Assembly (NCBI GenBank): GCA_017480325.1
Contig: JAFVAY010000003.1
Span: 1 to 64,000, forward strand
Length of the DNA stretch: 64,000 nucleotides
Source of the DNA: Clostridiales bacterium
GTDB taxonomy: Bacteria > Bacillota > Clostridia > Saccharofermentanales > Saccharofermentanaceae
Direction: 5' to 3'
Numbering within the stretch: position 1 is the stretch's first letter; the number at the start of each line of letters is the position of its first letter. A model generated the notes under the pieces. The model was not told the origin of the DNA, made no database searches, and saw nothing but the letters and a program-made list of their open reading frames with translations. The position numbers and the translations under genes were made by a program. Shown here in pieces: positions 1 to 64,000 of this stretch.

Positions 1-45
1 CCTATTCAATCTCGACGGCGGTAAACCGTCACTAATTAACTATAT

Positions 46-75
46 CAAGTATCAGCTGATGTGTTGGCTTTTTTT
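46..75 (+). terminator. Weak candidate terminator at window edge
   Basis: A 10-bp palindrome (51-60) is followed after eight bases by seven T residues (69-75). It could end a gene lying left of the window. The stem is short and imperfect, so this is only a possibility. Nothing else is recognisable in bases 1-133. Confidence 0.2.
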
Positions 76-133
76 ATCTGACTGATATTGGCGAATTATG
101 TCCGACGCGGGGAGTGGCTAATTTCACCTGACG

Positions 134-271
134 CTAACAATACCTTGTTGTTTTAGTTGAAGGCATTGATTGAACTATATGATTATTTTCACTAATTATT
201 AATTCAGCACCGCATTTATTGCAAAACCTTGCGCCATCATCCTGCTGTGCTCCACACTTTGAACAAAACAT
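134..271 (-). CDS. 46-codon zinc-ribbon stub, paralogue of the upstream gene
   Basis: A short frame starting two bases after the stop of the larger zinc-ribbon gene. It encodes 45 residues beginning MFCSKCGAQQDDGARF, with a CxxC...CxxC zinc ribbon (Cys3, Cys6, Cys17, Cys20) nearly identical to the N-terminus of its neighbour. It stops (TAG) before any membrane segment. The likely origin is tandem duplication followed by truncation, so it may be a remnant or a free zinc-ribbon peptide. No Shine-Dalgarno of its own is obvious; translation could be coupled to the upstream gene. Function unknown. Confidence 0.45.
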   Translation of the reverse strand: MFCSKCGAQQDDGARFCNKCGAELIISENNHIVQSMPSTKTTRYC

Positions 272-273
272 AT

Positions 274-672
274 TCACCTCGCCATTGATGTATATCTGGC
301 AATCTGCGGTAAAACAATTCCGGCATAAAGCACTACAATCACCAATCCGATAATCGATAAGACTATGCCTGCCTTAGGAAGACCGCTCGGCTGATAATGA
401 TCTTTCTTCTTGTTAGCGCTGATGGAAAGGATAAGACCCGGTATTCCGGCAAGTAAGCCTCCCCACATTGTTAAAGAAAGCAAAATAGATATAATTCCAA
501 GAATAAAGCCAATGATTCCCTTTACATTCTTGGGCTTAGCCTCTGATTCGTAAACGGTAGATCTTGGTGCATGGTTTGATACCGGTACAGTATTGTCACT
601 TAACAGGGCACCACACTTACTACAGAACTTTACTCCATCGGGATTCTGTGCTCCACACTTCGAACAAAACAT
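274..672 (-). CDS. Zinc-ribbon and DUF4190-type membrane protein
   Basis: 132 residues. Residues 1-25 form a double-CxxC zinc ribbon (CSKCGAQ...CSKCGALL) of the kind found at the N-terminus of many Firmicutes membrane proteins. Then follow a polar linker and two hydrophobic segments (about 50-80 and 100-122), together resembling the DUF4190 two-helix module. An AGGAG six bases before the ATG supports the start. The gene diverges from hicAB, and a long perfect palindrome lies in its 5' region. The substrate or partner is unknown; zinc-ribbon/DUF4190 proteins have no established activity. Confidence 0.75.
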   Translation of the reverse strand: MFCSKCGAQNPDGVKFCSKCGALLSDNTVPVSNHAPRSTVYESEAKPKNVKGIIGFILGIISILLSLTMWGGLLAGIPGLILSISANKKKDHYQPSGLPKAGIVLSIIGLVIVVLYAGIVLPQIARYTSMAR

Positions 673-698
673 ATAATTCTCCTGAATATATAAAAGAT

Positions 699-728
699 AT
701 TAGATTCACTTGGTAAAGTGAATCTAAT
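699..728. repeat. Perfect inverted repeat, 13-bp arms with GGTA loop
   Basis: Arms at 699-711 and 716-728 are exact reverse complements (ATTAGATTCACTT on the left arm). The element lies between the divergent zinc-ribbon gene and hicA. It would form a hairpin in the zinc-ribbon 5' leader, or could be a dimeric protein-binding site. No adequate T-run follows, so it is not a standard terminator. Confidence 0.7.
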
Positions 729-758
729 CTGATAGACGTAGTATATCAGCGATCTTAC

Positions 759-777
759 GCGCATCTTTTTTATGCGC
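759..777. promoter_or_regulatory. Palindromic operator candidate upstream of hicA
   Basis: GCGCAT (759-764), seven bases, ATGCGC (772-777): a short perfect palindrome ending one base before the hicA -35 box. HicB antitoxins typically repress their own promoter through palindromic operators, so this is the best candidate HicB site. Binding itself is inferred. Confidence 0.5.
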
Positions 778-778
778 A

Positions 779-807
779 TTGATATTATGCACCGCAGATG
801 ATACAAT
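779..807 (+). promoter_or_regulatory. Sigma-A type promoter of hicAB
   Basis: TTGATA (779-784), a 17-base spacer and TACAAT (802-807) closely match the vegetative consensus. Transcription would start near 814, just ahead of the AAAGGA ribosome-binding site (813-818) and the hicA ATG at 827. Confidence 0.75.
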
Positions 808-826
808 ACGTCAAAGGAATAGATAT

Positions 827-1015
827 ATGCCACTTAAACCGCGAGAAATGGAAAAGGAAATACTTGACGATGGTTGGGTATTCAAAGCACAAGTTGGTTC
901 GCATAGACATTATGTGCATCCGACCAAGGCCGGAAAAGTGACTATTCCTTTTCATAGCAGAGAGTTAAGTAAAATCGTTGAGAAATCAATTAGAAAACAA
1001 GCTGGTATTAAGTAA
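827..1015 (+). CDS. hicA: HicA-family mRNA interferase toxin
   Basis: 62 residues, a small dsRBD-fold HicA toxin that cleaves mRNA during translation when not held by HicB. The family signature is clear: DGW near residue 15, then GSHRHYVHP with the catalytic His at residue 26, then TIPFH and a C-terminal KQAGI. ATG 827 is chosen because AAAGGA lies eight bases upstream and the promoter places the transcript start near 814; an in-frame start at 779 lies inside the -35 box. hicB follows 13 bases later. The toxin-first order is typical of hicAB. Confidence 0.88.
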   Translation: MPLKPREMEKEILDDGWVFKAQVGSHRHYVHPTKAGKVTIPFHSRELSKIVEKSIRKQAGIK

Positions 1016-1028
1016 CCGGAGGTAAAAC

Positions 1029-1457
1029 ATGTTAACAACATATCCTGCATGCTTTTTCAAGGAAGATAATGTATATTCCGTAGTATTCCCTGACCTAGAT
1101 TGGCTGGCAACAAGCGGAGAGACAGAAGGCGATGCTATGAACAACGCGGTAGATTGCCTCGCCGGGTATCTTTATATGCTTAAGATCGAAGGAGATAGTA
1201 TTCCTTCCGCTTCTGCTATGAAAGATATTAATCTTAAGAAAGTAGCCAAAGAGCTTGATACCGATATTAAGGATGCTTTTGTTAATCTGGTATCGGTTGA
1301 TGTTGATATGTATGCACAGGTATTCTTCGAGAAGTCCGATAGAAAGACACTGACTATCCCCCACTGGCTTAATGTTATCGCCACTCAGAAGAATATAAAC
1401 TTCTCACAAACCTTGCAGGAAGCATTATTACAGAAAATAAAACAGCTACCTAATTAA
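1029..1457 (+). CDS. hicB: HicB-family antitoxin
   Basis: 142 residues. The N-terminal half (about 1-60) matches the HicB partial RNase-H-like fold: YPACFF, then a VVFPDLDW motif and an AMNNAVDCLAGYL helix. The C-terminal part (about 100-140) resembles a ribbon-helix-helix segment (LTIPHWLNVIA, FSQTLQEALLQKI) that would bind DNA. It neutralises HicA and probably represses the operon through the palindrome at 759-777. GGAGG lies six bases before the ATG. Its stop codon falls in the loop of the hairpin shared with thrS. Confidence 0.85.
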   Translation: MLTTYPACFFKEDNVYSVVFPDLDWLATSGETEGDAMNNAVDCLAGYLYMLKIEGDSIPSASAMKDINLKKVAKELDTDIKDAFVNLVSVDVDMYAQVFFEKSDRKTLTIPHWLNVIATQKNINFSQTLQEALLQKIKQLPN

Positions 1458-1468
1458 AGATAGCTGTT
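1434..1468 (-). terminator. Terminator of thrS at the convergent hicB end
   Basis: AACAGCTA (1441-1448) and TAGCTGTT (1461-1468) form a perfect 8-bp stem with a 12-base loop. Read on the minus strand the stem is followed by a T-rich tract (TTATTTTC). The stem overlaps the end of hicB, so it may also act for that operon. Confidence 0.5.
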
Positions 1469-1495
1469 GTTAAAAGCATATACTATAGTTTACTC

Positions 1496-3325
1496 TCAGA
1501 ACTCGCCAGGAAGCTCCAATGTCCTTTCAGCATTAAGCTTCGAGCAGACCTCAATGAACCTATCAAGAGGAACATTTCTTACCTGCTGATTAGAGCCTCT
1601 GACATTAACGGAAACCTCGTTAGCCGCAGCCTCTTCGTTACCGAGAACAAGGATATACGGATCCTTCATATTCTTGAATCTCTTGATCTTGTCTCTCATG
1701 TTGATGTCGTTATAGTCGACTTCAACACGGATTCCGGCTTCCTTTAAAGCCTTCTCCACCTTCTTAGCATACTCGTTATGCTCTTCGCGGATAGGAACGA
1801 TAGCTACCTGGTAAGGGTTAAGCCAGAAAGGATATGCGCCCTTGAAGTGCTCTGTAATGATACCGATGAATCTCTCCAGAGATCCGAAGATCGCACGATG
1901 GATAACGATAGGCATCTTCTGCGAGCCGTCCTTATCGACATAAGTCAGCTCGAAGTTATGAGGGAGCTGGAAGTCAAGCTGTACGGTACCGCACTGCCAC
2001 TCTCTTCCTAATGCATCCTTGATCTGAAGATCGATCTTCGGTCCGTAGAAGGCACCGTCGCCCTCATTGACCTCATAGTTACCTTCTCCGTACTTCTCGT
2101 CGAGGATATCCTTCAGAGCCGCCTCGGCCTGATTCCAGGACTCGATATCGCCCATGTAATCCTCAGGTCTTGTGGAGAACTCCGCGCGATATGTAAGGCC
2201 AAATGTCTTGTAGATCTCATCTGCGATAGAGATTACATCCTTGATCTCATCCTTGATCTGATCGGCAGTAACAAAGGTATGATCGTCATCCTGACGGAAC
2301 TCCTGAACTCTGAACAGACCGTTAAGCTGACCGGACTTCTCCTTACGGTGAAGTACGTCGTACTCACTATAACGGATAGGAAGCTCCTTATAGGAATGCA
2401 TCGTCCTCTTGTACTCGATCATGGCGTTAGGACAGTTCATAGGCTTTGCCGCCATAGTGTCCTCGGCCTCGATATCGTAGTGAACTGCGGTCTCATCGGA
2501 TGTAACCTTATCCTCGGCTGAAGTATCCTTGGTTACGCCTGGCACGATAAACATGTTGTTTACATAATGCGCCCAGTGTCCTGAGATAAGCCACAGCTTC
2601 TTGTTATTGATCAAGGGAGCGGAAATCTCGCTGTAATCGTGCTTAAGCTGAAGCTCACGGGAGTACTTCATAAGCTGGGAATACATGATCCATCCCCTCG
2701 GGAGCCAGTAAGCCATACCGGGAGCCGTGTCTCTGAACATGAACATATCTAGCTGAACGCCGATCTTCTTGTGGTCTCTCTCCTGAGCTTCCTTAAGCCA
2801 CTGAAGATGCGCCTTAAGCTCATCCTTGGAAGGGAAAGCAAAAAGATAGATCCTCTGAAGCTGATCTCTCTTCTCATCACCTCTCCAGTAAGCTCCGGAT
2901 ACGTTCTTGATCTTAAAAGCAGCCTGGAAAAGCTCCTGTGAATTCTCTATATGAGGGCCACGGCAAAGATCGATAAAATCGTCGCCTGTGTTATATGTGG
3001 TAATAAGCTCATCCTCGGGAAGGTCATTAATAAGCTCAGTCTTGAACTTCTGATCCTTGAAGATCTCAAGAGCCTCGGCGCGTGACACCTCTTTACGGGT
3101 CCAAGCCTCTCTCCTCTTTATGATCTCATGCATCTTATCCTCGATGACCTTAATATCCTCGTCGGATACAGGCCTCGGCAGAAGAAAATCATAATAACAG
3201 CCGTCTTCGATCTGAGGTCCGATAGCATATTGAACATTATCCTTACCGTAAACCTCTATAACGGCCTTAGCCATAACGTGAGCAAGTGAATGACGATATA
3301 CACTCAAAAACTCTTCTCTTTCCAT
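1496..3325 (-). CDS. thrS: Threonine--tRNA ligase lacking the TGS domain
   Basis: 609 residues. It charges tRNA-Thr. The protein begins almost directly with the editing domain: HSLAH (His12, His16) and DLCRGPH (Cys121, His125) form the editing site. The class II catalytic core follows, with PMNCPNAM (zinc Cys), a motif 2 region around RYSEYDVLHRKEKSG, DDDHTF, and motif 3 near FGSLERFIG. A C-terminal anticodon-binding domain begins near NPYQVAIVP. The N-terminal TGS domain of Bacillus-type ThrRS is absent; no earlier in-frame start exists and AGGAGG sits at good spacing before the ATG. Only 48 bases separate it from rluA, leaving no room for a T-box. TGS-less ThrRS forms occur in other bacteria. 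Confidence 0.95.
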   Translation of the reverse strand: MEREEFLSVYRHSLAHVMAKAVIEVYGKDNVQYAIGPQIEDGCYYDFLLPRPVSDEDIKVIEDKMHEIIKRREAWTRKEVSRAEALEIFKDQKFKTELINDLPEDELITTYNTGDDFIDLCRGPHIENSQELFQAAFKIKNVSGAYWRGDEKRDQLQRIYLFAFPSKDELKAHLQWLKEAQERDHKKIGVQLDMFMFRDTAPGMAYWLPRGWIMYSQLMKYSRELQLKHDYSEISAPLINNKKLWLISGHWAHYVNNMFIVPGVTKDTSAEDKVTSDETAVHYDIEAEDTMAAKPMNCPNAMIEYKRTMHSYKELPIRYSEYDVLHRKEKSGQLNGLFRVQEFRQDDDHTFVTADQIKDEIKDVISIADEIYKTFGLTYRAEFSTRPEDYMGDIESWNQAEAALKDILDEKYGEGNYEVNEGDGAFYGPKIDLQIKDALGREWQCGTVQLDFQLPHNFELTYVDKDGSQKMPIVIHRAIFGSLERFIGIITEHFKGAYPFWLNPYQVAIVPIREEHNEYAKKVEKALKEAGIRVEVDYNDINMRDKIKRFKNMKDPYILVLGNEEAAANEVSVNVRGSNQQVRNVPLDRFIEVCSKLNAERTLELPGEF

Positions 3326-3373
3326 ACAACCCTCCTGATAAACGCTGATAAAGCATTCTAGATACTACTACAA

Positions 3374-4003
3374 TTACAGCGAAAACTCCAGACGTTCACC
3401 CGTAGTTGGATGATCAAAGGCCAGATAATAAGACTTCAACACGAGTCCTTCCTCACTTCCCGGTCCTCCGTACTTGATATCCCCCAGCAAAGGATGTCCT
3501 ATATGAGCGAACTGAGCTCTTATCTGATGGAACCTTCCGGTAATTAGCTCAATATCGACCTCGGTACACTTCCCGTTAAACGATCCCGCCTCGTAGATAA
3601 GCTCGCAGCGCTTAGCTCCCGATACTTCTTCGTCATAAACCAAAGCTTTATTGGCCTTATCGTCTTTGACAAGATAGTTTATTAGCTTCCCTCCTCCGTT
3701 AAGCTCCCCTGATACCTTGGCCTTATAACGCTTGGTAACAGTACCTTTACGGATCTGATCCGAGAGTCTTGAAGCGCACTTGCTGGTCCTGGCGAATACC
3801 ATCACACCGGAGACATTACGATCAAGCCTGTGAACCAGACCAAGATAGACGTTGCCCGGTTTATTGTACTTGTCCTTGATGTAGGTCTTAAGAAAGCTAA
3901 GCATATCGGGAGCGTCCGACCCGTCAGACTGAGACAGATATCCCACAGGCTTATAAGCCACAAGAAGATGATTGTCCTCGAAGATTATACGCGGGGAGTC
4001 CAT
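3374..4003 (-). CDS. RluA-family pseudouridine synthase
   Basis: 209 residues. It isomerises uridine to pseudouridine in rRNA or tRNA. The catalytic motif HRLDRNVSG (Asp nucleophile in HRLD) and the flanking GVMVFART and RFHQIRAQ blocks place it in the RluA branch. There is no S4 domain. The ATG at 4003 is preferred because a weak AGG lies seven bases upstream; an in-frame TTG at 4021 has no ribosome site. It overlaps the end of the methyltransferase gene by 19 bases, so the two are translationally coupled. The exact target base cannot be read from sequence. Confidence 0.85.
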   Translation of the reverse strand: MDSPRIIFEDNHLLVAYKPVGYLSQSDGSDAPDMLSFLKTYIKDKYNKPGNVYLGLVHRLDRNVSGVMVFARTSKCASRLSDQIRKGTVTKRYKAKVSGELNGGGKLINYLVKDDKANKALVYDEEVSGAKRCELIYEAGSFNGKCTEVDIELITGRFHQIRAQFAHIGHPLLGDIKYGGPGSEEGLVLKSYYLAFDHPTTGERLEFSL

Positions 4004-4896
4004 CTGGAAGCCTGCCCGCAAGGAAGATTAATGTCCATATGGGTTATGGGGAGCCCGAGCTCGTCGCTTACAGTCTTTCCACCGAATCTCGAAGCGCATG
4101 TAAGATCAAGCACATTTCCCACGGCATTGGCGCCAAGTTCGGTAGCATAAGAACTGATGATAACGAACAAAGGCTTCTCGGACAAAAGCAAAGCCGTACG
4201 TGAGACAAACTCATATAATGATTTCTCTATCTCCCACAGTTCCCCCGTAGGTCCTCTTCCGTACTTCGGCGGATCCATGATGATGCCGTCGTACTTACGC
4301 CCGCGCCTTATCTCACGCTCCACGAATTTCCTGCAGTCCTCGTTAATAAATCTTACATAAGAGGACTCGAGTCCGCTGGCAACGATATTTTCCTTGGCGC
4401 GATTGATCATGCCCTTACTAGAATCAACGTGAACAACTTCAGAGGCACCGTGACATGCCGCAGCACAGGTGGCGGCACCGGTATAGGCAAAGAGGTTAAG
4501 AATCTTAATATCATCTCTTCCCTCTTTAACGGCATCAGATATAAGCTTGCCTGCAAAGTCCCAGTTAGAAGCCTGCTCGGGGAAAAGTCCGGTATGCTTA
4601 AAAGAAGTAGGCTCGATAATAAACTCCAGATGTTTACCAAGGGAATCATAACCTATCTTCCAGCTAGAAGGCATAGACTTTATCTTCTGCCAGGAGCCTC
4701 CCCCGGTATTACTTCTGTTATAAACAGCATTCGGAGAAGGAAGCTCATCCCAAGAGGCTTCTCTTCCTTTAACGGTAACGGGCCACACAGCCTGAGGATC
4801 AGGACGCCTCAGAAGGATATCTCCCCAGCGCTCATACTTGTCCTGAGAACCTGCATACAGGACCTCATAATCCTTCCATCCGTCAGCAATAAACAA
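3985..4896 (-). CDS. Class I SAM-dependent RNA methyltransferase (COG1092-like)
   Basis: 303 residues, TTG start with AAAGG nine bases upstream. A Rossmann SAM domain follows an N-terminal half of the RlmI/RlmK type: NLFAYTGAAT is the SAM-binding loop, VHVDSSKGM the acidic strand end, and MDPPKYGRG the catalytic motif. It lacks the N-terminal PUA domain of classical RlmI. The gene sits in a likely operon with an upstream lipoprotein and a downstream pseudouridine synthase. The neighbouring synthase makes rRNA the likely target, but the site is unknown. A second, PUA-like-containing paralogue lies at 60337-61560. Confidence 0.8.
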   Translation of the reverse strand: MFIADGWKDYEVLYAGSQDKYERWGDILLRRPDPQAVWPVTVKGREASWDELPSPNAVYNRSNTGGGSWQKIKSMPSSWKIGYDSLGKHLEFIIEPTSFKHTGLFPEQASNWDFAGKLISDAVKEGRDDIKILNLFAYTGAATCAAACHGASEVVHVDSSKGMINRAKENIVASGLESSYVRFINEDCRKFVEREIRRGRKYDGIIMDPPKYGRGPTGELWEIEKSLYEFVSRTALLLSEKPLFVIISSYATELGANAVGNVLDLTCASRFGGKTVSDELGLPITHMDINLPCGQASRWTPRV

Positions 4897-4914
4897 ATTC
4901 AGATACCTTTACTG

Positions 4915-5763
4915 TCAGCGTACTGAAATCGAACCGGTAGAAGCAACTACCCCGCCGTCAAAGATCAGCTCAACCTCATATGAACCGGAGGAATAGTTCT
5001 CTCCGTAGAATTCACAGTAAGCAACGGTCCTGCCGTCTGTTCCCACCTCAATAGTCTGAAGAACAGTGCCGTCTTTGATAAGATCAGCCTCGAAGGTCAT
5101 ATACATGGGCCTGTCGAAATAAACATATCCTACAAGCGCATCGGCAGAAGAAATCGAGTTACCCTCTACAGGATTACCCATCATAGGATCGAGCCAAATA
5201 GCATCGATCACGCACTCATCGAAGAACGGCTCATAGAATGAAGTAGGCATACCGTTCTCATCCACATAGACAAGGGATTCGTAAGGGTCGAAGAAGGTAT
5301 CGACAAGCTCGGAAAAATCAGTTATTGTCCAGTCTCCCTTGCTGCTCTTAAGAACGAAGGTGATCTCGACATCCTCTCTGTCACAATCCTCCAGAGCATC
5401 GGCAACCTCATCCACTGTACCCATAGGGATATCTTCAACGGTAATAACATTACTGAAGGTCACGGGGATCTTAACCGTAGTCCTGTTCTTATTGACCTTA
5501 GCCTCCCCGAACTCATATGATGTTCCGGAGATCCCCTCAAGAGCGAAGCTCAGGCTGTCCTCCAGTAACTCGGGTACAACAAAGGTCTCCTCACCGGCCA
5601 ATCCTTCTACCGGATCGGAATAGAAGGTATTAAGAGCATTCTCTAAGACCTTAGAAGCCTCCCTGGCAGTGAATTTCTCTAATATAGAGCATCCCGAAGC
5701 CGAGATGACAAGGCTTGCAGCCATTAATATACATATTATTTTCTTGGTCAATGTCCTACTCAT
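4915..5763 (-). CDS. Uncharacterised lipoprotein
   Basis: 282 residues with a lipoprotein signal peptide: KK, a hydrophobic stretch, then the lipobox VISASGC (Cys about 25). The mature part is acidic and shows repeated beta-like stretches. Residues about 60-160 resemble a DUF-type domain with a TVKIPVTFSN core; the C-terminus (VYFDRPMYMTFEADLI...) looks like a separate beta domain. It should sit on the outer face of the membrane. AAGGTG six bases before the ATG supports the start. The function is not recognised. It heads the methyltransferase-rluA-thrS gene string and diverges from a two-component system. Confidence 0.7.
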   Translation of the reverse strand: MSRTLTKKIICILMAASLVISASGCSILEKFTAREASKVLENALNTFYSDPVEGLAGEETFVVPELLEDSLSFALEGISGTSYEFGEAKVNKNRTTVKIPVTFSNVITVEDIPMGTVDEVADALEDCDREDVEITFVLKSSKGDWTITDFSELVDTFFDPYESLVYVDENGMPTSFYEPFFDECVIDAIWLDPMMGNPVEGNSISSADALVGYVYFDRPMYMTFEADLIKDGTVLQTIEVGTDGRTVAYCEFYGENYSSGSYEVELIFDGGVVASTGSISVR

Positions 5764-5796
5764 AATTCACCTTAAATTTACAAACATATGGCACTC

Positions 5797-5831
5797 ATTA
5801 TACAACAATCGACACTTTTTTAATATATAAT
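5797..5831. promoter_or_regulatory. Divergent promoter region (-10 boxes only)
   Basis: A TATAAT at 5826-5831 faces the response-regulator gene. Another TATAAT on the minus strand (5797-5802) faces the lipoprotein gene. Neither has a convincing -35 at 16-18 bases, so both may need an activator or be weak. Confidence 0.35.
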
Positions 5832-5872
5832 GGGTAAAGCTAGAAAATGGGAAAAATCGGAAAGGATGCATC

Positions 5873-6568
5873 ATGGTACAGACTCCGCATATACTGATAT
5901 GTGATGACGATCCCATCGTCCACGAATCATTAAGGCTTTATCTGGACAATGAACATTACACTCATTCGGACGCATACGACGGGAATGAGTCCCTGAAGCT
6001 TGCCAAGGAAGACAAGCCCGATCTTATTCTTCTAGACGTTATGATGCCTCAGATGAACGGTCTCGATGTTTGCCGCGAATTACGAAAAACGATGTCCACT
6101 CCCATTATCATCCTTACAGCCAAGGGCGAGGAGATCGACAGAGTATTAGGTCTGGAGCTTGGTGCTGACGATTATATAGTAAAGCCCTTCTCCCCAAGAG
6201 AGGTAGTTGCCAGGATCAAAGCCGTATTAAGAAGGACCGAATCATCTCAGGAACAGCCTTCTAATAATCACATCCTAAGATTTGACAGTCTTGAGATCAA
6301 CATCGAGAACTATTCGGTCAAGATCGATTCGAGAGTGATACCGTTCACTCCCAAAGAGGTAGAGATACTTCATCTTCTCGCCTCTCACCCCGGTACCGTT
6401 ATGAGCAGAGATCAGATATTACGCTCTGTCTGGGGCAACAGCTTCGACGGAGATCTTCGCACCATTGATACCCATATCAAGAGGATAAGACAGAAGATCA
6501 CATACGACGGCAGCAGATGGAACATCTCTACCGTATACGGAGTAGGCTACAAATTCGAGGTCTCATAA
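5873..6568 (+). CDS. OmpR/PhoB-family response regulator
   Basis: 231 residues. The receiver domain (1-120) has the acidic pocket DDD near residue 11, phosphoacceptor Asp55 in LLDVMMP, Thr in LTAKG and Lys in VKPFSP. The C-terminal winged-helix domain (about 135-230) ends with the canonical VYGVGYKFE. It is phosphorylated by the kinase encoded immediately downstream and then binds DNA. GGAAAGG precedes the ATG. The regulon is not evident; the kinase stop-to-start junction has no gap, so both proteins are co-translated. Confidence 0.93.
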   Translation: MVQTPHILICDDDPIVHESLRLYLDNEHYTHSDAYDGNESLKLAKEDKPDLILLDVMMPQMNGLDVCRELRKTMSTPIIILTAKGEEIDRVLGLELGADDYIVKPFSPREVVARIKAVLRRTESSQEQPSNNHILRFDSLEINIENYSVKIDSRVIPFTPKEVEILHLLASHPGTVMSRDQILRSVWGNSFDGDLRTIDTHIKRIRQKITYDGSRWNISTVYGVGYKFEVS

Positions 6569-8374
6569 GTGTTTCATCACAGCTTTATAATGCGAAGAAT
6601 GTTCATGCTGGTGTTTATCGCACTGGCAGCCTCTGCCGTATTGGCAGCAGTAGCATTCGGCATCGCAGGAAGAACAGCCTCCTTTAATCATGATGTCGAG
6701 GAAGCAGACGCTCAGTTCCGTAAAATGACCGAGGTAGTTATGGATTCTTCCGACGAGCTGTCTATACAGGATATATATGTCTATATTCTTTATCCGGCTT
6801 CAGTATCCAATCGAAGCTACTTCATCACCGATGCGGAAGGAAGCCTCGTAGCTCCCGAGAGCATCCATTCAGGCAGCAATGCTAATCTGTCCGATGCAGT
6901 TGAATACATAGGTAATAATCTTAACAATGACAGTGTCTGGACGAATGATATCGCCTTCCTTAACCACAGCTTCTACTCAGAGCAGACAATGCTGATCAAG
7001 GCCCCTTTCCAAAACGACGGCAGCTCCTATTACCTGATCATGCTGGCATTGATCAATGAATCCGATGACATCATCAATGACTATATTAATATCCTCCTAC
7101 TCTCTACTCTGGCTGCGGCTCTCGCGATGCTGGTGCCTACAGTCTTCTTCGTCGAACTGGTAACGGAGCCTCTGCAGGACGTTAACAGAGTTGCCAAGGA
7201 ATACGGACGCGGCAATCTTAAGGTCAGAGCCAACGAGAACCACGTGGGAGAAGCCGGCGAACTGGCTTCGTCCTTCAACAGCATGGCAAGCAAGCTGTCC
7301 AAGTCTATTAATGAGCTTACGAACGAACGTAACAAGCTCGAGAACATTTTTAACGTCATATCCGAAGGCATCATAGTATTCGATAAGGACGGAACTGTCA
7401 CGTTCTCGAATGATAAGATGAAGGATATTTTCGCGAAGGTGCAGCACAAGAACACCTTTGCCGCCAAGCTTCAGATAGTTCCCTTCGAGGTCTTCTGGGA
7501 GGACCTTCAGGAATGTATGACCTCAGGAGAGAACAAGAAGAGGGTCGAAGAGAGCACCAACTACGCTTATGAGTACACTATAATCCCCCGACATGATGCC
7601 GATGACGAGAGCATCTGTGTCGGAGCCACCGCTTTCTTCAGAGACATTACAGAGGAACATAAGCTCGACATGACAAGACGTGACTACGTGGCTAATATCT
7701 CCCACGAGCTCAGAACTCCTCTACAGACATTAAGAGGTCTTATCGAGCCCTTGGCAGACGGTATGGTAAAGACGGACGAGGACAGATTAAGGTATTACAA
7801 CATCATCCTCGACGAGACCCTAAGACTGTCGAGACTTATTGACGACATGCTCGAGCTGTCGAAGCTTCAGTCTAGGACCATAGCCTTTAATATGTATCCT
7901 TTTGACCTGAATGAGCTTCTGGACAGCATTCTCGCAAGGTTCACTCCCGTCATGAAGGATGCCGGCATATTCTTCAGTGTCCACAGCACCACCGGTAAGC
8001 TTCCCACGGTAATGGGCAACCCAGATCGTGTCAATCAGATCCTGGTCATCCTTCTTGATAACGCCAAGAAATACACGCCTTCAGGAGGAAGCATAACCAT
8101 CACCAGCGACTATAACGAGGAGATCGGCAAGGTCTATATCTCAGTCTCGGATACGGGGCAAGGAATACATGAGTATGATATAAATCATATTTTCGAGAGG
8201 TTCTTCAAGGCAGACCGCGCCAGAGGCAAGAAAGGAACGGGGCTCGGCCTTGCCATTGCCAAGGAGCTTCTCACCTACATGGGCGAAGACATAACCGTGG
8301 AGAGCGAATACGGCAAAGGCACCAAGTTCACCTTCACTCTTAAGAAAGCCGAAGCCGCCAACACATGGGAGTAA
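6569..8374 (+). CDS. Membrane sensor histidine kinase (HAMP-PAS-HisKA-HATPase)
   Basis: 601 residues, GTG start directly after the regulator stop (an ATG at 6590 is an alternative). Order: TM1 about 10-32, extracellular sensor about 33-170, TM2 about 172-195, HAMP about 196-250, PAS about 255-370, HisKA with ISHELRTPLQ (phospho-His379), then HATPase with N (LLDNAKKYT), G1 (DTGQGI), F (FERFFKADRAR) and G2 (GTGLGLAI) boxes. The layout resembles WalK/PhoR-type kinases. The signal is unknown. The 3' end overlaps rluF by 10 bases. Confidence 0.92.
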   Translation: MFHHSFIMRRMFMLVFIALAASAVLAAVAFGIAGRTASFNHDVEEADAQFRKMTEVVMDSSDELSIQDIYVYILYPASVSNRSYFITDAEGSLVAPESIHSGSNANLSDAVEYIGNNLNNDSVWTNDIAFLNHSFYSEQTMLIKAPFQNDGSSYYLIMLALINESDDIINDYINILLLSTLAAALAMLVPTVFFVELVTEPLQDVNRVAKEYGRGNLKVRANENHVGEAGELASSFNSMASKLSKSINELTNERNKLENIFNVISEGIIVFDKDGTVTFSNDKMKDIFAKVQHKNTFAAKLQIVPFEVFWEDLQECMTSGENKKRVEESTNYAYEYTIIPRHDADDESICVGATAFFRDITEEHKLDMTRRDYVANISHELRTPLQTLRGLIEPLADGMVKTDEDRLRYYNIILDETLRLSRLIDDMLELSKLQSRTIAFNMYPFDLNELLDSILARFTPVMKDAGIFFSVHSTTGKLPTVMGNPDRVNQILVILLDNAKKYTPSGGSITITSDYNEEIGKVYISVSDTGQGIHEYDINHIFERFFKADRARGKKGTGLGLAIAKELLTYMGEDITVESEYGKGTKFTFTLKKAEAANTWE

Positions 8375-9069
8375 GGATCAACAAGTATATCGCGTCAAGC
8401 GGCTACTGCTCCAGGCGCCAGGCAGATGAACTGGTCGAGGCCGGAAAGGTGACTGTAGATGACAAGATCGCCGTAAACGGGACCGTAGTAGAGGACGGGT
8501 CTGTAGTTAAAGTTGAAGGAAGGATCATCACTCCCGAAGATAATAAGATATACATTGCCCTTCATAAGCCACTGGGCATCACCTGCACCACAGACAGAAG
8601 AGATCCGACCAACATCATAGATTACCTAGGGATGGACGAGAGGATCTTCCCCATAGGAAGGCTTGACAAGAACTCCTCCGGACTAATCCTTCTTACCAAT
8701 GACGGCGATATCGTTAACAGACTTCTTCGCGTGGAGAACGGTCACGAGAAGGAGTACGTGGTTCGGGTAGACAAGAAGCTTCAACCGGACTTTAAGACAA
8801 GAATGGAGGGCGGTATCGAGATCCTGGGTCAGATGACCCTTCCCTGTACCGTCACTATAATCGGGACCCATACCTTCAACATTATCCTTAAGCAGGGCCT
8901 GAACCGCCAGATCAGAAGGATGTGCGAGGCCCTAGGCTACCGGGTCGTAAAGCTTAGAAGGATTAGATTCGTTAATATCACCTTAGGAGACATGAAGCCC
9001 GGAGACAGGCGTTTTCTCACCAAAGAGGAGATAAAAGGACTCCTAGAAACGGCCAATAAGCCTGACTAG
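8365..9069 (+). CDS. RluF-type 23S rRNA pseudouridine synthase
   Basis: 234 residues. An N-terminal S4 RNA-binding domain (RINKYIASSGYCSRRQAD) is followed by an RsuA/RluB/RluF catalytic domain with GRLDKNSSGL (catalytic Asp in RLD). The C-terminal block QGLNRQIRRMCEALGY and the KEYVVRVDKK stretch are closest to RluF, which in E. coli modifies U2604 of 23S rRNA. It overlaps the kinase gene by 10 bases, an unusual partner for an rRNA enzyme. It also converges on yqeG with a 27-base tail overlap. Confidence 0.85.
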   Translation: MGVRINKYIASSGYCSRRQADELVEAGKVTVDDKIAVNGTVVEDGSVVKVEGRIITPEDNKIYIALHKPLGITCTTDRRDPTNIIDYLGMDERIFPIGRLDKNSSGLILLTNDGDIVNRLLRVENGHEKEYVVRVDKKLQPDFKTRMEGGIEILGQMTLPCTVTIIGTHTFNIILKQGLNRQIRRMCEALGYRVVKLRRIRFVNITLGDMKPGDRRFLTKEEIKGLLETANKPD

Positions 9070-9540
9070 CTTCTCGAAGGGGCGCTTAAGCACCATATAC
9101 CATATCTCCTTAGGAGAATACTTCTCCACAAGTATCGTATAAACGGGCGCCAGCCTTCCTGCGATAACATCGGTAAAGACCTGATCCCCGATCATAACCG
9201 CATTATCGGGAGCCTCGTCCATAAGCTTAAGCGCGCGATAGACCCCGTCAGGCCTGGGCTTATGAGCATAGGTAACACAAGGAATATCAAGAAGCTTCGC
9301 GATGCCGGAGGATCTTCCTGACTTCGCATTAGACACGAGACAGCACTTGAAGCCCTCTTCCTTAAGCTTAGAGATGAAATTATATGCATATTCATCAGGC
9401 TCAGTGGCGTGGTCAGGCCCCAGCGTGTTATCAAAATCCAGAAGCAGCAGCGTCTTCCCCTGAGCCTTAAGCTCCGTAAGCGGAATATCGTAGACACTCT
9501 TGCAGACCATGTGAGGCTTCATCGCAGCGAAAATATTCAT
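9043..9540 (-). CDS. YqeG-family HAD phosphatase
   Basis: 165 residues, HAD superfamily subclass IIIA. Motif I LLDFDNTLGP supplies the nucleophile and acid/base Asp pair; motif II is the Ser in LVSNAKSG, then a Lys in HKPRP and motif IV GDQVFTD. The family is conserved in Firmicutes and proposed to act on phosphorylated small molecules; the physiological substrate is not established. No Shine-Dalgarno is present. A promoter (TTTACT-N17-TACAAT) has its -10 box seven bases before the ATG, so the mRNA is probably leaderless. Confidence 0.85.
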   Translation of the reverse strand: MNIFAAMKPHMVCKSVYDIPLTELKAQGKTLLLLDFDNTLGPDHATEPDEYAYNFISKLKEEGFKCCLVSNAKSGRSSGIAKLLDIPCVTYAHKPRPDGVYRALKLMDEAPDNAVMIGDQVFTDVIAGRLAPVYTILVEKYSPKEIWYMVLKRPFEKLVRLIGRF

Positions 9541-9547
9541 GTGAAGG

Positions 9548-9576
9548 ATTGTAATTATAAATAAACAAAAAGTAAA
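9548..9576 (-). promoter_or_regulatory. yqeG promoter, leaderless configuration
   Basis: Read on the minus strand: TTTACT (9571-9576), 17 bases, TACAAT (9548-9553), seven bases, ATG at 9540. The expected transcript start coincides with the start codon. Confidence 0.55.
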
Positions 9577-9622
9577 TCATCTTGTGTTATTATATGTGGC
9601 GATAAAGAAATGAGGTACGGTT

Positions 9623-10975
9623 ATGAAGATAGCAAAATTTGGCGGTTCGTCTCTGGCGAATTCATTTCAGATAAAGAAGGTCTGTGAGATCATCCTGTCC
9701 GATCCCGACAGAAGGATCATAGTGGTATCTGCCCCCGGCAAGAGGTCAAAGGAGGATATCAAGGTCACCGATCTTCTTATTGCAGTCGCCAAAGCTGCCC
9801 TGAGCGGCGAGTCCTATGACAGTGAGCTTGATGCCGTTATCGAGAGATACCGCGAGATATGCGATGACCTTAACATAGAAGACAAGCTTCCTGAGATCAT
9901 TCAGACCCTGAAGGATGCTGCTTCATCAGACACCTCTGATGAGAACAGATATCTTGATACTGTCAAGGCAATGGGTGAGGATTGCTGCGCTCGCCTGGTA
10001 TCCGCTTATCTTACCTCCATCGGACATCCTGCCAGATACTGCAATCCTAAGGAGAGCGGACTTTTCCTTGAGAAGGACGCTGCCGGTAAGGCAAGGATCC
10101 TGGGCGAATCCTATGATAATCTCGAGAATCTTAAGTACAGCAAGGAGCTCTGCATATTCCCGGGCTTCTACGGCTACGGTAAGGACGGAAGGATCATAAC
10201 CTTCTCGAGAGGCGGCTCCGACATCACCGGATCGATCCTCGCAGGCGCCGTTAATGCTGATGTTTACGAGAACTGGACTGATGTGGACAACGTCTTCGCA
10301 GTTAACCCGTCTCTTGTTAAGAATCCCTTCCCTATCACGGAGATCACCTACGACGAGATGAGAGAGCTCGCATACGCAGGCTTCTCGGTACTCCACGAAG
10401 AGGCTCTGTATCCTGTATATGTCAGAGGAATTCCCGTTCATATCAGAAATACCAACAATCCTTCTGCCAAGGGTACAAGGATCGTATCAGAGAGAACTCA
10501 CTACGATTCCCTTGTTACGGGTATTGCCGGAGAGAGAGGCTTCCTGACGATAACGGTGACCAAGTACCTTATGAATCACGAGGTCGGCTTCATATCGTCG
10601 CTTCTCAAAATCCTTGCTGAAGAAGGTATCCCGATAGAGCATATCCCTTCAGGAATCGACTCTATTACTATCATTGCACGTAAGAAGTATTTCACTCCCG
10701 AGAAGGAGGACATCATCGTTAACCGCTTCAGGAACGAGGCAAGAGCAGAATCCGTCAAGATCGACAGAGACCTTGCCATCGTAATGATAGTCGGTCAGGC
10801 GATGGAGAAATCCGTAGGTATCATGGCTAGAGCCGCTTCCGCCCTGTCAGCCGCCGGTATCAATCTTCGTATTGTTAACCAGGGCGCATCCGAGATCTCC
10901 ATGATGTTCGGAGTCGCCGAGGAATACACGGATTACGCTGTAAGAGTTCTGTATAAGGAATTATTCAGATACTGA
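9623..10975 (+). CDS. Aspartate kinase
   Basis: 450 residues. It phosphorylates L-aspartate, the first step towards lysine, threonine, methionine and diaminopimelate. The amino-acid kinase domain starts KIAKFGGSSLA (conserved KFGGSS) and includes FSRGGSDITGS and ENWTDVDNV. Two ACT domains (about 300-450) would bind regulatory amino acids (MNHEVGFISSLLKI; VGIMARAASALSAAGI). GAGG seven bases before the ATG supports the start. It appears monocistronic, and no lysine riboswitch fits in the 82-base upstream gap. Confidence 0.93.
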   Translation: MKIAKFGGSSLANSFQIKKVCEIILSDPDRRIIVVSAPGKRSKEDIKVTDLLIAVAKAALSGESYDSELDAVIERYREICDDLNIEDKLPEIIQTLKDAASSDTSDENRYLDTVKAMGEDCCARLVSAYLTSIGHPARYCNPKESGLFLEKDAAGKARILGESYDNLENLKYSKELCIFPGFYGYGKDGRIITFSRGGSDITGSILAGAVNADVYENWTDVDNVFAVNPSLVKNPFPITEITYDEMRELAYAGFSVLHEEALYPVYVRGIPVHIRNTNNPSAKGTRIVSERTHYDSLVTGIAGERGFLTITVTKYLMNHEVGFISSLLKILAEEGIPIEHIPSGIDSITIIARKKYFTPEKEDIIVNRFRNEARAESVKIDRDLAIVMIVGQAMEKSVGIMARAASALSAAGINLRIVNQGASEISMMFGVAEEYTDYAVRVLYKELFRY

Positions 10976-10991
10976 TCTTCCTGCTATCACA

Positions 10992-13010
10992 CTAGTAAAG
11001 CTCTATAAGGACCGCCCCTTCGAGGTCGGTCCTTCTTATATCGCACCCGTATTCTTCAAGCCTTCTTAAGGTCTCCGGAGCGGGATGTCCGTAAGGCGAA
11101 TTCTCAACCACCGATATTACGGCTGTATCAGGAGAAACCGCTTCCAGGAATTCCTCCGACGTAGAATACGCAGAGCCGTGATGACCGACCTTCAGTATAT
11201 CCGTGTCTATATCAGCCCCTTCATCTATTAATATGCTCTCGCTTCTGAACCCGATATCTCCGGTATAAAGAATAGAGAAATCATTATAATCAAGCCTTAG
11301 GACAACACTGTCTTCGTTACCGCCGTCCGTTACTCTTTCCGGCCAAAGAACTGTAAATATAATGTCTTCCGTGAACCTGATCTCGTCTCCCTTCCGAAGA
11401 TCGTAACAGGTCAGGAAGTTTTCTATCCTTCCCTGAGAGGCAAGATAATTAAGTCCTCCTATATGATCCTCATCCATGTGGGAGGCCACGGCCAGATCCA
11501 CACTGTCGATACCGTAATAATCAAGAACGGACGACACAGAATAACGCCCTTCAGCCTCCACTCCTCCGTCTATAAGAATGCTTCTTCCCTCGCTCATGAT
11601 AAGGCAGCTGTCCCCCTGCCCCACATCAATGAATATTACCGTGGCTCTCGGCGCGTGAAGATACGAGTTAATAAGCACCAGGACGCTTATCAGGGCAAGC
11701 AGAGCTACAGGTCCCTTAAGAAGCCTTCTTATGGCATCGAAGGGCATAAGATACAGACACAGAAGCGAGAAAACAGAATATATAAGCATCGGCGACAAAG
11801 AATCCGATGACACCTGATCAAGCGAGAAGGAAGAGCACCAGAGCATAAGCCATTTAAGGATATAAAGCACCAAGGCACAGGCGTATGGAAGGCCGGTTAT
11901 TACCGACGGGATGAAGAATATGCACGCGATTGTAGCAAGAAGCGAAGCAAACACCTGAACCACGATATGCATGCAGGAGAAGTAATAACAGTTCCTTCCG
12001 AAGAACGGCATCATGCCTATAGTAGCCGCCAGAGTCGGAGACAAAAGATCAACCACAGTTTTCGGTAAATGAAGCTTCTTAAGCGCACCGCCGAGTCGTT
12101 CCGCGAACAACCTGATCGCCAAGGCTGCCGTAAAGCTCATCTGAAAGCCTGATGACAGACAGCTGTACGGGTCATTCACCATAAGGATTATAGCCGCCAG
12201 AGATAAGCCAGACTGATAATCTCTGGACAGCATACCGCAGATGCTTATGACTGCGGCTCTTGTGACAGACTCAGACCACCCTGTAAATGTCCCCACCAGA
12301 AGACAGAATACAGTGTAGATGAGAAAAGCTTTTTTCCGCTTAATATGGCGCTTAGACAGCACCTCTGTCAATATAAGCATAAAGCCTGCGAAATGGGTTC
12401 CCGACACCGCCAGAAGATGTGAGCAGTTCGAGAGTCTGAAGGCTCTCGTTGTCTCATCTTCAAGAAGCGAGGTGTCCCCCATGAACAGAGCCGCCGCCAG
12501 TCCTCTGTCTTCTTCCTCAAAGACCGATAATGTGAACCTCCTTAACTTAAGAAACGCCTTCGAGATCGTGTAAGACAGCCTGAATACAGAAGGACCTTCC
12601 TCTATTGTCTCTAAGTGATCCGGATACAACACACCGGATATTCCTTTACGCCTCAGGTAAGAGGCGTAATCAAACTCTCCGGGATTGGTGGGAGCTTTAT
12701 AAACCTTAAGCTTACCCTCGATATAGACGCGGTCACCCGGGATAAATACATCATCGACGGTGCCACGATAAAGAATCCTCCCGTATTCTTGAGTATTAAT
12801 AACGACAGAGGATGTTCCGTCGAGCCTTAATTCGACCTGTCTGATCGTTCCGGTCAAAGCAATATCGCCGGAGCTGTAGCTTCCGGGTCTTAAAGCGTAA
12901 TAACAAAGCATGAGAAGAATCGCCGCCAAAGCAGGTAGAATCAACGGTCTTCGCTTAATATTCTCCGTTATCCGAAGCAATACTGATTTAATAACAAACC
13001 CTTTTTCCAT
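10992..13010 (-). CDS. comEC: ComEC/Rec2 DNA-uptake channel protein
   Basis: 672 residues from ATG 13010. This is the membrane channel that takes in single-stranded DNA during transformation. The N-terminus has a membrane helix and an OB-like DUF4131 region (about 50-150); then comes a multi-helix Competence domain (about 200-480). The C-terminal metallo-beta-lactamase-like domain has FIDVGQGDS, SHMDEDHIGG, YTGDIG and KVGHHGSAYS. A TTG at 13082 opens 24 extra codons but runs through an AT-rich tandem repeat, so it is not chosen. The ATG has no Shine-Dalgarno and a TATCAT six bases upstream, so it may be leaderless. comEA is at 28134-28838. Confidence 0.9.
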   Translation of the reverse strand: MEKGFVIKSVLLRITENIKRRPLILPALAAILLMLCYYALRPGSYSSGDIALTGTIRQVELRLDGTSSVVINTQEYGRILYRGTVDDVFIPGDRVYIEGKLKVYKAPTNPGEFDYASYLRRKGISGVLYPDHLETIEEGPSVFRLSYTISKAFLKLRRFTLSVFEEEDRGLAAALFMGDTSLLEDETTRAFRLSNCSHLLAVSGTHFAGFMLILTEVLSKRHIKRKKAFLIYTVFCLLVGTFTGWSESVTRAAVISICGMLSRDYQSGLSLAAIILMVNDPYSCLSSGFQMSFTAALAIRLFAERLGGALKKLHLPKTVVDLLSPTLAATIGMMPFFGRNCYYFSCMHIVVQVFASLLATIACIFFIPSVITGLPYACALVLYILKWLMLWCSSFSLDQVSSDSLSPMLIYSVFSLLCLYLMPFDAIRRLLKGPVALLALISVLVLINSYLHAPRATVIFIDVGQGDSCLIMSEGRSILIDGGVEAEGRYSVSSVLDYYGIDSVDLAVASHMDEDHIGGLNYLASQGRIENFLTCYDLRKGDEIRFTEDIIFTVLWPERVTDGGNEDSVVLRLDYNDFSILYTGDIGFRSESILIDEGADIDTDILKVGHHGSAYSTSEEFLEAVSPDTAVISVVENSPYGHPAPETLRRLEEYGCDIRRTDLEGAVLIELY
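11007..11040 (+). terminator. Aspartate-kinase terminator inside the comEC 3' end
   Basis: AAGGACCG (11007-11014) pairs with CGGTCCTT (11027-11034) around a C-rich/TTCG tetraloop segment, followed by TTCTTATA. It is on the correct side of the aspartate kinase gene. It lies within the last codons of the convergent comEC gene, so the same bases serve as terminator and protein code. Confidence 0.5.
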
Positions 13011-13049
13011 ACATCTATGATAAAATGTGAAAGCAAACGATATAACTAC

Positions 13050-13083
13050 CAAAAAACGACAAAAATCGACAAAAATCGACAAA
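13050..13083. repeat. Helically phased A-tract direct repeat
   Basis: The 10-bp unit AAAAATCGAC occurs at 13061-13070 and 13071-13080, preceded by AAAAAACGAC (13051-13060) and followed by AAATTC. A-tracts recur once per helical turn, a pattern known to bend DNA. It sits in the 77-base gap between divergent comEC and ysxC. Confidence 0.7.
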
Positions 13084-13087
13084 TTCT

Positions 13088-13678
13088 ATGGAAATCAACT
13101 TCAGAAAAGCCAAATTCTCTGCTCTCGCGGCAACAATCGACCAATGTCCGGCTAAGAGCATCCCCGAGATCGTAATGTCCGGGCGCTCTAACGTGGGAAA
13201 ATCCTCACTCATCAACGCCCTATGCGATAACAGGAAGCTCGCAAGAGTTTCTCAGACCCCCGGGAAAACAAGAGCGGTGGTGTTCTTCGACATAGACGAT
13301 AAGCTTCGGATCGCAGATCTCCCGGGCTACGGCTACGCCAAGGTCTCAAGAGAGAAAAAATCACAGTTCTCCTCCCTTGCCGACAGCTATTTCACCTCGG
13401 GAAGGCAGTTTGACCTGGTTTTGCACCTGATGGATATCCGAAGAGAACCCTCTGATGAGGATGTAGCGATGCTGGAATACATGAACGCCAACAACATACG
13501 TTATTTTGTCGTATTCACCAAGTGTGACAAGTATTCTGCTGCCGGACTTCGAAGAAGGCTCGAAGAACTTAAAGATATTTATGATTTTGATGAGAATGCT
13601 GATATTTTCGCCATCTCCTCGGACAAGAAACTGGGGATAGATCAGCTTCGTGAGGCAATTGCCAAACTACTTATTTAA
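13088..13678 (+). CDS. ysxC: YsxC/EngB ribosome-assembly GTPase
   Basis: 196 residues, a TRAFAC-class GTPase needed for maturation of the 50S subunit. Motifs: G1 GRSNVGKSS, a G2 Thr in PGKTR, G3 DLPGYG, G4 TKCDK and G5-like ISSDKK. The length matches the family. No Shine-Dalgarno is visible before the ATG, only the phased AAAAATCGAC repeat, so initiation may depend on an unstructured A-rich leader. It diverges from comEC and is followed by a separate promoter for the PRPP synthase genes. Confidence 0.93.
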   Translation: MEINFRKAKFSALAATIDQCPAKSIPEIVMSGRSNVGKSSLINALCDNRKLARVSQTPGKTRAVVFFDIDDKLRIADLPGYGYAKVSREKKSQFSSLADSYFTSGRQFDLVLHLMDIRREPSDEDVAMLEYMNANNIRYFVVFTKCDKYSAAGLRRRLEELKDIYDFDENADIFAISSDKKLGIDQLREAIAKLLI

Positions 13679-13708
13679 TTTAAAGCTAAAATTGTAAGGT
13701 TTGGACAG

Positions 13709-13736
13709 TTGCTTTTATCAACCCTTTGAATAATAC
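13709..13736 (+). promoter_or_regulatory. Candidate promoter of the PRPP synthase pair
   Basis: TTGCTT (13709-13714), a 16-base spacer and TAATAC (13731-13736), followed by AAAGGAG and the ATG at 13759. The -35 match is moderate. Confidence 0.45.
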
Positions 13737-13758
13737 TAATTAAGTAAAGGAGAGTCGA

Positions 13759-14952
13759 ATGCTTCAACTTGAACCTTGCGGTCCTATCGGGATCATATCT
13801 CATAATGCTAACGCCGACTTCGTCAAGGCTGTTAGCGATGTCTTATCTCAGAAGCGTAAAAAGCGCTTTGATAATCTATCGAACCCTTATGTCAACACCC
13901 CAGGCTACTATCGCTCGAACTATATAATCGACTCGGATCTGGTGCGTTTCCAGACCGGCGAGGGTAAGTTCCAGATCGGCGAATCAGTCCGCGGTCACGA
14001 CATCTTCATCATCTCGGATGTGCTGTCTCATAACGAGACTATCGATATCTTCGGTAATAAGCACGTTCTCTCCCCTGATGATCATTACAGAGATCTTCTC
14101 AGGATAATTTCCACTTGCTCCGGCAAGGCCAGAAGAATCAATGTCATCATGCCCTTCGTATACGAGGGACGTCAGGAGAAGAGAGAGACCTCTAACGAGT
14201 CCATGGATGTAGCAGCTGTATTAAAGCAGCTTTATGAGCTCGGCGTTGCCAATCTAATTATTTTCGATCCTCATGACGGTCGTATCGCGAATGCAGTCCC
14301 TCTTATGGGAATAGACTTCCCTAAGAGTGCGTACAAGATCATATCCACTCTGCTTTCCACCTTCGATACCATTCACGTGGATAAGGACAAGACCTTAGTC
14401 GTAAGCCCTGATGAGTCAGGCGTCAACAGAGGTATCTTCTATTCTTCTCTCATGAACCTGCCCTTGGGGATCTTCTACAGAGACAGAGATTACACGAAGA
14501 AGGTCGACGGACAGCATCCTATCAAGGCTTATAAGTACCTGGGTGATGATATTTCCGGCAGAGATGTTCTTATTATCGATGACATGATCAATTCAGGAAG
14601 CACGATGCTTCGTACCTCAAAGATTCTTAAGGTTCACGGTGCCCGTGATATCTACTGTCTTGCTCCCTTCGGGCTTTTTACGGACGGACTTGACACCTTC
14701 GACGAAGCCTACGAGGACGGAGTTATCAAGGCGGTGCTGTGTACTAACCTAAGCTTCCACACTCCCGAGCTTCTGTCTCGCGAATGGTATGTTAACGTCG
14801 ACATGATCCCTTATGTGGCAAGGATCATCGAGGCGATCAATATGAACGAATCCGTAACAGATCTGATCAATTCCACATCAAGGATCACCGAATTTCTTGG
14901 ACAGATGAGGATCGGTGAACTCTTCGATGAATTCGAAGGCAAAGAATCATAA
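13759..14952 (+). CDS. Ribose-phosphate pyrophosphokinase, long form (copy 1)
   Basis: 397 residues. Predicted to make PRPP from ribose 5-phosphate and ATP for nucleotide, His and Trp synthesis. The C-terminal half has the PRPP loop IIDDMINSGST (about 272-282). The ATP/metal loop reads FDPHDGRIANA, where classical Prs has DLHAxQ. At about 400 residues it is much longer than the 310-320 of classical Prs, a form found in Clostridia. AAAGGAG precedes the ATG. A paralogue begins 21 bases downstream, so they form one operon. Whether this copy is a full synthase or a regulatory subunit is not visible. Confidence 0.82.
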   Translation: MLQLEPCGPIGIISHNANADFVKAVSDVLSQKRKKRFDNLSNPYVNTPGYYRSNYIIDSDLVRFQTGEGKFQIGESVRGHDIFIISDVLSHNETIDIFGNKHVLSPDDHYRDLLRIISTCSGKARRINVIMPFVYEGRQEKRETSNESMDVAAVLKQLYELGVANLIIFDPHDGRIANAVPLMGIDFPKSAYKIISTLLSTFDTIHVDKDKTLVVSPDESGVNRGIFYSSLMNLPLGIFYRDRDYTKKVDGQHPIKAYKYLGDDISGRDVLIIDDMINSGSTMLRTSKILKVHGARDIYCLAPFGLFTDGLDTFDEAYEDGVIKAVLCTNLSFHTPELLSREWYVNVDMIPYVARIIEAINMNESVTDLINSTSRITEFLGQMRIGELFDEFEGKES

Positions 14953-14973
14953 TTAACATAAGGATGGTGCAAC

Positions 14974-16182
14974 ATGACTTCAGTTCCTGCAGATGAGAAA
15001 TCATATTCACGCTATAACCAATACGGAGAGAATCCGATGGCTCCCGTGGCCCCTATCGGAATCATCCCTCTTAAGGGTAGCGTCGAGTTCACCGAGAAGG
15101 TCAATTATTACCTTACTACGAGAAGATCGGAATATCAGCAGGAAGCATTGGTATCGAAGTACCCCGGCTTCTATCGTCAGGACTACAGGATCGATGTTGA
15201 GACTGCAAGATTCTCTTCCGGAGAAGGCAAAGCGGTAATCAAGAATACGGTAAGAGGTCATGACCTTTATATCATCAGTGATGTAATGAATCCGTCCATC
15301 ACCTATAAGATGTACGGCCAGATGAATCATATGAGCCCTGACGATCATTATCAGGACTTAAAGAGAGTCATCCTCGCCTGCTCCGGTAAGGCAAGAAGAA
15401 TCAACGTCATTATGCCTTTCCTCTATGAGAGCCGTCAGCACAAGCGTAATGCCAGAGAGTCTCTGGACTGCGCCTTCGCTCTTGAAGAGCTTTACAACCT
15501 CGGTGTTGCCAACATTCTCACATTCGACGCTCATGACGAGAGAGTTGCCAATGCGATCCCGCTGTCAGGCTTCGAATCCTTACCCTCTAACTATCAGATC
15601 ATTAAAGAGATGTATCGACAGATCCCCGATCTGTCCTTTACGAAGGGTAAGTTCATGGTAGTCTCCCCTGATGAGGGCGCTATCGGAAGAGCTATGTACT
15701 ATGCATCAATTCTCGGAGTTCCCCTCGGAACCTTCTACAAGAGAAGAGATTACACGACTGTAGTTAACGGAAGAAACCCCATCATCGCTCACGAGTTCCT
15801 AGGCGATTCCGTAGAAGGCATGGATATCCTTATCGTTGACGACATGATCTCCTCCGGCGACTCCATGCTTGACATCTGCAAGGGCATGAAGGAAAGAGGC
15901 GCACGTAAGGTATTCTGCGCAGTTACCTTCGGCCTGTTCACAGAGGGTATCGATAATTTTAACAAGGCATATGAGCAGGGGCTTTTCGACAAGGTATTTG
16001 CTACTAACTGCATCTACAGAAGACCTGAGCTTCTTGAGGCACCCTGGTTCGCTGACGTTAACATGTGTAAGTTCGTGGCTCTACTCATCGATGCCATCAA
16101 CCATGACGCGTCCCTCTCTAACCTCATCAATCCTACGGAGAAAATCAAGAAGCTCCTCAAGGACAAGGGAGAGAACATCTGA
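14974..16182 (+). CDS. Ribose-phosphate pyrophosphokinase, long form (copy 2)
   Basis: 402 residues, co-linear with the preceding gene (matching blocks such as SPDDHY, CSGKARRINVIMPF and LGVAN). The PRPP loop is IVDDMISSGDS; the ATP/metal loop is FDAHDERVANA. The N-terminus has about 20 extra polar residues (SVPADEKSYSRYNQYGENP). Both copies retain the residues expected for phosphoribosyl binding, so neither is an obvious pseudoenzyme. Tandem duplication and divergence is the simplest history. The two could form a hetero-oligomer, as happens with PRPP synthase paralogues in other organisms; that is inference. Confidence 0.82.
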   Translation: MTSVPADEKSYSRYNQYGENPMAPVAPIGIIPLKGSVEFTEKVNYYLTTRRSEYQQEALVSKYPGFYRQDYRIDVETARFSSGEGKAVIKNTVRGHDLYIISDVMNPSITYKMYGQMNHMSPDDHYQDLKRVILACSGKARRINVIMPFLYESRQHKRNARESLDCAFALEELYNLGVANILTFDAHDERVANAIPLSGFESLPSNYQIIKEMYRQIPDLSFTKGKFMVVSPDEGAIGRAMYYASILGVPLGTFYKRRDYTTVVNGRNPIIAHEFLGDSVEGMDILIVDDMISSGDSMLDICKGMKERGARKVFCAVTFGLFTEGIDNFNKAYEQGLFDKVFATNCIYRRPELLEAPWFADVNMCKFVALLIDAINHDASLSNLINPTEKIKKLLKDKGENI

Positions 16183-16191
16183 TATAGCTTC

Positions 16192-16554
16192 ATGGCACAA
16201 CGTAGAAGCACATCATCCGGCAGAAAAACAACATCAGGCAGAAGAACCTCTTCTGCCTCTTCTGCGCGCGGAAGATCCGGAGCTTCATCGTCATCCAAGT
16301 CCAGAGGCAGATCCGCAGCCGCTTCATCCACCTTCGCAGACTATTTTCATGCTTTTACTAAGACAAGAGCTTTTGTCCCTGTCGCAAGTATAGTAGTAAT
16401 AACTGTCCTCGTACTTCTGGATATGCTCCTGGCCTGGAATGATTACGACAGATTCTTCAAGATATTGGGCTTCGAGCTTCTTATAGTAGGAATAATCTGG
16501 GTCATCGGCCTTGTTTTAAGCTTCGGCGAGTCGACTCCGTCCTCCCGGGAATAA
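16192..16554 (+). CDS. Small two-helix membrane protein with Ser/Arg-rich N-terminus
   Basis: 120 residues. The first about 50 are extremely rich in Ser, Arg, Ala and Gly (MAQRRSTSSGRKTTSGRR...), a basic disordered tail. Two hydrophobic helices follow (about 61-80 and 91-111) separated by a short acidic loop. It starts nine bases after the second PRPP synthase and 15 bases before rqcH, so it is likely in the same transcript. No Shine-Dalgarno is clear. Similar basic tails precede membrane segments in some FtsK N-termini, but there is no ATPase here. Function unknown. Confidence 0.6.
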   Translation: MAQRRSTSSGRKTTSGRRTSSASSARGRSGASSSSKSRGRSAAASSTFADYFHAFTKTRAFVPVASIVVITVLVLLDMLLAWNDYDRFFKILGFELLIVGIIWVIGLVLSFGESTPSSRE

Positions 16555-16569
16555 CGGAAGCATCGAGCC

Positions 16570-18483
16570 ATGCCCTTTGACGGAATAACGTCACACCTTC
16601 TGGCAGCAGAGCTTAATTCCAAGCTTCAGGGAGCCAGAATAGATAAGGTTTTCCAGCCGGATAAGCAGACTGTGATCATCCATATCCGTGCCAATGCGCG
16701 TATGGAGAAGCTCCTTATATCCTGTAATCCCGCTTCCGTCAGAATCAATCTTACCTCCTCAGGAAGGGAAAACCCGAAGATGCCTCCCTCCTTCTGCATG
16801 CTTCTTCGTAAATATCTGTCAGGAGCGAAGATCGAGTCCATAACCTGCCCCTCATATGAGAGAATCATAGAGCTTAAGGTCAGCAATACGGATGAGCTAC
16901 ACGATTCCAAGAGCTATACGCTTATCTGCGAGCTCATGGGAAGATATTCCAATATTATTCTTACTAATCAGACCGGGAAGATCATCGACAGTCTGGTACA
17001 CGTAGATCTCAGCGTGAACAGATACCGCGAGATCATGCCTGCAAGGATCTATGAATATCCTCCCGCACAGGATAAGATGACTCCGGATGAAGCATATAAG
17101 CTTTGTCTTAACGACAGTCTTCCTGTAATCGAGAACGAGCTCGGAAGACCTGCCGACAAGGCACTTCTTAACTCCGTTAAGGGACTGTCTCCCTCACTTG
17201 CCAGACGCATCGCCAATAAGGCATCGGCCGATGACCGGACACCGGTCAAGCTTCTTGATAATAATAAGATCGGACAACTGATCACCGTCTGTCGAGATTT
17301 CTTCTTCGGGGTAATAAATGCTGTAAGCTCCCCTGAGGTCTGCTTCTCAGAGGACAATATCCCTCTGGAGTATTCCTCTGTAAGTCTGGAGAAACAGCCT
17401 AACGCCGAACGCTTTGACACCATATCAGAGGCTATAGACCGTTTCTACGAATCCAAGGATCGGGTCGTTGACCTTGACCGTAAGAAACGTCATCTGACTG
17501 CCGTAATCGATGTCGCCCTGTCTCATGCAGTTCGTAAGCTTGAGATCCACGAGAATGACCTTCAGGAAGGAAGTCAGTCTGAGTACTATAAGAAGTGCGG
17601 TGATCTTATCCTTGCCAATTCCTACCGAATTGAAGAGCATGCTTCAAGCATTACATGCGAGGACTACTACGAAGATCCGCCCTGTGAGATCACGATAGCG
17701 CTTAATCCTATTACAGACGCTTCAGCCAACGCACAGGACTACTACAAGAGATTCCGTAAAGCCAAGCGTAAGCTTAATCTTGCAGATGAATATATTAAGT
17801 CCGACCGCGAGGCGATTGCTTACTTCAGATCTCTTAAAGCCGCAGTAGCTACGGCAACCTGCGAAGAGGACATAACAGCTCTTAATGAAGAGCTGTCTTC
17901 CCTTGGTGCATCCTCATCTCAAAGTAATCCTCATAAGGCAAAAGTCGGTAAGGAAAATCCCAACAGAACTGTGGGCCTGGCAAAGTCCGGCAAGCAGGCC
18001 TCCCGTGCCATGAGAGAAGCCGCCAGAAGAGCACAGGAAAGAAACCGTAAAACCTCCAAGGCAAAGGATCACAAGACTTCTGTATCCTATCGTAAATACG
18101 TGACCAAGGACGGCTACGAGATACTGTCAGGAAGGAACAACATCCAGAACGACGAACTTACCTTCAAGGTCGCTTCCAAGGACGATTGGTGGTTCCATGT
18201 TAAAGGTCTTCCCGGAACACACGTTATCCTTAAGTCTCATAAAGGAGAAGAATTCCCATCAGATAATGCCGTTCTCGAGGCAGCTTCTCTTGCAGTGTTC
18301 TTCTCTAAGAGCATTATGGTGGAGGAGCATTCGGAAGGCCCCGGGAGTCACGCAGGCGAGATCAAGGCAGAGGTCGATTACTGCCCTGTCTCACATGTAA
18401 AAAAGATTCCCGGCGCACGCCCGGGAATGGTGATCTACGAGAATTACTACTCTGTCCTGGTTCCGGCAAAAGAGCCGTCATAA
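16570..18483 (+). CDS. rqcH: RqcH/NFACT-family ribosome quality-control protein
   Basis: 637 residues. RqcH binds stalled 50S-peptidyl-tRNA complexes and directs C-terminal alanine tailing of stuck peptides. The order matches the family: NFACT-N (1-about 265, starting MPFDGITSHLL), helical and coiled middle (about 300-450), a basic linker rich in Arg/Lys/Ala (about 460-510), then NFACT-R (about 515-635) with ILSGRNNIQND, DDWWFHVK and GSHAGE. Older annotation calls this family fibronectin-binding protein. Its last six bases overlap the end of convergent queH. Confidence 0.93.
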   Translation: MPFDGITSHLLAAELNSKLQGARIDKVFQPDKQTVIIHIRANARMEKLLISCNPASVRINLTSSGRENPKMPPSFCMLLRKYLSGAKIESITCPSYERIIELKVSNTDELHDSKSYTLICELMGRYSNIILTNQTGKIIDSLVHVDLSVNRYREIMPARIYEYPPAQDKMTPDEAYKLCLNDSLPVIENELGRPADKALLNSVKGLSPSLARRIANKASADDRTPVKLLDNNKIGQLITVCRDFFFGVINAVSSPEVCFSEDNIPLEYSSVSLEKQPNAERFDTISEAIDRFYESKDRVVDLDRKKRHLTAVIDVALSHAVRKLEIHENDLQEGSQSEYYKKCGDLILANSYRIEEHASSITCEDYYEDPPCEITIALNPITDASANAQDYYKRFRKAKRKLNLADEYIKSDREAIAYFRSLKAAVATATCEEDITALNEELSSLGASSSQSNPHKAKVGKENPNRTVGLAKSGKQASRAMREAARRAQERNRKTSKAKDHKTSVSYRKYVTKDGYEILSGRNNIQNDELTFKVASKDDWWFHVKGLPGTHVILKSHKGEEFPSDNAVLEAASLAVFFSKSIMVEEHSEGPGSHAGEIKAEVDYCPVSHVKKIPGARPGMVIYENYYSVLVPAKEPS

Positions 18484-18491
18484 GGGCTCTT
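18470..18491. terminator. Shared hairpin at the rqcH/queH convergence
   Basis: AAGAGCC (18470-18476) and GGCTCTT (18485-18491) form a 7-bp stem spanning both stop codons. On the minus strand it is followed by TTTT, favouring termination of queH transcripts. Confidence 0.45.
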
Positions 18492-19044
18492 CGAAGGATC
18501 TTAATATCTTATCCTTAAATTCGGACTCATCAAGCGAGAATATACACCCGCAGTACTTCTGGCGATAAAGGCCGATATCGCGTGCCATCTGCTGCCCTTT
18601 CCTGAATCCGGGTCTGAAATCAATATATTCAAAATCTATACCGTAAAGCTCTGCCTTCCTTCTTGCAGTATCGGCAATAAGATCATGCTGCTGATAGGGA
18701 CTTACCAGAAGTGTGGTACAGAAGGAGTCGTAACCGTTCTGTGCTGCGAAGCTTGCAACAGCATCAAGTCTAATGTCATAGCACATATGACACCTGGTCT
18801 GGTAATCACTGAGATATGTTTTCTCCTCCCAGTAATCCTGCATACATTCGTCACCGCCCTCAATGAGGCTTATATTATAGTGATCGGCGCATTTATGAAG
18901 ATTATCCAGCCTTCTTTGCCACTCAAATTCCGGATGAATATTAGGGTTATACCAGAACAGATCCAAATCTCTTCCCTGTTCAAGCAACAGATCTACCGGA
19001 TACATGGCACACGGGCCACAGCAAGCGTGAAGGAGCATGGACAT
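18478..19044 (-). CDS. queH: Epoxyqueuosine reductase QueH
   Basis: 188 residues. QueH performs the last step of queuosine biosynthesis, reducing epoxyqueuosine in tRNA; it is the DUF208 replacement for QueG. All expected Cys clusters are present: HACCGPC near the N-terminus, CHMCYD near residue 95 and KYCGC near residue 165, which hold an Fe-S cluster and a second metal. It follows ruvB by four bases. AGGAGG lies 14 bases upstream of the ATG, slightly long. Linkage to ruv genes and other queuosine genes is common in Clostridia. Confidence 0.92.
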   Translation of the reverse strand: MSMLLHACCGPCAMYPVDLLLEQGRDLDLFWYNPNIHPEFEWQRRLDNLHKCADHYNISLIEGGDECMQDYWEEKTYLSDYQTRCHMCYDIRLDAVASFAAQNGYDSFCTTLLVSPYQQHDLIADTARRKAELYGIDFEYIDFRPGFRKGQQMARDIGLYRQKYCGCIFSLDESEFKDKILRSFEEPL

Positions 19045-19048
19045 ATTG

Positions 19049-20149
19049 TTAAATCTGCCCTCCTGTCAGCGAATCGATAGTCAGATTCTCGAATGCATTC
19101 TTATTCCTCTCCTTGAAGGAAGCAGGCTCAGATATTCCTAAGTGAGTGAAGGCTCTGGAGGTAAGGACTCTGCCTCTCGGAGTCTTGGCAATAAAACCGT
19201 TCTGAAGAAGGAATGGCTCATATACATCCTCTATGGTGACAGGCTCCTCACCTGTAACAGCCGCCAGAGTCTCAAGGCCTACCGGACCGCCCTTGAAGAT
19301 ATCTGCTATGGATGTGAGAATTCTTCTGTCGACTGCATCAAGACCGAGCTCGTCTATATCCAGAGCCTTAAGACCGAAGTCAGAAACCTCCTTATCGATC
19401 TCATCCTTCTCCATATAAAGAGCGTAGTCTCTCATTCGCTTAAGAAGCCTTATTGCAATTCTTGGAGTACCTCTTGATCTTGCCGCGATATTACGAAGAC
19501 CCTCTTCATTGATCTTAATATCCATAAGACCTGCGTCACGCTTAAGAATGGACATCAGATCCTCAGTATCGTAAAGCTCCAAGCGGTGTATCATACCGAA
19601 TCTGTCCCTTAAAGGAGCAGAAAGCATACCGGCTCGGGTAGTGGCACCGACCAAAGTAAAATGAGGAAGGTCGAGCCTAACAGATCTTGCAGAAGGTCCT
19701 TTACCGATCATAAGGTCAAGGCAATAATCCTCCATAGCCGGATAAAGAATCTCCTCTACACTCCTGTTAAGTCTGTGTATCTCATCTATGAAGAGGACCT
19801 CATTCTCTCCGAGATTAGTAAGTATAGCAGCAAGATCACCCGTCTTCTCTATAGACGGACCGGTGGTAATATGCATGCCTACTCCCATCTCAGAAGCGAT
19901 AATACCTGCCAAAGTTGTCTTACCTAATCCAGGAGGCCCGTACAAAAGCACATGATCAAGGGCCTCTCCTCGCTTCTTGGCAGCGTCTATGAATATCTTG
20001 AGATTCTCCTTAACCTTGGACTGACCGCTGTAATCCTCGAAGGTTATAGGACGTAAAGTCTTCTCATCTCTATCGTCAAACTGCTTAGAGCGGCCAATGA
20101 CCCGTTCTTCATCCTCGTAGGTATTGTATTCGGCATGATCGTAATTCAT
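19049..20149 (-). CDS. ruvB: Holliday junction branch migration ATPase RuvB
   Basis: 366 residues from ATG 20149; GAGG lies eight bases before this ATG, while the ATG at 20155 is only two bases away from it. The hexameric motor drives branch migration with RuvA. Walker [10 protein letters not shown], Walker B FIDEIHR and sensor 1 GATTRAG are intact; a C-terminal winged helix ends LTSRAF. An acidic N-terminal extension of about 30 residues precedes the core. Order on the minus strand is ruvC-ruvA-ruvB-queH. Confidence 0.95.
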
Positions 20150-20154
20150 CAACA

Positions 20155-20787
20155 TTACCTCGCAAGACTCTTAAGAGACTTCTTGATAAGCTCCTGAAGA
20201 CTGATGCCGTCCTCGTAGTTGCTACTTACGGCCTCAGATGCAACATTCTCCTTATATCCGAGAACGATCAGAGCTTCGACAGCATCTGACAGGACTCCGC
20301 CTTCAGCAGGAGCTGAGGTCGCGCCCAGTGAAGTAGCCTTGGAAACTTTGCCGGAGGTTGCACCTGAACTTATACCTGCCTTCTTAAGCTTATCCTTAAG
20401 CTCTACGACTATCCTCTCAGCGCCCTTCTTGCCGACCCCCTTTACAGATGTAAGGAAGCTTACGTCTCCACCTATTACAGCCAATGCGAATCTGTCTGGC
20501 TCCACCTGGGAACAAATTGACTGAGCAACCTTAGGTCCGATACCGCTGACTTCAATGAGACTTAGAAACAGATCCTTCATCTCAGGAGTTGAGAAGCCGT
20601 ATAATGTAACGTCATCTTCTCTCACACTTTGATATATCCATACCTTGGCAATATCACCCATAGGCTCGATCGTACTTGAGATAGAATATGGACAAATGAT
20701 CTCATAACCGATCCCGCTATTCTCTATAACAAGCTTGTCCTCACCCTTGTCTATAATGGTTCCTTTGATGTATGAATAGATTCCCAT
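20155..20787 (-). CDS. ruvA: Holliday junction-binding protein RuvA
   Basis: 210 residues. It binds the four-way junction and loads RuvB. Domain I OB fold (1-63; [12 protein letters not shown]), domain II with two helix-hairpin-helix motifs ([10 protein letters not shown] about 79; [12 protein letters not shown] about 114) and a C-terminal domain III (about 160-210; ALIVLGYKE) that contacts RuvB are all present. The Ala/Ser/Gly-rich linker at 135-160 is flexible. AAGGAG precedes the ATG. Confidence 0.95.
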
Positions 20788-20812
20788 GCTATCTCCTTAT
20801 GTCAACTTATAA

Positions 20813-21373
20813 TTACCCGAATTCATTACGTCTACTGTATCCGTATCTGCCATACTGATAGCCCGATACGGCCTTACCTGCATTAAAGGTACCTGTATTG
20901 GCAAGACAGATCGCCATAGCAAGTCCGTCTGCGGCGTCATCGGGCTTAGGAAGTTCATCTAAGCCAAGCAGTGTCTTTACCATAGTCTGGACCTGCTTCT
21001 TCTCAGCCTTACCATAGCCTGTCACAGCAAGCTTCACCTGCCCCGGAGTGAACTCATATACAGGGATATTGGCTCTGGCGGCTTCCACGAGAACAACGCC
21101 CCTGGCCTGAGCAGTACCTACGGCAGTGGTCCTGTTCTGAGATATGAAGAGCTCCTCTACAGACATATAGTCCGGCTTATAAATATCAAGAAGATACTTT
21201 ATCTTCTCATTGATCGTAAGAAGTCTTAGCGGAAAATCCGTATTAGGCTTAGTCTCAATAACACCGTAATCCACGGGCGAGAGCTTATTCCCGATCTTCT
21301 TAATTATCCCATAGCCGGTGATGGCATATCCGGGATCGATACCAATATAAGTTGTGACCTTAGGCTCCGGCAT
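20813..21373 (-). CDS. ruvC: Holliday junction resolvase RuvC
   Basis: 186 residues, an RNase H-fold endonuclease that cuts Holliday junctions symmetrically. Catalytic acids are visible in IGIDPGYA (first Asp), SVEELF (Glu) and the C-terminal DDAADGLAMA (Asp pair). About 20 residues follow the last motif, including a Tyr/Arg-rich tail (YQYGRYGYSRR). It heads the ruvCAB-queH operon; a strong promoter lies within the end of the upstream phosphorylase gene. Confidence 0.94.
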   Translation of the reverse strand: MPEPKVTTYIGIDPGYAITGYGIIKKIGNKLSPVDYGVIETKPNTDFPLRLLTINEKIKYLLDIYKPDYMSVEELFISQNRTTAVGTAQARGVVLVEAARANIPVYEFTPGQVKLAVTGYGKAEKKQVQTMVKTLLGLDELPKPDDAADGLAMAICLANTGTFNAGKAVSGYQYGRYGYSRRNEFG

Positions 21374-21409
21374 TAACGAGTAATAATTACCTTCTGAACA
21401 TTTGTTTGT

Positions 21410-21438
21410 ATTATACTATTGATCCCCGAGAACGTCAA
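21410..21438 (-). promoter_or_regulatory. ruvCAB-queH promoter embedded in the upstream gene
   Basis: On the minus strand TTGACG (21433-21438), 17 bases, TATAAT (21410-21415). The -35 and most of the spacer lie in the last codons of the pyrimidine-nucleoside phosphorylase gene. Confidence 0.7.
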
Positions 21439-22750
21439 TAACAGAACGCTTTACTTCAGGTTTATCTGCAGTTATGGTATAAGCATTCGCTATTCGCTCG
21501 GATATCTCTTCATATTTCTCGCTGTCAGGAGTTAAAGAGCTGTTATTCCCGATGTATAGAACACACAGAGTGTCACCCTTATGAACCTCATCTCCCCTTT
21601 TCGCGAGGAATCTGATGCCGGCACCGAGATCTATGGCATCGTCCTTCCTGATCCTTCCGGCACCTAATAGCACAGATGCGTGTCCTATCTCATCAGCTCT
21701 TATCGCTCCCACGAAGCCGTCTCTAGGAGCTTTGACCTCGCCGATCACATGAGGTCTGTCAACATACTCGGGCCCATTATCATTAATAATGCCACCCTGA
21801 GATCTTACTAGCTTAAGATACTCATCCCGCGCGACGCCGTTACCTAGGCGAAGTCTGCACTCATTAATGAGATCGTCATCACTATAGTCACCGGCTTTCC
21901 CGGCAAGCTTGACCATCCTGGCCCCGATTGCTGTCGCGACCTCTACCACATCGGAAGCACCGTTACCGGACAAGGTCTCATATACCTCTTCCATCTCGAT
22001 AACATTACCGCAGGTCCTACCCAGAGGCTGATCCATATCCGTGATAACGGCAGAGGTCTTCTTCTGTGCCAGACGACCTATCTTGATCATGGCATTGGCA
22101 AGCTCCCTTGCACGCTCCTCGGTCTGCATAAAAGCTCCGCTTCCGCAGGTAACATCAAGAACAATTGCATCAGCGCCGCCGGCTATCTTCTTACTCATAA
22201 TAGAGGATGCTATAAGAGGTATAGAATCAACCGTTCCCGTAACATCTCTTAATGCGTAAAGGATCTTATCCGCAGGCGCCAGATCCGGGGTCTGTCCGGA
22301 GATAACCATGCCGCATTCATTTACAAGTCTTGGAAAATCTGTCTTAGGAACATCCACATTAAAGCCGCGGATAGACGAGAACTTATCTACAGTACCTCCG
22401 GTAAATCCGAGGCCTCTTCCCGACAGCTTAACTATCTTCGCGCCAAAGGATCTGCAAAGAGGCATAACCAAAGGAGTGATCTTATCTCCCACACCTCCTG
22501 TGGAATGCTTATCAACAGTAATATCACCCACGTAGGATAAGTCGGCATGCTCACCGGAATCTGCCATCTCCAGAGTGAGCGACGTCATCTCCCTCTCATC
22601 CATGCCGTTAAGAACGATCGCCATCAGCAATGCCGATATCTGATAATCCGGAATACTTCTATCCGTAACACCGTCTACGAAGTACATGATCTGCTCATAG
22701 GACAGAGCTCTTCCGTATCTTTTATCAAGGATGATGTCTACTATATTCAT
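21416..22750 (-). CDS. pdp: Pyrimidine-nucleoside phosphorylase
   Basis: 444 residues. It splits uridine or thymidine with phosphate to the free base and (deoxy)ribose 1-phosphate. The family signature SGRGLGFTGGTVDK is present, with DKHSTGGVGDK upstream for phosphate binding and an alpha/beta plus C-terminal alpha/beta barrel layout (glycosyltransferase family 3, then PYNP_C near the end). Thymidine phosphorylase (deoA) is the closest alternative. A weak AGAGG precedes the ATG. Confidence 0.9.
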   Translation of the reverse strand: MNIVDIILDKRYGRALSYEQIMYFVDGVTDRSIPDYQISALLMAIVLNGMDEREMTSLTLEMADSGEHADLSYVGDITVDKHSTGGVGDKITPLVMPLCRSFGAKIVKLSGRGLGFTGGTVDKFSSIRGFNVDVPKTDFPRLVNECGMVISGQTPDLAPADKILYALRDVTGTVDSIPLIASSIMSKKIAGGADAIVLDVTCGSGAFMQTEERARELANAMIKIGRLAQKKTSAVITDMDQPLGRTCGNVIEMEEVYETLSGNGASDVVEVATAIGARMVKLAGKAGDYSDDDLINECRLRLGNGVARDEYLKLVRSQGGIINDNGPEYVDRPHVIGEVKAPRDGFVGAIRADEIGHASVLLGAGRIRKDDAIDLGAGIRFLAKRGDEVHKGDTLCVLYIGNNSSLTPDSEKYEEISERIANAYTITADKPEVKRSVIDVLGDQ

Positions 22751-22802
22751 TAACGACCTCTGATCAATCGAATGTATAACTTTATCCTAACACAATTATC
22801 TT

Positions 22803-23648
22803 CTAACAATACACCTTTAACACCCGTTCAAAGGTCCTGAAATTACCGTCGTCACTAGGAGGACAGTATACAGCGAATTCTATAGCCTTAAAGGCATAAA
22901 GATAATCCTTGATCACATTTCTTGCCGCCGTCGCCACCACTTCTTTATTGTTCATAAAAGCGCCGCAGCCGAATGCGCCAAGCACTATAACCTCTTCACC
23001 GTTAATAAGGGCGACCTCGAGGATTCTGCGTAAACGCTTCTCGTGTATAGCGAGAAGCTCACTGTCCTTCACCTTAATTTGCCTGCTTCCGTCACCGCTG
23101 TTGTAGGAGTTACTCGGCTTCTGCCTGAGATTCGGTGCCGCGCATGTTATTACGTCAACATCGTACCACTCGCCTTCCGGGAGCAGCTTAGGCGAGAACG
23201 TATCACTCTTAAACACCGTCAGCGACGGAGTGAAAATGATGTCATCATTATGAAGAGGATCACGCTCGGTCCTATGAGGCGTGTAGAACTTCGCCCACAT
23301 CTCGGGTGTGTTAAGGCAGAAGAAAAGACCGGAGCATCTGCAAAGACACTCCTCCTGAGCACTGGCGCCTCTCTCCACGCCTCCTCCGGGATTAGTCGCA
23401 GAAGCAAAGTTATGAACGGCCGTTCTCATACCTTTATAAGCTTGTGCAGCTTCAAAGGTACGCTTCTTTGTCACCGACACTTTGGCAGGCGTCTTATATA
23501 TACTGCGATTTTGTTCTGTTATAGTATCGTTCTCAAGGATCACCTTCTGAGCATCCGTGGAATTACGAATTGACTCTTTGATCCTATCGTTAGTTTTACA
23601 CAGGGTCTCCGTGTTCTTAAAAACAGCTACATTTTCTTCTCTTCCCAT
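22803..23648 (-). CDS. Bacterial-type poly(ADP-ribose) glycohydrolase-like macrodomain protein (TIGR02452)
   Basis: 281 residues from ATG 23648 (AGGTGG six bases upstream; the ATG at 23654 abuts the site). The PARG signature is complete: NPGGG (about 86-90), seven residues, QEE (98-100), and a distal GAFGCGAFMNN loop contacts the ADP-ribose phosphates. The fold is a macrodomain. Family members remove ADP-ribose polymers or bind ADP-ribose. No ADP-ribosyltransferase is encoded nearby. Its -10 (TATAAT, 23664-23669) is just beyond the tRNA-Lys terminator. Confidence 0.85.
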   Translation of the reverse strand: MGREENVAVFKNTETLCKTNDRIKESIRNSTDAQKVILENDTITEQNRSIYKTPAKVSVTKKRTFEAAQAYKGMRTAVHNFASATNPGGGVERGASAQEECLCRCSGLFFCLNTPEMWAKFYTPHRTERDPLHNDDIIFTPSLTVFKSDTFSPKLLPEGEWYDVDVITCAAPNLRQKPSNSYNSGDGSRQIKVKDSELLAIHEKRLRRILEVALINGEEVIVLGAFGCGAFMNNKEVVATAARNVIKDYLYAFKAIEFAVYCPPSDDGNFRTFERVLKVYC

Positions 23649-23671
23649 TATCATCCACCTGTAATTATAGA

Positions 23672-23707
23672 ATTAAAGCAAAACCCCAAACGCTCACACG
23701 TTCGGGG
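23672..23707 (-). terminator. tRNA-Lys terminator
   Basis: On the minus strand CCCCGAACG and CGTTTGGGG (23699-23707 and 23684-23692) form a 9-bp stem with one G-U pair, followed by TTTTGCTTTAATT. It lies between tRNA-Lys and the PARG-like gene, and its distal arm occupies the -35 region of that gene. Confidence 0.8.
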
Positions 23708-23714
23708 TCTTATC

Positions 23715-23790
23715 TGGTGCACCTCCAGGGACTCGAACCCTGGGCCCACTGATTAAGAGTCAGTTGCTCTACCATCTGAGCTAGAGGTGC
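23715..23790 (-). tRNA. tRNA-Lys (anticodon CTT)
   Basis: A 76-base cloverleaf with encoded CCA. The acceptor stem is GCACCTC/GAGGTGC, the D-arm holds AGCTCAGATGGTAGAGC, the anticodon loop is CTCTTAA giving CTT, and the T-arm contains GGTTCGAGTCC. It decodes AAG. A near-consensus promoter and a terminator flank it, so it is a single-gene unit. Confidence 0.95.
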
Positions 23791-23804
23791 TTGACAGCTT
23801 GATT

Positions 23805-23832
23805 ATTATAACATTGCGAAATCAGTTGTCAA
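23805..23832 (-). promoter_or_regulatory. tRNA-Lys promoter
   Basis: On the minus strand TTGACA (23827-23832), 16 bases, TATAAT (23805-23810): perfect -35 and -10 hexamers, ending 14 bases before the mature tRNA. Confidence 0.85.
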
Positions 23833-23868
23833 CAGCATTTTTACGCATTTAAGCGCTTTTTCAGGAAA

Positions 23869-25320
23869 TCAGACATTAAGTTCGACTTCTGCGACCTTAA
23901 GATCCTCCTCATGAGACTTAAGTATCGGGTTCACTACCTCATCAAGGAAGGCTGTGACCTGCTCAGGGCAACGTCCAATATACAGTGCCGGATCAGCCAG
24001 CTTCATGAGTTCATCCATAGTAAGACCGAACTGGGGATCGGCAGCGATCCTCTCGAGAAGGTCGTTAGGCTTGCCCTCCTTCTTCACTACCGCACCGGCA
24101 GCCATGGAAAGCTGTCTTATGACCTCGTGAAGCTCCTGTCTGTTTCCGCCCTTCTTAGTGGCCTCCATCATGATATTCTCAGTCATCATGAAGGGAAGCT
24201 CATCCATAATATGCTTCTCGATCATCTTGGGATATACAACGAGACCCGAGACGATATTAGTATAAATACCCAGAATAGCATCTACGGCAAGGAAAGCCTC
24301 CGGGACAGAAATTCTCTTATTGGCAGAATCATCCAGAGTCCTCTCGAACCACTGCTCCGAAGCAGTCATTGCAGGGTTAAGAATATCCGCGATAACATAG
24401 CGGGACAAAGAAGCTATTCTTTCTGACCTCATGGGGTTTCTCTTATAAGCCATAGCCGAAGAACCAATCTGATTCTTCTCGAAGGGCTCCTCGATCTCTT
24501 TCAGATGCTGAAGGAGCCTGATATCATTGGAGAACTTGTGCGCGCTCTGAGCAATTCCTGACAAAGCCGACAGCACCATGAAGTCAACCTTACGAGAGTA
24601 GGTCTGACCCGAGACATAATAAGAGGACTCGAAGCCCATTTTCGAGCAGATCTTCTTATCAAGCTCAACGCACTTGGCATTATCCCCCTCGAAAAGATCC
24701 ATAAACGACGCCTGAGTTCCCGTAGTTCCCTTACAGCCCAGAAGTCTCAAGGAAGCGATAGCCGACTCCACCGCCTCAAGATCGAATACGAGATCCTGAA
24801 GCCACAAGGAAGCTCTCTTACCCACAGTAACCAGCTGAGCCGGCTGGAAATGAGTAAATCCGAGCGTGGGCATTGCCTTATATTCGTCAGCAAATGAAGC
24901 AACCTTAGAGATGAGAACAACAAGTCTCTGACGAACCAGCGTCAGGGCCTCTCTCATGATAATGATGTCAGTGTTATCGCCTACATAGCATGAAGTGGCA
25001 CCCCAGTGGATGATACCATCGGCGCCGGATGCCTTTACCTGCTTACCGTAGGAATGAACGTGAGCCATAACATCATGACGACGCTCCTTCTCTTCCTTCG
25101 CAGCATCCTCATAATCAATGTCATCTTTATGAGCCTTAAGCTCGGCGATCTGCTCGTCGGTAATATTAAGGCCGAGCTCCTTCTCGGCCTCTGCCAAGGC
25201 GATCCACAGAAGTCTCCATGTCTTGAACTTCTTATCAGGAGAGAAGATATATTGCATCTCCTTACTTGAATAGCGCGAATTTAAAGGACTCTCATATGAG
25301 GGCTTTGAAGTAAAAGACAT
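23869..25320 (-). CDS. purB: Adenylosuccinate lyase
   Basis: 483 residues. It catalyses two beta-eliminations in purine synthesis (SAICAR to AICAR; adenylosuccinate to AMP). The fumarase/aspartase signature SSAMAYKRNPMRSE is intact, as are the catalytic-His regions MAHVHSYG and TSCYVGDNTD. The length is at the long end, as in the eukaryote-like subgroup. GGAGG seven bases before the ATG supports the start. It follows an aminotransferase by 21 bases. Confidence 0.94.
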   Translation of the reverse strand: MSFTSKPSYESPLNSRYSSKEMQYIFSPDKKFKTWRLLWIALAEAEKELGLNITDEQIAELKAHKDDIDYEDAAKEEKERRHDVMAHVHSYGKQVKASGADGIIHWGATSCYVGDNTDIIIMREALTLVRQRLVVLISKVASFADEYKAMPTLGFTHFQPAQLVTVGKRASLWLQDLVFDLEAVESAIASLRLLGCKGTTGTQASFMDLFEGDNAKCVELDKKICSKMGFESSYYVSGQTYSRKVDFMVLSALSGIAQSAHKFSNDIRLLQHLKEIEEPFEKNQIGSSAMAYKRNPMRSERIASLSRYVIADILNPAMTASEQWFERTLDDSANKRISVPEAFLAVDAILGIYTNIVSGLVVYPKMIEKHIMDELPFMMTENIMMEATKKGGNRQELHEVIRQLSMAAGAVVKKEGKPNDLLERIAADPQFGLTMDELMKLADPALYIGRCPEQVTAFLDEVVNPILKSHEEDLKVAEVELNV

Positions 25321-25341
25321 ATAGGCCTCCGTAATTAACTG

Positions 25342-26628
25342 TTAGATTGATAGAAACTTCTCTACGGCAGATAGTTTAACACAAACCGAGAACACTTCGA
25401 CAGCCTTATTAATATCCTCAAGAGTCGGGAAGCTCGGAGCAACTCTGATATTCGAATCATCCGGGTCATTTCCGTAAGGATATGTCGCACCTGCAGGAGT
25501 GAAAGCAACACCCAATTCATTACACCTAGCCACAACATCCTTAGCGGTTCCGGGCACAGTGAATACCGAGATAAAGTAACCTCCGAGAGGCTTATGCCAT
25601 GTGGCAGCACCGGTTCCTGTAAGCTCCTTATCTAAGATATCCAGCGTCAGCTCGAACTTCGGGCGGATCTTATCGGCATGCTTACTCATATGAGCCTTAA
25701 GAGCATCGATATCAGGAATAAGTCTTATATGTGCCAGCTGGTTAACCTTATTGGCACCGATCGTCTGAACCCCGATAAGCTTAACAGCACGCTTATAATT
25801 CTCCTCATTACATGCTATACAGGAGATACCTGCACTCGCGAAGGTGATCTTGGATGTGGAAGCAAATTCGTAAACACGGGAAGGATTTCCTGCCTCCTCA
25901 CACAGACCGAGAATATCGGGAAGTCTTCCCTGCTTAGCTTCGTCATTATAAAGATGATGAACACAGTAAGCATTATCCCAGTAAAGTCTGAAGTCAGGAG
26001 CCGCAGTCTTCATGGATGCAAGTCTCTTGCAGACCTCCTCAGAATACACATAACCGTCGGGATTGGTATAACAGGGAACATTCCACATACCTAGTACGAG
26101 AGGATCCTTAACAAGCTCCTCAACTATATCCATATCGGGACCGTCTTCCTTAAGAGGAACCGGAATAAGCTCGAACCCGCAGGTCTCGGTAACCTTGAAA
26201 TGTCTGTCGTAGCCCGGAACAGGACAGAGCCACTTTCTGCCCTCCACCTGCGACCAGGGCTTAGGAGAATCGTGCTCACCGAACACCATCGCTCTCATAA
26301 TAGAATCGAACATAAGGTTAAGACTGGAGCCGTTACCTATATAAATATGATCAGCAGAGGTACGAAGTATATCAGCGAAAAGCCTCTTTACCTCCGGAAG
26401 TCCAGTCGGAACACCGTAGTTTCTGGTATCAGAGCCATCCTCGGACTTGAAGCCTGTATCGGAAAGATTGTCATACATATGGTTAGACATATCGAGCTGA
26501 TCAGGGGCCGGCTTTCCTCGTGTCATATTAAGAGAAAGATTCATTGCTCTGAATTCTTCAACACGCTTCAGGAGCACCTCTCTCTCAGCCTGCAGCTCTT
26601 CTTTGCTCATTTCCTTATAAGACTTCAT
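25342..26628 (-). CDS. PLP-dependent class I aminotransferase (AspT/MocR-type)
   Basis: 428 residues from ATG 26628; GGAGG lies seven bases before it, and that site falls inside the first codons of an alternative ATG at 26640. The sequence matches the MocR-like aspartate aminotransferase family: NMTRGKPAPDQLD near residue 35, GNGSSLNLMFD, the PLP contact WDNAYCVHHL, and the Schiff-base Lys in STSKITFASAG. It probably transfers the amino group of aspartate to 2-oxoglutarate. Pairing with purB, an aspartate-using pathway, fits but does not prove that. Confidence 0.85.
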   Translation of the reverse strand: MKSYKEMSKEELQAEREVLLKRVEEFRAMNLSLNMTRGKPAPDQLDMSNHMYDNLSDTGFKSEDGSDTRNYGVPTGLPEVKRLFADILRTSADHIYIGNGSSLNLMFDSIMRAMVFGEHDSPKPWSQVEGRKWLCPVPGYDRHFKVTETCGFELIPVPLKEDGPDMDIVEELVKDPLVLGMWNVPCYTNPDGYVYSEEVCKRLASMKTAAPDFRLYWDNAYCVHHLYNDEAKQGRLPDILGLCEEAGNPSRVYEFASTSKITFASAGISCIACNEENYKRAVKLIGVQTIGANKVNQLAHIRLIPDIDALKAHMSKHADKIRPKFELTLDILDKELTGTGAATWHKPLGGYFISVFTVPGTAKDVVARCNELGVAFTPAGATYPYGNDPDDSNIRVAPSFPTLEDINKAVEVFSVCVKLSAVEKFLSI

Positions 26629-26704
26629 TTCAACCTCCATTTTTGAAACTCTTTAAACACCGAATTGCATTATTGTCGGTATTATTCTCTCAAACGCCTG
26701 AAGT

Positions 26705-26733
26705 ATTATATTAATAATGCAAGTTAAAAACAA
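26705..26733 (-). promoter_or_regulatory. Aminotransferase-purB promoter
   Basis: On the minus strand TTGTTT (26728-26733), 17 bases, TATAAT (26705-26710). This leaves a 5' leader of about 70 bases before the aminotransferase ATG; no riboswitch is recognisable in it. Confidence 0.65.
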
Positions 26734-26753
26734 CGATTATTCATATTTATTTC

Positions 26754-27113
26754 TTAAAAAGGAATAATTTCTACATTTTGTATCATTCCGTCCCTTCTAT
26801 GAGTCACACATCCTGCCAAAAAGTGAACATTCATATCAAATAAGTTATATTTATTAATTAGAACTTTAGTAGTGTTAAGCATTCTCATCCTCTTTTTATA
26901 AGTAATAGATTTAAGAGGATCTGCGTATACTGTTCCCTCCAGTCTGGATTTGACCTCTACAACAAAAAGTTCCTGTCCTCGATACATCACCACATCAAGC
27001 TCCCCCATATTATGAACAGTGAAGTTTCTTACCAGGAAGAAATACCCTTGAGATGCCATCAATCGTATAACAGCATCCTCGGCTTCATTACCAACTATCT
27101 TGGTTTGTCTCAT
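26754..27113 (-). CDS. YraN/UPF0102 family nuclease-like protein
   Basis: 119 residues with the small restriction-endonuclease-like fold: GNEAEDAV near the N-terminus, then MGELDVVMYRGQELFVVEVKSR, which carries the D-x(n)-E-x-K type active-site residues. The family is widespread, often between rnhB and topoisomerase or rRNA genes; its role is not established, and processing of branched or single-stranded DNA has been proposed. Here it diverges from birA. Confidence 0.8.
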   Translation of the reverse strand: MRQTKIVGNEAEDAVIRLMASQGYFFLVRNFTVHNMGELDVVMYRGQELFVVEVKSRLEGTVYADPLKSITYKKRMRMLNTTKVLINKYNLFDMNVHFLAGCVTHRRDGMIQNVEIIPF

Positions 27114-27129
27114 TATCTACCCTCCGTTA

Positions 27130-27138
27130 TGTTAAAAT
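27130..27138 (+). promoter_or_regulatory. birA extended -10 promoter, leaderless configuration
   Basis: TGTTAAAAT (TGn plus TAAAAT at 27133-27138) is followed by seven bases and the birA ATG at 27146. There is no good -35, as is common for extended -10 promoters, and no Shine-Dalgarno. Confidence 0.5.
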
Positions 27139-27145
27139 ATTTTCT

Positions 27146-28147
27146 ATGATAAGCACCAAGGATCACGTTATCTCAAGACTTATACGCTCCGAAGACTTCA
27201 TTTCCGGCGAAGCCTTATCTTATGAGCTTCATATTAGCCGTGCTGCCGTTAACACAGCAGTTAAGACACTTAGAGCAGACGGTTATAATATCGAATCCGT
27301 AACCAACAAAGGCTACAGGCTTAAGGGTCGTCCGGATCAGCTTACCTTGGGTCAGATAATGGCTGACCTTCCGAACGGACGCTGCGATACGGTTCACGTT
27401 CTCTCGAAGGTAGATTCCACTAATAAATATCTGAAGGAGCTGGCATTTGACGGCGCCCCATCCGGAACCGTAGTCATCTCTGATTGTCAGACAGCGGGCA
27501 GAGGAAGGCTCGGAAGATCCTTCATCTCTCCCTCCGGCACCGGTATCTATCTGTCATATCTTATGAGACCCACTATAAGACCTGAGCTTATAAGCACGGT
27601 AACCTGTTGGTCCGCAGTCGCCGTAGCTGACTCGATATCATCTGTCTGCGGCGTAAACCCATCCATAAAATGGGTCAATGACATCCTCATCAACAACATG
27701 AAGATATGCGGAATATTGACCGAGATGAGCATAGAACCTGAGATTGGTTCAATCAGTAATGTCATCATAGGCATCGGCATTAACGTTAATGAGATACCCT
27801 CCGATTTCCCGGAGGAGATACGATCGATAGCCTCCTCCATTCGATATGAGGGTCGCTTCAACGACCCTATCCTGAGATCTCCAATAGCAGCCAAACTTAT
27901 TCAGGAGCTAGATAAGATCAACAGCAGCTTCCCTGAAGCTCACGATATTTATCTTGATCGCTACAAGAGTCTTTGCTCTACCGTCGGACTTGACGTCAGT
28001 GTAGTATCAGCTCACAATCATACATCCGAGGTTCCCCGTACAGGCAAGGTATTAGGACTAGGAGATGATTTTTCTTTACGTGTTCTATTTGACGACGGTC
28101 ACGAGGAAAGTCTGCACAGTGGCGAGGTCTCCATCAGACGCCTATAA
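27146..28147 (+). CDS. birA: Bifunctional biotin--protein ligase and repressor BirA
   Basis: 333 residues. An N-terminal winged helix (about 1-65; FISGEALSYELHISRAAVNTAVKTL) precedes the ligase domain with GRGRLGRSF (biotinyl-AMP loop) and KWVNDILI (biotin-binding Lys), and a C-terminal SH3-like domain. It attaches biotin to carboxylases and represses biotin genes. The mRNA is probably leaderless. Its end overlaps that of comEA by 14 bases. A 7-bp hairpin (28142-28159) covers the stop codon. Confidence 0.94.
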   Translation: MISTKDHVISRLIRSEDFISGEALSYELHISRAAVNTAVKTLRADGYNIESVTNKGYRLKGRPDQLTLGQIMADLPNGRCDTVHVLSKVDSTNKYLKELAFDGAPSGTVVISDCQTAGRGRLGRSFISPSGTGIYLSYLMRPTIRPELISTVTCWSAVAVADSISSVCGVNPSIKWVNDILINNMKICGILTEMSIEPEIGSISNVIIGIGINVNEIPSDFPEEIRSIASSIRYEGRFNDPILRSPIAAKLIQELDKINSSFPEAHDIYLDRYKSLCSTVGLDVSVVSAHNHTSEVPRTGKVLGLGDDFSLRVLFDDGHEESLHSGEVSIRRL

Positions 28148-28838
28148 GCTCTCTTATAGCATCGAACTTCGCCTGTCCTATTCCCGATACATTCATAATA
28201 TCCTCTACTCTGCTGAAGGGCTGCTGCTCACGATACTCAATAATAGCATTTGCAGTAGCTTCTCCTATTCCCGGAAGTGCCATCAACTCACTTACGGACG
28301 CCGTGTTAATGTTAACTACCGAGCTTTCTGAATTATCGCCGGACGGAACACCTGAATAATTCGGACCCCACAAAGTCTGCCCTTCTGCTCTTATGATCTC
28401 ACTTCCTTCACAGATCTCACCGATACTCGGAATATAAACAGACAGGTTAGAATCAAGTATATATACAAGATCGATCCGATCTGTTGAAGCATTCTGAGTA
28501 AAGCCTCCGGCCAGCTCAACCACATCATTGATGATCGATCCGGCTTCAACACTGTAAACACCGGGAGAATTAACCTCTCCGCATATATATACGCTCACCG
28601 ATGGTGTAGTTTCTACTTCGTATCTTTCTGTCTGCTCGACCCGAACACTTTGTTCCGTCTCTTCTTCCACTGTCTCTGATGTCCTTATTACTATCGCATC
28701 ATCAGCATCCCGAGGCATAAACTTATCAAAAGAGCCTCCCAGAAAAAGCTTATAAAAAATGCTGATAACAGTTATCAGCATGAACGAGACAGTATAGACT
28801 AAGTACTTATTTATCTTTTTATTTCCATGATTATTCAT
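28134..28838 (-). CDS. comEA: ComEA-type DNA-binding competence protein
   Basis: 234 residues. It binds double-stranded DNA at the cell surface and passes it to ComEC. An N-terminal membrane anchor (about 13-32), an acidic Glu/Thr-rich linker, an SLBB domain (about 85-150; VYICGEVNSPGVYSV) and a C-terminal pair of helix-hairpin-helix motifs (LPGIGEATA, VSGIGQAK) are in the canonical order. The Shine-Dalgarno (AAGG) lies in the 3' arm of a hairpin at 28844-28865. comEC is located separately at 10992-13010, unlike the comEA-comEC operon of Bacillus. Confidence 0.9.
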   Translation of the reverse strand: MNNHGNKKINKYLVYTVSFMLITVISIFYKLFLGGSFDKFMPRDADDAIVIRTSETVEEETEQSVRVEQTERYEVETTPSVSVYICGEVNSPGVYSVEAGSIINDVVELAGGFTQNASTDRIDLVYILDSNLSVYIPSIGEICEGSEIIRAEGQTLWGPNYSGVPSGDNSESSVVNINTASVSELMALPGIGEATANAIIEYREQQPFSRVEDIMNVSGIGQAKFDAIRELIGV

Positions 28839-28843
28839 TTATC

Positions 28844-28865
28844 CATCCTTACGGACAGAAGGATG
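28844..28865 (-). promoter_or_regulatory. Hairpin covering the comEA ribosome-binding site
   Basis: CATCCTT (28844-28850) and AAGGATG (28859-28865) are perfect reverse complements with an 8-base loop. On the mRNA the 3' arm contains the AAGG Shine-Dalgarno eight bases before the comEA ATG, so the structure could hide it. Confidence 0.5.
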
Positions 28866-28900
28866 TGACACAATCATGAATAAAGGGTCTCTATAATCTC

Positions 28901-29224
28901 TTATTTCTCCCAGAGACTTTCAAGGTCATACTGGGCTCTGACCTCAGGATGCATCACATGAACTACAACATCCTTAAAGTCGATAAGAATCCACTTATCT
29001 CCGGATCTTCCCTCCACATGATCTGCCATGATCTGATCTTCATTCTTAAGAAGATATTCGACTTCATCTGCCAGGGCCTTTATCTGAGTCGTAGAGTTTC
29101 CCGTCGCAATTACGAAGTAATCTGCCAGTGTAGTCTTCTCCTCTACATTAATTATCTCGATATCCGAACCCTTCTTAGATTCCAATATACTAACTATCTT
29201 CTTAGCTAATTCCTCAGATGTCAT
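28901..29224 (-). CDS. rsfS: Ribosomal silencing factor RsfS
   Basis: 107 residues from ATG 29224, which has AAGGAG seven bases upstream; longer in-frame starts lie inside the upstream gene. RsfS binds L14 of the 50S subunit and blocks subunit joining in starvation. The DUF143 core is clear: DYFVIATGNST, then KWILIDFKDVVVHV and YDLESLW. It follows the nadD-yqeK fusion, matching the nadD-yqeK-rsfS order of Firmicutes. Confidence 0.93.
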   Translation of the reverse strand: MTSEELAKKIVSILESKKGSDIEIINVEEKTTLADYFVIATGNSTTQIKALADEVEYLLKNEDQIMADHVEGRSGDKWILIDFKDVVVHVMHPEVRAQYDLESLWEK

Positions 29225-29255
29225 GTTCTTCTCCTTTGTCAGAGTATATATAGAA

Positions 29256-30488
29256 TTATAACCCAATATCATTCATGAAATCGAGTGTCAAAGGATGTAT
29301 CCTCTGTCCTCTTGAATCAAACTTTTTCTTTACCGACTTCACGCATAATCTAAGTGCCGCATCAATATCTTTTACCGACAGTTCCCTCTCCTTACTCAAA
29401 TCAGCATAGGTTCTCGACGGTTCCAGCTTATCCGCGAGGTATACAATTTTATCAAGAAGCGTCATGTTACCTCTTCCTGTGGTGTGATATGTAATAGCAT
29501 CCAGGATCTCCGGGTCGGTCACGGAGAACTCATCCTTGGCCATTACGGCTCCTGCAGGAGAGTGCAGTAGTTTCTTCTCGACGAACAAATCCCCAGACCA
29601 TTCATGAGCCATCTGAGCCTGCAAGGACTCATCCAACTCCTTGGCGCAGTCGTGAAGCTCACCGGCAATCAGGGCACGATCACATAATGATTTATCGTAT
29701 ATGGATGCATACCTTAAGCTCAGCCGCCCGACATTAAGAGTATGAAGAAGCCTTTTCTCCCCCAGGAAACGATATAATTTTATCGAGAACTCGTTATAGT
29801 TATCTATCGCATCATCAGATACTTCATCAAACAGTTCTTCATGATTATATAGATCGTGAGTTCTTATAAACTCCTGAACACTGGAAGGAGTATCGACAAA
29901 GCTCATATTCCTTCTAATCCCGCTGGACGAGACATCGACCCCCTCGATCTTAAATTGTCTTATATCAGGATCCAAGCCAAATACTTTACTCAGTCTTTCC
30001 ACCTGGTAAGGAATATCAACTCCGTCCCCGGGTCTTGAAGCAACAAGCAAACCTGCAACACCTAATATCTTATCTGCCTCATGCCATTTCTCAAACGAAG
30101 GCAAAACATCCGAGCCTGTTATCCAGAAAAAACGGTGATTGTCATCTGCCTCCGACGTCTTGATACCGTTAGACTTAAGAAAAGCTCTGATATATGAAGT
30201 CTTGGATATTTCCTTAATTGTCGTCAGCGTAAAGCTGGTACCGGAGTACATGAACTCTATATCACTGACAAAGACATTCACACCTTCGAATATCTCCTCG
30301 ACTCCATGACAAGTCATGTAGTATCTGTATGGAGCTGCACTGACTCCTCTTCCGGACTTAAATGGGTTTCTTGCAGAAGGAATAACTATGACCGCGTCGA
30401 CAATACCGCTCTCGAGAGCTCCTCTGATTAAAGAAATATGCCCGTTATGAAGCGGATCAAAGGTTCCTCCCAGAAGACCGATATTCAT
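29256..30488 (-). CDS. Fusion: nicotinate-mononucleotide adenylyltransferase (NadD) with YqeK HD domain
   Basis: 410 residues. The N-terminal half (1-about 215) is NadD: GLLGGTFDPLHNGH with the (H/T)xGH motif, and a distal SSSGIRR motif. It makes NaAD from NaMN and ATP. The C-terminal half (about 225-405) is an HD-domain YqeK: LLHTLNV, then GELHDCAKE and LLHSPAGAVMAK. YqeK is a symmetric Ap4A hydrolase in Bacillus. The genes are adjacent in many Firmicutes and fused here with no frameshift. It starts three bases after purD. Confidence 0.92.
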   Translation of the reverse strand: MNIGLLGGTFDPLHNGHISLIRGALESGIVDAVIVIPSARNPFKSGRGVSAAPYRYYMTCHGVEEIFEGVNVFVSDIEFMYSGTSFTLTTIKEISKTSYIRAFLKSNGIKTSEADDNHRFFWITGSDVLPSFEKWHEADKILGVAGLLVASRPGDGVDIPYQVERLSKVFGLDPDIRQFKIEGVDVSSSGIRRNMSFVDTPSSVQEFIRTHDLYNHEELFDEVSDDAIDNYNEFSIKLYRFLGEKRLLHTLNVGRLSLRYASIYDKSLCDRALIAGELHDCAKELDESLQAQMAHEWSGDLFVEKKLLHSPAGAVMAKDEFSVTDPEILDAITYHTTGRGNMTLLDKIVYLADKLEPSRTYADLSKERELSVKDIDAALRLCVKSVKKKFDSRGQRIHPLTLDFMNDIGL

Positions 30489-30490
30489 TA

Positions 30491-31744
30491 TCAGCCCAAT
30501 GTCCTTCCTATATCATGACGATAGTGAGCATCCTGGAAGCTTATCTTGGCTACACCCTCGTATGCTCCGTCAATTGCTTCGTCCAGAGTATCCCCCTCGT
30601 CATATACACAGAGAACTCGCCCTCCATTGGTAACGAGTTTTCCGTCCTTCAATGCTGTTCCGGCCTGGAAAACCAGCTTTCCGCAGGTATCAATTCCCGT
30701 TATCTCATAACCCTTGGCATAGCTCTGCGGATAACCCCCGGAGGCCATAACGACTACACAGGAGCACTTATTCTTCCACTTTATATCTATCTTATCAAGG
30801 TTACCGTCAATAACTGCATCAACGATATCAAGCAAGCTTGTCTCAAGAAGAGGAAGTATAGCTTGAACCTCAGGATCACCGAAGCGGCAATTATACTCGA
30901 CCACCTTAGGTCCGCCGGCAGTAAGCATAAGTCCGAAGTAGATAACTCCCTTGAACGGCCTGCCCTCGGTCTTAAGAGCCTCAACTGTAGGTGTAATTAT
31001 CTCATCCTGAATCCTCGCCTTAAGCTCAGGTGTCATATCGGCACCGGGCGTTACCGCACCCATTCCTCCGGTATTAAGGCCCTCATCACGGTCATTGACT
31101 CTCTTATGGTCTCTCGATGATATCATCGGGACTGCAACATTACCGTCAGAGAACGACAGGATCGTAAGTTCCGGTCCCACCATACATTCTTCTATTACAA
31201 CAGTGGATCCGGCACTGCCGAATTTCTTGTCACCCATCATATCGCTGACGGCTTTCTTAGCCTCTTCCAGAGTCTGAGCGATAATAACACCCTTTCCTAA
31301 CGCCAGTCCGTCACACTTGATAACGATAGGCATTGGCTGAGTCTCAAGGTAATCAAGAGCCTTCTGTTCATCATCGAATATCTCATATGCGGCAGTAGGA
31401 ATATTGTATTTTCTCATTAAACTCTTAGAGAAGGCTTTGGAGGATTCGATAATAGCTGCATTCGCCTTCGGTCCGAAGCATCGTATACCCTCTTCCTCGA
31501 GTCTGTCGGCTAATCCTAATGCCAAAGGATCCTCAGGGGCAATGAATACCAGATCAAAGCTCTCATTCTTAGAGAACTCCACAAGCTTATCGATCTCATT
31601 AGCCTTTATATCTACACATGTAGCGATAGATGCTATACCGCCGTTACCCGGGGCACAGTACAGCTCCGTTACTCTGGGGTCCTGCTTCAGCTTCCAACAA
31701 ACAACGTGCTCTCTTCCGCCGCTTCCAACTACCAATACTTTCAT
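30491..31744 (-). CDS. purD: Phosphoribosylamine--glycine ligase
   Basis: 417 residues from ATG 31744 (GGAGG seven bases upstream; a TTG two codons earlier is too close to it). The ATP-grasp enzyme forms GAR in purine synthesis. It has the N-terminal KVLVVGSGGREH, the ATP-binding IKCDGLALGKGV and the signature RFGDPEVQA. It is a stand-alone gene, not fused to purM or purN, grouped with nadD-yqeK and rsfS rather than other pur genes. Confidence 0.95.
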   Translation of the reverse strand: MKVLVVGSGGREHVVCWKLKQDPRVTELYCAPGNGGIASIATCVDIKANEIDKLVEFSKNESFDLVFIAPEDPLALGLADRLEEEGIRCFGPKANAAIIESSKAFSKSLMRKYNIPTAAYEIFDDEQKALDYLETQPMPIVIKCDGLALGKGVIIAQTLEEAKKAVSDMMGDKKFGSAGSTVVIEECMVGPELTILSFSDGNVAVPMISSRDHKRVNDRDEGLNTGGMGAVTPGADMTPELKARIQDEIITPTVEALKTEGRPFKGVIYFGLMLTAGGPKVVEYNCRFGDPEVQAILPLLETSLLDIVDAVIDGNLDKIDIKWKNKCSCVVVMASGGYPQSYAKGYEITGIDTCGKLVFQAGTALKDGKLVTNGGRVLCVYDEGDTLDEAIDGAYEGVAKISFQDAHYRHDIGRTLG

Positions 31745-31783
31745 CTTCAAGCCTCCATGAGGTATTAATTATCGTCACGTGGT

Positions 31784-31792
31784 ATTTTACCA
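31784..31792 (-). promoter_or_regulatory. purD extended -10 element within a palindrome
   Basis: On the minus strand TGGTAAAAT is an extended -10. It sits in a palindrome (GTGGTA, three bases, TACCAC at 31779-31793). The 13-mer GTATTTTACCACA (plus strand 31782-31794) recurs upstream of def at 49541-49553. Confidence 0.4.
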
Positions 31793-31802
31793 CATAAGGT
31801 GC

Positions 31803-32657
31803 TTAAGGCTCCCTGTTCTCTTTGAACAGAGTCATCATCTCGTTCGTAAGGCTCAGGTCATCCGGCTGAAGTACGACCTCTTCCCGTCTGACCCACTGAG
31901 CCACAGCCAGCTCCTGATCATCCTTGGATATGGTATCGTCTCCGTCAAGCTCACAGAAGAAGCCTGCCAGTATATCGTCTACTACTCCCCATGGCTGAGA
32001 CTTGTAGTACTTTATATTCCTGACCTTAAGTCCGGTCTCCTCCATGACCTCTCGAGCCACAGTCTCCTCGAAGGTTTCACCTATCTCGGTAAATCCCGCG
32101 ATAAGTGCGTAATAAGGAACATCCGCTCTTCCGTTATACTTCGTAAGGACTATCCTGTCATCCTCTCTGGTCTGACCTTTATTAATCACGGCAACAATAA
32201 CCGCAGGCACTACTCTCGGATATATCGTATTACCGCATTTGTCACATACGATAGCACGTTCTATATCACTTCTCCCCGTCAGAGAACCGCACCTTCCGCA
32301 GTACTTATTATTCATGTACCACGAATGAAGCTGCTTTGCCGTAAACGCCTCGAAAATACTTTTCTTCGGAACATCAGATTTCTTCCTGAAGTCTCTGACC
32401 TTTATATAAGAGTAGCCTTCGGGCACGCCTACAGTCTCATCCTCCGCCAGAAAGATATCATCTTCATCCATAGAGAACAGATAGGTAAGAGATGAAGGAC
32501 AAGCATCAAAATCCGACAATCTGGGCAACGGCTTGCCTTCATCCTTTACCAATAGTCTTCCGTCCTTATCGTAATGCACCACCAGACTGTCGTCTGCAGC
32601 CTTAAGTCCGGGCACAAAAGTATTCTTAAGTTTATGAGGATATATATCTTGGATCAT
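31803..32657 (-). CDS. nudC: NAD+ diphosphatase / deNADding Nudix hydrolase
   Basis: 284 residues. It cleaves NAD(H) to NMN(H) and AMP and can remove NAD caps from RNA. A four-Cys zinc ribbon (CGRCGSL...CDKCGN, about 108-130) is followed by the Nudix box GFTEIGETFEETVAREVMEE and the diagnostic YYKSQPWG motif of NADH pyrophosphatases. There is no Shine-Dalgarno: a consensus-like promoter has its -10 six bases before the ATG, predicting a leaderless mRNA. Confidence 0.92.
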   Translation of the reverse strand: MIQDIYPHKLKNTFVPGLKAADDSLVVHYDKDGRLLVKDEGKPLPRLSDFDACPSSLTYLFSMDEDDIFLAEDETVGVPEGYSYIKVRDFRKKSDVPKKSIFEAFTAKQLHSWYMNNKYCGRCGSLTGRSDIERAIVCDKCGNTIYPRVVPAVIVAVINKGQTREDDRIVLTKYNGRADVPYYALIAGFTEIGETFEETVAREVMEETGLKVRNIKYYKSQPWGVVDDILAGFFCELDGDDTISKDDQELAVAQWVRREEVVLQPDDLSLTNEMMTLFKENREP

Positions 32658-32663
32658 AGAAGA

Positions 32664-32692
32664 ATTATAGCTTTACCGTCGCCTGACGGCAA
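32664..32692 (-). promoter_or_regulatory. nudC promoter, leaderless configuration
   Basis: On the minus strand TTGCCG (32687-32692), 17 bases, TATAAT (32664-32669), six bases, ATG at 32657. Part of it overlaps the 3' end of the sortase gene. Confidence 0.65.
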
Positions 32693-33392
32693 CAACGATA
32701 CGTCTGCCGTTATCGTGACTGTACTCACATGTAACCAGCATAAGATACTGATTACCGGGGCTAAGCTCCTCATCTGTATGTATAACAGACGAATTAATTA
32801 TCTGATCTAAAAATTCCTCCTCTGTATCCTCATCCGGAAGATTATTCCATCCCCAGAATGAAAATGCATCGTCAAAGACTGATACATCCATAACCGACAC
32901 CACTTCATAGGATCTGATTTCGGTCTCGGTATCAAGGGTTATCTCCCTGTATCGGTCAAAGAACGCTTCGTCCTCGAACAGCCTTAGGTCAGCGAACATG
33001 GTACCGTTCCTGTTATTATGTGCGAATATTGTTATAAGATCATCCTCCAGAGTCTGCGATCGCCTGATAAACGGACACCCGCTACTGTCCTCATTACCAA
33101 GATAATTATGAGTAAGATAGTAGTAATTCCCTTCAGAATCTGTTCTGTCCCGCATTACAGGGTATTCGATAGAAGTCCCGTCAACGGAAAGAAACCCAAT
33201 ACAATCCTCCGGAAGCTCGGACTCATGTTCACCTTCTCTGTCAATGATCTCGCGTATCAGCTTTGCTTCCTTGCTGTATATTATCCTGGAGCTTAAGCCC
33301 TCAGGCCCGCCGTTATAATCAAGCGTAAAGAAGAACATCGACATTCCGAACAACAAACCTTCAGCCGCTGCAAACAGTTTAATTCTTCTCAT
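32673..33392 (-). CDS. Class B-like sortase
   Basis: 239 residues from ATG 33392. An N-terminal hydrophobic segment (about 4-24) anchors it. The catalytic set is present: His125 in TIFAHNNRNG, Cys222 in LVTCEYS, and Arg230 or Arg231 in NGRRIVV. The TIEYPVM and NYLGNEDSSGCPF blocks are typical of class B sortases. The gene overlaps the end of the giant surface-protein gene by 14 bases, so the two are almost certainly translated together and the giant protein is its likely substrate. No other sortase substrate is visible in the window. Confidence 0.9.
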   Translation of the reverse strand: MRRIKLFAAAEGLLFGMSMFFFTLDYNGGPEGLSSRIIYSKEAKLIREIIDREGEHESELPEDCIGFLSVDGTSIEYPVMRDRTDSEGNYYYLTHNYLGNEDSSGCPFIRRSQTLEDDLITIFAHNNRNGTMFADLRLFEDEAFFDRYREITLDTETEIRSYEVVSVMDVSVFDDAFSFWGWNNLPDEDTEEEFLDQIINSSVIHTDEELSPGNQYLMLVTCEYSHDNGRRIVVAVRRR

Positions 33393-36300
33393 ATCTGATC
33401 TTTTTCCTCCTTCCGGCTGATGGATAAACAAACCACAAAGGCCCCATCAAAACACAGCCTCCGATGACCGAGAGCCCGATATTACGATAGAAAGGATCAT
33501 AAGAGACTCCGGTCTGGGGTATGAAGGTGATCATCTGAGAAGTCTCGTTCCAATCCTGATGGGACTTGATCAGCATCCCGGTTCTGTTATCGTATACACT
33601 CTCGAACACCACAAGCTTCTCAGCCGTATAGTCACTTCCGTCAAAGTGTATCTCGATATCTATACTTCCCGTAGAGGTTTCAGGGACAAAGACTGTAGAA
33701 ATATGAGCATCAGACTGACCTGTTGAACTGTTCATCAGATCAGTCTCCACCCTATACTCATTGCCTGCTGTCAATCCCCGGTAATATACTGTATCAATAA
33801 CCAAAACAGATGATTCCGGAGCGACGGACTGTCTCCCGTCACTTCCGTGGGCCATTGAGCCTAAGCTACATAATTCAATAGTCTGATCATCATCTGTTAT
33901 GTCAGCATGTATTGCCACTCTGACTCCCGGTGCAGAATAGAGTTCCTCGAATACAACTAATTTATCAACCGATACAAGCTCCAAAGCATTGACTGTAAAG
34001 ACAACATCTACAAATCCTGACTCTGACGAAGGTACAAAGCTTATCTGAGACTTTACTTCCTGCCCTTGCTGTATCAGTGCGCCGCTCTCGATGATATTAC
34101 CTTCAGCGTCGGTTTTAACATACTGGACATTCCCGACCATTGTATATTCGGTTCCGGGGATAAGATTCTCATAAAATACACGATCTGTTACTATTGCTTC
34201 CTCCACATCAGGAAGTGTGTTTCCTGCAGAAGTCGATGCATCCGTATGAATATCCGGAATATAGACGCTTTGAGAATTATTCTCCCAAGAAAAATCCCAG
34301 TGCTTTGCTATCGGATACCATCCTATACCTCCGTTCGAGAGAATAGTTTCACACACCACCAGCCGGTCATAATGAAGATCAGCAAGAACAGTAGAATCAA
34401 ATGTGAATGTCATTTCTATCCTTCCCGACTGTTCGGTCGGAGTAAAGAATACAGTAGACATCGCCGTCTGTTCTCCGATGATATCAGCCATTGAGCCTGA
34501 GTGAATATATCCGTTATCGTCTTCATACATCCAATACAATGTGCCCTGAACCTGATACTCTCTTCCGTCTATCAGAAGGTTATCGTAAACGACCTCATCA
34601 ACTATCCTCGCCCGCTGATCAATACTGAGGGTGGTCCTACCGGTATCACCGGGAACCGTATCGGGGCAATATGCGTTGGTATACACATCAGGAATGTATA
34701 AAGTTTGTGGCATATCCTCGATATCATGATGGAACATAATATGCACATTACCTTCATAGCAATCCTCAAAGAACACCATGGTCTGTCCTCTGAACCTGTC
34801 GGTATTGATCACATATCTTACCTGAATAAAGCCCTCATGTGACTCCGGTGTAAACTCGGTAAACGGATGTAATATCTCTCTTGAATCGGCTCCCTCTATT
34901 ACACCTCCGTCAACAGCATTACCGGAATCATCATACGTCAACAAATGCATCCGGCCTTCCATACGATAGGTTCTTCCGGGCTGCAAACCTTCATAGTAAA
35001 CATTATCAATGATCGTGGCGTACCCGACAGAAGCAACCTGAGACAACGTTTGTGAATCATAAACACCTGTTCTGATCTCACCTACTCTGACAGTCTGTCC
35101 CTCATCCCCGATATCTTCATGAGTTGCAATATAATCTTCGTCGTACCACTGAGGATAAAGAATCTCAGAGTAATCAGAATTTAATTCAAGATATTCGTAA
35201 GCAACCAGATCAACCGGAGCATTAAGAGTCTCTTCTTCCACCAAAGACATTAATCTTTGAGTATCAAGTGTAAAAACGACCTCTACTTCTCCATCAGGGC
35301 TGTCAGGATTAAATACTACGGATGCTGATATAGGCATACCGTTTACATCAAGAAGCACCTCGCCGGTCTCTTTGATATGAATGATTCCAGTAATGACATA
35401 TTCGACATCCGGGATAAGGTTTCTATATGTAACCGTATCAACCAGTTCAACCTCATCACCTATATGAGCTGTATGACTCTGTGTAAGAGGATCGATAAGA
35501 GTAGTATGAATATACGGTCTCAGGTTATAGAAGGTCGTCTCATATACAATCGGAGCAAAGAAAGCGGTCGAAGTGTCCTGTTCTTCTATGATAATGTTTG
35601 TCTCATTTCTTGTAGGTGTCGGTACACCATTTGAATCAACAAAGAAATAATTCCGTGGAGCCTGAGTCTCTACAACAATATAACTTCCTGATCTAAGCTC
35701 AGATGATATATAGCAGCCCTCATCCTGATTCCAATTAACACATGCATCCTCCAGCCTGCCATTAACAAACGTCTTTGCAGTTGTATCTACGCCTTCTGTA
35801 TATGTCCCATTGCCGTCCACATCATCATAGATAGTAAACTGAGCCTCCGTAATGCTCTCACCGTTATCTCCGTCCAGCTTATAGATCAGAATGTGAGTAT
35901 GATAAGGTGTATCGTTAACATCTACTGTGTAGGAAGCTTCATACCTTCTGCCTTCCAGAACAATAGGGAACACATTCCCATTGATGTAGTAGTTATAAGG
36001 AGACACCTCTTCAACGATCAGATAATTGATCGGATAATTCTTAGCAGAAGCGCCCGTAATAGTTCCGTTATCACTCACGCACTCAGGGAAACTGTTTCTT
36101 ATAACATCGGGAGTTAATGTATAAGAAAAATCAACTATTCCGTTTCTGTCTGTATCAGAAAAGGCATCCAAGAGTCTGTCATCATTGTCTAACTCACCAT
36201 TGCAGTTCACATCAACATATACCGAGAAAGTTGCATTATAGTCTCCCTCATAATCACAGATTAATTCGCCGGTCCACTCATCAAGTTTATTTACCGTGAT

Positions 36301-39300
36301 CTCAAGCTCGATATACGGTGTATCTACACAGGTTATTGAAGCACTGTATCCGCCATCGGCCGTCACACTAACTGCAATAGGCTCGTTATTAAGATAATAC
36401 CCATCCGGCGCATGTATTTCCCTTACGATAAATCCAGAAGGGAAAGCTGAAGGATCATAATAACCTAAGTCTGCGAAAAGACAGCTAAAATTAACTATAC
36501 CGTCCCTATCTGTATCGGCTTCAGTGCCAATTGACTCACCGTCCGCACTGTCGATTATCCCGTTATTATTCCGATCTATGTAAAGCTCAAAGGCTGCATC
36601 TGTATCTCCTTCATAACCTGATAGGATCGTTCCGGTACTCTCATCTATTTTCCAGACTTCAATACTAAATCTGTATTGACGATTTGAGCATTCAACTGTC
36701 AAAGGCGTCGTATGGTTAGTTTCCGTCACTTCTACCGTTCTGTAGAAAAACTCCGGTGTACCGTCACCATCAGCGTCCATCGAATCCCAGCCTTCAGGAG
36801 TTCTGTAGGAATTGATGTTACTTACATATTCCCTTACTTCATAGGAACCATAGTTAAGATGCTGAACATAATCCGCATTAGTATTGCTGACAATATCGTT
36901 ATGCCAACCTCGGGTAGTTGTACCTCCGGAATTAGCAACAGCGGCATTAATGCTATAGTTCCAAACGACGTTGTAGCAATTATGACCGTCAGTGGTTTGT
37001 CCTGACGGAGTATCAGGATCATAGATAATTCCTGTAGCATAAAGCGTGTCAGAGCCCCCTGTTCCGGATCCTCCTCTTAACTCAAAACGCTCAACATCCG
37101 ATACTCCTGTGCCGGTCTCATCTATTTTGTTGATATCAAGAAGGCCTGTTAACTCGACATTCGTAAATTTGTAGTAGTAATAATCTGTATAAATACTGCC
37201 TCCGGATGTGGCAGGCAATGCAGCCTCAAGAGCCAAAGTATTCCAATTACACGTATACGTAACCGCATTAGAAGAATCGATATAGAATACTCTTCCGAAT
37301 ACCATAGAACCGTTGGAATCTGAACACAAATGCCAACCGTTATTGACCTCCGTCCTGATAAACTGATCATCCCCGGCCTTTGTCCTGAAAGTCCCCTCCT
37401 GATATATCTCATAAACAATATAATAACCGGAAGGAAGTCCGATCAGATTATAGGCTTCACCATTATCGTTATTTACAACCTGTTGTCCGTCATACCATTG
37501 CCAATATGCATAAGAGCGTCCATTCCAATGAACCTCCATATCAGAGTAGTGATTCCCTCCCCAGGACCAGCTGATCGGAGCCTGATAGCAATTACCATCC
37601 CTACTCTGCATTCTGTAAGATATGGAACCCCAGAATATAGAATTTGAAATATTTCCGAAGGAATTATTCCCGTCTCTCGGATTGGATATAGCTCTGCCAC
37701 ATCCCGGATACCAGTTCTGATTATTGGCGGCACTTACGATATAGTCCAACGGCTGATAACATAAGTAATAGCTTGGATCTGATACAGTATCGAATATATC
37801 GGACCCTATCTCCCACCTCTTCATCAGCACCAATGAGCCCCATGGACCTCCCGGACTTGTGGCATCCACCATTCTTACAGTTCCCGGATTACAATTACCT
37901 TCAGCATCCACAACTACGGTAATATCATCTGCAAGCTCGTAGGGATTACCTGAATCAGGATCAATAGGTGCAGTAACCTCATGAAATACATAAGTACTGT
38001 TAGGATACAATCCACTGATGGTAACTTCGCTGCCGTTTGTCTCAAACTGTATTCCGCGATTGATGTACGAATATGATATGGAATTGGGGGCAACGGCGAT
38101 CTCGTCAGTATGCTCTAGCCCATCTCCGGACAGACAGGTAAAACTGATGACTGCACCTGACAACGGCGACTGATCCTCCCCGATCTTACTGAACATTACA
38201 CTTGAACTTACGGACACTTGTGAATTCAAGGTCTGTACTATTCCTTCAAACACCTGGGAGCCACCGGTATAATAATTGATCTCCTTGGTGTAAGTGCCCA
38301 CACCGTTAAAGACAATACTGATATTCCAGTTTTTCTTACCTGAGAACTGACCTGAGATAGAGCTTTGAATTCTGCTAATGATCTGATTTCTTACCGATGC
38401 GGCATCCTGATCCCAGGGCACGGTAAAAGAATGAAGGGATGTCACCGGTGATCCGCCCGTATCGGACACTGAATTAAAGTTTACTGCCCAGTCATTCTGA
38501 TAAGTTCCTCCTGATACAGCGTATGTTACCGTTATCGTTGCGGGAGTCCAGGTAACTTCCGACACATCAGCTCTCTCACTTATCCTGATTGTTGCTGTAA
38601 CACCTCCCTCAGCGCCCTGCGTAACTACGGCACTGTAATAAGCAGTACAACTCGGCATAGTCCTGGCAGAAGCCGAAGAACGCTCACCAAAGAAGGAAGC
38701 ACAGATCATAGGAATTCCCGAATTCTTACCTATAGCCGTCATGAAGCTTCCGAATGCCCCGTCAAACCCGGACGCAGTTCCCACTCCCTGACCTCCGGAG
38801 GTATAGGTGCAGCGACCCGTATAGGTACCTGTTGCCAATGTCTGAGAGGTCTCAATTGTCGTTGTGGCATCAGACGGCGCATAGTAGACATCACATACGG
38901 AAAAATCTGCAGGGACCTCATCAACCGACTCGAATGAAACATTGCCTGAATCATCTATTACCGCAACTACTATTCCGGCACCACGCTGAGCCTGAAGCTC
39001 CTCTGTAAGCTCATCTGCCAGATTATAAGCCCAATCATAGTTTTCTTCAGAAACAATCCCGTCATCCTCGAAGATCCGATCAAACACCTTGTTTGAATTA
39101 CATAACTCTCCCGACGAATAAAGACCAGTAAACCTGGCTGTAGCCTCTGACGTCGAACCGGCAATCACATAATAATCTGCATTATAGTTAGATGTACTTA
39201 TCTTCAGGCCTGATCCGTCAACCGCACCGACAGTAATAACTCCGCTGACACATCCGGGAATAAAATAATCGGCACTGGTAGCATTATTCCCCGCAGCGCC

Positions 39301-40308
39301 GATCACAACGATTCCGGAATTCAAAGCCTCCTGAATAATCGCCTTGATAACAGCATTTTTCCCTATATCAGGCGCGGTCATTGAGAAGTTAATAACCGAT
39401 ACGCCAAGATCCATCGCCAATCTGAAGCCTGCATATACATCCGCAGCTGAAGCAAATCCGGAATCGGATACTTTGATGGAAACTACTCTTGCATATGGAT
39501 TCTCATCTCTGATGTACCCCAGCATAGCAGTACCGTGACCATTATGATCAGAAGTATCATCCCCGACAACTGTATAATTGACATCAGCATCTGCTCCGGT
39601 ATCAATTAAAGCAATGTAACCGTTATAGCTGTCACCTGTTGTATCGATATCATTAAGATTGGAAATAGCATCGTTACCGTTATTAAGACCGCTCATATCA
39701 GCTATATCCGAACCATCATCTGTAGCAACGGATGCCACTTCCGACAGATCAGTAATATAATCAACCTTATCGACATAATATGAATAAACATATCTTGCTT
39801 CCTGAACCGAACTACAGGCTATGATATAAACATCCTCGTAATTGGAAACGACATTCGTATTTCTTGTAAACACAGCAGGATCCGATGTCTTTATAAACAG
39901 CTCCTCAGTATTTACAAGGCACTCGTCAATATCGGAGAAGTAGTGGTCGTATACAACATACACCTGATCATCCGTTTCAGCGATCTCCTCAGTCTCCTCT
40001 GTCGGATCCGTATCTGCTGCCAATTCGATCTCAATCTCTTCATCGGAAGAGGACTCTGTTAATTCAGTCTGCGTCAGATCATCAGCAACCTCAATATATT
40101 CTGTAGTCTCCAAGGCTTCATCGACCGTAACTGATTCGACAATATCATCAGCAACTGTCACTTCACTTTCTTCCGTCACTTCAACTTCCGTTTCAGGCTC
40201 AGTCTCTATAGTGTCAGCCACCAAAGATACCGACAGATAAAGCGCCTGCGTAAGCATAATCGTCGCAAGTGCAGCCGCACAAGCCATCGAATAAAACTTG
40301 TTTCTCAT
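33379..40308 (-). CDS. Giant cell-wall-anchored subtilase / SpaA-like / VaFE-repeat surface protein
   Basis: 2309 residues from ATG 40308 (GGAGG eight bases upstream). Signal peptide about 1-31; acidic Glu/Thr-rich segment 34-114; S8 subtilase 225-395 with Asp236 (ALIDTG), His258 (GHGT), oxyanion Asn341 (AAGNN) and Ser387 (STSEAT); a Gly/Ser-rich region 400-700; SpaA/Cna_B-like domains about 704-815, 825-1050, 1054-1210, 1213-1330, 1332-1470, 1471-1596, three with Asp/Asn-rich SdrB-like calcium loops (YIDRNNNGIID); five VaFE-type repeats about 1597-1740, 1743-1870, 1877-2016, 2020-2145, 2148-2262; then IPQTG (2263-2267), a membrane helix and RRKKIR. Intramolecular isopeptide and Thr-Gln ester bonds are expected from the families. 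A sortase gene overlaps its end. Role inferred: protease-bearing adhesin or stalk. Confidence 0.88.
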   Translation of the reverse strand: MRNKFYSMACAAALATIMLTQALYLSVSLVADTIETEPETEVEVTEESEVTVADDIVESVTVDEALETTEYIEVADDLTQTELTESSSDEEIEIELAADTDPTEETEEIAETDDQVYVVYDHYFSDIDECLVNTEELFIKTSDPAVFTRNTNVVSNYEDVYIIACSSVQEARYVYSYYVDKVDYITDLSEVASVATDDGSDIADMSGLNNGNDAISNLNDIDTTGDSYNGYIALIDTGADADVNYTVVGDDTSDHNGHGTAMLGYIRDENPYARVVSIKVSDSGFASAADVYAGFRLAMDLGVSVINFSMTAPDIGKNAVIKAIIQEALNSGIVVIGAAGNNATSADYFIPGCVSGVITVGAVDGSGLKISTSNYNADYYVIAGSTSEATARFTGLYSSGELCNSNKVFDRIFEDDGIVSEENYDWAYNLADELTEELQAQRGAGIVVAVIDDSGNVSFESVDEVPADFSVCDVYYAPSDATTTIETSQTLATGTYTGRCTYTSGGQGVGTASGFDGAFGSFMTAIGKNSGIPMICASFFGERSSASARTMPSCTAYYSAVVTQGAEGGVTATIRISERADVSEVTWTPATITVTYAVSGGTYQNDWAVNFNSVSDTGGSPVTSLHSFTVPWDQDAASVRNQIISRIQSSISGQFSGKKNWNISIVFNGVGTYTKEINYYTGGSQVFEGIVQTLNSQVSVSSSVMFSKIGEDQSPLSGAVISFTCLSGDGLEHTDEIAVAPNSISYSYINRGIQFETNGSEVTISGLYPNSTYVFHEVTAPIDPDSGNPYELADDITVVVDAEGNCNPGTVRMVDATSPGGPWGSLVLMKRWEIGSDIFDTVSDPSYYLCYQPLDYIVSAANNQNWYPGCGRAISNPRDGNNSFGNISNSIFWGSISYRMQSRDGNCYQAPISWSWGGNHYSDMEVHWNGRSYAYWQWYDGQQVVNNDNGEAYNLIGLPSGYYIVYEIYQEGTFRTKAGDDQFIRTEVNNGWHLCSDSNGSMVFGRVFYIDSSNAVTYTCNWNTLALEAALPATSGGSIYTDYYYYKFTNVELTGLLDINKIDETGTGVSDVERFELRGGSGTGGSDTLYATGIIYDPDTPSGQTTDGHNCYNVVWNYSINAAVANSGGTTTRGWHNDIVSNTNADYVQHLNYGSYEVREYVSNINSYRTPEGWDSMDADGDGTPEFFYRTVEVTETNHTTPLTVECSNRQYRFSIEVWKIDESTGTILSGYEGDTDAAFELYIDRNNNGIIDSADGESIGTEADTDRDGIVNFSCLFADLGYYDPSAFPSGFIVREIHAPDGYYLNNEPIAVSVTADGGYSASITCVDTPYIELEITVNKLDEWTGELICDYEGDYNATFSVYVDVNCNGELDNDDRLLDAFSDTDRNGIVDFSYTLTPDVIRNSFPECVSDNGTITGASAKNYPINYLIVEEVSPYNYYINGNVFPIVLEGRRYEASYTVDVNDTPYHTHILIYKLDGDNGESITEAQFTIYDDVDGNGTYTEGVDTTAKTFVNGRLEDACVNWNQDEGCYISSELRSGSYIVVETQAPRNYFFVDSNGVPTPTRNETNIIIEEQDTSTAFFAPIVYETTFYNLRPYIHTTLIDPLTQSHTAHIGDEVELVDTVTYRNLIPDVEYVITGIIHIKETGEVLLDVNGMPISASVVFNPDSPDGEVEVVFTLDTQRLMSLVEEETLNAPVDLVAYEYLELNSDYSEILYPQWYDEDYIATHEDIGDEGQTVRVGEIRTGVYDSQTLSQVASVGYATIIDNVYYEGLQPGRTYRMEGRMHLLTYDDSGNAVDGGVIEGADSREILHPFTEFTPESHEGFIQVRYVINTDRFRGQTMVFFEDCYEGNVHIMFHHDIEDMPQTLYIPDVYTNAYCPDTVPGDTGRTTLSIDQRARIVDEVVYDNLLIDGREYQVQGTLYWMYEDDNGYIHSGSMADIIGEQTAMSTVFFTPTEQSGRIEMTFTFDSTVLADLHYDRLVVCETILSNGGIGWYPIAKHWDFSWENNSQSVYIPDIHTDASTSAGNTLPDVEEAIVTDRVFYENLIPGTEYTMVGNVQYVKTDAEGNIIESGALIQQGQEVKSQISFVPSSESGFVDVVFTVNALELVSVDKLVVFEELYSAPGVRVAIHADITDDDQTIELCSLGSMAHGSDGRQSVAPESSVLVIDTVYYRGLTAGNEYRVETDLMNSSTGQSDAHISTVFVPETSTGSIDIEIHFDGSDYTAEKLVVFESVYDNRTGMLIKSHQDWNETSQMITFIPQTGVSYDPFYRNIGLSVIGGCVLMGPLWFVYPSAGRRKKIRYEKN

Positions 40309-40334
40309 ATATCTACCTCCATTTTCCATGCAAT

Positions 40335-40353
40335 AAAAAAGGGCTCACACCCT
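40335..40353 (-). terminator. Weak terminator between the DUF5688 and giant genes
   Basis: On the minus strand AGGG, TGTGAG, CCCT followed by six T residues, overlapping the DUF5688 stop codon. The stem has only four pairs, so it would attenuate rather than block readthrough into the giant gene. Confidence 0.3.
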
Positions 40354-41310
40354 CATCTCATCAAAATCCAGAACACTGAGCTCACCAGACTCGGCGCTGT
40401 AGTAGTAGAGCGTATCCGACAGGATGTTATAGTCATCTCCCTTATACGCAGCATTAGATCCTCTCAGGATTTCATATAATGATATCGGCGACATACACGA
40501 CACGGTCAAAGGCACCAACAGCGCTTCATTGATCGAGGTGGGAACAATGTAATAATCCGACTCGCATTTCCTCGCCACCTCTTCGAGAAGCTCTTTGTAT
40601 ATAAGTCCGGTAGTCGCCCTGTAATCATGCTTATTAGACAGAACATACATGCGATTATCTTTCCCAAGCTCATTAAGACACTTACGTATCTCCGACTCGG
40701 AATTACCCCATCGTCTCATCGTATTACGTACGATCTGATCAAAGCTTTTTACCTTCGGCTCAAGTATCCTTTTGGTATTCTTCAGTGCATACTGATAAAG
40801 ATCTTCCTCACTAAGCTTTGCCGACTCCATGATATTATTATCGATCACGGTGCTATAGATCCCCATCTCATCGATATTGACGACCCACCTGTAGATTATG
40901 ACCATATTGAGAAACTCCCTGTGTGGCAGGTCGTGCTTATATACATTAAGCATCTTAGGATTAATCAGTTCTGCAACTACACCCTTTCTGATCTTCTTAA
41001 CATCCATGATCTCCGACAGGTTATAGCACTTTGATATCGCTGTTCTCATAGAGTCTGCGATATAGTAAAGCTCGCGGTTAATATCTCCGTGCTCCAAGTA
41101 CGAGCTATAGACCTCTTGAAAATAAAACGTCGGCTTCATCACAGGAAATTTCTTAGTAAATTCCCCCTTACTGCAGAAGGTAAAACCGTCGAGATCTCTG
41201 CCATGCTTCTTTACAGGAAACTCGATAAACTCGAATTCACTGTACTCCTTCCCCATTACCTCGGGGAACCTGATGCCAAAGGCTTCTTTAAATTCTTCAT
41301 ACGAAAGCAT
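40345..41310 (-). CDS. DUF5688 family protein
   Basis: 321 residues from ATG 41310 (GGAGG eight bases upstream; ATG 41325 and TTG 41337 are alternatives). The C-terminal half contains the DUF5688 pattern: MYVLSNKHDYRATTGLIYKE, then YYIVPTSINEALLVP and DTLYYYSAESGEL. These proteins are abundant in Lachnospiraceae and soluble by sequence; no activity is known and no catalytic motif stands out. It sits between thiN and the giant surface-protein gene and may share a transcript with the latter, given the 36-base gap. A strong hairpin lies just upstream. Confidence 0.7.
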   Translation of the reverse strand: MLSYEEFKEAFGIRFPEVMGKEYSEFEFIEFPVKKHGRDLDGFTFCSKGEFTKKFPVMKPTFYFQEVYSSYLEHGDINRELYYIADSMRTAISKCYNLSEIMDVKKIRKGVVAELINPKMLNVYKHDLPHREFLNMVIIYRWVVNIDEMGIYSTVIDNNIMESAKLSEEDLYQYALKNTKRILEPKVKSFDQIVRNTMRRWGNSESEIRKCLNELGKDNRMYVLSNKHDYRATTGLIYKELLEEVARKCESDYYIVPTSINEALLVPLTVSCMSPISLYEILRGSNAAYKGDDYNILSDTLYYYSAESGELSVLDFDEMRV

Positions 41311-41337
41311 ATCTTTCTCCTCCATGTTTTCCCGCAA

Positions 41338-41368
41338 TATAAAAGCACCGCAGTTCGACCTGCGGTGC
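41338..41368 (-). terminator. Terminator of the thiN operon / leader hairpin of DUF5688
   Basis: GCACCGCA (41345-41352) and TGCGGTGC (41361-41368) form a perfect 8-bp GC-rich stem, followed on the minus strand by TTTTATATT. It lies 95 bases after thiN and only 28 bases before the DUF5688 start. Confidence 0.7.
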
Positions 41369-41462
41369 TCATCTCATGCTTATATGAGTATATGCTAATC
41401 CCCCTAAGCTGGAATTGCAACCCCATTTTTGTCCCAATTTATAGTTAGATTAATGGGACACT

Positions 41463-42113
41463 TTAAAACTCACGAACTATCAGAACGCCCATATTACCGG
41501 CATTTGCGCTTATCGAGAATGATTCAGCGCCTTGTGTCACCCTGTTACTCACGGTTAGGGATGAGCCCGGGATAAGGTCCTTATTATCAAGCTTATAGTA
41601 CAATCCCTCCGTGCTTACTCCTTTGACCTCGGTAAACGGTATCATAGATATAACAAGCTCCTCACTATTCTGAAGACCGGAGATACTTATGCTGTCCTTC
41701 CCGCACATCGGAATAAAGTCGCTTACACCGTCAGTAAGAGTGATATCACGTCCCTCCCCGTGAAGCCTTAAAGCGACCATCATATTGGACAATACGTGGT
41801 CCGGACGACCTGACAAGGAACATATCATGACGATCTCGTACTCCTCCGGGATCTGGCGAAGACAAAGCTCTGAATCCGTCATATCCTTCTCAACCGGATA
41901 CGTATCGAATTCAACACCCTTTTCCCTCAGAAACTCAAGAGTCTCACTGTCTATGGAATCAAGATCACCTACGACCCTGGACGGGATTATACCGCATTCC
42001 ACTGCTACTGAAGCACCGCTGTCGGCTGCGATCACAAGGTCGCAGTCAGCCGCGATTATACCGACACTCTGAGGATCGATCCCCGGACCGCCGGCAAACA
42101 CACAGGCTCTCAT
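41463..42113 (-). CDS. thiN: Thiamine pyrophosphokinase
   Basis: 216 residues. It converts thiamine to thiamine pyrophosphate using ATP. Conserved blocks: AADSGAS, VVGDLDSID, PVEKDMTDSELCL, then SGRPDHVLSN in the catalytic domain; a C-terminal beta domain binds thiamine. It shares one base (TGATG-type junction) with rpe, so translation is coupled. It is the last gene of the polC-to-thiN block; a strong terminator follows. Confidence 0.92.
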   Translation of the reverse strand: MRACVFAGGPGIDPQSVGIIAADCDLVIAADSGASVAVECGIIPSRVVGDLDSIDSETLEFLREKGVEFDTYPVEKDMTDSELCLRQIPEEYEIVMICSLSGRPDHVLSNMMVALRLHGEGRDITLTDGVSDFIPMCGKDSISISGLQNSEELVISMIPFTEVKGVSTEGLYYKLDNKDLIPGSSLTVSNRVTQGAESFSISANAGNMGVLIVREF

Positions 42114-42784
42114 CAGAGGCTCACACCTATAAGAGAATACAGTTCCTTGGCCGCTAGCCCAGGATCCTCTTTACCGAACACCGCACTTCCGGCTACAAGA
42201 AGCTTGGCTCCGGCCTCCGCCGCCTCTGCTACGGTACTGACGTTGATCCCTCCGTCAACAGACAAAATGGCATCCGATCCGTTCTCATCGAGCCTCTTAC
42301 GATAATCGGCTATTCTCGCGGTCGATTCCGGAATATAGGATTGTCCGCCGAAGCCGGGACGAACCGACATAACCAGAATAAGATCCGCCGCTCCCTTCTC
42401 GAGGAAGGGATAGATAGCTTCGGCCGGAGTATCGGGATGTATCGCTACTCCAGCCTTCTTCCCGAGTCCCCTAATCTTCTCTATAAGCTCGAAGGGCTTA
42501 TCCGAGCACTCCACATGAAAAGTAATATAATCAGAACCCGCTGCCGCGAAGGGCTCCACGAATTCCCCCGGATTTGTGATCATGAGATGGGTATCAAGAA
42601 TAAGATCGCTGTGCTTACGTATTGACTTGATTACAGGCACTCCGATAGTTAGGTTAGGCACATAATGACCGTCCATAACATCTAGGTGCAAAAAGCTACA
42701 GTAGGGTGTGATACTCTCCACGTCTCTCATAACATAACCGAAGTCGGCAGACAGAAGTGATGGCGACAGTTCGTACTCTCTCAT
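42113..42784 (-). CDS. rpe: Ribulose-phosphate 3-epimerase
   Basis: 223 residues, a TIM barrel interconverting ribulose 5-phosphate and xylulose 5-phosphate. Signature motifs are LSPSLLSADF, HLDVMDGHYVPN (metal and catalytic Asp), MSVRPGFGGQ and SVDGGIN. It overlaps rsgA by four bases (ATGA) and thiN by one. Its product ribulose 5-phosphate feeds the ribose phosphate used by PRPP synthases. Confidence 0.95.
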   Translation of the reverse strand: MREYELSPSLLSADFGYVMRDVESITPYCSFLHLDVMDGHYVPNLTIGVPVIKSIRKHSDLILDTHLMITNPGEFVEPFAAAGSDYITFHVECSDKPFELIEKIRGLGKKAGVAIHPDTPAEAIYPFLEKGAADLILVMSVRPGFGGQSYIPESTARIADYRKRLDENGSDAILSVDGGINVSTVAEAAEAGAKLLVAGSAVFGKEDPGLAAKELYSLIGVSL

Positions 42785-43683
42785 TTGTATCCTCCCGCAG
42801 AATTAGGTCTTCTGCTGTATAAATATTCGTAGAATTCACGGTAACGGTCATATCTTCCCTCGTCGATCTTATCTCCCACAAGGTCTCTTACATGGCACTG
42901 CTTCTCAGCAACATGCCTGCAGTCCGCGAATTTACACTCCGAAGACGCCTTTATTATCTCCGGGTAGCCTCCCGCTACATCAGTATATAATACACCAACC
43001 TCGAACAGATCAAGAGACGTAAACCCGGGAGTATCCGTAATAAACCCTCCCTCATACTCGAAAAGCTGCGCATGCCTGGTAGTATGTTTTCCCCTCTTAA
43101 GCCTGTCTGAGATATCTCCCACTTTAACAGTCGATTCTCCCAAAAGATTATTACAGAAGGTGCTTTTACCTACTCCCGACGGTCCCGCAAGCCCCGTAAG
43201 GCCTTCCTTAAGAAGTGCGGTGATCTCTGAAGGAATCGGCTCTCCCTTACTTATGGGATAACATTTAAGTCCGGCATCACGATAGATCGATACGTACTTA
43301 TCGCATATATTCTGATCCTTATCTCTCTTGGAGAACAATACGACCGGATTAATCTTAAGCTTACCGCATATGATAAGCATCTTATCAAGAAGCTTCAGAT
43401 CGGGAACCGGATCCGTACAGGAGAATATAAGAAACAGATTATCAATATTGGCAAGAGGCGGTCTTACAAGGGAGTTACGTCTGGGAAGTATCTTCTCCAG
43501 AACATACGGTATATCGGGGTCTCCGGACTCACCCGTGAGCACAATATCGCCCACCAGAGGCGTGAGCTTACTTAATCTGATATTTCCTCTGATCTGACAA
43601 AGTCTTATACTGCCGTCATTGCATCTGACGGTGAACACACCGCCGACTCCCTTAGTAATTACTCCCTTTACCTGTTCTGACAT
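42781..43683 (-). CDS. rsgA: Ribosome small-subunit-dependent GTPase RsgA
   Basis: 300 residues, a circularly permuted GTPase for 30S maturation. An OB domain (1-about 70) precedes G4 (FSKRD), G1 (GPSGVGKST) and G3 (DTPGF) in permuted order, and a C-terminal zinc knuckle has Cys/His ligands in CKFADCRH and CHV. It follows prkC by eight bases; in other Firmicutes RsgA is a substrate of the PrkC kinase. Confidence 0.95.
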   Translation of the reverse strand: MSEQVKGVITKGVGGVFTVRCNDGSIRLCQIRGNIRLSKLTPLVGDIVLTGESGDPDIPYVLEKILPRRNSLVRPPLANIDNLFLIFSCTDPVPDLKLLDKMLIICGKLKINPVVLFSKRDKDQNICDKYVSIYRDAGLKCYPISKGEPIPSEITALLKEGLTGLAGPSGVGKSTFCNNLLGESTVKVGDISDRLKRGKHTTRHAQLFEYEGGFITDTPGFTSLDLFEVGVLYTDVAGGYPEIIKASSECKFADCRHVAEKQCHVRDLVGDKIDEGRYDRYREFYEYLYSRRPNSAGGYK

Positions 43684-43691
43684 GTAAGGGA

Positions 43692-45731
43692 TCAGTATGG
43701 CTGATCAGGAACGAATCCGGGATCCACAACGATCGGCTCGAATACTGCGGTATATGTAATGGTCGTAGGTGTCAGAGGATCTCCGTCGGGATCGTAAACC
43801 ACGAAGGTATACACATTCGACTCGGTAACCACATTATTATAAGGATCAAGCCATCTGGCGAATCTGTAGCCCTCTGCAGGAGTGGCTACCAGCGTAACCG
43901 TAGTATTAACATCAAAGGCTCCGCCGCCTTCTGCCGTGCCCTGTCCCGATACGATAGTGACTACATTAACCTGAGACGGCGTAGGAGTAGGCGTTCCTCC
44001 GCGCTCAACATCCTCCAAGGTTCCGATATAAAGTGTGATCGAAGATCTTCTGGGAAGAGTAATGCCAGCGACAGGATCCGTCAGTATGACGTACTGCTGA
44101 TTCTCAGGGAGCACCAGAACATCTGTAGAACCTTCGATATGTCCTATATTAAGCTCCTCTTCCTCAAGAAGCTCTCTTGCTTCCTCAAGAGTCAAGCCTG
44201 ATAATACGGGAACCGTAGAGCTTGATGGAGCCTTGGCATAGACGATAACAATGGAAGACCCGACCTCTACCACAGAATTCTCCACAGGCTCCGTTCTTAA
44301 TACCTGTCCCGGCTCGAAGTCTGAATTCGTTTCCTCAAGCACGCTTACCTGAAGCCCCAGAGACGACAGCATGGCGTAGACCTCGTGGTAATCAAGACCT
44401 GCGTAATTGCTTAATGTAATAGTCTCGGCCTCACCTGCCACAGTAAGAACGATCTTATGTATGTCAGAGCCCGAAGCGATAACAACACCCTCATTGATAT
44501 TCTGACCGATGATGGTACCCGGAGCATAATCGGATGTAACCACAGTCTCGATATCGTAGGAGATGCGGTTAGCCTCCAGCTCGAGGATAACCTCGTCACG
44601 ATTCCTCCCGATATAGTTACCGACAGTATAGTCACTGTTCTCCTCGATATGTGTCGCGGTGGAGATAGAATTAAGTATCAATACCGATACTCCCACCAGC
44701 ACGCCCAATATCAGGAGCACTATGAAGATCAGCAGTATGTTATCGCGAAGTCTTGAGAGCCTTCTTGCCTCGGCGCTTTTCTCGAGATCGCTTATCTTAT
44801 CGTAATTAGGATCCTGTCTGAAGGATAAAGGCCCCGGCGTCTGAGTCTGCTCAACAGGCTCGTTACCTGCATTGATCACGCCGTAAACACCGTTAGGGTC
44901 CACCATAAGTGCATCTAGCTCCGTTACCATCTGTCTCATGGAGGAATAACGCTTATCGGGCGTCTTCTGCATACACTTAACTATGATGGAATCAAGTCCG
45001 TGGGGGATGTCGGGCACATAGTTCGATGCAAGCGGAGGAGGATCCTGAAGATGCTTCACCGCTATAGCGATATCCGAGTCTCCGTCGAAGGGCACACGTC
45101 CCGTGACCATCTCGAAAAGCATAACTCCCACAGAATATATATCCGACGCGGGTCCTACATTGTTACCTCTTGCCTGCTCCGGCGAGAAATAATGTACAGA
45201 ACCGACGGCTCCTCCGGACGACATGGTTATGGTATTGCCTGATGCGGCTCTGGCAATACCAAAGTCTGTGATCTTAGCGATCCTGTCTCGGGAAATTAAT
45301 ATATTCTGGGGCTTGATATCCTTATGAATTATTCCGTTCCTGTGAGCGTACTCGAGAGCCATCCCCACCTGAATAACAATAGGAACGGCGACATTCCAGT
45401 CAAGATGTCCGTTCTGATTGATAAGGTCCTTAACCGTTATACCGTCAACATATTCCTGAACGATATATCTGAAGCTGCCTTCGTGTCCTACACCAAAGAC
45501 CTTAACGATATTGGCGTGATTAAGAGAAGATACAGCCTTCGCCTCGGTATCGAATCTTCTGATAAACTCCTCATCTGCGGAGAATTCGGGCTTAAGGATC
45601 TTGATGGCTACCTTTACGCCTGATCCCATATCGGTAGCAAGATAAACATTGGCCATGCCTCCACGACCTATAGGCTTAATTATCTTGTACTTTCCGGCAA
45701 ATATCTTGCCTTCCGGTCCCTGTGCGTTCAT
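43692..45731 (-). CDS. prkC: PASTA-domain Ser/Thr protein kinase with C-terminal InlB-like repeat
   Basis: 679 residues. The cytoplasmic Hanks kinase (about 13-275) has IGRGGMANVY (P-loop), catalytic Lys44, HKDIKPQN (Asp138; HKD rather than HRD), DFG 156-158 and an activation loop with several Thr/Ser. TM about 331-354. Extracellular PASTA domains about 365-432, 437-499 and 505-570 sense muropeptides or lipid II. A TPTPTP linker leads to residues 586-665, which match a divergent InlB B-repeat (VTLVATPAEGYRFARW). A TATAAT at 45770-45775 suggests its own promoter. The PP2C phosphatase gene usually just upstream is missing. Confidence 0.93.
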   Translation of the reverse strand: MNAQGPEGKIFAGKYKIIKPIGRGGMANVYLATDMGSGVKVAIKILKPEFSADEEFIRRFDTEAKAVSSLNHANIVKVFGVGHEGSFRYIVQEYVDGITVKDLINQNGHLDWNVAVPIVIQVGMALEYAHRNGIIHKDIKPQNILISRDRIAKITDFGIARAASGNTITMSSGGAVGSVHYFSPEQARGNNVGPASDIYSVGVMLFEMVTGRVPFDGDSDIAIAVKHLQDPPPLASNYVPDIPHGLDSIIVKCMQKTPDKRYSSMRQMVTELDALMVDPNGVYGVINAGNEPVEQTQTPGPLSFRQDPNYDKISDLEKSAEARRLSRLRDNILLIFIVLLILGVLVGVSVLILNSISTATHIEENSDYTVGNYIGRNRDEVILELEANRISYDIETVVTSDYAPGTIIGQNINEGVVIASGSDIHKIVLTVAGEAETITLSNYAGLDYHEVYAMLSSLGLQVSVLEETNSDFEPGQVLRTEPVENSVVEVGSSIVIVYAKAPSSSTVPVLSGLTLEEARELLEEEELNIGHIEGSTDVLVLPENQQYVILTDPVAGITLPRRSSITLYIGTLEDVERGGTPTPTPSQVNVVTIVSGQGTAEGGGAFDVNTTVTLVATPAEGYRFARWLDPYNNVVTESNVYTFVVYDPDGDPLTPTTITYTAVFEPIVVDPGFVPDQPY

Positions 45732-45791
45732 CAGACTACTCCTAGTTTATTTCTTATCAACAATTCTATATTATAACGCATTACAAGTTGG

Positions 45792-46847
45792 TTACACTTC
45801 TTTTCGCATATCTTCCTCGATACCGCGCCTCAGCTGACCGCAGGCTGCCATAATATCCGTGCCCATCTCTCGTCTCAGGGTTGCATTGACTCCGCGGCTC
45901 TCAAGAGCCTTCTTAAATGCCTGGACTCTTCCGGGAGCACTTCTCTTATAAGGGCTCGAGGGGAATTCGTTGGCTGCAATAAGATTAACGTGACAATTAA
46001 GCCCCTTAAGAAGCGTCGATAGCTGCTCGGCACACGCGAAGGTATCATTGACCTCATTAAAAAGCGAATACTCGAAGGTGATCCTTCTGCCTGTCACATC
46101 AACATATTCACGGCAAGCCTTAATAAGCTCTGTAATACTGTAGGCAGAAGCCACAGGCATGAGCTCGCGGCGAAGCTCGTCATTAGGAGCGTGAAGCGAT
46201 ATGGCCAGATTGACCTGAAGCTTCATGGCAGTGAACTCTTTAATCTTGGGAACGATCCCGCAGGTAGATACCGTGATATGTCTGGCGCCCATATTGACGC
46301 CGTCAGGATCATTCATGAGCTTGATGAAGGTAATAAGATTCTCGAAGTTATCGAAGGGCTCACCGATGCCCATTACCACTACGGTCCTTATCTTCTCACC
46401 TATATGCTCTGAGGACATAAGCACCTGCGCGGCCATCTCACCTGCCGTCAGAGAACGGCCGAAGCCTGCCTTGGCGGAAGCACAGAAGGTACATCCCATC
46501 TTACAGCCCGCCTGAGAGGATATACAGACGGAAAGTCCGGTCTTATATCTCATTATCACCGTCTCGATGATATTGCCGTCGGGAAGAAGATATACAAGCT
46601 TCCTTGTGCCGTCGATCTCGGAAATAAACTCGTCAATTATCTTCATTCTCGAGAAGCTGAAGTCAGATTCCAGCTGTTGTCTCATAGAAGCCGGTATATT
46701 AGTCATCTTAGACGTATCGGTAACGCCCGAGGTAAGCCACTTCATTATCTGTCCCGCGCGGAACCTAGGATACCCGTTATCAAGGCACCATTGAAGCAGC
46801 TCCTCTTCTGTAAGATCAAGACAGTATTTCTTCGATACGTTATCCAT
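45792..46847 (-). CDS. rlmN: Dual-specificity rRNA/tRNA methyltransferase RlmN
   Basis: 351 residues, a radical-SAM enzyme methylating C2 of A2503 in 23S rRNA and A37 in tRNAs. The cluster motif is CKMGCTFC (CxxxCxxC). Methyl-carrier Cys residues are expected in the C-terminal region (MGTDIMAACG). GGAGG precedes the ATG, which overlaps the end of rsmB by eight bases. Confidence 0.95.
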   Translation of the reverse strand: MDNVSKKYCLDLTEEELLQWCLDNGYPRFRAGQIMKWLTSGVTDTSKMTNIPASMRQQLESDFSFSRMKIIDEFISEIDGTRKLVYLLPDGNIIETVIMRYKTGLSVCISSQAGCKMGCTFCASAKAGFGRSLTAGEMAAQVLMSSEHIGEKIRTVVVMGIGEPFDNFENLITFIKLMNDPDGVNMGARHITVSTCGIVPKIKEFTAMKLQVNLAISLHAPNDELRRELMPVASAYSITELIKACREYVDVTGRRITFEYSLFNEVNDTFACAEQLSTLLKGLNCHVNLIAANEFPSSPYKRSAPGRVQAFKKALESRGVNATLRREMGTDIMAACGQLRRGIEEDMRKEV

Positions 46848-48099
46848 TATTCCTCCGAAGCCTTGCTACAAAGAACCCTTCACAACCGTCCTGGTCGGGG
46901 AAGAAGGTCCTTTGTGATTCAGTTATAAACTCTTTATGCTCTTCGGTAAACCAAGTTACCTGATCTTCATTCTCAGCCTTATTGATTGTACATGTGCTGT
47001 ACACAAGCACGCCACCATCCTTAACCATTCCGGCCATATTATCAAGTATCAGCCTCTGCTTCTGCCTGATCTGTTCAATACGATCGTAGGTTATCGTGAG
47101 CCTAATATCAGGCTTACTGCCGATAAGGCCCAAGCCGCTGCACGGCGCATCACACAGTATAAGATCAAAGCCTTCGACATCCTTATAAGTCACACTGTCT
47201 GCCACCTTGGCGGTTATCGAGGTGATACCGAGCCTTCGGGCATTGTCGTCTATAAGCTTTACTCTTGAGGCATTGATATCAAGTGCCGTTATGTCAGCCT
47301 TATTGTTGGTTAATTGAGCCAGGTGCGTGCTCTTCCCTCCCGGAGCAGCACAGCAGTCAAGCATCCTCATTCCCTCAGAAGGAGAGGCTATAATAGACGC
47401 CATCTGTGCGCCCTCACCCTGCACCATAAAGTCGCCGTTCTTATACGCGATGGAATTCTCTATAGAAGGAGAATCACCTGAGGGTCTTATTATCAGTGCA
47501 TCCTCCGATAAAGAAGACAACGACACTTCAAAGCCTTCAAGCTCAAGCTCTGAGGCAAGAGTAGGTTTATCAGTCTTAAGCGTATTCACTCTTATCGCCA
47601 GAGGCGACGGCTTAAGAAGTGCCCGCGCGATAGAAGGAGCTCTTTCCTTGCCGTAGGATTTCTTGATAAGGCCGTATATCTCAGGCTTAAGAGAGAAAGC
47701 AGCCTCAGGACTTTTATCATTCGTAAGATCTCTTTGCTCCTTCGGGATAAGTGCGATCTTACGAAGCACGGCGTTAACCATACCCGAGGCTCTTCCTGCA
47801 TACTTCTTGGCAAGCTCGACTGACGTATTTACTGCGGCATAATCCGGTACCTTATCTGAGAAAAATAGCTGCCATACTCCGAAACGAAGGATAGTACGAA
47901 CCTTAGGATCCAACGAGGAAACATCTTTACCGGCAGATTTGTTAATAATATGATCTTCGGCATATACATAGGTCAGAGTGCCGTATACCGCCGCACGGAC
48001 GAAGTCATCCACGCCCTTTTGATTCAGGGAAAGATTAGAGAAAGCGCCCTTCTCTGCACAGTCGTAGATGATGGAATAACAAAGCTCCCTGTCTTCCAA
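46840..48099 (-). CDS. rsmB: 16S rRNA m5C967 methyltransferase RsmB
   Basis: 419 residues, TTG start with GGAG six bases upstream. An N-terminal NusB-like RNA-binding domain (1-about 135) is followed by the methyltransferase domain: SAM loop CCAAPGGKSTH, then the two catalytic Cys motifs DAPCSG and VYSTCT. It begins one base after fmt ends, and overlaps rlmN. Confidence 0.94.
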   Translation of the reverse strand: MEDRELCYSIIYDCAEKGAFSNLSLNQKGVDDFVRAAVYGTLTYVYAEDHIINKSAGKDVSSLDPKVRTILRFGVWQLFFSDKVPDYAAVNTSVELAKKYAGRASGMVNAVLRKIALIPKEQRDLTNDKSPEAAFSLKPEIYGLIKKSYGKERAPSIARALLKPSPLAIRVNTLKTDKPTLASELELEGFEVSLSSLSEDALIIRPSGDSPSIENSIAYKNGDFMVQGEGAQMASIIASPSEGMRMLDCCAAPGGKSTHLAQLTNNKADITALDINASRVKLIDDNARRLGITSITAKVADSVTYKDVEGFDLILCDAPCSGLGLIGSKPDIRLTITYDRIEQIRQKQRLILDNMAGMVKDGGVLVYSTCTINKAENEDQVTWFTEEHKEFITESQRTFFPDQDGCEGFFVARLRRNNG

Positions 48100-48100
48100 G

Positions 48101-49042
48101 TCAGGCTCCGAAGCGTTGTCCTGTTCTGTAGTTATGGGCGCAGTCCGAGGCCTGAAGTCTCTTACCGCCCTCCGACTGAAGCTCGAGTATATCGATGGCG
48201 CCTTGACCGCATTTAACCTTAAGGGTCCCCTTGCCGGCGACTAATATCTCACCCGGCAAAGCCTCTATATCACAGGCCTCATCAAGTCTTGAAGCATATA
48301 TTTTGATCCTCTTGCCGTTAAAGGTCGAAGAGCATCCTGGCCAGGCACATAAAGCTCTTATTCTGTCGTGGATCTGTCTTGCCGTATCAGACCAGTCAAG
48401 GATACCGTCCTCGGGCCTTACCGGCGAGGTCTTAGTGACCTTCGACTCATCCTGAGGAATAGGAGTGATCTTACCTTCCGTGTAATCGTCTATCGTATCA
48501 AGGAGAAGCCTTGTCCCGGCTGTAGCAAGCTTTCCCATCAGAATATCCGTAGTATCGTTAATATCGATATTGACCTCTGTCTGTCTTAGCATATCACCTG
48601 TGTCCATGCCGACATCCATCTTCATTATCGTAACGCCGGTAACCTCATCACCGTTAATGATGGAGAACTGAACCGGCGCCGCTCCCCTATACCTGGGAAG
48701 AAGAGACGCATGGACATTGATACATCCGAACCTGGGGATATCCAGCATCCTCTGGGGAAGGATCTTACCGTAAGCTGCGGTTACTATAAGATCAGGCTCC
48801 TTAGCGCTTATATACTCATAAGCCTCGTCAGTCCTAAGAGAATCGGGCTGATATACCTCGATACCAAGATCCGATGCACATACCTTAGCCGGAGGAGCGG
48901 TAAGAATATGCTTACGTCCTACAGGCTTATCCGGCTGGGATACGCACAGCACGACATTATATCCGGCGTCTGAAAGCCCCTTGAGGACCGTCGCCGACAG
49001 ATCCGGGGTGCCCATGAATACGATCCTCAGAGCTTTACTCAC
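48101..49042 (-). CDS. fmt: Methionyl-tRNA formyltransferase
   Basis: 313 residues. It formylates initiator Met-tRNA. The GTG at 49042 is chosen because GAGG lies nine bases upstream; a TTG at 49048 is too close to the site. Motifs: FMGTPDLS, then NVHASLLPRYRGAAPVQ (catalytic His and Asn) and MDVGMDTGDML, and an OB-fold C-terminal domain. It overlaps def by eight bases, the standard def-fmt pair. Confidence 0.95.
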   Translation of the reverse strand: MSKALRIVFMGTPDLSATVLKGLSDAGYNVVLCVSQPDKPVGRKHILTAPPAKVCASDLGIEVYQPDSLRTDEAYEYISAKEPDLIVTAAYGKILPQRMLDIPRFGCINVHASLLPRYRGAAPVQFSIINGDEVTGVTIMKMDVGMDTGDMLRQTEVNIDINDTTDILMGKLATAGTRLLLDTIDDYTEGKITPIPQDESKVTKTSPVRPEDGILDWSDTARQIHDRIRALCAWPGCSSTFNGKRIKIYASRLDEACDIEALPGEILVAGKGTLKVKCGQGAIDILELQSEGGKRLQASDCAHNYRTGQRFGA

Positions 49043-49511
49043 GCTCAACCGCCTCTACAGTTCCGGGGATCGCCTTATCAGTAAACAGGATCCCGTCCAA
49101 GTGATCGTATTCATGACAGATACAGTCCGCCAGAAGACCCTCAGCATCCATCTCGAAGGGATTGCCGTCTATATCTAGGGCCTTGACATGTATCTTCATG
49201 GGACGCATTACCTCGCCGCCCTTACCGGGAACAGACAGACACCCCTCAGAGCATCTCTGCTCACCCTCGGTCGAGGTGATCTCTGGATTAATAAAGTTGA
49301 TCCTGCCGTGTTCGTCTCCGATATCGACTACAAAAGCTCTTCTTAAGACGCCGACCTGAACTGCCGCGAGTCCGATACCTCTGTTGTCATAGTACATGGT
49401 CTCTGCCATGTCATCCAGAAGCTTAACTATCCTGGGAGTTATCTCCTCGATTGTTCTTGATTTCTTACGAAGGATGGGATCCCCTTCGGTTACAATATTT
49501 CTTAAGGCCAT
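49035..49511 (-). CDS. def: Peptide deformylase
   Basis: 158 residues. It removes the N-formyl group from nascent proteins. The three family motifs are intact: GIGLAAVQVG, EGCLSVPG (metal Cys) and HEYDHLDG (metal His pair and catalytic Glu). An extended -10 (TGGTAAAAT on the minus strand, 49543-49551) lies 32 bases before the ATG, so def may have an internal promoter in the block. Confidence 0.96.
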   Translation of the reverse strand: MALRNIVTEGDPILRKKSRTIEEITPRIVKLLDDMAETMYYDNRGIGLAAVQVGVLRRAFVVDIGDEHGRINFINPEITSTEGEQRCSEGCLSVPGKGGEVMRPMKIHVKALDIDGNPFEMDAEGLLADCICHEYDHLDGILFTDKAIPGTVEAVERE

Positions 49512-49542
49512 ACATTCACTCCTGATTCTTTTTACGTGATGT

Positions 49543-49551
49543 ATTTTACCA
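49543..49551 (-). promoter_or_regulatory. def extended -10 element
   Basis: TGGTAAAAT on the minus strand, flanked by CCTGATT/AATCAGG inverted arms. The surrounding 13-mer GTATTTTACCACA (plus strand 49541-49553) is identical to that upstream of purD. Confidence 0.4.
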
Positions 49552-49564
49552 CAATCAGGTATGA

Positions 49565-50674
49565 TCAGGCCTTTGTTTTGTCTGAAGCTTCCTTAAGGAC
49601 GTTTCCAGCGCTGCCCAGAAGCCTTCGCGCTGCTGCCAGGAAGCCCTTCTTAGTCTCATCGTCGATGGAGGAATAGGTCTTGATCATGGAGTTCAGGGTC
49701 TCCGCCCGCATGGAGGAGAACTGGGCCAGAGTGTGGGCGTCAGAGCTCATCATGAGGTTAAACACGGTGTCAACGAACTGCTCCCTCTGCTTCTTGTCAA
49801 GACCGGAGATCCAATCCTTAAAGGTCTTGTCCACGAAGCGGCTACCTGCATTCACCTCCTCCTTATGAACGAACTCATGAGGCCCGACCTCCCAGGACAG
49901 AAGCTCGTGCTGCATTATCCCCGTCTCATCGGAATGAACCACGGAATAATCCTCCAGATGCTCGAGTATCATGCCTACCACGGAGAACTCGGGCACATAG
50001 GTGTGGATCCTGTCCCCGATCTTAATAAAATCGTCGGTCTTCATTATCTTCTCGGTAAAACCGGGGCCGTCGAAATTATATATATCGCTTATGGCTGCGT
50101 TATATCTCTCATTACAGTAGGTCGCGGCATAGATGGCAAGGTTACCGCCCTTGGAATGACCTCCGATAATGAAGGTCCCGTCCTTATAGGAGGAAGCCAC
50201 ATTCTCGAAGTAGGACAGAGCCTTGGTCTGGGCCGGCACCGGGAACTCGAAGCCCATATTAAAGTCTTCCTTCCACCCTATGATGGTGTTATCTGTGCCT
50301 CTATAGGCAACATAATAGTTCTGCTCCCCGTCAAGATCAAAAAGGCTTGCAGAGAACTGGATCTGACGCTCTTCGTCTATCTCGTTAACATATCCGGATA
50401 TCCTCATACTGCCAAATCGGGCGGACAATCCCATCTGACGGATAAAGCCGAAGTCGCGGTCTCTGTTAAGGACATCATCATTAAGATTCGGACGGTTCAT
50501 AAGAGCATTACATACATCGCTTACGGTCATCCACTCACGAACGCTGTCAGATACTATATGGTCGAAGGGCTCGTAACAGAACCTTGCCAGTATACCGGCA
50601 TCAACTTCATTAAACGGAGCCTCCTTTAAGGTCAGATCTCCTCTCCATCTCAGGTAATCCGATATAGTCTCCAT
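49565..50674 (-). CDS. DUF2974 (Mbeg1-like) alpha/beta-hydrolase protein
   Basis: 369 residues. The lipase-like nucleophile elbow GGHSKGGNLA carries the Ser, preceded by AYRGTDNT, the equivalent of the oxyanion region in class 3 lipases. A conserved FDGPGF follows the elbow and may bring the catalytic Asp. There is no signal peptide, so it appears cytosolic. The family is common in Firmicutes without a known substrate. It is inserted between priA and def, a junction where genomes usually have no such gene; spacing of two bases to priA suggests co-transcription. Confidence 0.8.
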   Translation of the reverse strand: METISDYLRWRGDLTLKEAPFNEVDAGILARFCYEPFDHIVSDSVREWMTVSDVCNALMNRPNLNDDVLNRDRDFGFIRQMGLSARFGSMRISGYVNEIDEERQIQFSASLFDLDGEQNYYVAYRGTDNTIIGWKEDFNMGFEFPVPAQTKALSYFENVASSYKDGTFIIGGHSKGGNLAIYAATYCNERYNAAISDIYNFDGPGFTEKIMKTDDFIKIGDRIHTYVPEFSVVGMILEHLEDYSVVHSDETGIMQHELLSWEVGPHEFVHKEEVNAGSRFVDKTFKDWISGLDKKQREQFVDTVFNLMMSSDAHTLAQFSSMRAETLNSMIKTYSSIDDETKKGFLAAARRLLGSAGNVLKEASDKTKA

Positions 50675-50676
50675 GA

Positions 50677-52950
50677 TCAGCTCCCTCCTGCATCATTATC
50701 GAATGACAGCGGATAAACGGAGGGATCAAAGTCCTCCATCATCTGCCTGAAGACCTCGTTCAGGTACGATCTTCGGGTTGATTTTATCATAAAGACATAA
50801 CGGTATCTCCCACGAAGCTCGTATATAGGGGCAGGAACAGGCCCGAACAGCTCAAGTCCCAGACTGCTGTCCTGGTATGAAAGGAAATCCTTAAGATATT
50901 TTCTGACATCCTCCGACCTTCTAATGAGCATATCCTCATCAGGGAGGGACAGTATGATCTCTCCTACAGCCTTAAACGGCGGAAGGCTCATGACCTGACG
51001 GTACTTTATCTCCGAATCATAGAAGGCCTCGTAATCTTGATCTGCGGCATACATCAGAAGCGGGTTATCAGGATGAAGGCTTTGAAGGAATACCTTCCCG
51101 GGGACATTACCTCTGCCCGCTCTTCCCGCGGCCTGAGTTATGAGCTCGAAGGCTCGCTCTGAGGACTTATAATCCGAGGACATCGAGATAAGGTCGGCAC
51201 CGAGAACCCCAACCACGGTTACGCTGGGGAAATCATGCCCCTTGGCGATCATCTGAGTCCCGATCAGTATATCCGCCTCTTTATTACGGAACTTTCCCAG
51301 AATAGTCTCGTGGGCTCCCGGAAGCATAGTAGTATCCTGATCCATTCGAAGGACCTTACGGTCGGGATAAAGCTCCTTTAATATCTCCTCGAGCTTTTGG
51401 GTCCCCACTCCCGCTCTTTTGAACTTCGTGCCCTCGCATTCCTTACAAACGGCCTTGGAGCACGGTATGGTGTAGCCACAGTAATGGCATATCATAAGGC
51501 TCTCAGAATCCTTACGATAATGAAGCGTCATCGCCACGGAGCAGTCGGGACAATACACCGGCTCGCCGCAGGAGCTACAGATCAAAGTCCTGGAATAGCC
51601 TCTTCTGTTAAGGAAGAGCATGACCTGCTGTCCCTCGGAGAAGGCCTTAGCCATGGCAACTCTTAAGGGGGCCGACAGAAGATCACCGTAGCCTTCCTGC
51701 ACCTGTCTTCTCATATCAACTATAGAGACCTCAGGCAGCACCGCATCAGCCGACGCTCTCTTATTGAGCTTAAGAAGCCTATATTGCCCATTAGCCGCTG
51801 CGTAATAAGAGGTCACGAGAGGCGTCGCTGATCCCAATATCAGAGGACAGGAATTATACTTCATCCTTAAGAAAGCTATATCTCTCGTGCTGTACTTAGG
51901 GAAGGACTCAGACTTATACGAGGAATCGTGTTCTTCGTCTATAATGATCAGCTTAAGATTCTCCACCGGCGCGAAGATAGAGCTTCTCGGACCTACCACT
52001 ATCCGCGCCTGCCCTCTTCTAATCCTGTCCCACTCATCATATCGCTGACGGTCCGTAAGCCTGCTGTGCATAACTGCCGCAGTATCGCCGAATCTTCCTC
52101 TTATCCAGCTTACGGTCTGAGGGGTAAGGGATATCTCCGGCACCAGGTAAATAACACACCCGCCGCGATCAAGAACCTCTCCCGCGCACTTAAGGTACAC
52201 CTCGGTCTTCCCGCTTCCGGTAATGCCGTTAAGAAGAAACACCTGCGGGCTCCCCAGAGCCGCTCTTACCGTCTCATAGGCCTCCTGTTGCTCATCATTA
52301 AGCTCATGCACTATGCGAAAAGCATCCGGCGATCCCTCATCAACGGCAATACTTTCCTCCTCGATCTCCTCGCGGGTAAGCATTCTGATAGTAAGCTTAA
52401 TAAGCCCCTTCTCCTTAAGACCTCGAAGCTGCGCATCCGAGGCTTTGACCGAGGATAAGAGCTTCTTACGCTCTGTCGTTCCCTGATCGAGAAGATACTC
52501 GAGCATATGAATATGAGCAACCGAGCGAAGCCCTCCGGACGCTAATACAGCTCTGGCATCCTGCTCCGAGCTTAACTCCACGAAGGTTGCCTTAGCCTTG
52601 GCGACAGTCCCCACCGCCGCAGGGATCATCATGGTGATCACATCACCGTAGGTACACAGTAGTCTTTTCTTAAGCGGATCCAGAAGCGCCAGCTGATCTT
52701 TTTTAAGAACGGGATAAAGATCCAGAAGAGAATTGACCTCCTTAAGCTTAGAAGGATCAAAGCCGAGGTCAGCCTCATTGTCACTTACGCTTACGACCAA
52801 GGCGGTTGAGGTCCTGTTGCCAAACCCGAAGGGCACCTTAACATAGGATCCCGGCACCACCTTATCGGCCAATGATTCAGGAACCTTATAGGTATAGGCT
52901 TTGTCAGTCTGCCTTACCGATTCTCTAAGCAGGACCCTGCAGAACCTCAT
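50677..52950 (-). CDS. priA: Primosomal replication-restart helicase PriA
   Basis: 757 residues. An N-terminal 3'-end-binding domain (AYTYKVPESL) precedes the helicase core: Walker A GITGSGKTEVYL and motif II IIDEEHDSSYK. The zinc-binding module has four CxxC pairs (CSSCGEPVYCPDC, CHYCG, CKEC). Helicase motifs V/VI (IGTQMIAKGHDFP; TQAAGRAGRG) are intact. Restarts stalled forks. It begins three bases after polC ends. Confidence 0.95.
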   Translation of the reverse strand: MRFCRVLLRESVRQTDKAYTYKVPESLADKVVPGSYVKVPFGFGNRTSTALVVSVSDNEADLGFDPSKLKEVNSLLDLYPVLKKDQLALLDPLKKRLLCTYGDVITMMIPAAVGTVAKAKATFVELSSEQDARAVLASGGLRSVAHIHMLEYLLDQGTTERKKLLSSVKASDAQLRGLKEKGLIKLTIRMLTREEIEEESIAVDEGSPDAFRIVHELNDEQQEAYETVRAALGSPQVFLLNGITGSGKTEVYLKCAGEVLDRGGCVIYLVPEISLTPQTVSWIRGRFGDTAAVMHSRLTDRQRYDEWDRIRRGQARIVVGPRSSIFAPVENLKLIIIDEEHDSSYKSESFPKYSTRDIAFLRMKYNSCPLILGSATPLVTSYYAAANGQYRLLKLNKRASADAVLPEVSIVDMRRQVQEGYGDLLSAPLRVAMAKAFSEGQQVMLFLNRRGYSRTLICSSCGEPVYCPDCSVAMTLHYRKDSESLMICHYCGYTIPCSKAVCKECEGTKFKRAGVGTQKLEEILKELYPDRKVLRMDQDTTMLPGAHETILGKFRNKEADILIGTQMIAKGHDFPSVTVVGVLGADLISMSSDYKSSERAFELITQAAGRAGRGNVPGKVFLQSLHPDNPLLMYAADQDYEAFYDSEIKYRQVMSLPPFKAVGEIILSLPDEDMLIRRSEDVRKYLKDFLSYQDSSLGLELFGPVPAPIYELRGRYRYVFMIKSTRRSYLNEVFRQMMEDFDPSVYPLSFDNDAGGS

Positions 52951-52953
52951 TCG

Positions 52954-55900
52954 TCAGTTACCGCCGTCCAGAAGTGAGAACAGATCGATCTGAGCCGACT
53001 CAGGCATATCGTCAAGAAGTCCGTAATCTATGAGCTTCTGTAATGCCGACTTACCTACTTTACCCCGATTCATAAGATCATCTCTGTTCTTGAAGGGCTC
53101 CTCGTCACGGGCATCCGTTATCGCTCTTGCCATGGAAGCGGATATCGTGTCTATAGAATCAAGAGGTGGAAGTATGAGCTTCGGACCAATCTTTGTAAAA
53201 TCCGTCGCATGGGAGGTCTTGATGTCTATCGGAGCGAACTCGATGCCTCTGTGATACATCTCCGCTACAAGCTCGCACAGAAAATACTCATCCTGAGCCT
53301 TCTTGGCCGAGCTCTCTCTGGAGTGCATCTTGGTGCTTAATTCGCTCATTCTCGCCTTAAGAGTATCCATCCCCCTGCACATATACTCAGCATCGAATTC
53401 TTCACCTCTGATAGTAAAGTATGCACAATAGTATTCCTCGGGATAATAGACCTTGAACCATGCAACTCTTAAGGTCGATATGGAATAGGCAGCAGCGTGC
53501 GCCTTCGGGAACATGTACTTTATCTTCTCACAGGAACCTATGTACCAGTCAGGTACATTATGCTCCTTCATGCTGGCCTTCCACTTCTCCCATTTCTCGG
53601 CAACGGCGCCATTAGCCACCTTGCCCTTACGCACAGCCTCCATGATGTCGAAGGCATCCTTATTATCAAGTCCCCAATATATTAGTCTGGTCATGATGGA
53701 ATCTCGGCAACCTATGACAGAGTTAAGGTCGCAGATACCGTCATTAATAAGATCCTGCGCATTACCCTTCCAGACATCCGTGCCGTGAGACAGACCCATA
53801 AGCTGAACAAGATCGTAGAATCTTGTAGGCTTTGTCTCCTTTATCATTCCTCTTGCCATAGGAGTACCAAGCTCAGACAGTCCGATAGTTGCTGATCCTG
53901 CCTCCGACTCCTCTATCGGGAAGCCAAGGGCATCCGTCGATTCGAGCAATGACATGACCTTAGGGTCAGGAACAGGAATCTCCGTTATTGTCTCACCGGT
54001 AAGAAGATGAAGCATACGAAGAACAGTAGGATCAAGGTGACCTAAGATATCAAGCTTCAAGATGGTATCGTGCATGGCGCGGAAATCGAAGTGAGTGGTT
54101 ATTATTCCGCAGTCGGTCTTATTGGCAGGATACTGTATAGGGGTAAATTCATATACATCCTGTTCCTTAGGAATAACGACAATGCCTCCCGGGTGCTGAG
54201 AAGTAGTTCTCTTAACTCCCATGATCCCCTTTGACATATACATAAGCTCACCGGTCGAATAAGGCTTCCCCAGCTTCTCACATGCTGATCTTGCTACCGC
54301 CAAGGCGTTCTTATCGGCATAGGTACCTACCGTGCCGGCCTTGAATGTATGGGTGGGACCGAACAGATAATCGACATACTTATGAGCAGAAGCCTGGTTA
54401 AGGCTTGAGAAGTTAAGATCGATATCCGGCTGTTTATCTCCGTAGAAGCCCAGGAAGGTCTCGAAGGGAATATCCTGACCGTCCCGCTTCATCTGCTCTC
54501 CGCACTCCGGACAGCTCTTGACCGGGAGGTCATATCCCGATCCGTATTCACCGGAGTTATTAAACTCCACGTAATGACACTTGGGACACCTGTAGTGAGG
54601 CGCCAGAGGATTAACCTCCGAGATACCGAGCATAGTCGCAGTAAAGGAGGATCCTACCGATCCTCTGGAGCCTACTATAAAGCCCTCGTTATTGGAGTTC
54701 TTAACAAGCCTGTAGGCTATATAATACATGATCGCGAAGCCGTTACCGATAATGGACAGAAGCTCATTGTCAAGACGCTCCTTAACAGCCGGATCGAGCA
54801 CTCCGTTATGCCTGTAAAGCTTATTCGCACTTGTATATGCTATATCTCTAACATCCGATGCGGCACGGGCGATCATAGGCGGATATGTTCCGTCCGGGAA
54901 GGGCTTGATACCGTATTCGATAAGATCGGCAACCTTATTGGTATTTGTTACTACAGCCTCGAAGGCACGTTCTTCCCCAAGATACGAGAACTCCTCCAGC
55001 ATCTCCTCCGTATTACGGAAGTAAAGATCCGACTGCATATCGGCGTCGCTGAAGCCCATATCCATCAGCATGTACTTCCTATACATACCATCCTCTTTAT
55101 TAAGGAAGTGAGAGTCAGTGGTAGCGATCAGCGGCATATCAAAGGCATATGCCACATCGGACAGCAGTACATTGACGTTGAGGATATCGTCCTCGTTAAG
55201 TCTTACATTTCCCGTATCCGATTTCTCGGGATCCTGCCTTGTAAGAAACATGTTGTTGCAAAGAGGCTGTATCTCCACATAGTCGTAAAGACTCAGTATA
55301 TCCTTGAAGCTCGCGTCAATCTTAAGCGCCTCCAGGGTCTTCGCAGGATCCTTCCCGCATTCCTTATACTTGGAAATAACAGCGCGGTATATCTCACCGC
55401 GTTCACAGGCACCGCCCACGATTATGGACGAGCCGAAATATTTAAGAAGACTCTTAGGCGTTCTGGGACGCCTGTAGAAATAATGAACATTCGACTCCGA
55501 CACTATCCTGTAGAGGTTATAAAGCCCGAGATTATTACGTACAAGATAGATAATATGATAGCTGGGGCAATCCTTGGACTTGATATAGGAAGCATCCTTA
55601 TGTCCCGCTCTCTTATTAAGCTCCGTAGGATCCGTAGTTCCCTCTGCTTTAATGTAATCGATGATATATCTTCCGTCCTTATACACCTTGTCCAGAAGAT
55701 CGTTGCCGGTAGAAGGCTCGTAGGAGCTGTCCTCCTTAACAGAGGAATACTTCTCTATATCCTCGACACTGATAGCGGGCTGCAGAAACTTGGCCCTGTA
55801 GTACTTATGATCCTCTATATTGATACCGAAGCCCGCACGGCGCATATAGCTTAATGCAGTGAGGATCCCGCGTCCTGCGACGTATGCATCTCCGATAAAC

Positions 55901-57468
55901 TCACAAAGCTCACTCATACGCCAGTATGAATCACAGGGCTCACCTTTTCCTTCGTATATTATATCCTCGACATCTGCGTAGAAGTCGGCAACATGCTCAT
56001 ACTCTATAATCTCAGGTACAAGCTCCGACCCGTCATCGGTGTAAGGTGTCTTGATCTGTCCGTCGATATTAAGAGTATGAGGCTCGCCGTTCTCAGAATT
56101 ATCTGTAAGACCGGGAAGATTCTCATCACGAAGCTTCTCCGGGATCTCCTCGGGATTCCACAAGGATCTGTCGATATCGTGAGAAGCGAATTCCTGAGCC
56201 TGAGCATCGGACTCGCCCTCTTCCACGGGACGAATGCCCTTATAGCCCTTAAGTCTGTACTTACTTGCAGCAACACGCGTAAAGGTATCGGTGCTCTCAT
56301 CGGTCCCGTTAGTCTCTATCGCTATAGTTACAAACTCCCCTACCGCCTTGACCGGCTCGCCCTCAGGCTCATAATCCTTAGTCGGTATATACGGAAGGTT
56401 ATAGAATATCGTCGGGCCGTCATCCGCCAGGTAGCCTTCGCAGCCCAGGATAGCCTTGAACTTCTCCTCGCCCTCACCGCGTTTCTTATTTATGCTTTTC
56501 GCTGCCTCATAAACTGCCGGAAACGCCTGAACTACTCCGTGATCGGTTATGGCGCACGCTCTGTGACCGAAGGAATCCGCGAGCTTCATTATATCCGCGG
56601 GAGCGCTTACTGCGTCCTTCTCACTCATCTTAGAGTGGACATGAAGCTCGACACGCTTGTACTGACTCTCGTCTCGCCTCGGCGCAGGAGGATCCGCTTC
56701 ATAGATGCCGCCCACCTTCACGATACGCTCATGGGTAGCGTTATCGAATCCGACCGAGACCTGATAGCCTGCGTAGGTGCCTGAGGTGAAGCTCTTATCG
56801 AACTTATCCGCTTCCTCGGGCTTCAGGAACATGACCGCGTTGATACCTCCCGTCTTATCTACGATATGAAACTTGGCGATGATCCACTGTCCGGACTTTG
56901 TCAGCTTAAGTATACCCGCCTTCTTCTCGTCCTCCAGAAGCACCATGGTGCCTTCGATATTTACATTCGTCGAGCTGTCCTCCAGCTCGGCAATAGTCAC
57001 ATTGACCGAATTGGCATAAACACGCCCGAACATGGCTTCGATACTCTTCTTAGCCTTGTATTTCTTCTTATCGCCGTCAGAGCCGTACTGCTGCTTCTGC
57101 TCCTTGGCCTTGGCTACCCACGAGTTCTTGTTCCCCGGAGCTTCATCCTTCTTGGCCTTCTCCTCCGCCTTCTGCTTCTTGGCGCGCTCCTCTTCCTCCA
57201 GCATCATGAGGATCTCATCAGATACTCCTCCTGCAGGAGCCCTGCCCGCCGCCTTCTCGAAAACAACCTCTACCCTGCTTCCGGTCTTCTCTTCCATGGC
57301 AGTGACAACCTTGCCGAGCATCTCATCGATGCCCTGCGGCTTGGTGTTTTTTATCTTGATCCTGATCTCATTCTGATCCTTATAGTAGTCGATTTTGTCG
57401 ATACTTAACCCGCCAAGACCATCCTCCAGCTCCGGTCCCAGCCCCAAAGATTTTATAAGCTTTCTCAT
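52954..57468 (-). CDS. polC: DNA polymerase III alpha subunit PolC with degenerate exonuclease domain
   Basis: 1504 residues, the Gram-positive replicase. Order: N-terminal domain and basic linker (1-150), OB fold about 165-255, PHP part 1 with ELHVHSKMSEKDA (His276, His278) and AITDHG, exonuclease-like insert about 355-630, PHP part 2 (SYHIIYLV; TTDSHFLN), zinc module CPKCHYVEF/CPECGE, then the polymerase with catalytic-Asp motifs KQPDIDLNFS and LKLDILGH, and a C-terminal HhH region. The insert keeps the exonuclease strand as FVTIAIETNG (379-388), where active enzymes have DxE: the first Asp is Ala383, Glu385 remains. The motif II equivalent VAGRGILT (530-537) lacks the Asp. It starts one base from ispG. 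Confidence 0.93.
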   Translation of the reverse strand: MRKLIKSLGLGPELEDGLGGLSIDKIDYYKDQNEIRIKIKNTKPQGIDEMLGKVVTAMEEKTGSRVEVVFEKAAGRAPAGGVSDEILMMLEEEERAKKQKAEEKAKKDEAPGNKNSWVAKAKEQKQQYGSDGDKKKYKAKKSIEAMFGRVYANSVNVTIAELEDSSTNVNIEGTMVLLEDEKKAGILKLTKSGQWIIAKFHIVDKTGGINAVMFLKPEEADKFDKSFTSGTYAGYQVSVGFDNATHERIVKVGGIYEADPPAPRRDESQYKRVELHVHSKMSEKDAVSAPADIMKLADSFGHRACAITDHGVVQAFPAVYEAAKSINKKRGEGEEKFKAILGCEGYLADDGPTIFYNLPYIPTKDYEPEGEPVKAVGEFVTIAIETNGTDESTDTFTRVAASKYRLKGYKGIRPVEEGESDAQAQEFASHDIDRSLWNPEEIPEKLRDENLPGLTDNSENGEPHTLNIDGQIKTPYTDDGSELVPEIIEYEHVADFYADVEDIIYEGKGEPCDSYWRMSELCEFIGDAYVAGRGILTALSYMRRAGFGINIEDHKYYRAKFLQPAISVEDIEKYSSVKEDSSYEPSTGNDLLDKVYKDGRYIIDYIKAEGTTDPTELNKRAGHKDASYIKSKDCPSYHIIYLVRNNLGLYNLYRIVSESNVHYFYRRPRTPKSLLKYFGSSIIVGGACERGEIYRAVISKYKECGKDPAKTLEALKIDASFKDILSLYDYVEIQPLCNNMFLTRQDPEKSDTGNVRLNEDDILNVNVLLSDVAYAFDMPLIATTDSHFLNKEDGMYRKYMLMDMGFSDADMQSDLYFRNTEEMLEEFSYLGEERAFEAVVTNTNKVADLIEYGIKPFPDGTYPPMIARAASDVRDIAYTSANKLYRHNGVLDPAVKERLDNELLSIIGNGFAIMYYIAYRLVKNSNNEGFIVGSRGSVGSSFTATMLGISEVNPLAPHYRCPKCHYVEFNNSGEYGSGYDLPVKSCPECGEQMKRDGQDIPFETFLGFYGDKQPDIDLNFSSLNQASAHKYVDYLFGPTHTFKAGTVGTYADKNALAVARSACEKLGKPYSTGELMYMSKGIMGVKRTTSQHPGGIVVIPKEQDVYEFTPIQYPANKTDCGIITTHFDFRAMHDTILKLDILGHLDPTVLRMLHLLTGETITEIPVPDPKVMSLLESTDALGFPIEESEAGSATIGLSELGTPMARGMIKETKPTRFYDLVQLMGLSHGTDVWKGNAQDLINDGICDLNSVIGCRDSIMTRLIYWGLDNKDAFDIMEAVRKGKVANGAVAEKWEKWKASMKEHNVPDWYIGSCEKIKYMFPKAHAAAYSISTLRVAWFKVYYPEEYYCAYFTIRGEEFDAEYMCRGMDTLKARMSELSTKMHSRESSAKKAQDEYFLCELVAEMYHRGIEFAPIDIKTSHATDFTKIGPKLILPPLDSIDTISASMARAITDARDEEPFKNRDDLMNRGKVGKSALQKLIDYGLLDDMPESAQIDLFSLLDGGN

Positions 57469-58542
57469 TTAACCCTCTTTAGCTTGTGACTTTAATTTCT
57501 CTTCGCCGAGAGCTCTTACCTGTTCAACGAACTCATCCACTGCGGTCTCGGCCTTGAGCTTACGCTCTATCTTTCCCTTCTTAAACAGAAGAAATTCCCC
57601 GTTTCCTCCGGCAAGTCCGATATCGGCTTCTCTTGCCTCTCCGGGCCCGTTCACGGCGCATCCCATTATGGCGACCTTAAGATCATACGGGAAGCCTTCT
57701 ATCCTGCGCTCGACCTCGCCTGCGATCTCGATCAAAGGCACCTTTGTCCTTCCGCATGTAGGACATGACACGAAGTTGATCCCTCCGCTTCTTAGATCCA
57801 GCGCCTTAAGAATGCTCTTGGCGGCGTATATCTCGTCTACCGGATCTCCGGTAAGAGAGACACGTATGGTGTCGCCTATCCCCTCCGCCAGAAGCGTTCC
57901 GATGCCTACAGCAGACTTTATGGCTCCCTCCTTTATAGTCCCGGCCTCCGTTACACCGACATGGAGAGGATAATCACAGGCCTTACTCATTAGCCTGTAG
58001 GTATCGATAGTAAGCTTCGGACTTGATGACTTTATGGAGATGACGATATCGCCGAAGTCCACATCCTCAAGAAGCTTCACGGCATCAAGCGCACTTCTTG
58101 TCATATTCTCGGCGCATACTCCGCCGTACTCGTCCACCAGCTTCCTGTCGATAGAACCGGAATTAACACCGACCCTTATGGGGAGTCCTCTCTTCTTGCA
58201 TTCATCGGCTACCTGTCTGAGCTTATCGGGACCTCCGATATTGCCGGGATTGATCCTGATCTTAGCGGCGCCGTGCTTTGCCGCCTCTATGGCGAGACGA
58301 TAATCGAAGTGAATGTCTGCCACCACGGGGATGGGAGACTGAGAAGTGATCTCGGATAGGGCTTCTGCCGCCTCCATATCGGGAACCGTTACTCTTGTTA
58401 TGTCACAACCCGCGTCATAAAGCCTCGCGATCTGCTCCAGCGTAGCCTTCACATCCTGCGTTCTTGTATTATTCATGGATTGTATTCTGACGGGGTTTCC
58501 TCCTCCCAGAAGAACTCCGCCGACATTAACAACTGAAGTCAT
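57469..58542 (-). CDS. ispG: 4-hydroxy-3-methylbut-2-en-1-yl diphosphate synthase
   Basis: 357 residues. It converts MEcPP to HMBPP in the MEP isoprenoid pathway. An N-terminal TIM barrel (VRIQSMNNTRT; INPGNIGG) is followed by a C-terminal domain whose 4Fe-4S Cys are in CPTCGRT and GCAVNGPGE. AAAGGAA precedes the ATG. It directly abuts polC, as commonly seen in Clostridia with the dxr-rseP-ispG-polC order; dxr and rseP are not upstream here. Confidence 0.95.
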   Translation of the reverse strand: MTSVVNVGGVLLGGGNPVRIQSMNNTRTQDVKATLEQIARLYDAGCDITRVTVPDMEAAEALSEITSQSPIPVVADIHFDYRLAIEAAKHGAAKIRINPGNIGGPDKLRQVADECKKRGLPIRVGVNSGSIDRKLVDEYGGVCAENMTRSALDAVKLLEDVDFGDIVISIKSSSPKLTIDTYRLMSKACDYPLHVGVTEAGTIKEGAIKSAVGIGTLLAEGIGDTIRVSLTGDPVDEIYAAKSILKALDLRSGGINFVSCPTCGRTKVPLIEIAGEVERRIEGFPYDLKVAIMGCAVNGPGEAREADIGLAGGNGEFLLFKKGKIERKLKAETAVDEFVEQVRALGEEKLKSQAKEG

Positions 58543-58626
58543 GGACCGGTTCCTTTCGTAAAGGTATGTGAATCTAGTCTATCACTTTAAGGACAGAAAT
58601 CAGTATTACAATTTACAAGACTGAGG

Positions 58627-59703
58627 TTATACCGTCGCTATACCGATTGAATTGCAGATAGCTTCGAACTCTCCGCCCGGAGCAGCCATTATCCCGTTGA
58701 CAAGATCCTGTCTGGACATGCCACCTGCGAGAAGTCCCACGTTATATTCAAGGCCTGCCGGGTCTGCCTCTCTGCCCAGAACTCCGACGTAGAAGGAGCT
58801 TACAAAGTCAGCATCAGACAGTCCTCTGTTGATGCACTCATCACTGAATATGATCTCGTTCATCAACCCGGATCCTGATATCTCACCGCTCTTAAGTCTT
58901 CCGACCTGATCGATGAGTTCGGAAGCGGAAGGGCTTCTGCCCAGCATTCCCCAGCTTAAGCGCATAACGGCAATAACGATTCCGGAATTAGAAGGATCGT
59001 CACATACCGGATCTCCGCTTACGATATTAAAGGATGCACTGAATGAGCCGACATACGTTGTACCGTTGCCCTCGAAGTTAGCCGTCGCCGTTCCTACCGC
59101 GATATTATCCTCATAGGTCACAGTATAATCTACGCCCTCTTCAAGAATATTATCGTTGAGGATCAAAGAGAACGGAACTGTGACAAAATCACCTGTATAG
59201 CTCTGATCCGGCACGTCGCCTATCTGAACCTCGGATATATCAATCGGGGAGGCTTCCGTTGCCTCTGTAGAAGCCACGGTCGTTGCTGCGGTAGCAGAAG
59301 TCGAATTATTAGCCGAGTTACCTGCGGAATTACCGGATGGTGCCGGACTTCCCGACGAGGCTGCCGACGAGATGACAAAGGCCACTATAAGAATCAGCAT
59401 CCCGAGAGCCGAAACCATTGACGCTATGAAGGGCCAATAAACAACATTAGGCTTAGCGGGTCTCTTAGGAAGTACGATCGCCTCCTCCTTAGGCTGTGAC
59501 GGTCTGCGGGAGGCAGGCCTTGAAGCCCTATTGGCAGCCTCAGCAGAGGCTTTGGGAGCTGATCTGAAGGTCGGCTTAGCTTCCTTTGGAGCCTGACCTA
59601 TCTCCTCTATTCTCGCATCATCAAGAGAAGCCCAGCATTTCCTGCAGTACGCGGCTCTCGAACCATTAGCACAATTACATTTGGCGCATATCTTACATCT
59701 CAT
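58627..59703 (-). CDS. Zinc-ribbon membrane protein with DUF4214 domain
   Basis: 358 residues. A Cys-rich zinc ribbon (CKICAKCNC...CRKC, 3-23), a basic Ala/Pro/Arg linker, a membrane helix (about 90-112), a Ser/Thr/Asn-rich linker, a beta domain (about 155-230; VPDQSYTGDFVTVPF, YTVTYEDNIAVGTA) resembling a bacterial Ig-like repeat, then a DUF4214 domain (about 285-350; FYVGVLGREADPAGL). DUF4214 occurs in secreted and surface-associated proteins and is thought to bind matrix or substrate. The next gene encodes an FHA protein nine bases upstream, so the pair may work together. Confidence 0.75.
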   Translation of the reverse strand: MRCKICAKCNCANGSRAAYCRKCWASLDDARIEEIGQAPKEAKPTFRSAPKASAEAANRASRPASRRPSQPKEEAIVLPKRPAKPNVVYWPFIASMVSALGMLILIVAFVISSAASSGSPAPSGNSAGNSANNSTSATAATTVASTEATEASPIDISEVQIGDVPDQSYTGDFVTVPFSLILNDNILEEGVDYTVTYEDNIAVGTATANFEGNGTTYVGSFSASFNIVSGDPVCDDPSNSGIVIAVMRLSWGMLGRSPSASELIDQVGRLKSGEISGSGLMNEIIFSDECINRGLSDADFVSSFYVGVLGREADPAGLEYNVGLLAGGMSRQDLVNGIMAAPGGEFEAICNSIGIATV

Positions 59704-59711
59704 ATCTGATC

Positions 59712-60269
59712 TTATCCCTGATCCTCATCTATAGTCATGAAAAACGTTGTCTTCCCCATCTGAAGCACTCCCGTCTTAATCTCCGTCGCAGTGCTTGAAG
59801 GAATCCTTACTCCGTCAAAGTAGGTTCCCATCTTGGACCCCAGATCCTGAATTATATACTTGCCTTCCGAATAAAGGACCTTACAGTGAACATCGGATAA
59901 GGTCTTGTCATCGACTATAAAATCACATCTTTGGCTCTTGCCGATAGTTATGGTATCTGTCATCGGTACATCGAAGCTCGAGCCGTTAGGAGCCATAAAC
60001 TGAATGCTTCTGGTATAGCTTATAGTCTTGGCAGGCTCAATTCTCTTGTTGGCTTCCTTGGGAACCTCAGGAGACTTCTTCTTACGCTCTTCTTCCTTCC
60101 TCTTAAGCTCTTCTACAGCTTTGTTATAGGCGGCAAGCTTGGCGTCGAATTCTACCTTGTTCCTTCTGTTGATCCTGATGAAATAATAAAACAATGCGAT
60201 TGAAGCCCCAAGAAGCAAGGCTGCGAAGATAAATACAGGTGCCGGATGCATCACAATCCCAATGATCAT
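59712..60269 (-). CDS. Membrane-anchored FHA-domain protein
   Basis: 185 residues from ATG 60269 (GAGG seven bases upstream; ATG 60275 is only one base from it). One membrane helix (about 8-30), a Lys/Glu-rich coiled segment (40-75) and a C-terminal FHA domain (about 100-182) with the phospho-Thr pocket residues GKSQR, LSDVHC and DLGSKMGTYFDG. FHA domains bind phosphothreonine peptides, so PrkC targets are plausible partners; this is inference. It is followed by the DUF4214 gene. Confidence 0.85.
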   Translation of the reverse strand: MIIGIVMHPAPVFIFAALLLGASIALFYYFIRINRRNKVEFDAKLAAYNKAVEELKRKEEERKKKSPEVPKEANKRIEPAKTISYTRSIQFMAPNGSSFDVPMTDTITIGKSQRCDFIVDDKTLSDVHCKVLYSEGKYIIQDLGSKMGTYFDGVRIPSSTATEIKTGVLQMGKTTFFMTIDEDQG

Positions 60270-60297
60270 TTTCATTCCTCAATAAGATATTTACCAA

Positions 60298-60332
60298 CTG
60301 TTATTTTACTTCATATCGAAGAAAAATAACAG
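60298..60332. repeat. Long AT-rich inverted repeat after rlmI
   Basis: Fifteen-base arms (60298-60312 and 60318-60332) match at 14 positions around a 5-base loop. It lies four bases beyond the rlmI stop and 28 bases before the FHA start, and probably ends or processes the rlmI transcript, although no T-run follows. Confidence 0.5.
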
Positions 60333-60336
60333 AACC

Positions 60337-61560
60337 TCAGAACACCTGGAAGATGTAAAACTTAAGGTAGTAGGTCTCGGGAACATTCCAAAGTATCGGA
60401 TGATCCGGAGCCTGGGTCCGCTTCTCTATCTGACGGAGGCTTCTGCCTGCATCGTAGGCGGCCGAGGATAACATCTTTTCAAATAAAGGATCTGTCATGA
60501 AATGGGAGCAGGAGCATGTAGCGAGGTATCCTCCGCGTGGCAGAAGCTTCATCGCCTTAAGGTTGATCTCTTTATAGCCCTTGCCGGCTGAGTCCACGGT
60601 GTCGCGGGATTTGGTGAAAGCCGGCGGATCCAGAATAATATAGTCGTAGTCCCTGCGCTTCTCCTGAGCAAGCCTCGTAAGATACTCGAAAACATCCGCG
60701 CACTCATAGGTGATCTTATCATCAAGCCCGTTAAGCTCCGCATTCTTCCTTGCCTGCAGAATAGCTGTTTCTGAGATATCGACAGAGGTAACGTGCCGCG
60801 CACCTTTCGAAGCCACATTAAGACCGAAGGACCCGGTATGAGTGAAGCAATCGAGGACTGTCTTGCCGGAAGCTATTCTCGCGGCAGCCGCTCTGTTGTA
60901 CTTCTGATCCAGGAAAAAACCGGTCTTCTGCCCTTCTTTAATATCCACCAGGTACTTGATACCGTTCTCCGTGATAGTAGTAACAGGACTGTCCTGATGA
61001 GGGATATCCTCGTACCAATCCTTATAAAGCTCAAGTCCCTCCTTAGTTCTTAAAGCGATCTCATTACGCTCATAGATACCCTTGATCTCAACGCCGATCT
61101 CGCCCAGAACTTCCGTCAGGGCCTTGTAGATAACAGGTCTCAAGCGCTCCATCCCGAGGCTCGCGATCTCGACGGACAGAAGGTCCTCATAACGATCCAC
61201 GGTAAGTCCCGGCATCTGATCCGCCTCACCGTGAATCAGTCTGCAGCTTTGAAAATCAGGTCCCGGCATGACGGTACGCCTGTAGTTTATCGCGTATACC
61301 ACGCGGCGCTTCCAGAAATCATAATCAAAGACATCGTTACTGTTCCTGGAGAAAATACGAATGGTTATCTTGGAATTCGAATTATAAAAACCTGAGCCCT
61401 GCCATGAATTACCGGCAAAGACATCAACGATATCGCCATTCTCGGGGGCCCCCGACAAGGATACGATCTCCTCACCGTAAACCCACGGATGTCCGCGTTT
61501 TACCGCCTTCTCGGCCTTAGGAGTTATGTTGGCTCTAATGTATGGTCTGTCGATCTTCAT
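60337..61560 (-). CDS. RlmI-type 23S rRNA cytosine-C5 methyltransferase
   Basis: 407 residues from ATG 61560. An N-terminal PUA-like domain (about 10-80; KRGHPWVYGEEI) precedes an EEHEE-like central region and a Rossmann SAM domain: DCFTHTGSFG, TSVDISETA, LDPPAFTKS and the catalytic TCSCSHFM. It is similar to E. coli RlmI (m5C1962). An upstream in-frame extension would cross the -10 box. TATAAT (61568-61573) is seven bases before this ATG and no Shine-Dalgarno is present, so a leaderless mRNA is likely. Confidence 0.9.
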   Translation of the reverse strand: MKIDRPYIRANITPKAEKAVKRGHPWVYGEEIVSLSGAPENGDIVDVFAGNSWQGSGFYNSNSKITIRIFSRNSNDVFDYDFWKRRVVYAINYRRTVMPGPDFQSCRLIHGEADQMPGLTVDRYEDLLSVEIASLGMERLRPVIYKALTEVLGEIGVEIKGIYERNEIALRTKEGLELYKDWYEDIPHQDSPVTTITENGIKYLVDIKEGQKTGFFLDQKYNRAAAARIASGKTVLDCFTHTGSFGLNVASKGARHVTSVDISETAILQARKNAELNGLDDKITYECADVFEYLTRLAQEKRRDYDYIILDPPAFTKSRDTVDSAGKGYKEINLKAMKLLPRGGYLATCSCSHFMTDPLFEKMLSSAAYDAGRSLRQIEKRTQAPDHPILWNVPETYYLKFYIFQVF

Positions 61561-61567
61561 AAAGCTT

Positions 61568-61573
61568 ATTATA
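61568..61573 (-). promoter_or_regulatory. rlmI -10 box, leaderless configuration
   Basis: A perfect TATAAT on the minus strand followed by seven bases and the ATG at 61560. No good -35 is seen at 16-18 bases; TTGTAT lies at 20. Confidence 0.45.
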
Positions 61574-61591
61574 TCCGTTGTGAGGGATTTG

Positions 61592-61600
61592 TGATACAAT
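61592..61600 (+). promoter_or_regulatory. tRNA-Val extended -10 promoter
   Basis: TGATACAAT (TGn plus TACAAT at 61595-61600), eleven bases before the mature tRNA start. It overlaps the divergent rlmI promoter region. Confidence 0.5.
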
Positions 61601-61610
61601 TTCATTGTTC

Positions 61611-61685
61611 GGAAGCTTAGCTCAGCGGGAGAGCATTCCCTTCACAGGGGAGGGGTCGTGGGTTCAAACCCCACAGTTTCCACCA
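61611..61685 (+). tRNA. tRNA-Val (anticodon CAC)
   Basis: A 75-base cloverleaf with encoded CCA. The acceptor stem pairs GGAAGCT with AGTTTCC (one G-U), the D-arm is GCTC/GAGC, the anticodon loop TTCACAG gives CAC, and the T-arm contains GGGTTCAAACCCC. It decodes GUG. Confidence 0.95.
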
Positions 61686-61845
61686 ATCGCATAACAAACA
61701 CCCTCGCTACGGTGCTCCGCGCTACGCTTGTGCGCAAGTCCGCTCGGGGGTGTTTGTTATGCTCATATTTCTGTGGAGGTCGCTTCGCAAAGGTGTTTTT
61801 GCTCATATACAAGTCCACTCGGAGGTGTTTGTTATGCTCATAAAC
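61686..61845. repeat. Structured repeat cluster downstream of tRNA-Val
   Basis: Two 33-base direct repeats (61735-61767 and 61810-61842) are identical at 31 positions. A partial third copy lies at 61777-61807. In addition GCATAACAAACACC (61689-61702) is an exact inverted repeat of 61749-61762, with a GC-rich interior. The short frames here, repeating a YEHNKH-like peptide, are a by-product of the repeat. No terminator T-run follows the tRNA before this cluster. Confidence 0.8.
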
Positions 61846-61866
61846 ACACAAGGTTCGTATAACAGA

Positions 61867-61895
61867 AAAGAGGCCGTCACTGTGACGACCTCTTT
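61867..61895 (-). terminator. Terminator of the infC-rpmI-rplT operon
   Basis: A near-perfect 14-base stem (61867-61880 with 61882-61895, one mismatch) is followed on the minus strand by TTTTCTGTT, 24 bases after rplT. Confidence 0.8.
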
Positions 61896-61918
61896 GATTA
61901 TGCTATGTAAATTATGAA

Positions 61919-62272
61919 TTACAGCGCAGCCTTTGCCTTCTCGACGAGTGCTGTGAAGCCCTTAGGATCTGTGATAGCAATATCCGAAAGAACCTTTCTG
62001 TCGAGCTCTACGCCGGCCTTCTTCAAGCCGTCCATGAATCTTGAGTAAGACATGCCGTTCAAGCGTGCAGCGGCGTTGATTCTTGTGATCCAGAGCTTTC
62101 TGAAATCTCTCTTCTTATTTCTTCTGTCTCTGTAAGCATAGTTGCCGGACTTCAGAACCTGCTGATTTGCAACCTTAAACAGCTTGCTCTTGTGACCGAA
62201 ATACCCCTTAGCCTGCTTCAATACCTTCTTATGACGAGCTCTTGTTCTAATTCCTCTTTTAACTCTAGACAT
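61919..62272 (-). CDS. rplT: 50S ribosomal protein L20
   Basis: 117 residues, full length. It has the typical basic N-terminus ([19 protein letters not shown]) and the [13 protein letters not shown] and [15 protein letters not shown] segments. L20 binds 23S rRNA early in 50S assembly and in Firmicutes represses its own operon by binding the infC leader. It lies 26 bases after rpmI. Confidence 0.98.
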
Positions 62273-62298
62273 ATGTTACTTCCTCCAATCAATTCCTA

Positions 62299-62496
62299 TC
62301 ACATATAAGGGATCATCTTGCGAATGACTTTTCTGTTCTGCTCAGATGCAAGAATGTTGTGGCGCAGGTGGCGCATCCTCTTTGTAGGTCTCTTGCTCAA
62401 GATATGACGGCGGAAAGCCTGTGCTCTCAGGACCTTACCGGTACCTGTAACCTTGAATCTCTTCTTAGATGAACTGTGTGTCTTCTGCTTAGGCAT
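62299..62496 (-). CDS. rpmI: 50S ribosomal protein L35
   Basis: 65 residues, highly basic, starting [21 protein letters not shown] and containing the [15 protein letters not shown] block typical of L35. AAGGAGG precedes the ATG. It lies between infC and rplT in the universal order. Confidence 0.98.
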
Positions 62497-62515
62497 TTAT
62501 ATGTCCTCCTTGCTA

Positions 62516-63040
62516 TTACTTATTCTTCTTCGGTACGAGGTACATAACCATATTACGTCCCTCGATCTTAGGCTGCTTGTCTACCTGACCGTACTCAGCG
62601 ATACCCTCTACGAACTTCTCCATAACCTGGTATCCCTGCTGCTGGTAAGCCATCTCTCGCCCACGGAATCTGATGTTGATCTTAACTCTGTCTCCGTTCT
62701 TCAAGAACTTGATTACGGCCTTCTGCTTTACTTCGATGTCGTGAGTATCCGTTGTAAGCTTCATGCCGACTTCTTTAAGCTCTGTCTCCTTCTGCTTCTT
62801 CTTGGCTTCCTTCTCTCTCTTGCTCTGCTCGAAAAGATATTTTCCATAATCCATTATTCTGCAGACCGGATTGTCGGGATTAGCCGAGATGCATACAAGG
62901 TCAAGGTCCGCTTCTTCAGCTTTGCCTAAGGCTTCTTCGATAGACACTATGCCGACCATATTGCCTTCAGCATCGATAAGCCTAACCTTGCTGAACTTGA
63001 TGTTGTCGTTCACCATCTGATTTCCGTTTGCTTTAGCTAT
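62516..63040 (-). CDS. infC: Translation initiation factor IF-3, probable AUA start
   Basis: 174 residues. IF3 keeps 30S subunits free and proofreads the start codon. The N domain (about 10-80; VNDNIKFSKVRLID, RIMDYGKYLFEQ), a Lys-rich linker and the C domain (about 90-170; RVKINIRFRGREM, QPKIEGRNMVMYL) are complete. The chosen start is ATA at 63038-63040, eight bases after GGGAGG. A GTG at 63047 overlaps that site and an ATG at 63016 has none. Non-AUG infC starts are known to permit autoregulation by IF3. Confidence 0.9.
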   Translation of the reverse strand: MAKANGNQMVNDNIKFSKVRLIDAEGNMVGIVSIEEALGKAEEADLDLVCISANPDNPVCRIMDYGKYLFEQSKREKEAKKKQKETELKEVGMKLTTDTHDIEVKQKAVIKFLKNGDRVKINIRFRGREMAYQQQGYQVMEKFVEGIAEYGQVDKQPKIEGRNMVMYLVPKKNK

Positions 63041-63176
63041 GTGTAACACCTCCCAACAATAAAAAAAGAGCGGTCAAGCAGATAACCGTTCTTCCATATC
63101 GACCCTCAAGGTCCTATAATATGGACCTCTTCGCTAATGCTTGAGGTGAGAACCGGCAGTTCTGCTTCCTAATTGC
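63041..63176 (-). promoter_or_regulatory. infC operon leader with attenuator (L20-leader-like)
   Basis: About 136 bases of leader between the predicted start point and infC. It contains a stem CCTCAAG/CTTGAGG (63104-63110 with 63140-63146) enclosing GGTCC/GGACC, an upstream AGAAC/GTTCT hairpin near 63149-63163, and then a terminator hairpin followed by seven T residues. This organisation matches L20-responsive attenuation in Firmicutes; L20 binding is inferred. Confidence 0.65.
63061..63091 (-). terminator. Intrinsic attenuator in the infC leader
   Basis: On the minus strand GAACGGT and ACCGCTC (63085-63091 and 63068-63074) pair with one G-U, followed by seven T residues (63061-63067), only 20 bases before the infC start. 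Confidence 0.75.
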
Positions 63177-63182
63177 CTTGTA

Positions 63183-63211
63183 ATAATAATGATTCCCCTT
63201 CCAAATGTCAA
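63183..63211 (-). promoter_or_regulatory. infC-rpmI-rplT promoter
   Basis: On the minus strand TTGACA (63206-63211), 17 bases, TATTAT (63183-63188): a near-perfect vegetative promoter. Confidence 0.85.
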
Positions 63212-63240
63212 GCTTTATATACGCTTTTGACCATTCAAGA

Positions 63241-63405
63241 GAAAGAATAATAGATTTCTGTTGATTATATTACTTTTTGATGTGTTCGCTTTATTTGATA
63301 ATACTTTTCTCGAAAATCTATTATTCATTTGTATGTACACACGATAAAGTAATATTGTAGGCTATTTTCTATTATTCTTTTCGAGAGGAGTCAAAAAGAA
63401 TAATA
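63241..63405. repeat. Four dispersed copies of an AAGAATAATAG-like motif
   Basis: The motif occurs forward at 63241-63254 and 63395-63405 and inverted at 63317-63326 and 63368-63382, in the 273-base gap between the infC promoter and the last gene. The last copy ends four bases before the -35 box of that gene. The arrangement resembles operator sites, though the gap is very AT-rich. Nothing else was found in this gap. Confidence 0.5.
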
Positions 63406-63408
63406 CCG

Positions 63409-63437
63409 TTCTATTTTACCGAAGAAGGCATTATAAT
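63409..63437 (+). promoter_or_regulatory. Promoter of the last gene
   Basis: TTCTAT (63409-63414), 17 bases, TATAAT (63432-63437). The -10 is perfect and the -35 weak, which fits an activated or repressed promoter. Confidence 0.5.
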
Positions 63438-63484
63438 GCATACAACCCCATAAAGGAATAAGGGTCTCGTAAAAGGGGGACATA

Positions 63485-64000
63485 ATGAATATTAACAACC
63501 TTAGAAGCGGACTTTGTTCGCGCTATGACTTTATTTGTGAACTTATTAATTCGATCGAGCAACAGATTTCCCGGCTGCCCGAGGGGAAGCTTAGAATTCA
63601 GAAGCAAGCCAAGAAAGTCTATTACTTTAATGTCCAAGACGGATCAAGAGGTAACGGAGTATTGATAAGACCGGAGGATAAGCGTCTGGCGAAGTCTTTG
63701 GCTCAGAAGACTTATCTTAAAAAACTGTTGAATGTTGCTCGGTATGAACAACAGCATCTTAAACGATTTCTCGACTACTATCCTAAGCACACTGTTGAGG
63801 ATGTTTACTATCTGCAATCGAAGGAAAGACAATATCTGATCAAACCAATCGCGCTTTCAGATGATGATTATAAAGAACAATGGCTTAACCAGCCATATAA
63901 GCCTAAAGGCTTTAAAGAAGGTTTACCGGTATACCTTACCAACAAAGGACTTAGAGTAAGGTCAAAATCAGAGCAAATCATCGCCGAACGACTGGATATT
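63485..64000 (+). CDS. Uncharacterised protein, truncated by window end
   Basis: At least 172 residues, open at the right edge. The ATG has AAAGGGGGA upstream. The N-terminal 100 residues are Lys/Gln/Tyr-rich and helical (ISRLPEGKLRIQ; KTYLKKLLNVARYEQQHL). Then come PYKPKGFKEGLPVY, TNKGLRVRSKSEQIIAERLD. The RSKSE..IA..L stretch resembles the first helix of PD-(D/E)xK nuclease-fold proteins, where the catalytic residues would follow beyond the window. Such proteins occur in Lachnospiraceae with no assigned role. The family call is tentative. Confidence 0.65.
   Translation, partial: MNINNLRSGLCSRYDFICELINSIEQQISRLPEGKLRIQKQAKKVYYFNVQDGSRGNGVLIRPEDKRLAKSLAQKTYLKKLLNVARYEQQHLKRFLDYYPKHTVEDVYYLQSKERQYLIKPIALSDDDYKEQWLNQPYKPKGFKEGLPVYLTNKGLRVRSKSEQIIAERLDI

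Follow-up and report, generated by a model that had tools for sequence, protein, structure and literature searches.

Identity and layout of the PolC polymerase

The window analysed here, a 64,000-nucleotide stretch of DNA from a gut bacterium, encodes a replicative polymerase whose built-in proofreading exonuclease appears to be inactivated. This raises the questions of how mismatched 3′ ends would be removed and why the inactive domain would be kept. The full-length product matched the NCBIfam models PRK00448.1 (1224.2 bits; cut-off, 873) and TIGR01405 (1114.8 bits; cut-off, 1043.45), and the closest solved structures were those of PolC (9qpc and 3f2b). An N-terminal OB domain is followed by a PHP domain, into which the exonuclease is inserted, and the C-terminal part carries HhH and a clamp motif.

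52954..57468, minus strand: polC, PolC-type DNA polymerase III alpha subunit, 1504 amino acids (ORF and NCBIfam)
56416..56658, minus strand: N-terminal part of PHP, metal ligands H276, H278, D309, H310 and E344
54859..55563, minus strand: C-terminal part of PHP, metal ligands H638, C688, D785 and H787
54049..54426, minus strand: palm catalytic Asp triad D1015, D1017 and D1140, intact
52978..52992, minus strand: C-terminal clamp-binding motif QIDLF of PolC

An earlier note on this DNA had singled out positions 55580-56406, corresponding to PolC residues 355-630, as a degenerate exonuclease within an otherwise sound polymerase. Its open reading frame, frame and domain assignment were borne out by the ORF list and NCBIfam, and the metal residues that it considered intact were all present (9/9 PHP ligands and 3/3 palm aspartates).

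Loss of the DEDDh residues

55573..56346, minus strand: degenerate DnaQ-type (DEDDh) exonuclease domain inserted in PHP, residues ~375-632 (hhalign, AlphaFold)
56320..56322, minus strand: motif I Asp position, Ala383 (profile alignment)
56314..56316, minus strand: motif I Glu position, Glu385, the sole catalytic residue left
55855..55857, minus strand: motif II Asp position, Ala538 (profile alignment)
55702..55704, minus strand: motif III His position, Asn589 (profile alignment)
55687..55689, minus strand: motif III Asp position, Lys594 (profile alignment)

At the five DEDDh positions the window PolC has A383, E385, A538, N589 and K594; four of the five catalytic residues are lost. In the motif I strand, FVTIAIETNG, the predicted replacement of Asp by Ala383 was confirmed and Glu385 was retained; this Glu position varies within the genus in the alignment of relatives' PolC proteins. 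Loss of the motif II Asp was likewise upheld but not the proposed register, as reading VAGRGILT as the motif implied T537 while profile alignment gives A538. The helix preceding motif III (HxxxxD) is shortened. Profile alignment of all five positions found no intact DEDDh set elsewhere in the insert.

Pfam RNase_T did not match the insert even at an E value of 10, compared with 3e-32 for an intact sister insert. Hhalign against intact PolC exonucleases detected end-to-end homology (Prob 99, E 4.9e-18). An AlphaFold model of low confidence (pLDDT 54), generated from the insert alone with sister sequences, best matched the Exo domain of PolC 9qpc (residues 411-606, Z 10.5); a Foldseek search with this model returned nothing below an E value of 0.5. 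The model was used solely as fold support because the alignment included active relatives and Foldseek alone gave no match below that threshold. A second AlphaFold model, of PHP plus insert from genus sequences alone, was also of low confidence (pLDDT 46) and was discarded. Judged from its residues, its homology and its relatives, the inactivation proposed in the earlier note is strongly supported: the DnaQ domain appears to have kept its fold but not the residues that bind metal in the two-Mg exonuclease.

Spread, origins and constraint of DEDDh residue loss

Catalytic-residue counts were bimodal among 133 unique PolC sequences of one order, the Saccharofermentans-like Clostridia. Seventy-seven were dead, keeping 0-2 of the five DEDDh residues (3-5 lost), and the other 56 were intact, keeping at least 4. 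Exo-dead PolC was found throughout the genus of the window organism and several times in related bacteria. A single clade of all dead rows was rejected (AU p 2e-75), ruling out a single origin of the dead domains, as was a single clade of the dead rows of family f2 alone (p 2e-5). At least four changes of exonuclease state were forced on the tree, with the data for family f1 fitting one or two losses, and one genus (g23) holds both exo-dead PolC, in G068, and exo-intact PolC, in G069 and G070. The DEDDh residues would have been lost in the ancestor of the window organism's genus, or of its family, and in three or more further independent events in the order.

The dN/dS of dead exonuclease domains was mostly 0.03-0.11, with one pair at 0.18, compared with 0.01-0.10 for active domains; for the PolC core of exo-dead lineages it was 0.00-0.05. 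The dead domain is not in free decay and is under purifying selection. An assembly or frame error behind the dead domain was ruled out by its low dN/dS and its occurrence in frame in dozens of species. The order gives a decay series running from active to dead to shrunken exonuclease, then to no exonuclease and to no PolC.

A genus-specific insertion and a conserved noncatalytic element

55969..56256, minus strand: genus-specific insertion between motifs I and II, residues ~405-500 (relatives' alignments)
55786..55851, minus strand: noncatalytic element FLRxxG[FY]...RxKF, here YMRRAGFGINIEDHKYYRAKF, with R543 and K560

The insertion of ~85 residues described earlier between motifs I and II is real, spans ~85-100 residues and is genus specific, being conserved across the genus and missing in the sister clade in three alignments. 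It contains the conserved motifs EGE..., HDIDxSLW and YEHVADFYAxxxDxIYxGxGEPC. AlphaFold modelled this insertion at very low confidence. The FLRxxG[FY]...RxKF element is common to active and dead exonuclease domains. Its positions are conserved in 73-77 of the 77 dead domains; R and K are present in 77/77 each, and G and the final F in 75/77 each.

The invariant acidic residues of the insertion (EGE, DID and the D/E of YEHVADFYA..ED), along with purifying selection on the domain, could indicate a nuclease that is still active through a noncanonical site rebuilt from the insertion. This is most improbable: the independently dead lineages f2, f4 and g17-g19 do not have the insertion, and no replacement set of acidic residues is common to the dead lineages.

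PHP sites of PolC and DnaE1

The metal site expected of a PHP exonuclease has nine ligands, five His, three Asp/Glu and one Cys, the set found in active PHP exonucleases (PMC5636811). The window PolC has all nine (HHDHEHCDH), whereas the PolC of Geobacillus kaustophilus has one changed and is without activity (PMC5636811); DnaE1 also reads HHDHEHCDH. All nine ligands were present in every exo-dead PolC that could be scored (76/76), in 19/19 PolCs without a DEDDh exonuclease from other families, and in 31/31 DnaE1 proteins. The only PHP-broken PolC (L080, HKDRELLNH) has an intact DEDDh set, and the complementary exonuclease/PHP pattern rests on this single genome. As nearly every clostridial PolC keeps its PHP ligands, whatever its exonuclease state, their conservation alone is no proof of proofreading. 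Our literature search found no biochemical demonstration of a PolC PHP exonuclease.

A complete PHP site in DnaE1, together with its canonical clamp motif, is also consistent with DnaE1 being the main replicase and PolC a secondary polymerase that is sometimes lost, the PolC proofreading domain therefore being free to lose its activity. This possibility was raised for PolC-plus-DnaE1 systems by Timinskas et al. 2013 (PMC3919608). PolC exo-death is recurrent in family f2, and two genera of that family, g15 and g22, have only DnaE1 and no PolC. In exo-dead lineages, however, strong purifying selection has kept the PolC core, palm aspartates and clamp motif fully conserved, indicating that PolC is still an active and important polymerase. 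A leading role for DnaE1 has a reasonable chance of being correct, though a less than even one, and is compatible with PHP proofreading rather than opposed to it. An initial regex search hinted that the DnaE1 clamp motif differed with exonuclease state; alignment showed QISIF versus QxSLF, both canonical.

Free DnaQ proteins and mismatch repair

The earlier note suggested that the replisome would depend on a separate exonuclease or tolerate a high mutation rate. Proofreading in trans by a DnaQ-family protein is conceivable for the window genome, which encodes one intact DnaQ of 185 amino acids; this protein, however, is encoded alongside a Y-family polymerase in one cassette and ends with its nuclease domain, without a C-terminal tail. 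Free DnaQ genes were no more common in exo-dead (13/32) than in exo-intact genomes (5/15; Fisher p 0.75), and most near-complete genomes of the genus had none. Two exo-dead genomes (G044 and G050) gave no match of any kind in a PF00929 search. A diverged trans-acting nuclease, such as a KapD-like DEDDh protein, could be an alternative proofreader. A KapD-like protein of 330-350 amino acids occurs in most of these genomes, but this includes those with an intact PolC exonuclease. Dependence on a separate DnaQ-family exonuclease was, on these counts, not supported and is unlikely.

Loss of the canonical proofreading residues might instead mark a natural mutator tolerating low-fidelity replication. 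MutS and MutL were present in 33/33 genomes checked, ruling out loss of mismatch repair, and the PHP sites are kept in both polymerases; furthermore, the loss is old and genus-wide, unlike that of transient mutators. Tolerance of a high mutation rate fits these data less well than PHP proofreading does and is very unlikely. The inactivation described in the earlier note is upheld, but the consequences it proposed are not well supported, and PHP proofreading was not among the options it named.

A proposed return to PHP proofreading

As the dead domain is genus-wide and recurrent, proofreading has probably moved to the PHP domain of PolC or DnaE1. We favour, as rather likely, a reversion of proofreading from DnaQ to PHP, in PolC, DnaE1 or both, the dead DnaQ having stayed on in a structural role. 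Mismatched 3′ ends would most likely be removed by the PHP tri-metal exonuclease site, which is complete in both PolC and its partner DnaE1, with mismatch repair as a presumed backup. Two features may explain why the dead domain was retained: it forms part of the PHP loop, and it bears the noncatalytic contact element FLRxxG[FY]...RxKF, which plausibly serves as an interface or guides the primer strand. A more specific version is tentative and rather doubtful: a repeated return from proofreading by DnaQ (Mg) to proofreading by PHP (Zn), in which dead DnaQ was repurposed as a loop that, via this element and the genus-specific insertion, guides the primer strand into the active site of PHP.

Comparison with known systems

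The canonical PolC proteins of Enterococcus faecium (9qpc), Bacillus subtilis and G. kaustophilus share with the window PolC their domain order, an exonuclease in the identical PHP loop, its fold, an intact polymerase core and the clamp motif. They differ in that four of the five DEDDh residues are replaced in the window PolC, the motif III helix is short and the ~85-100-residue insertion is present. The exo-less PolCs of some Clostridia and Negativicutes (Timinskas et al. 2013) are similar in having no expected DEDDh activity, a DnaE1 partner and complete PHP ligands. However, they do not have the exonuclease insertion, whereas the window PolC has kept the domain under constraint; its PHP insert of 287 amino acids, compared with 10-51 in most exo-less PolCs sampled, excludes it from that class. 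DnaE1 of Mycobacterium tuberculosis and Thermus has the same nine-ligand PHP site for predicted proofreading and does not need DnaQ. Those are DnaE1-type enzymes without a DnaQ remnant in which the activity was demonstrated biochemically, while PHP proofreading by the window PolC is inferred.

Our literature search found nothing relevant on Saccharofermentans PolC, and clostridial PolC-plus-DnaE1 replisomes were called experimentally uncharacterised in the 2013 survey (PMC3919608). The order, with its sister genera and the mixed genus g23, is a natural comparison for PHP proofreading in PolC, and its exonuclease states also bear on the roles of PolC versus DnaE1 in these replisomes. Many Pol I, PolB2 and PolA2 enzymes also retain a catalytically disrupted DnaQ-like domain, but these are repair or translesion polymerases whereas the window PolC is a Pol III alpha subunit. 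According to a 2026 survey, it is PHP rather than DnaQ that Pol III alpha subunits lose. As read from their sequences, the exo-dead PolCs contradict this survey, a replicative polymerase lineage having apparently lost DnaQ and not PHP on four or more occasions.

Identity of the PolC insert

The coding features considered were as follows.
52954-57468, minus strand: polC, encoding a PolC-type DNA polymerase III alpha subunit of 1504 residues that passed the curated PolC cut-offs
57469-58542: ORF beside polC, which we take from its sequence appearance alone to be ispG-like
50677-52950: ORF beside polC, likewise assumed from appearance to be priA-like

The DnaQ/DEDDh proofreading exonuclease of PolC usually lies within the PHP domain. 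In the window PolC, this site corresponds to residues 355 to 630, a stretch that was skipped or weakly aligned against both of the nearest solved structures, the PolCs of E. faecium (9qpc) and G. kaustophilus (3f2b). Pfam RNase_T matched the same stretch in a sister species at 3e-32 and did not match the window PolC insert even at an E value of 10. Profile-profile comparison of 16 genus members with 20 intact PolC exonucleases produced an end-to-end alignment (Prob 99, E 4.9e-18). The insert was also modelled with AlphaFold from an alignment that included active relatives. Confidence in this model was low (pLDDT 54), and its best match was the 9qpc exonuclease domain (residues 411 to 606; Z 10.5, 158 residues aligned), followed by other DnaQ-fold nucleases; Foldseek alone found no match to this model below E 0.5. 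The profile alignment and the match to 9qpc indicated that the insert is a DnaQ domain.

All five DEDDh positions were read from the profile alignment as A383 (D), E385 (E), A538 (D), N589 (H) and K594 (D), with only E385 matching. An earlier note had proposed replacement of the first Asp of motif I by Ala, as seen at A383, and loss of the motif II Asp; its alignment of motif II was off by one residue, and the conclusion stands with A538. The insertion that it described between these motifs was confirmed at ~85 to 100 residues, being restricted to the genus and conserved inside it. We infer that nuclease activity is absent from this domain. At the N terminus (57169-57468), the window species and the species closest to it had ~100 residues fewer ahead of the OB domain than other members of the genus.

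Distribution and number of exonuclease losses

In whole-genome searches of the order, almost every genome had a PolC; most of the genomes compared were MAGs (window genome, 85% complete). The exonuclease region was read in the 133 unique PolC sequences of the alignment from which counts were taken, in which the number of DEDDh residues kept was bimodal: 0 to 2 in 77 (exo-dead) and 4 to 5 in 56 (exo-intact). Every sampled member of the window's genus (g1, whose records include Saccharofermentans and Clostridiales MAGs) was exo-dead, so that the residue loss is common to the genus. Within the family, genera g17 to g19 were also exo-dead and g20 was exo-intact. Exo-dead PolCs were further found in family f2 (g5, g8 and g21), in G040 of family f4 and in one of the three g23 species read (G068; G069 and G070 were intact). 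Outside the order, all 26 full-length PolCs read were exo-intact; other PolCs in the class were of the known exo-less kind, with linkers of 10 to 51 aa. Two PolCs of family f36 (L253 in G267 and L254 in G244) had remnants of 144 to 155 aa without DEDD at the exonuclease position. PolC was seemingly absent from genus g62 of that family.

In a tree inferred with the exonuclease columns left out of the alignment, there were at least 4 state changes by starred branches and 5 to 6 by parsimony. Constraining all dead rows into one group was rejected (AU test, p = 2e-75), as was a single group for the f2 dead rows (p = 2e-5). For family f1, one or two losses were both compatible with the tree.

Constraint on the dead domain

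For close species pairs, dN/dS of the dead domain was mostly 0.03 to 0.11 (one pair, 0.18), near that of the active domain (0.01 to 0.10) and above that of the polymerase core (0.00 to 0.05). Mean within-genus identity was 0.58 for the dead domain, 0.53 for the OB domain and 0.80 for the core. A non-catalytic element directly after motif II, FLRxxG[FY]...RxKF, was near-invariant in dead domains (R, 77/77; G, 75/77; R, 73/77; K, 77/77; F, 75/77). This element and the constraint on the domain therefore indicated selection on something besides DEDDh chemistry. The PHP loop in the equivalent position of M. tuberculosis DnaE1 lines the groove by which the PHP active site is reached; it is this loop that carries the inserted DnaQ domain in PolC (PMC5636811). 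Our guess is that the retained domain serves as an interface or DNA guide.

Candidate proofreading activities

Dependence on a separate exonuclease, one of two consequences that the earlier note had suggested (the other being tolerance of a high mutation rate), was not supported. Free DnaQ genes were present in 13/32 exo-dead and 5/15 exo-intact genomes (Fisher, p = 0.75) and were thus uncorrelated with PolC exo state. Two exo-dead genomes, G044 (96% complete) and G050 (94% complete), had no PF00929 match whatsoever, in a survey from which diverged nucleases outside PF00929 would escape. A KapD-like DEDDh protein was common, but also alongside exo-intact PolC. The window genome's free DnaQ is a 185-aa protein encoded in a cassette (L001:1471-3465, contig C3 of G000) of overlapping genes for a Y-family polymerase, a small ORF and this DnaQ, which looks like a translesion module with its own exonuclease.

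All nine PHP ligands were kept in 76/76 scorable exo-dead PolCs, in 19/19 sampled other-family PolCs without a DEDDh exonuclease and in 31/31 DnaE1s. Enzymes in which PHP exonuclease activity has been proven carry the same set of nine; in G. kaustophilus PolC, one ligand is changed and the PHP exonuclease is inactive (PMC5636811). A broken PHP metal site (HKDRELLNH) occurred in just one of the PolCs compared, L080 (G035:C1:66332-69991), in which DEDDh was intact. The L080 branch was also the longest in the PolC tree. Given ligand retention in exo-dead PolCs and DnaE1s and the lack of correlation with free DnaQ, PHP is the best candidate proofreader for exo-dead PolCs; we infer this activity with caution, since PolCs with an intact DnaQ conserve these ligands as well. 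Mismatch repair was present in 33/33 genomes checked. A 2026 survey reported that Pol III alpha subunits lose PHP, not DnaQ, whereas in this order the opposite was observed, with DnaQ dead and PHP kept, in a lineage of mostly uncultured genomes.

PolC loss and DnaE1

Exo-less PolCs in Clostridia were described by Timinskas et al. (2013), who asked whether DnaE1, not PolC, replicates the bulk genome there (PMC3919608). PolC was apparently absent from g15 and g22 of family f2 (e.g., G056, G079 and G064) and from G051; these genomes, several of them >90% complete, had DnaE1 matches only. With PolC missing from g15 and g22, the order therefore spans a series from active exonuclease through dead exonuclease to PolC loss. 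In view of this series, we consider it possible, if on balance somewhat doubtful, that DnaE1 rather than PolC is the main replicase.

A near-complete genome of the window's genus contained a second PolC-like ORF of 1265 aa (L085, G007:C1:217942-221685). It was without the N-terminal/OB region, had R, P and E in place of the palm Asp triad and kept 9/9 PHP ligands, and it appears to be a PolC paralogue in which the polymerase is dead and the PHP site retained.
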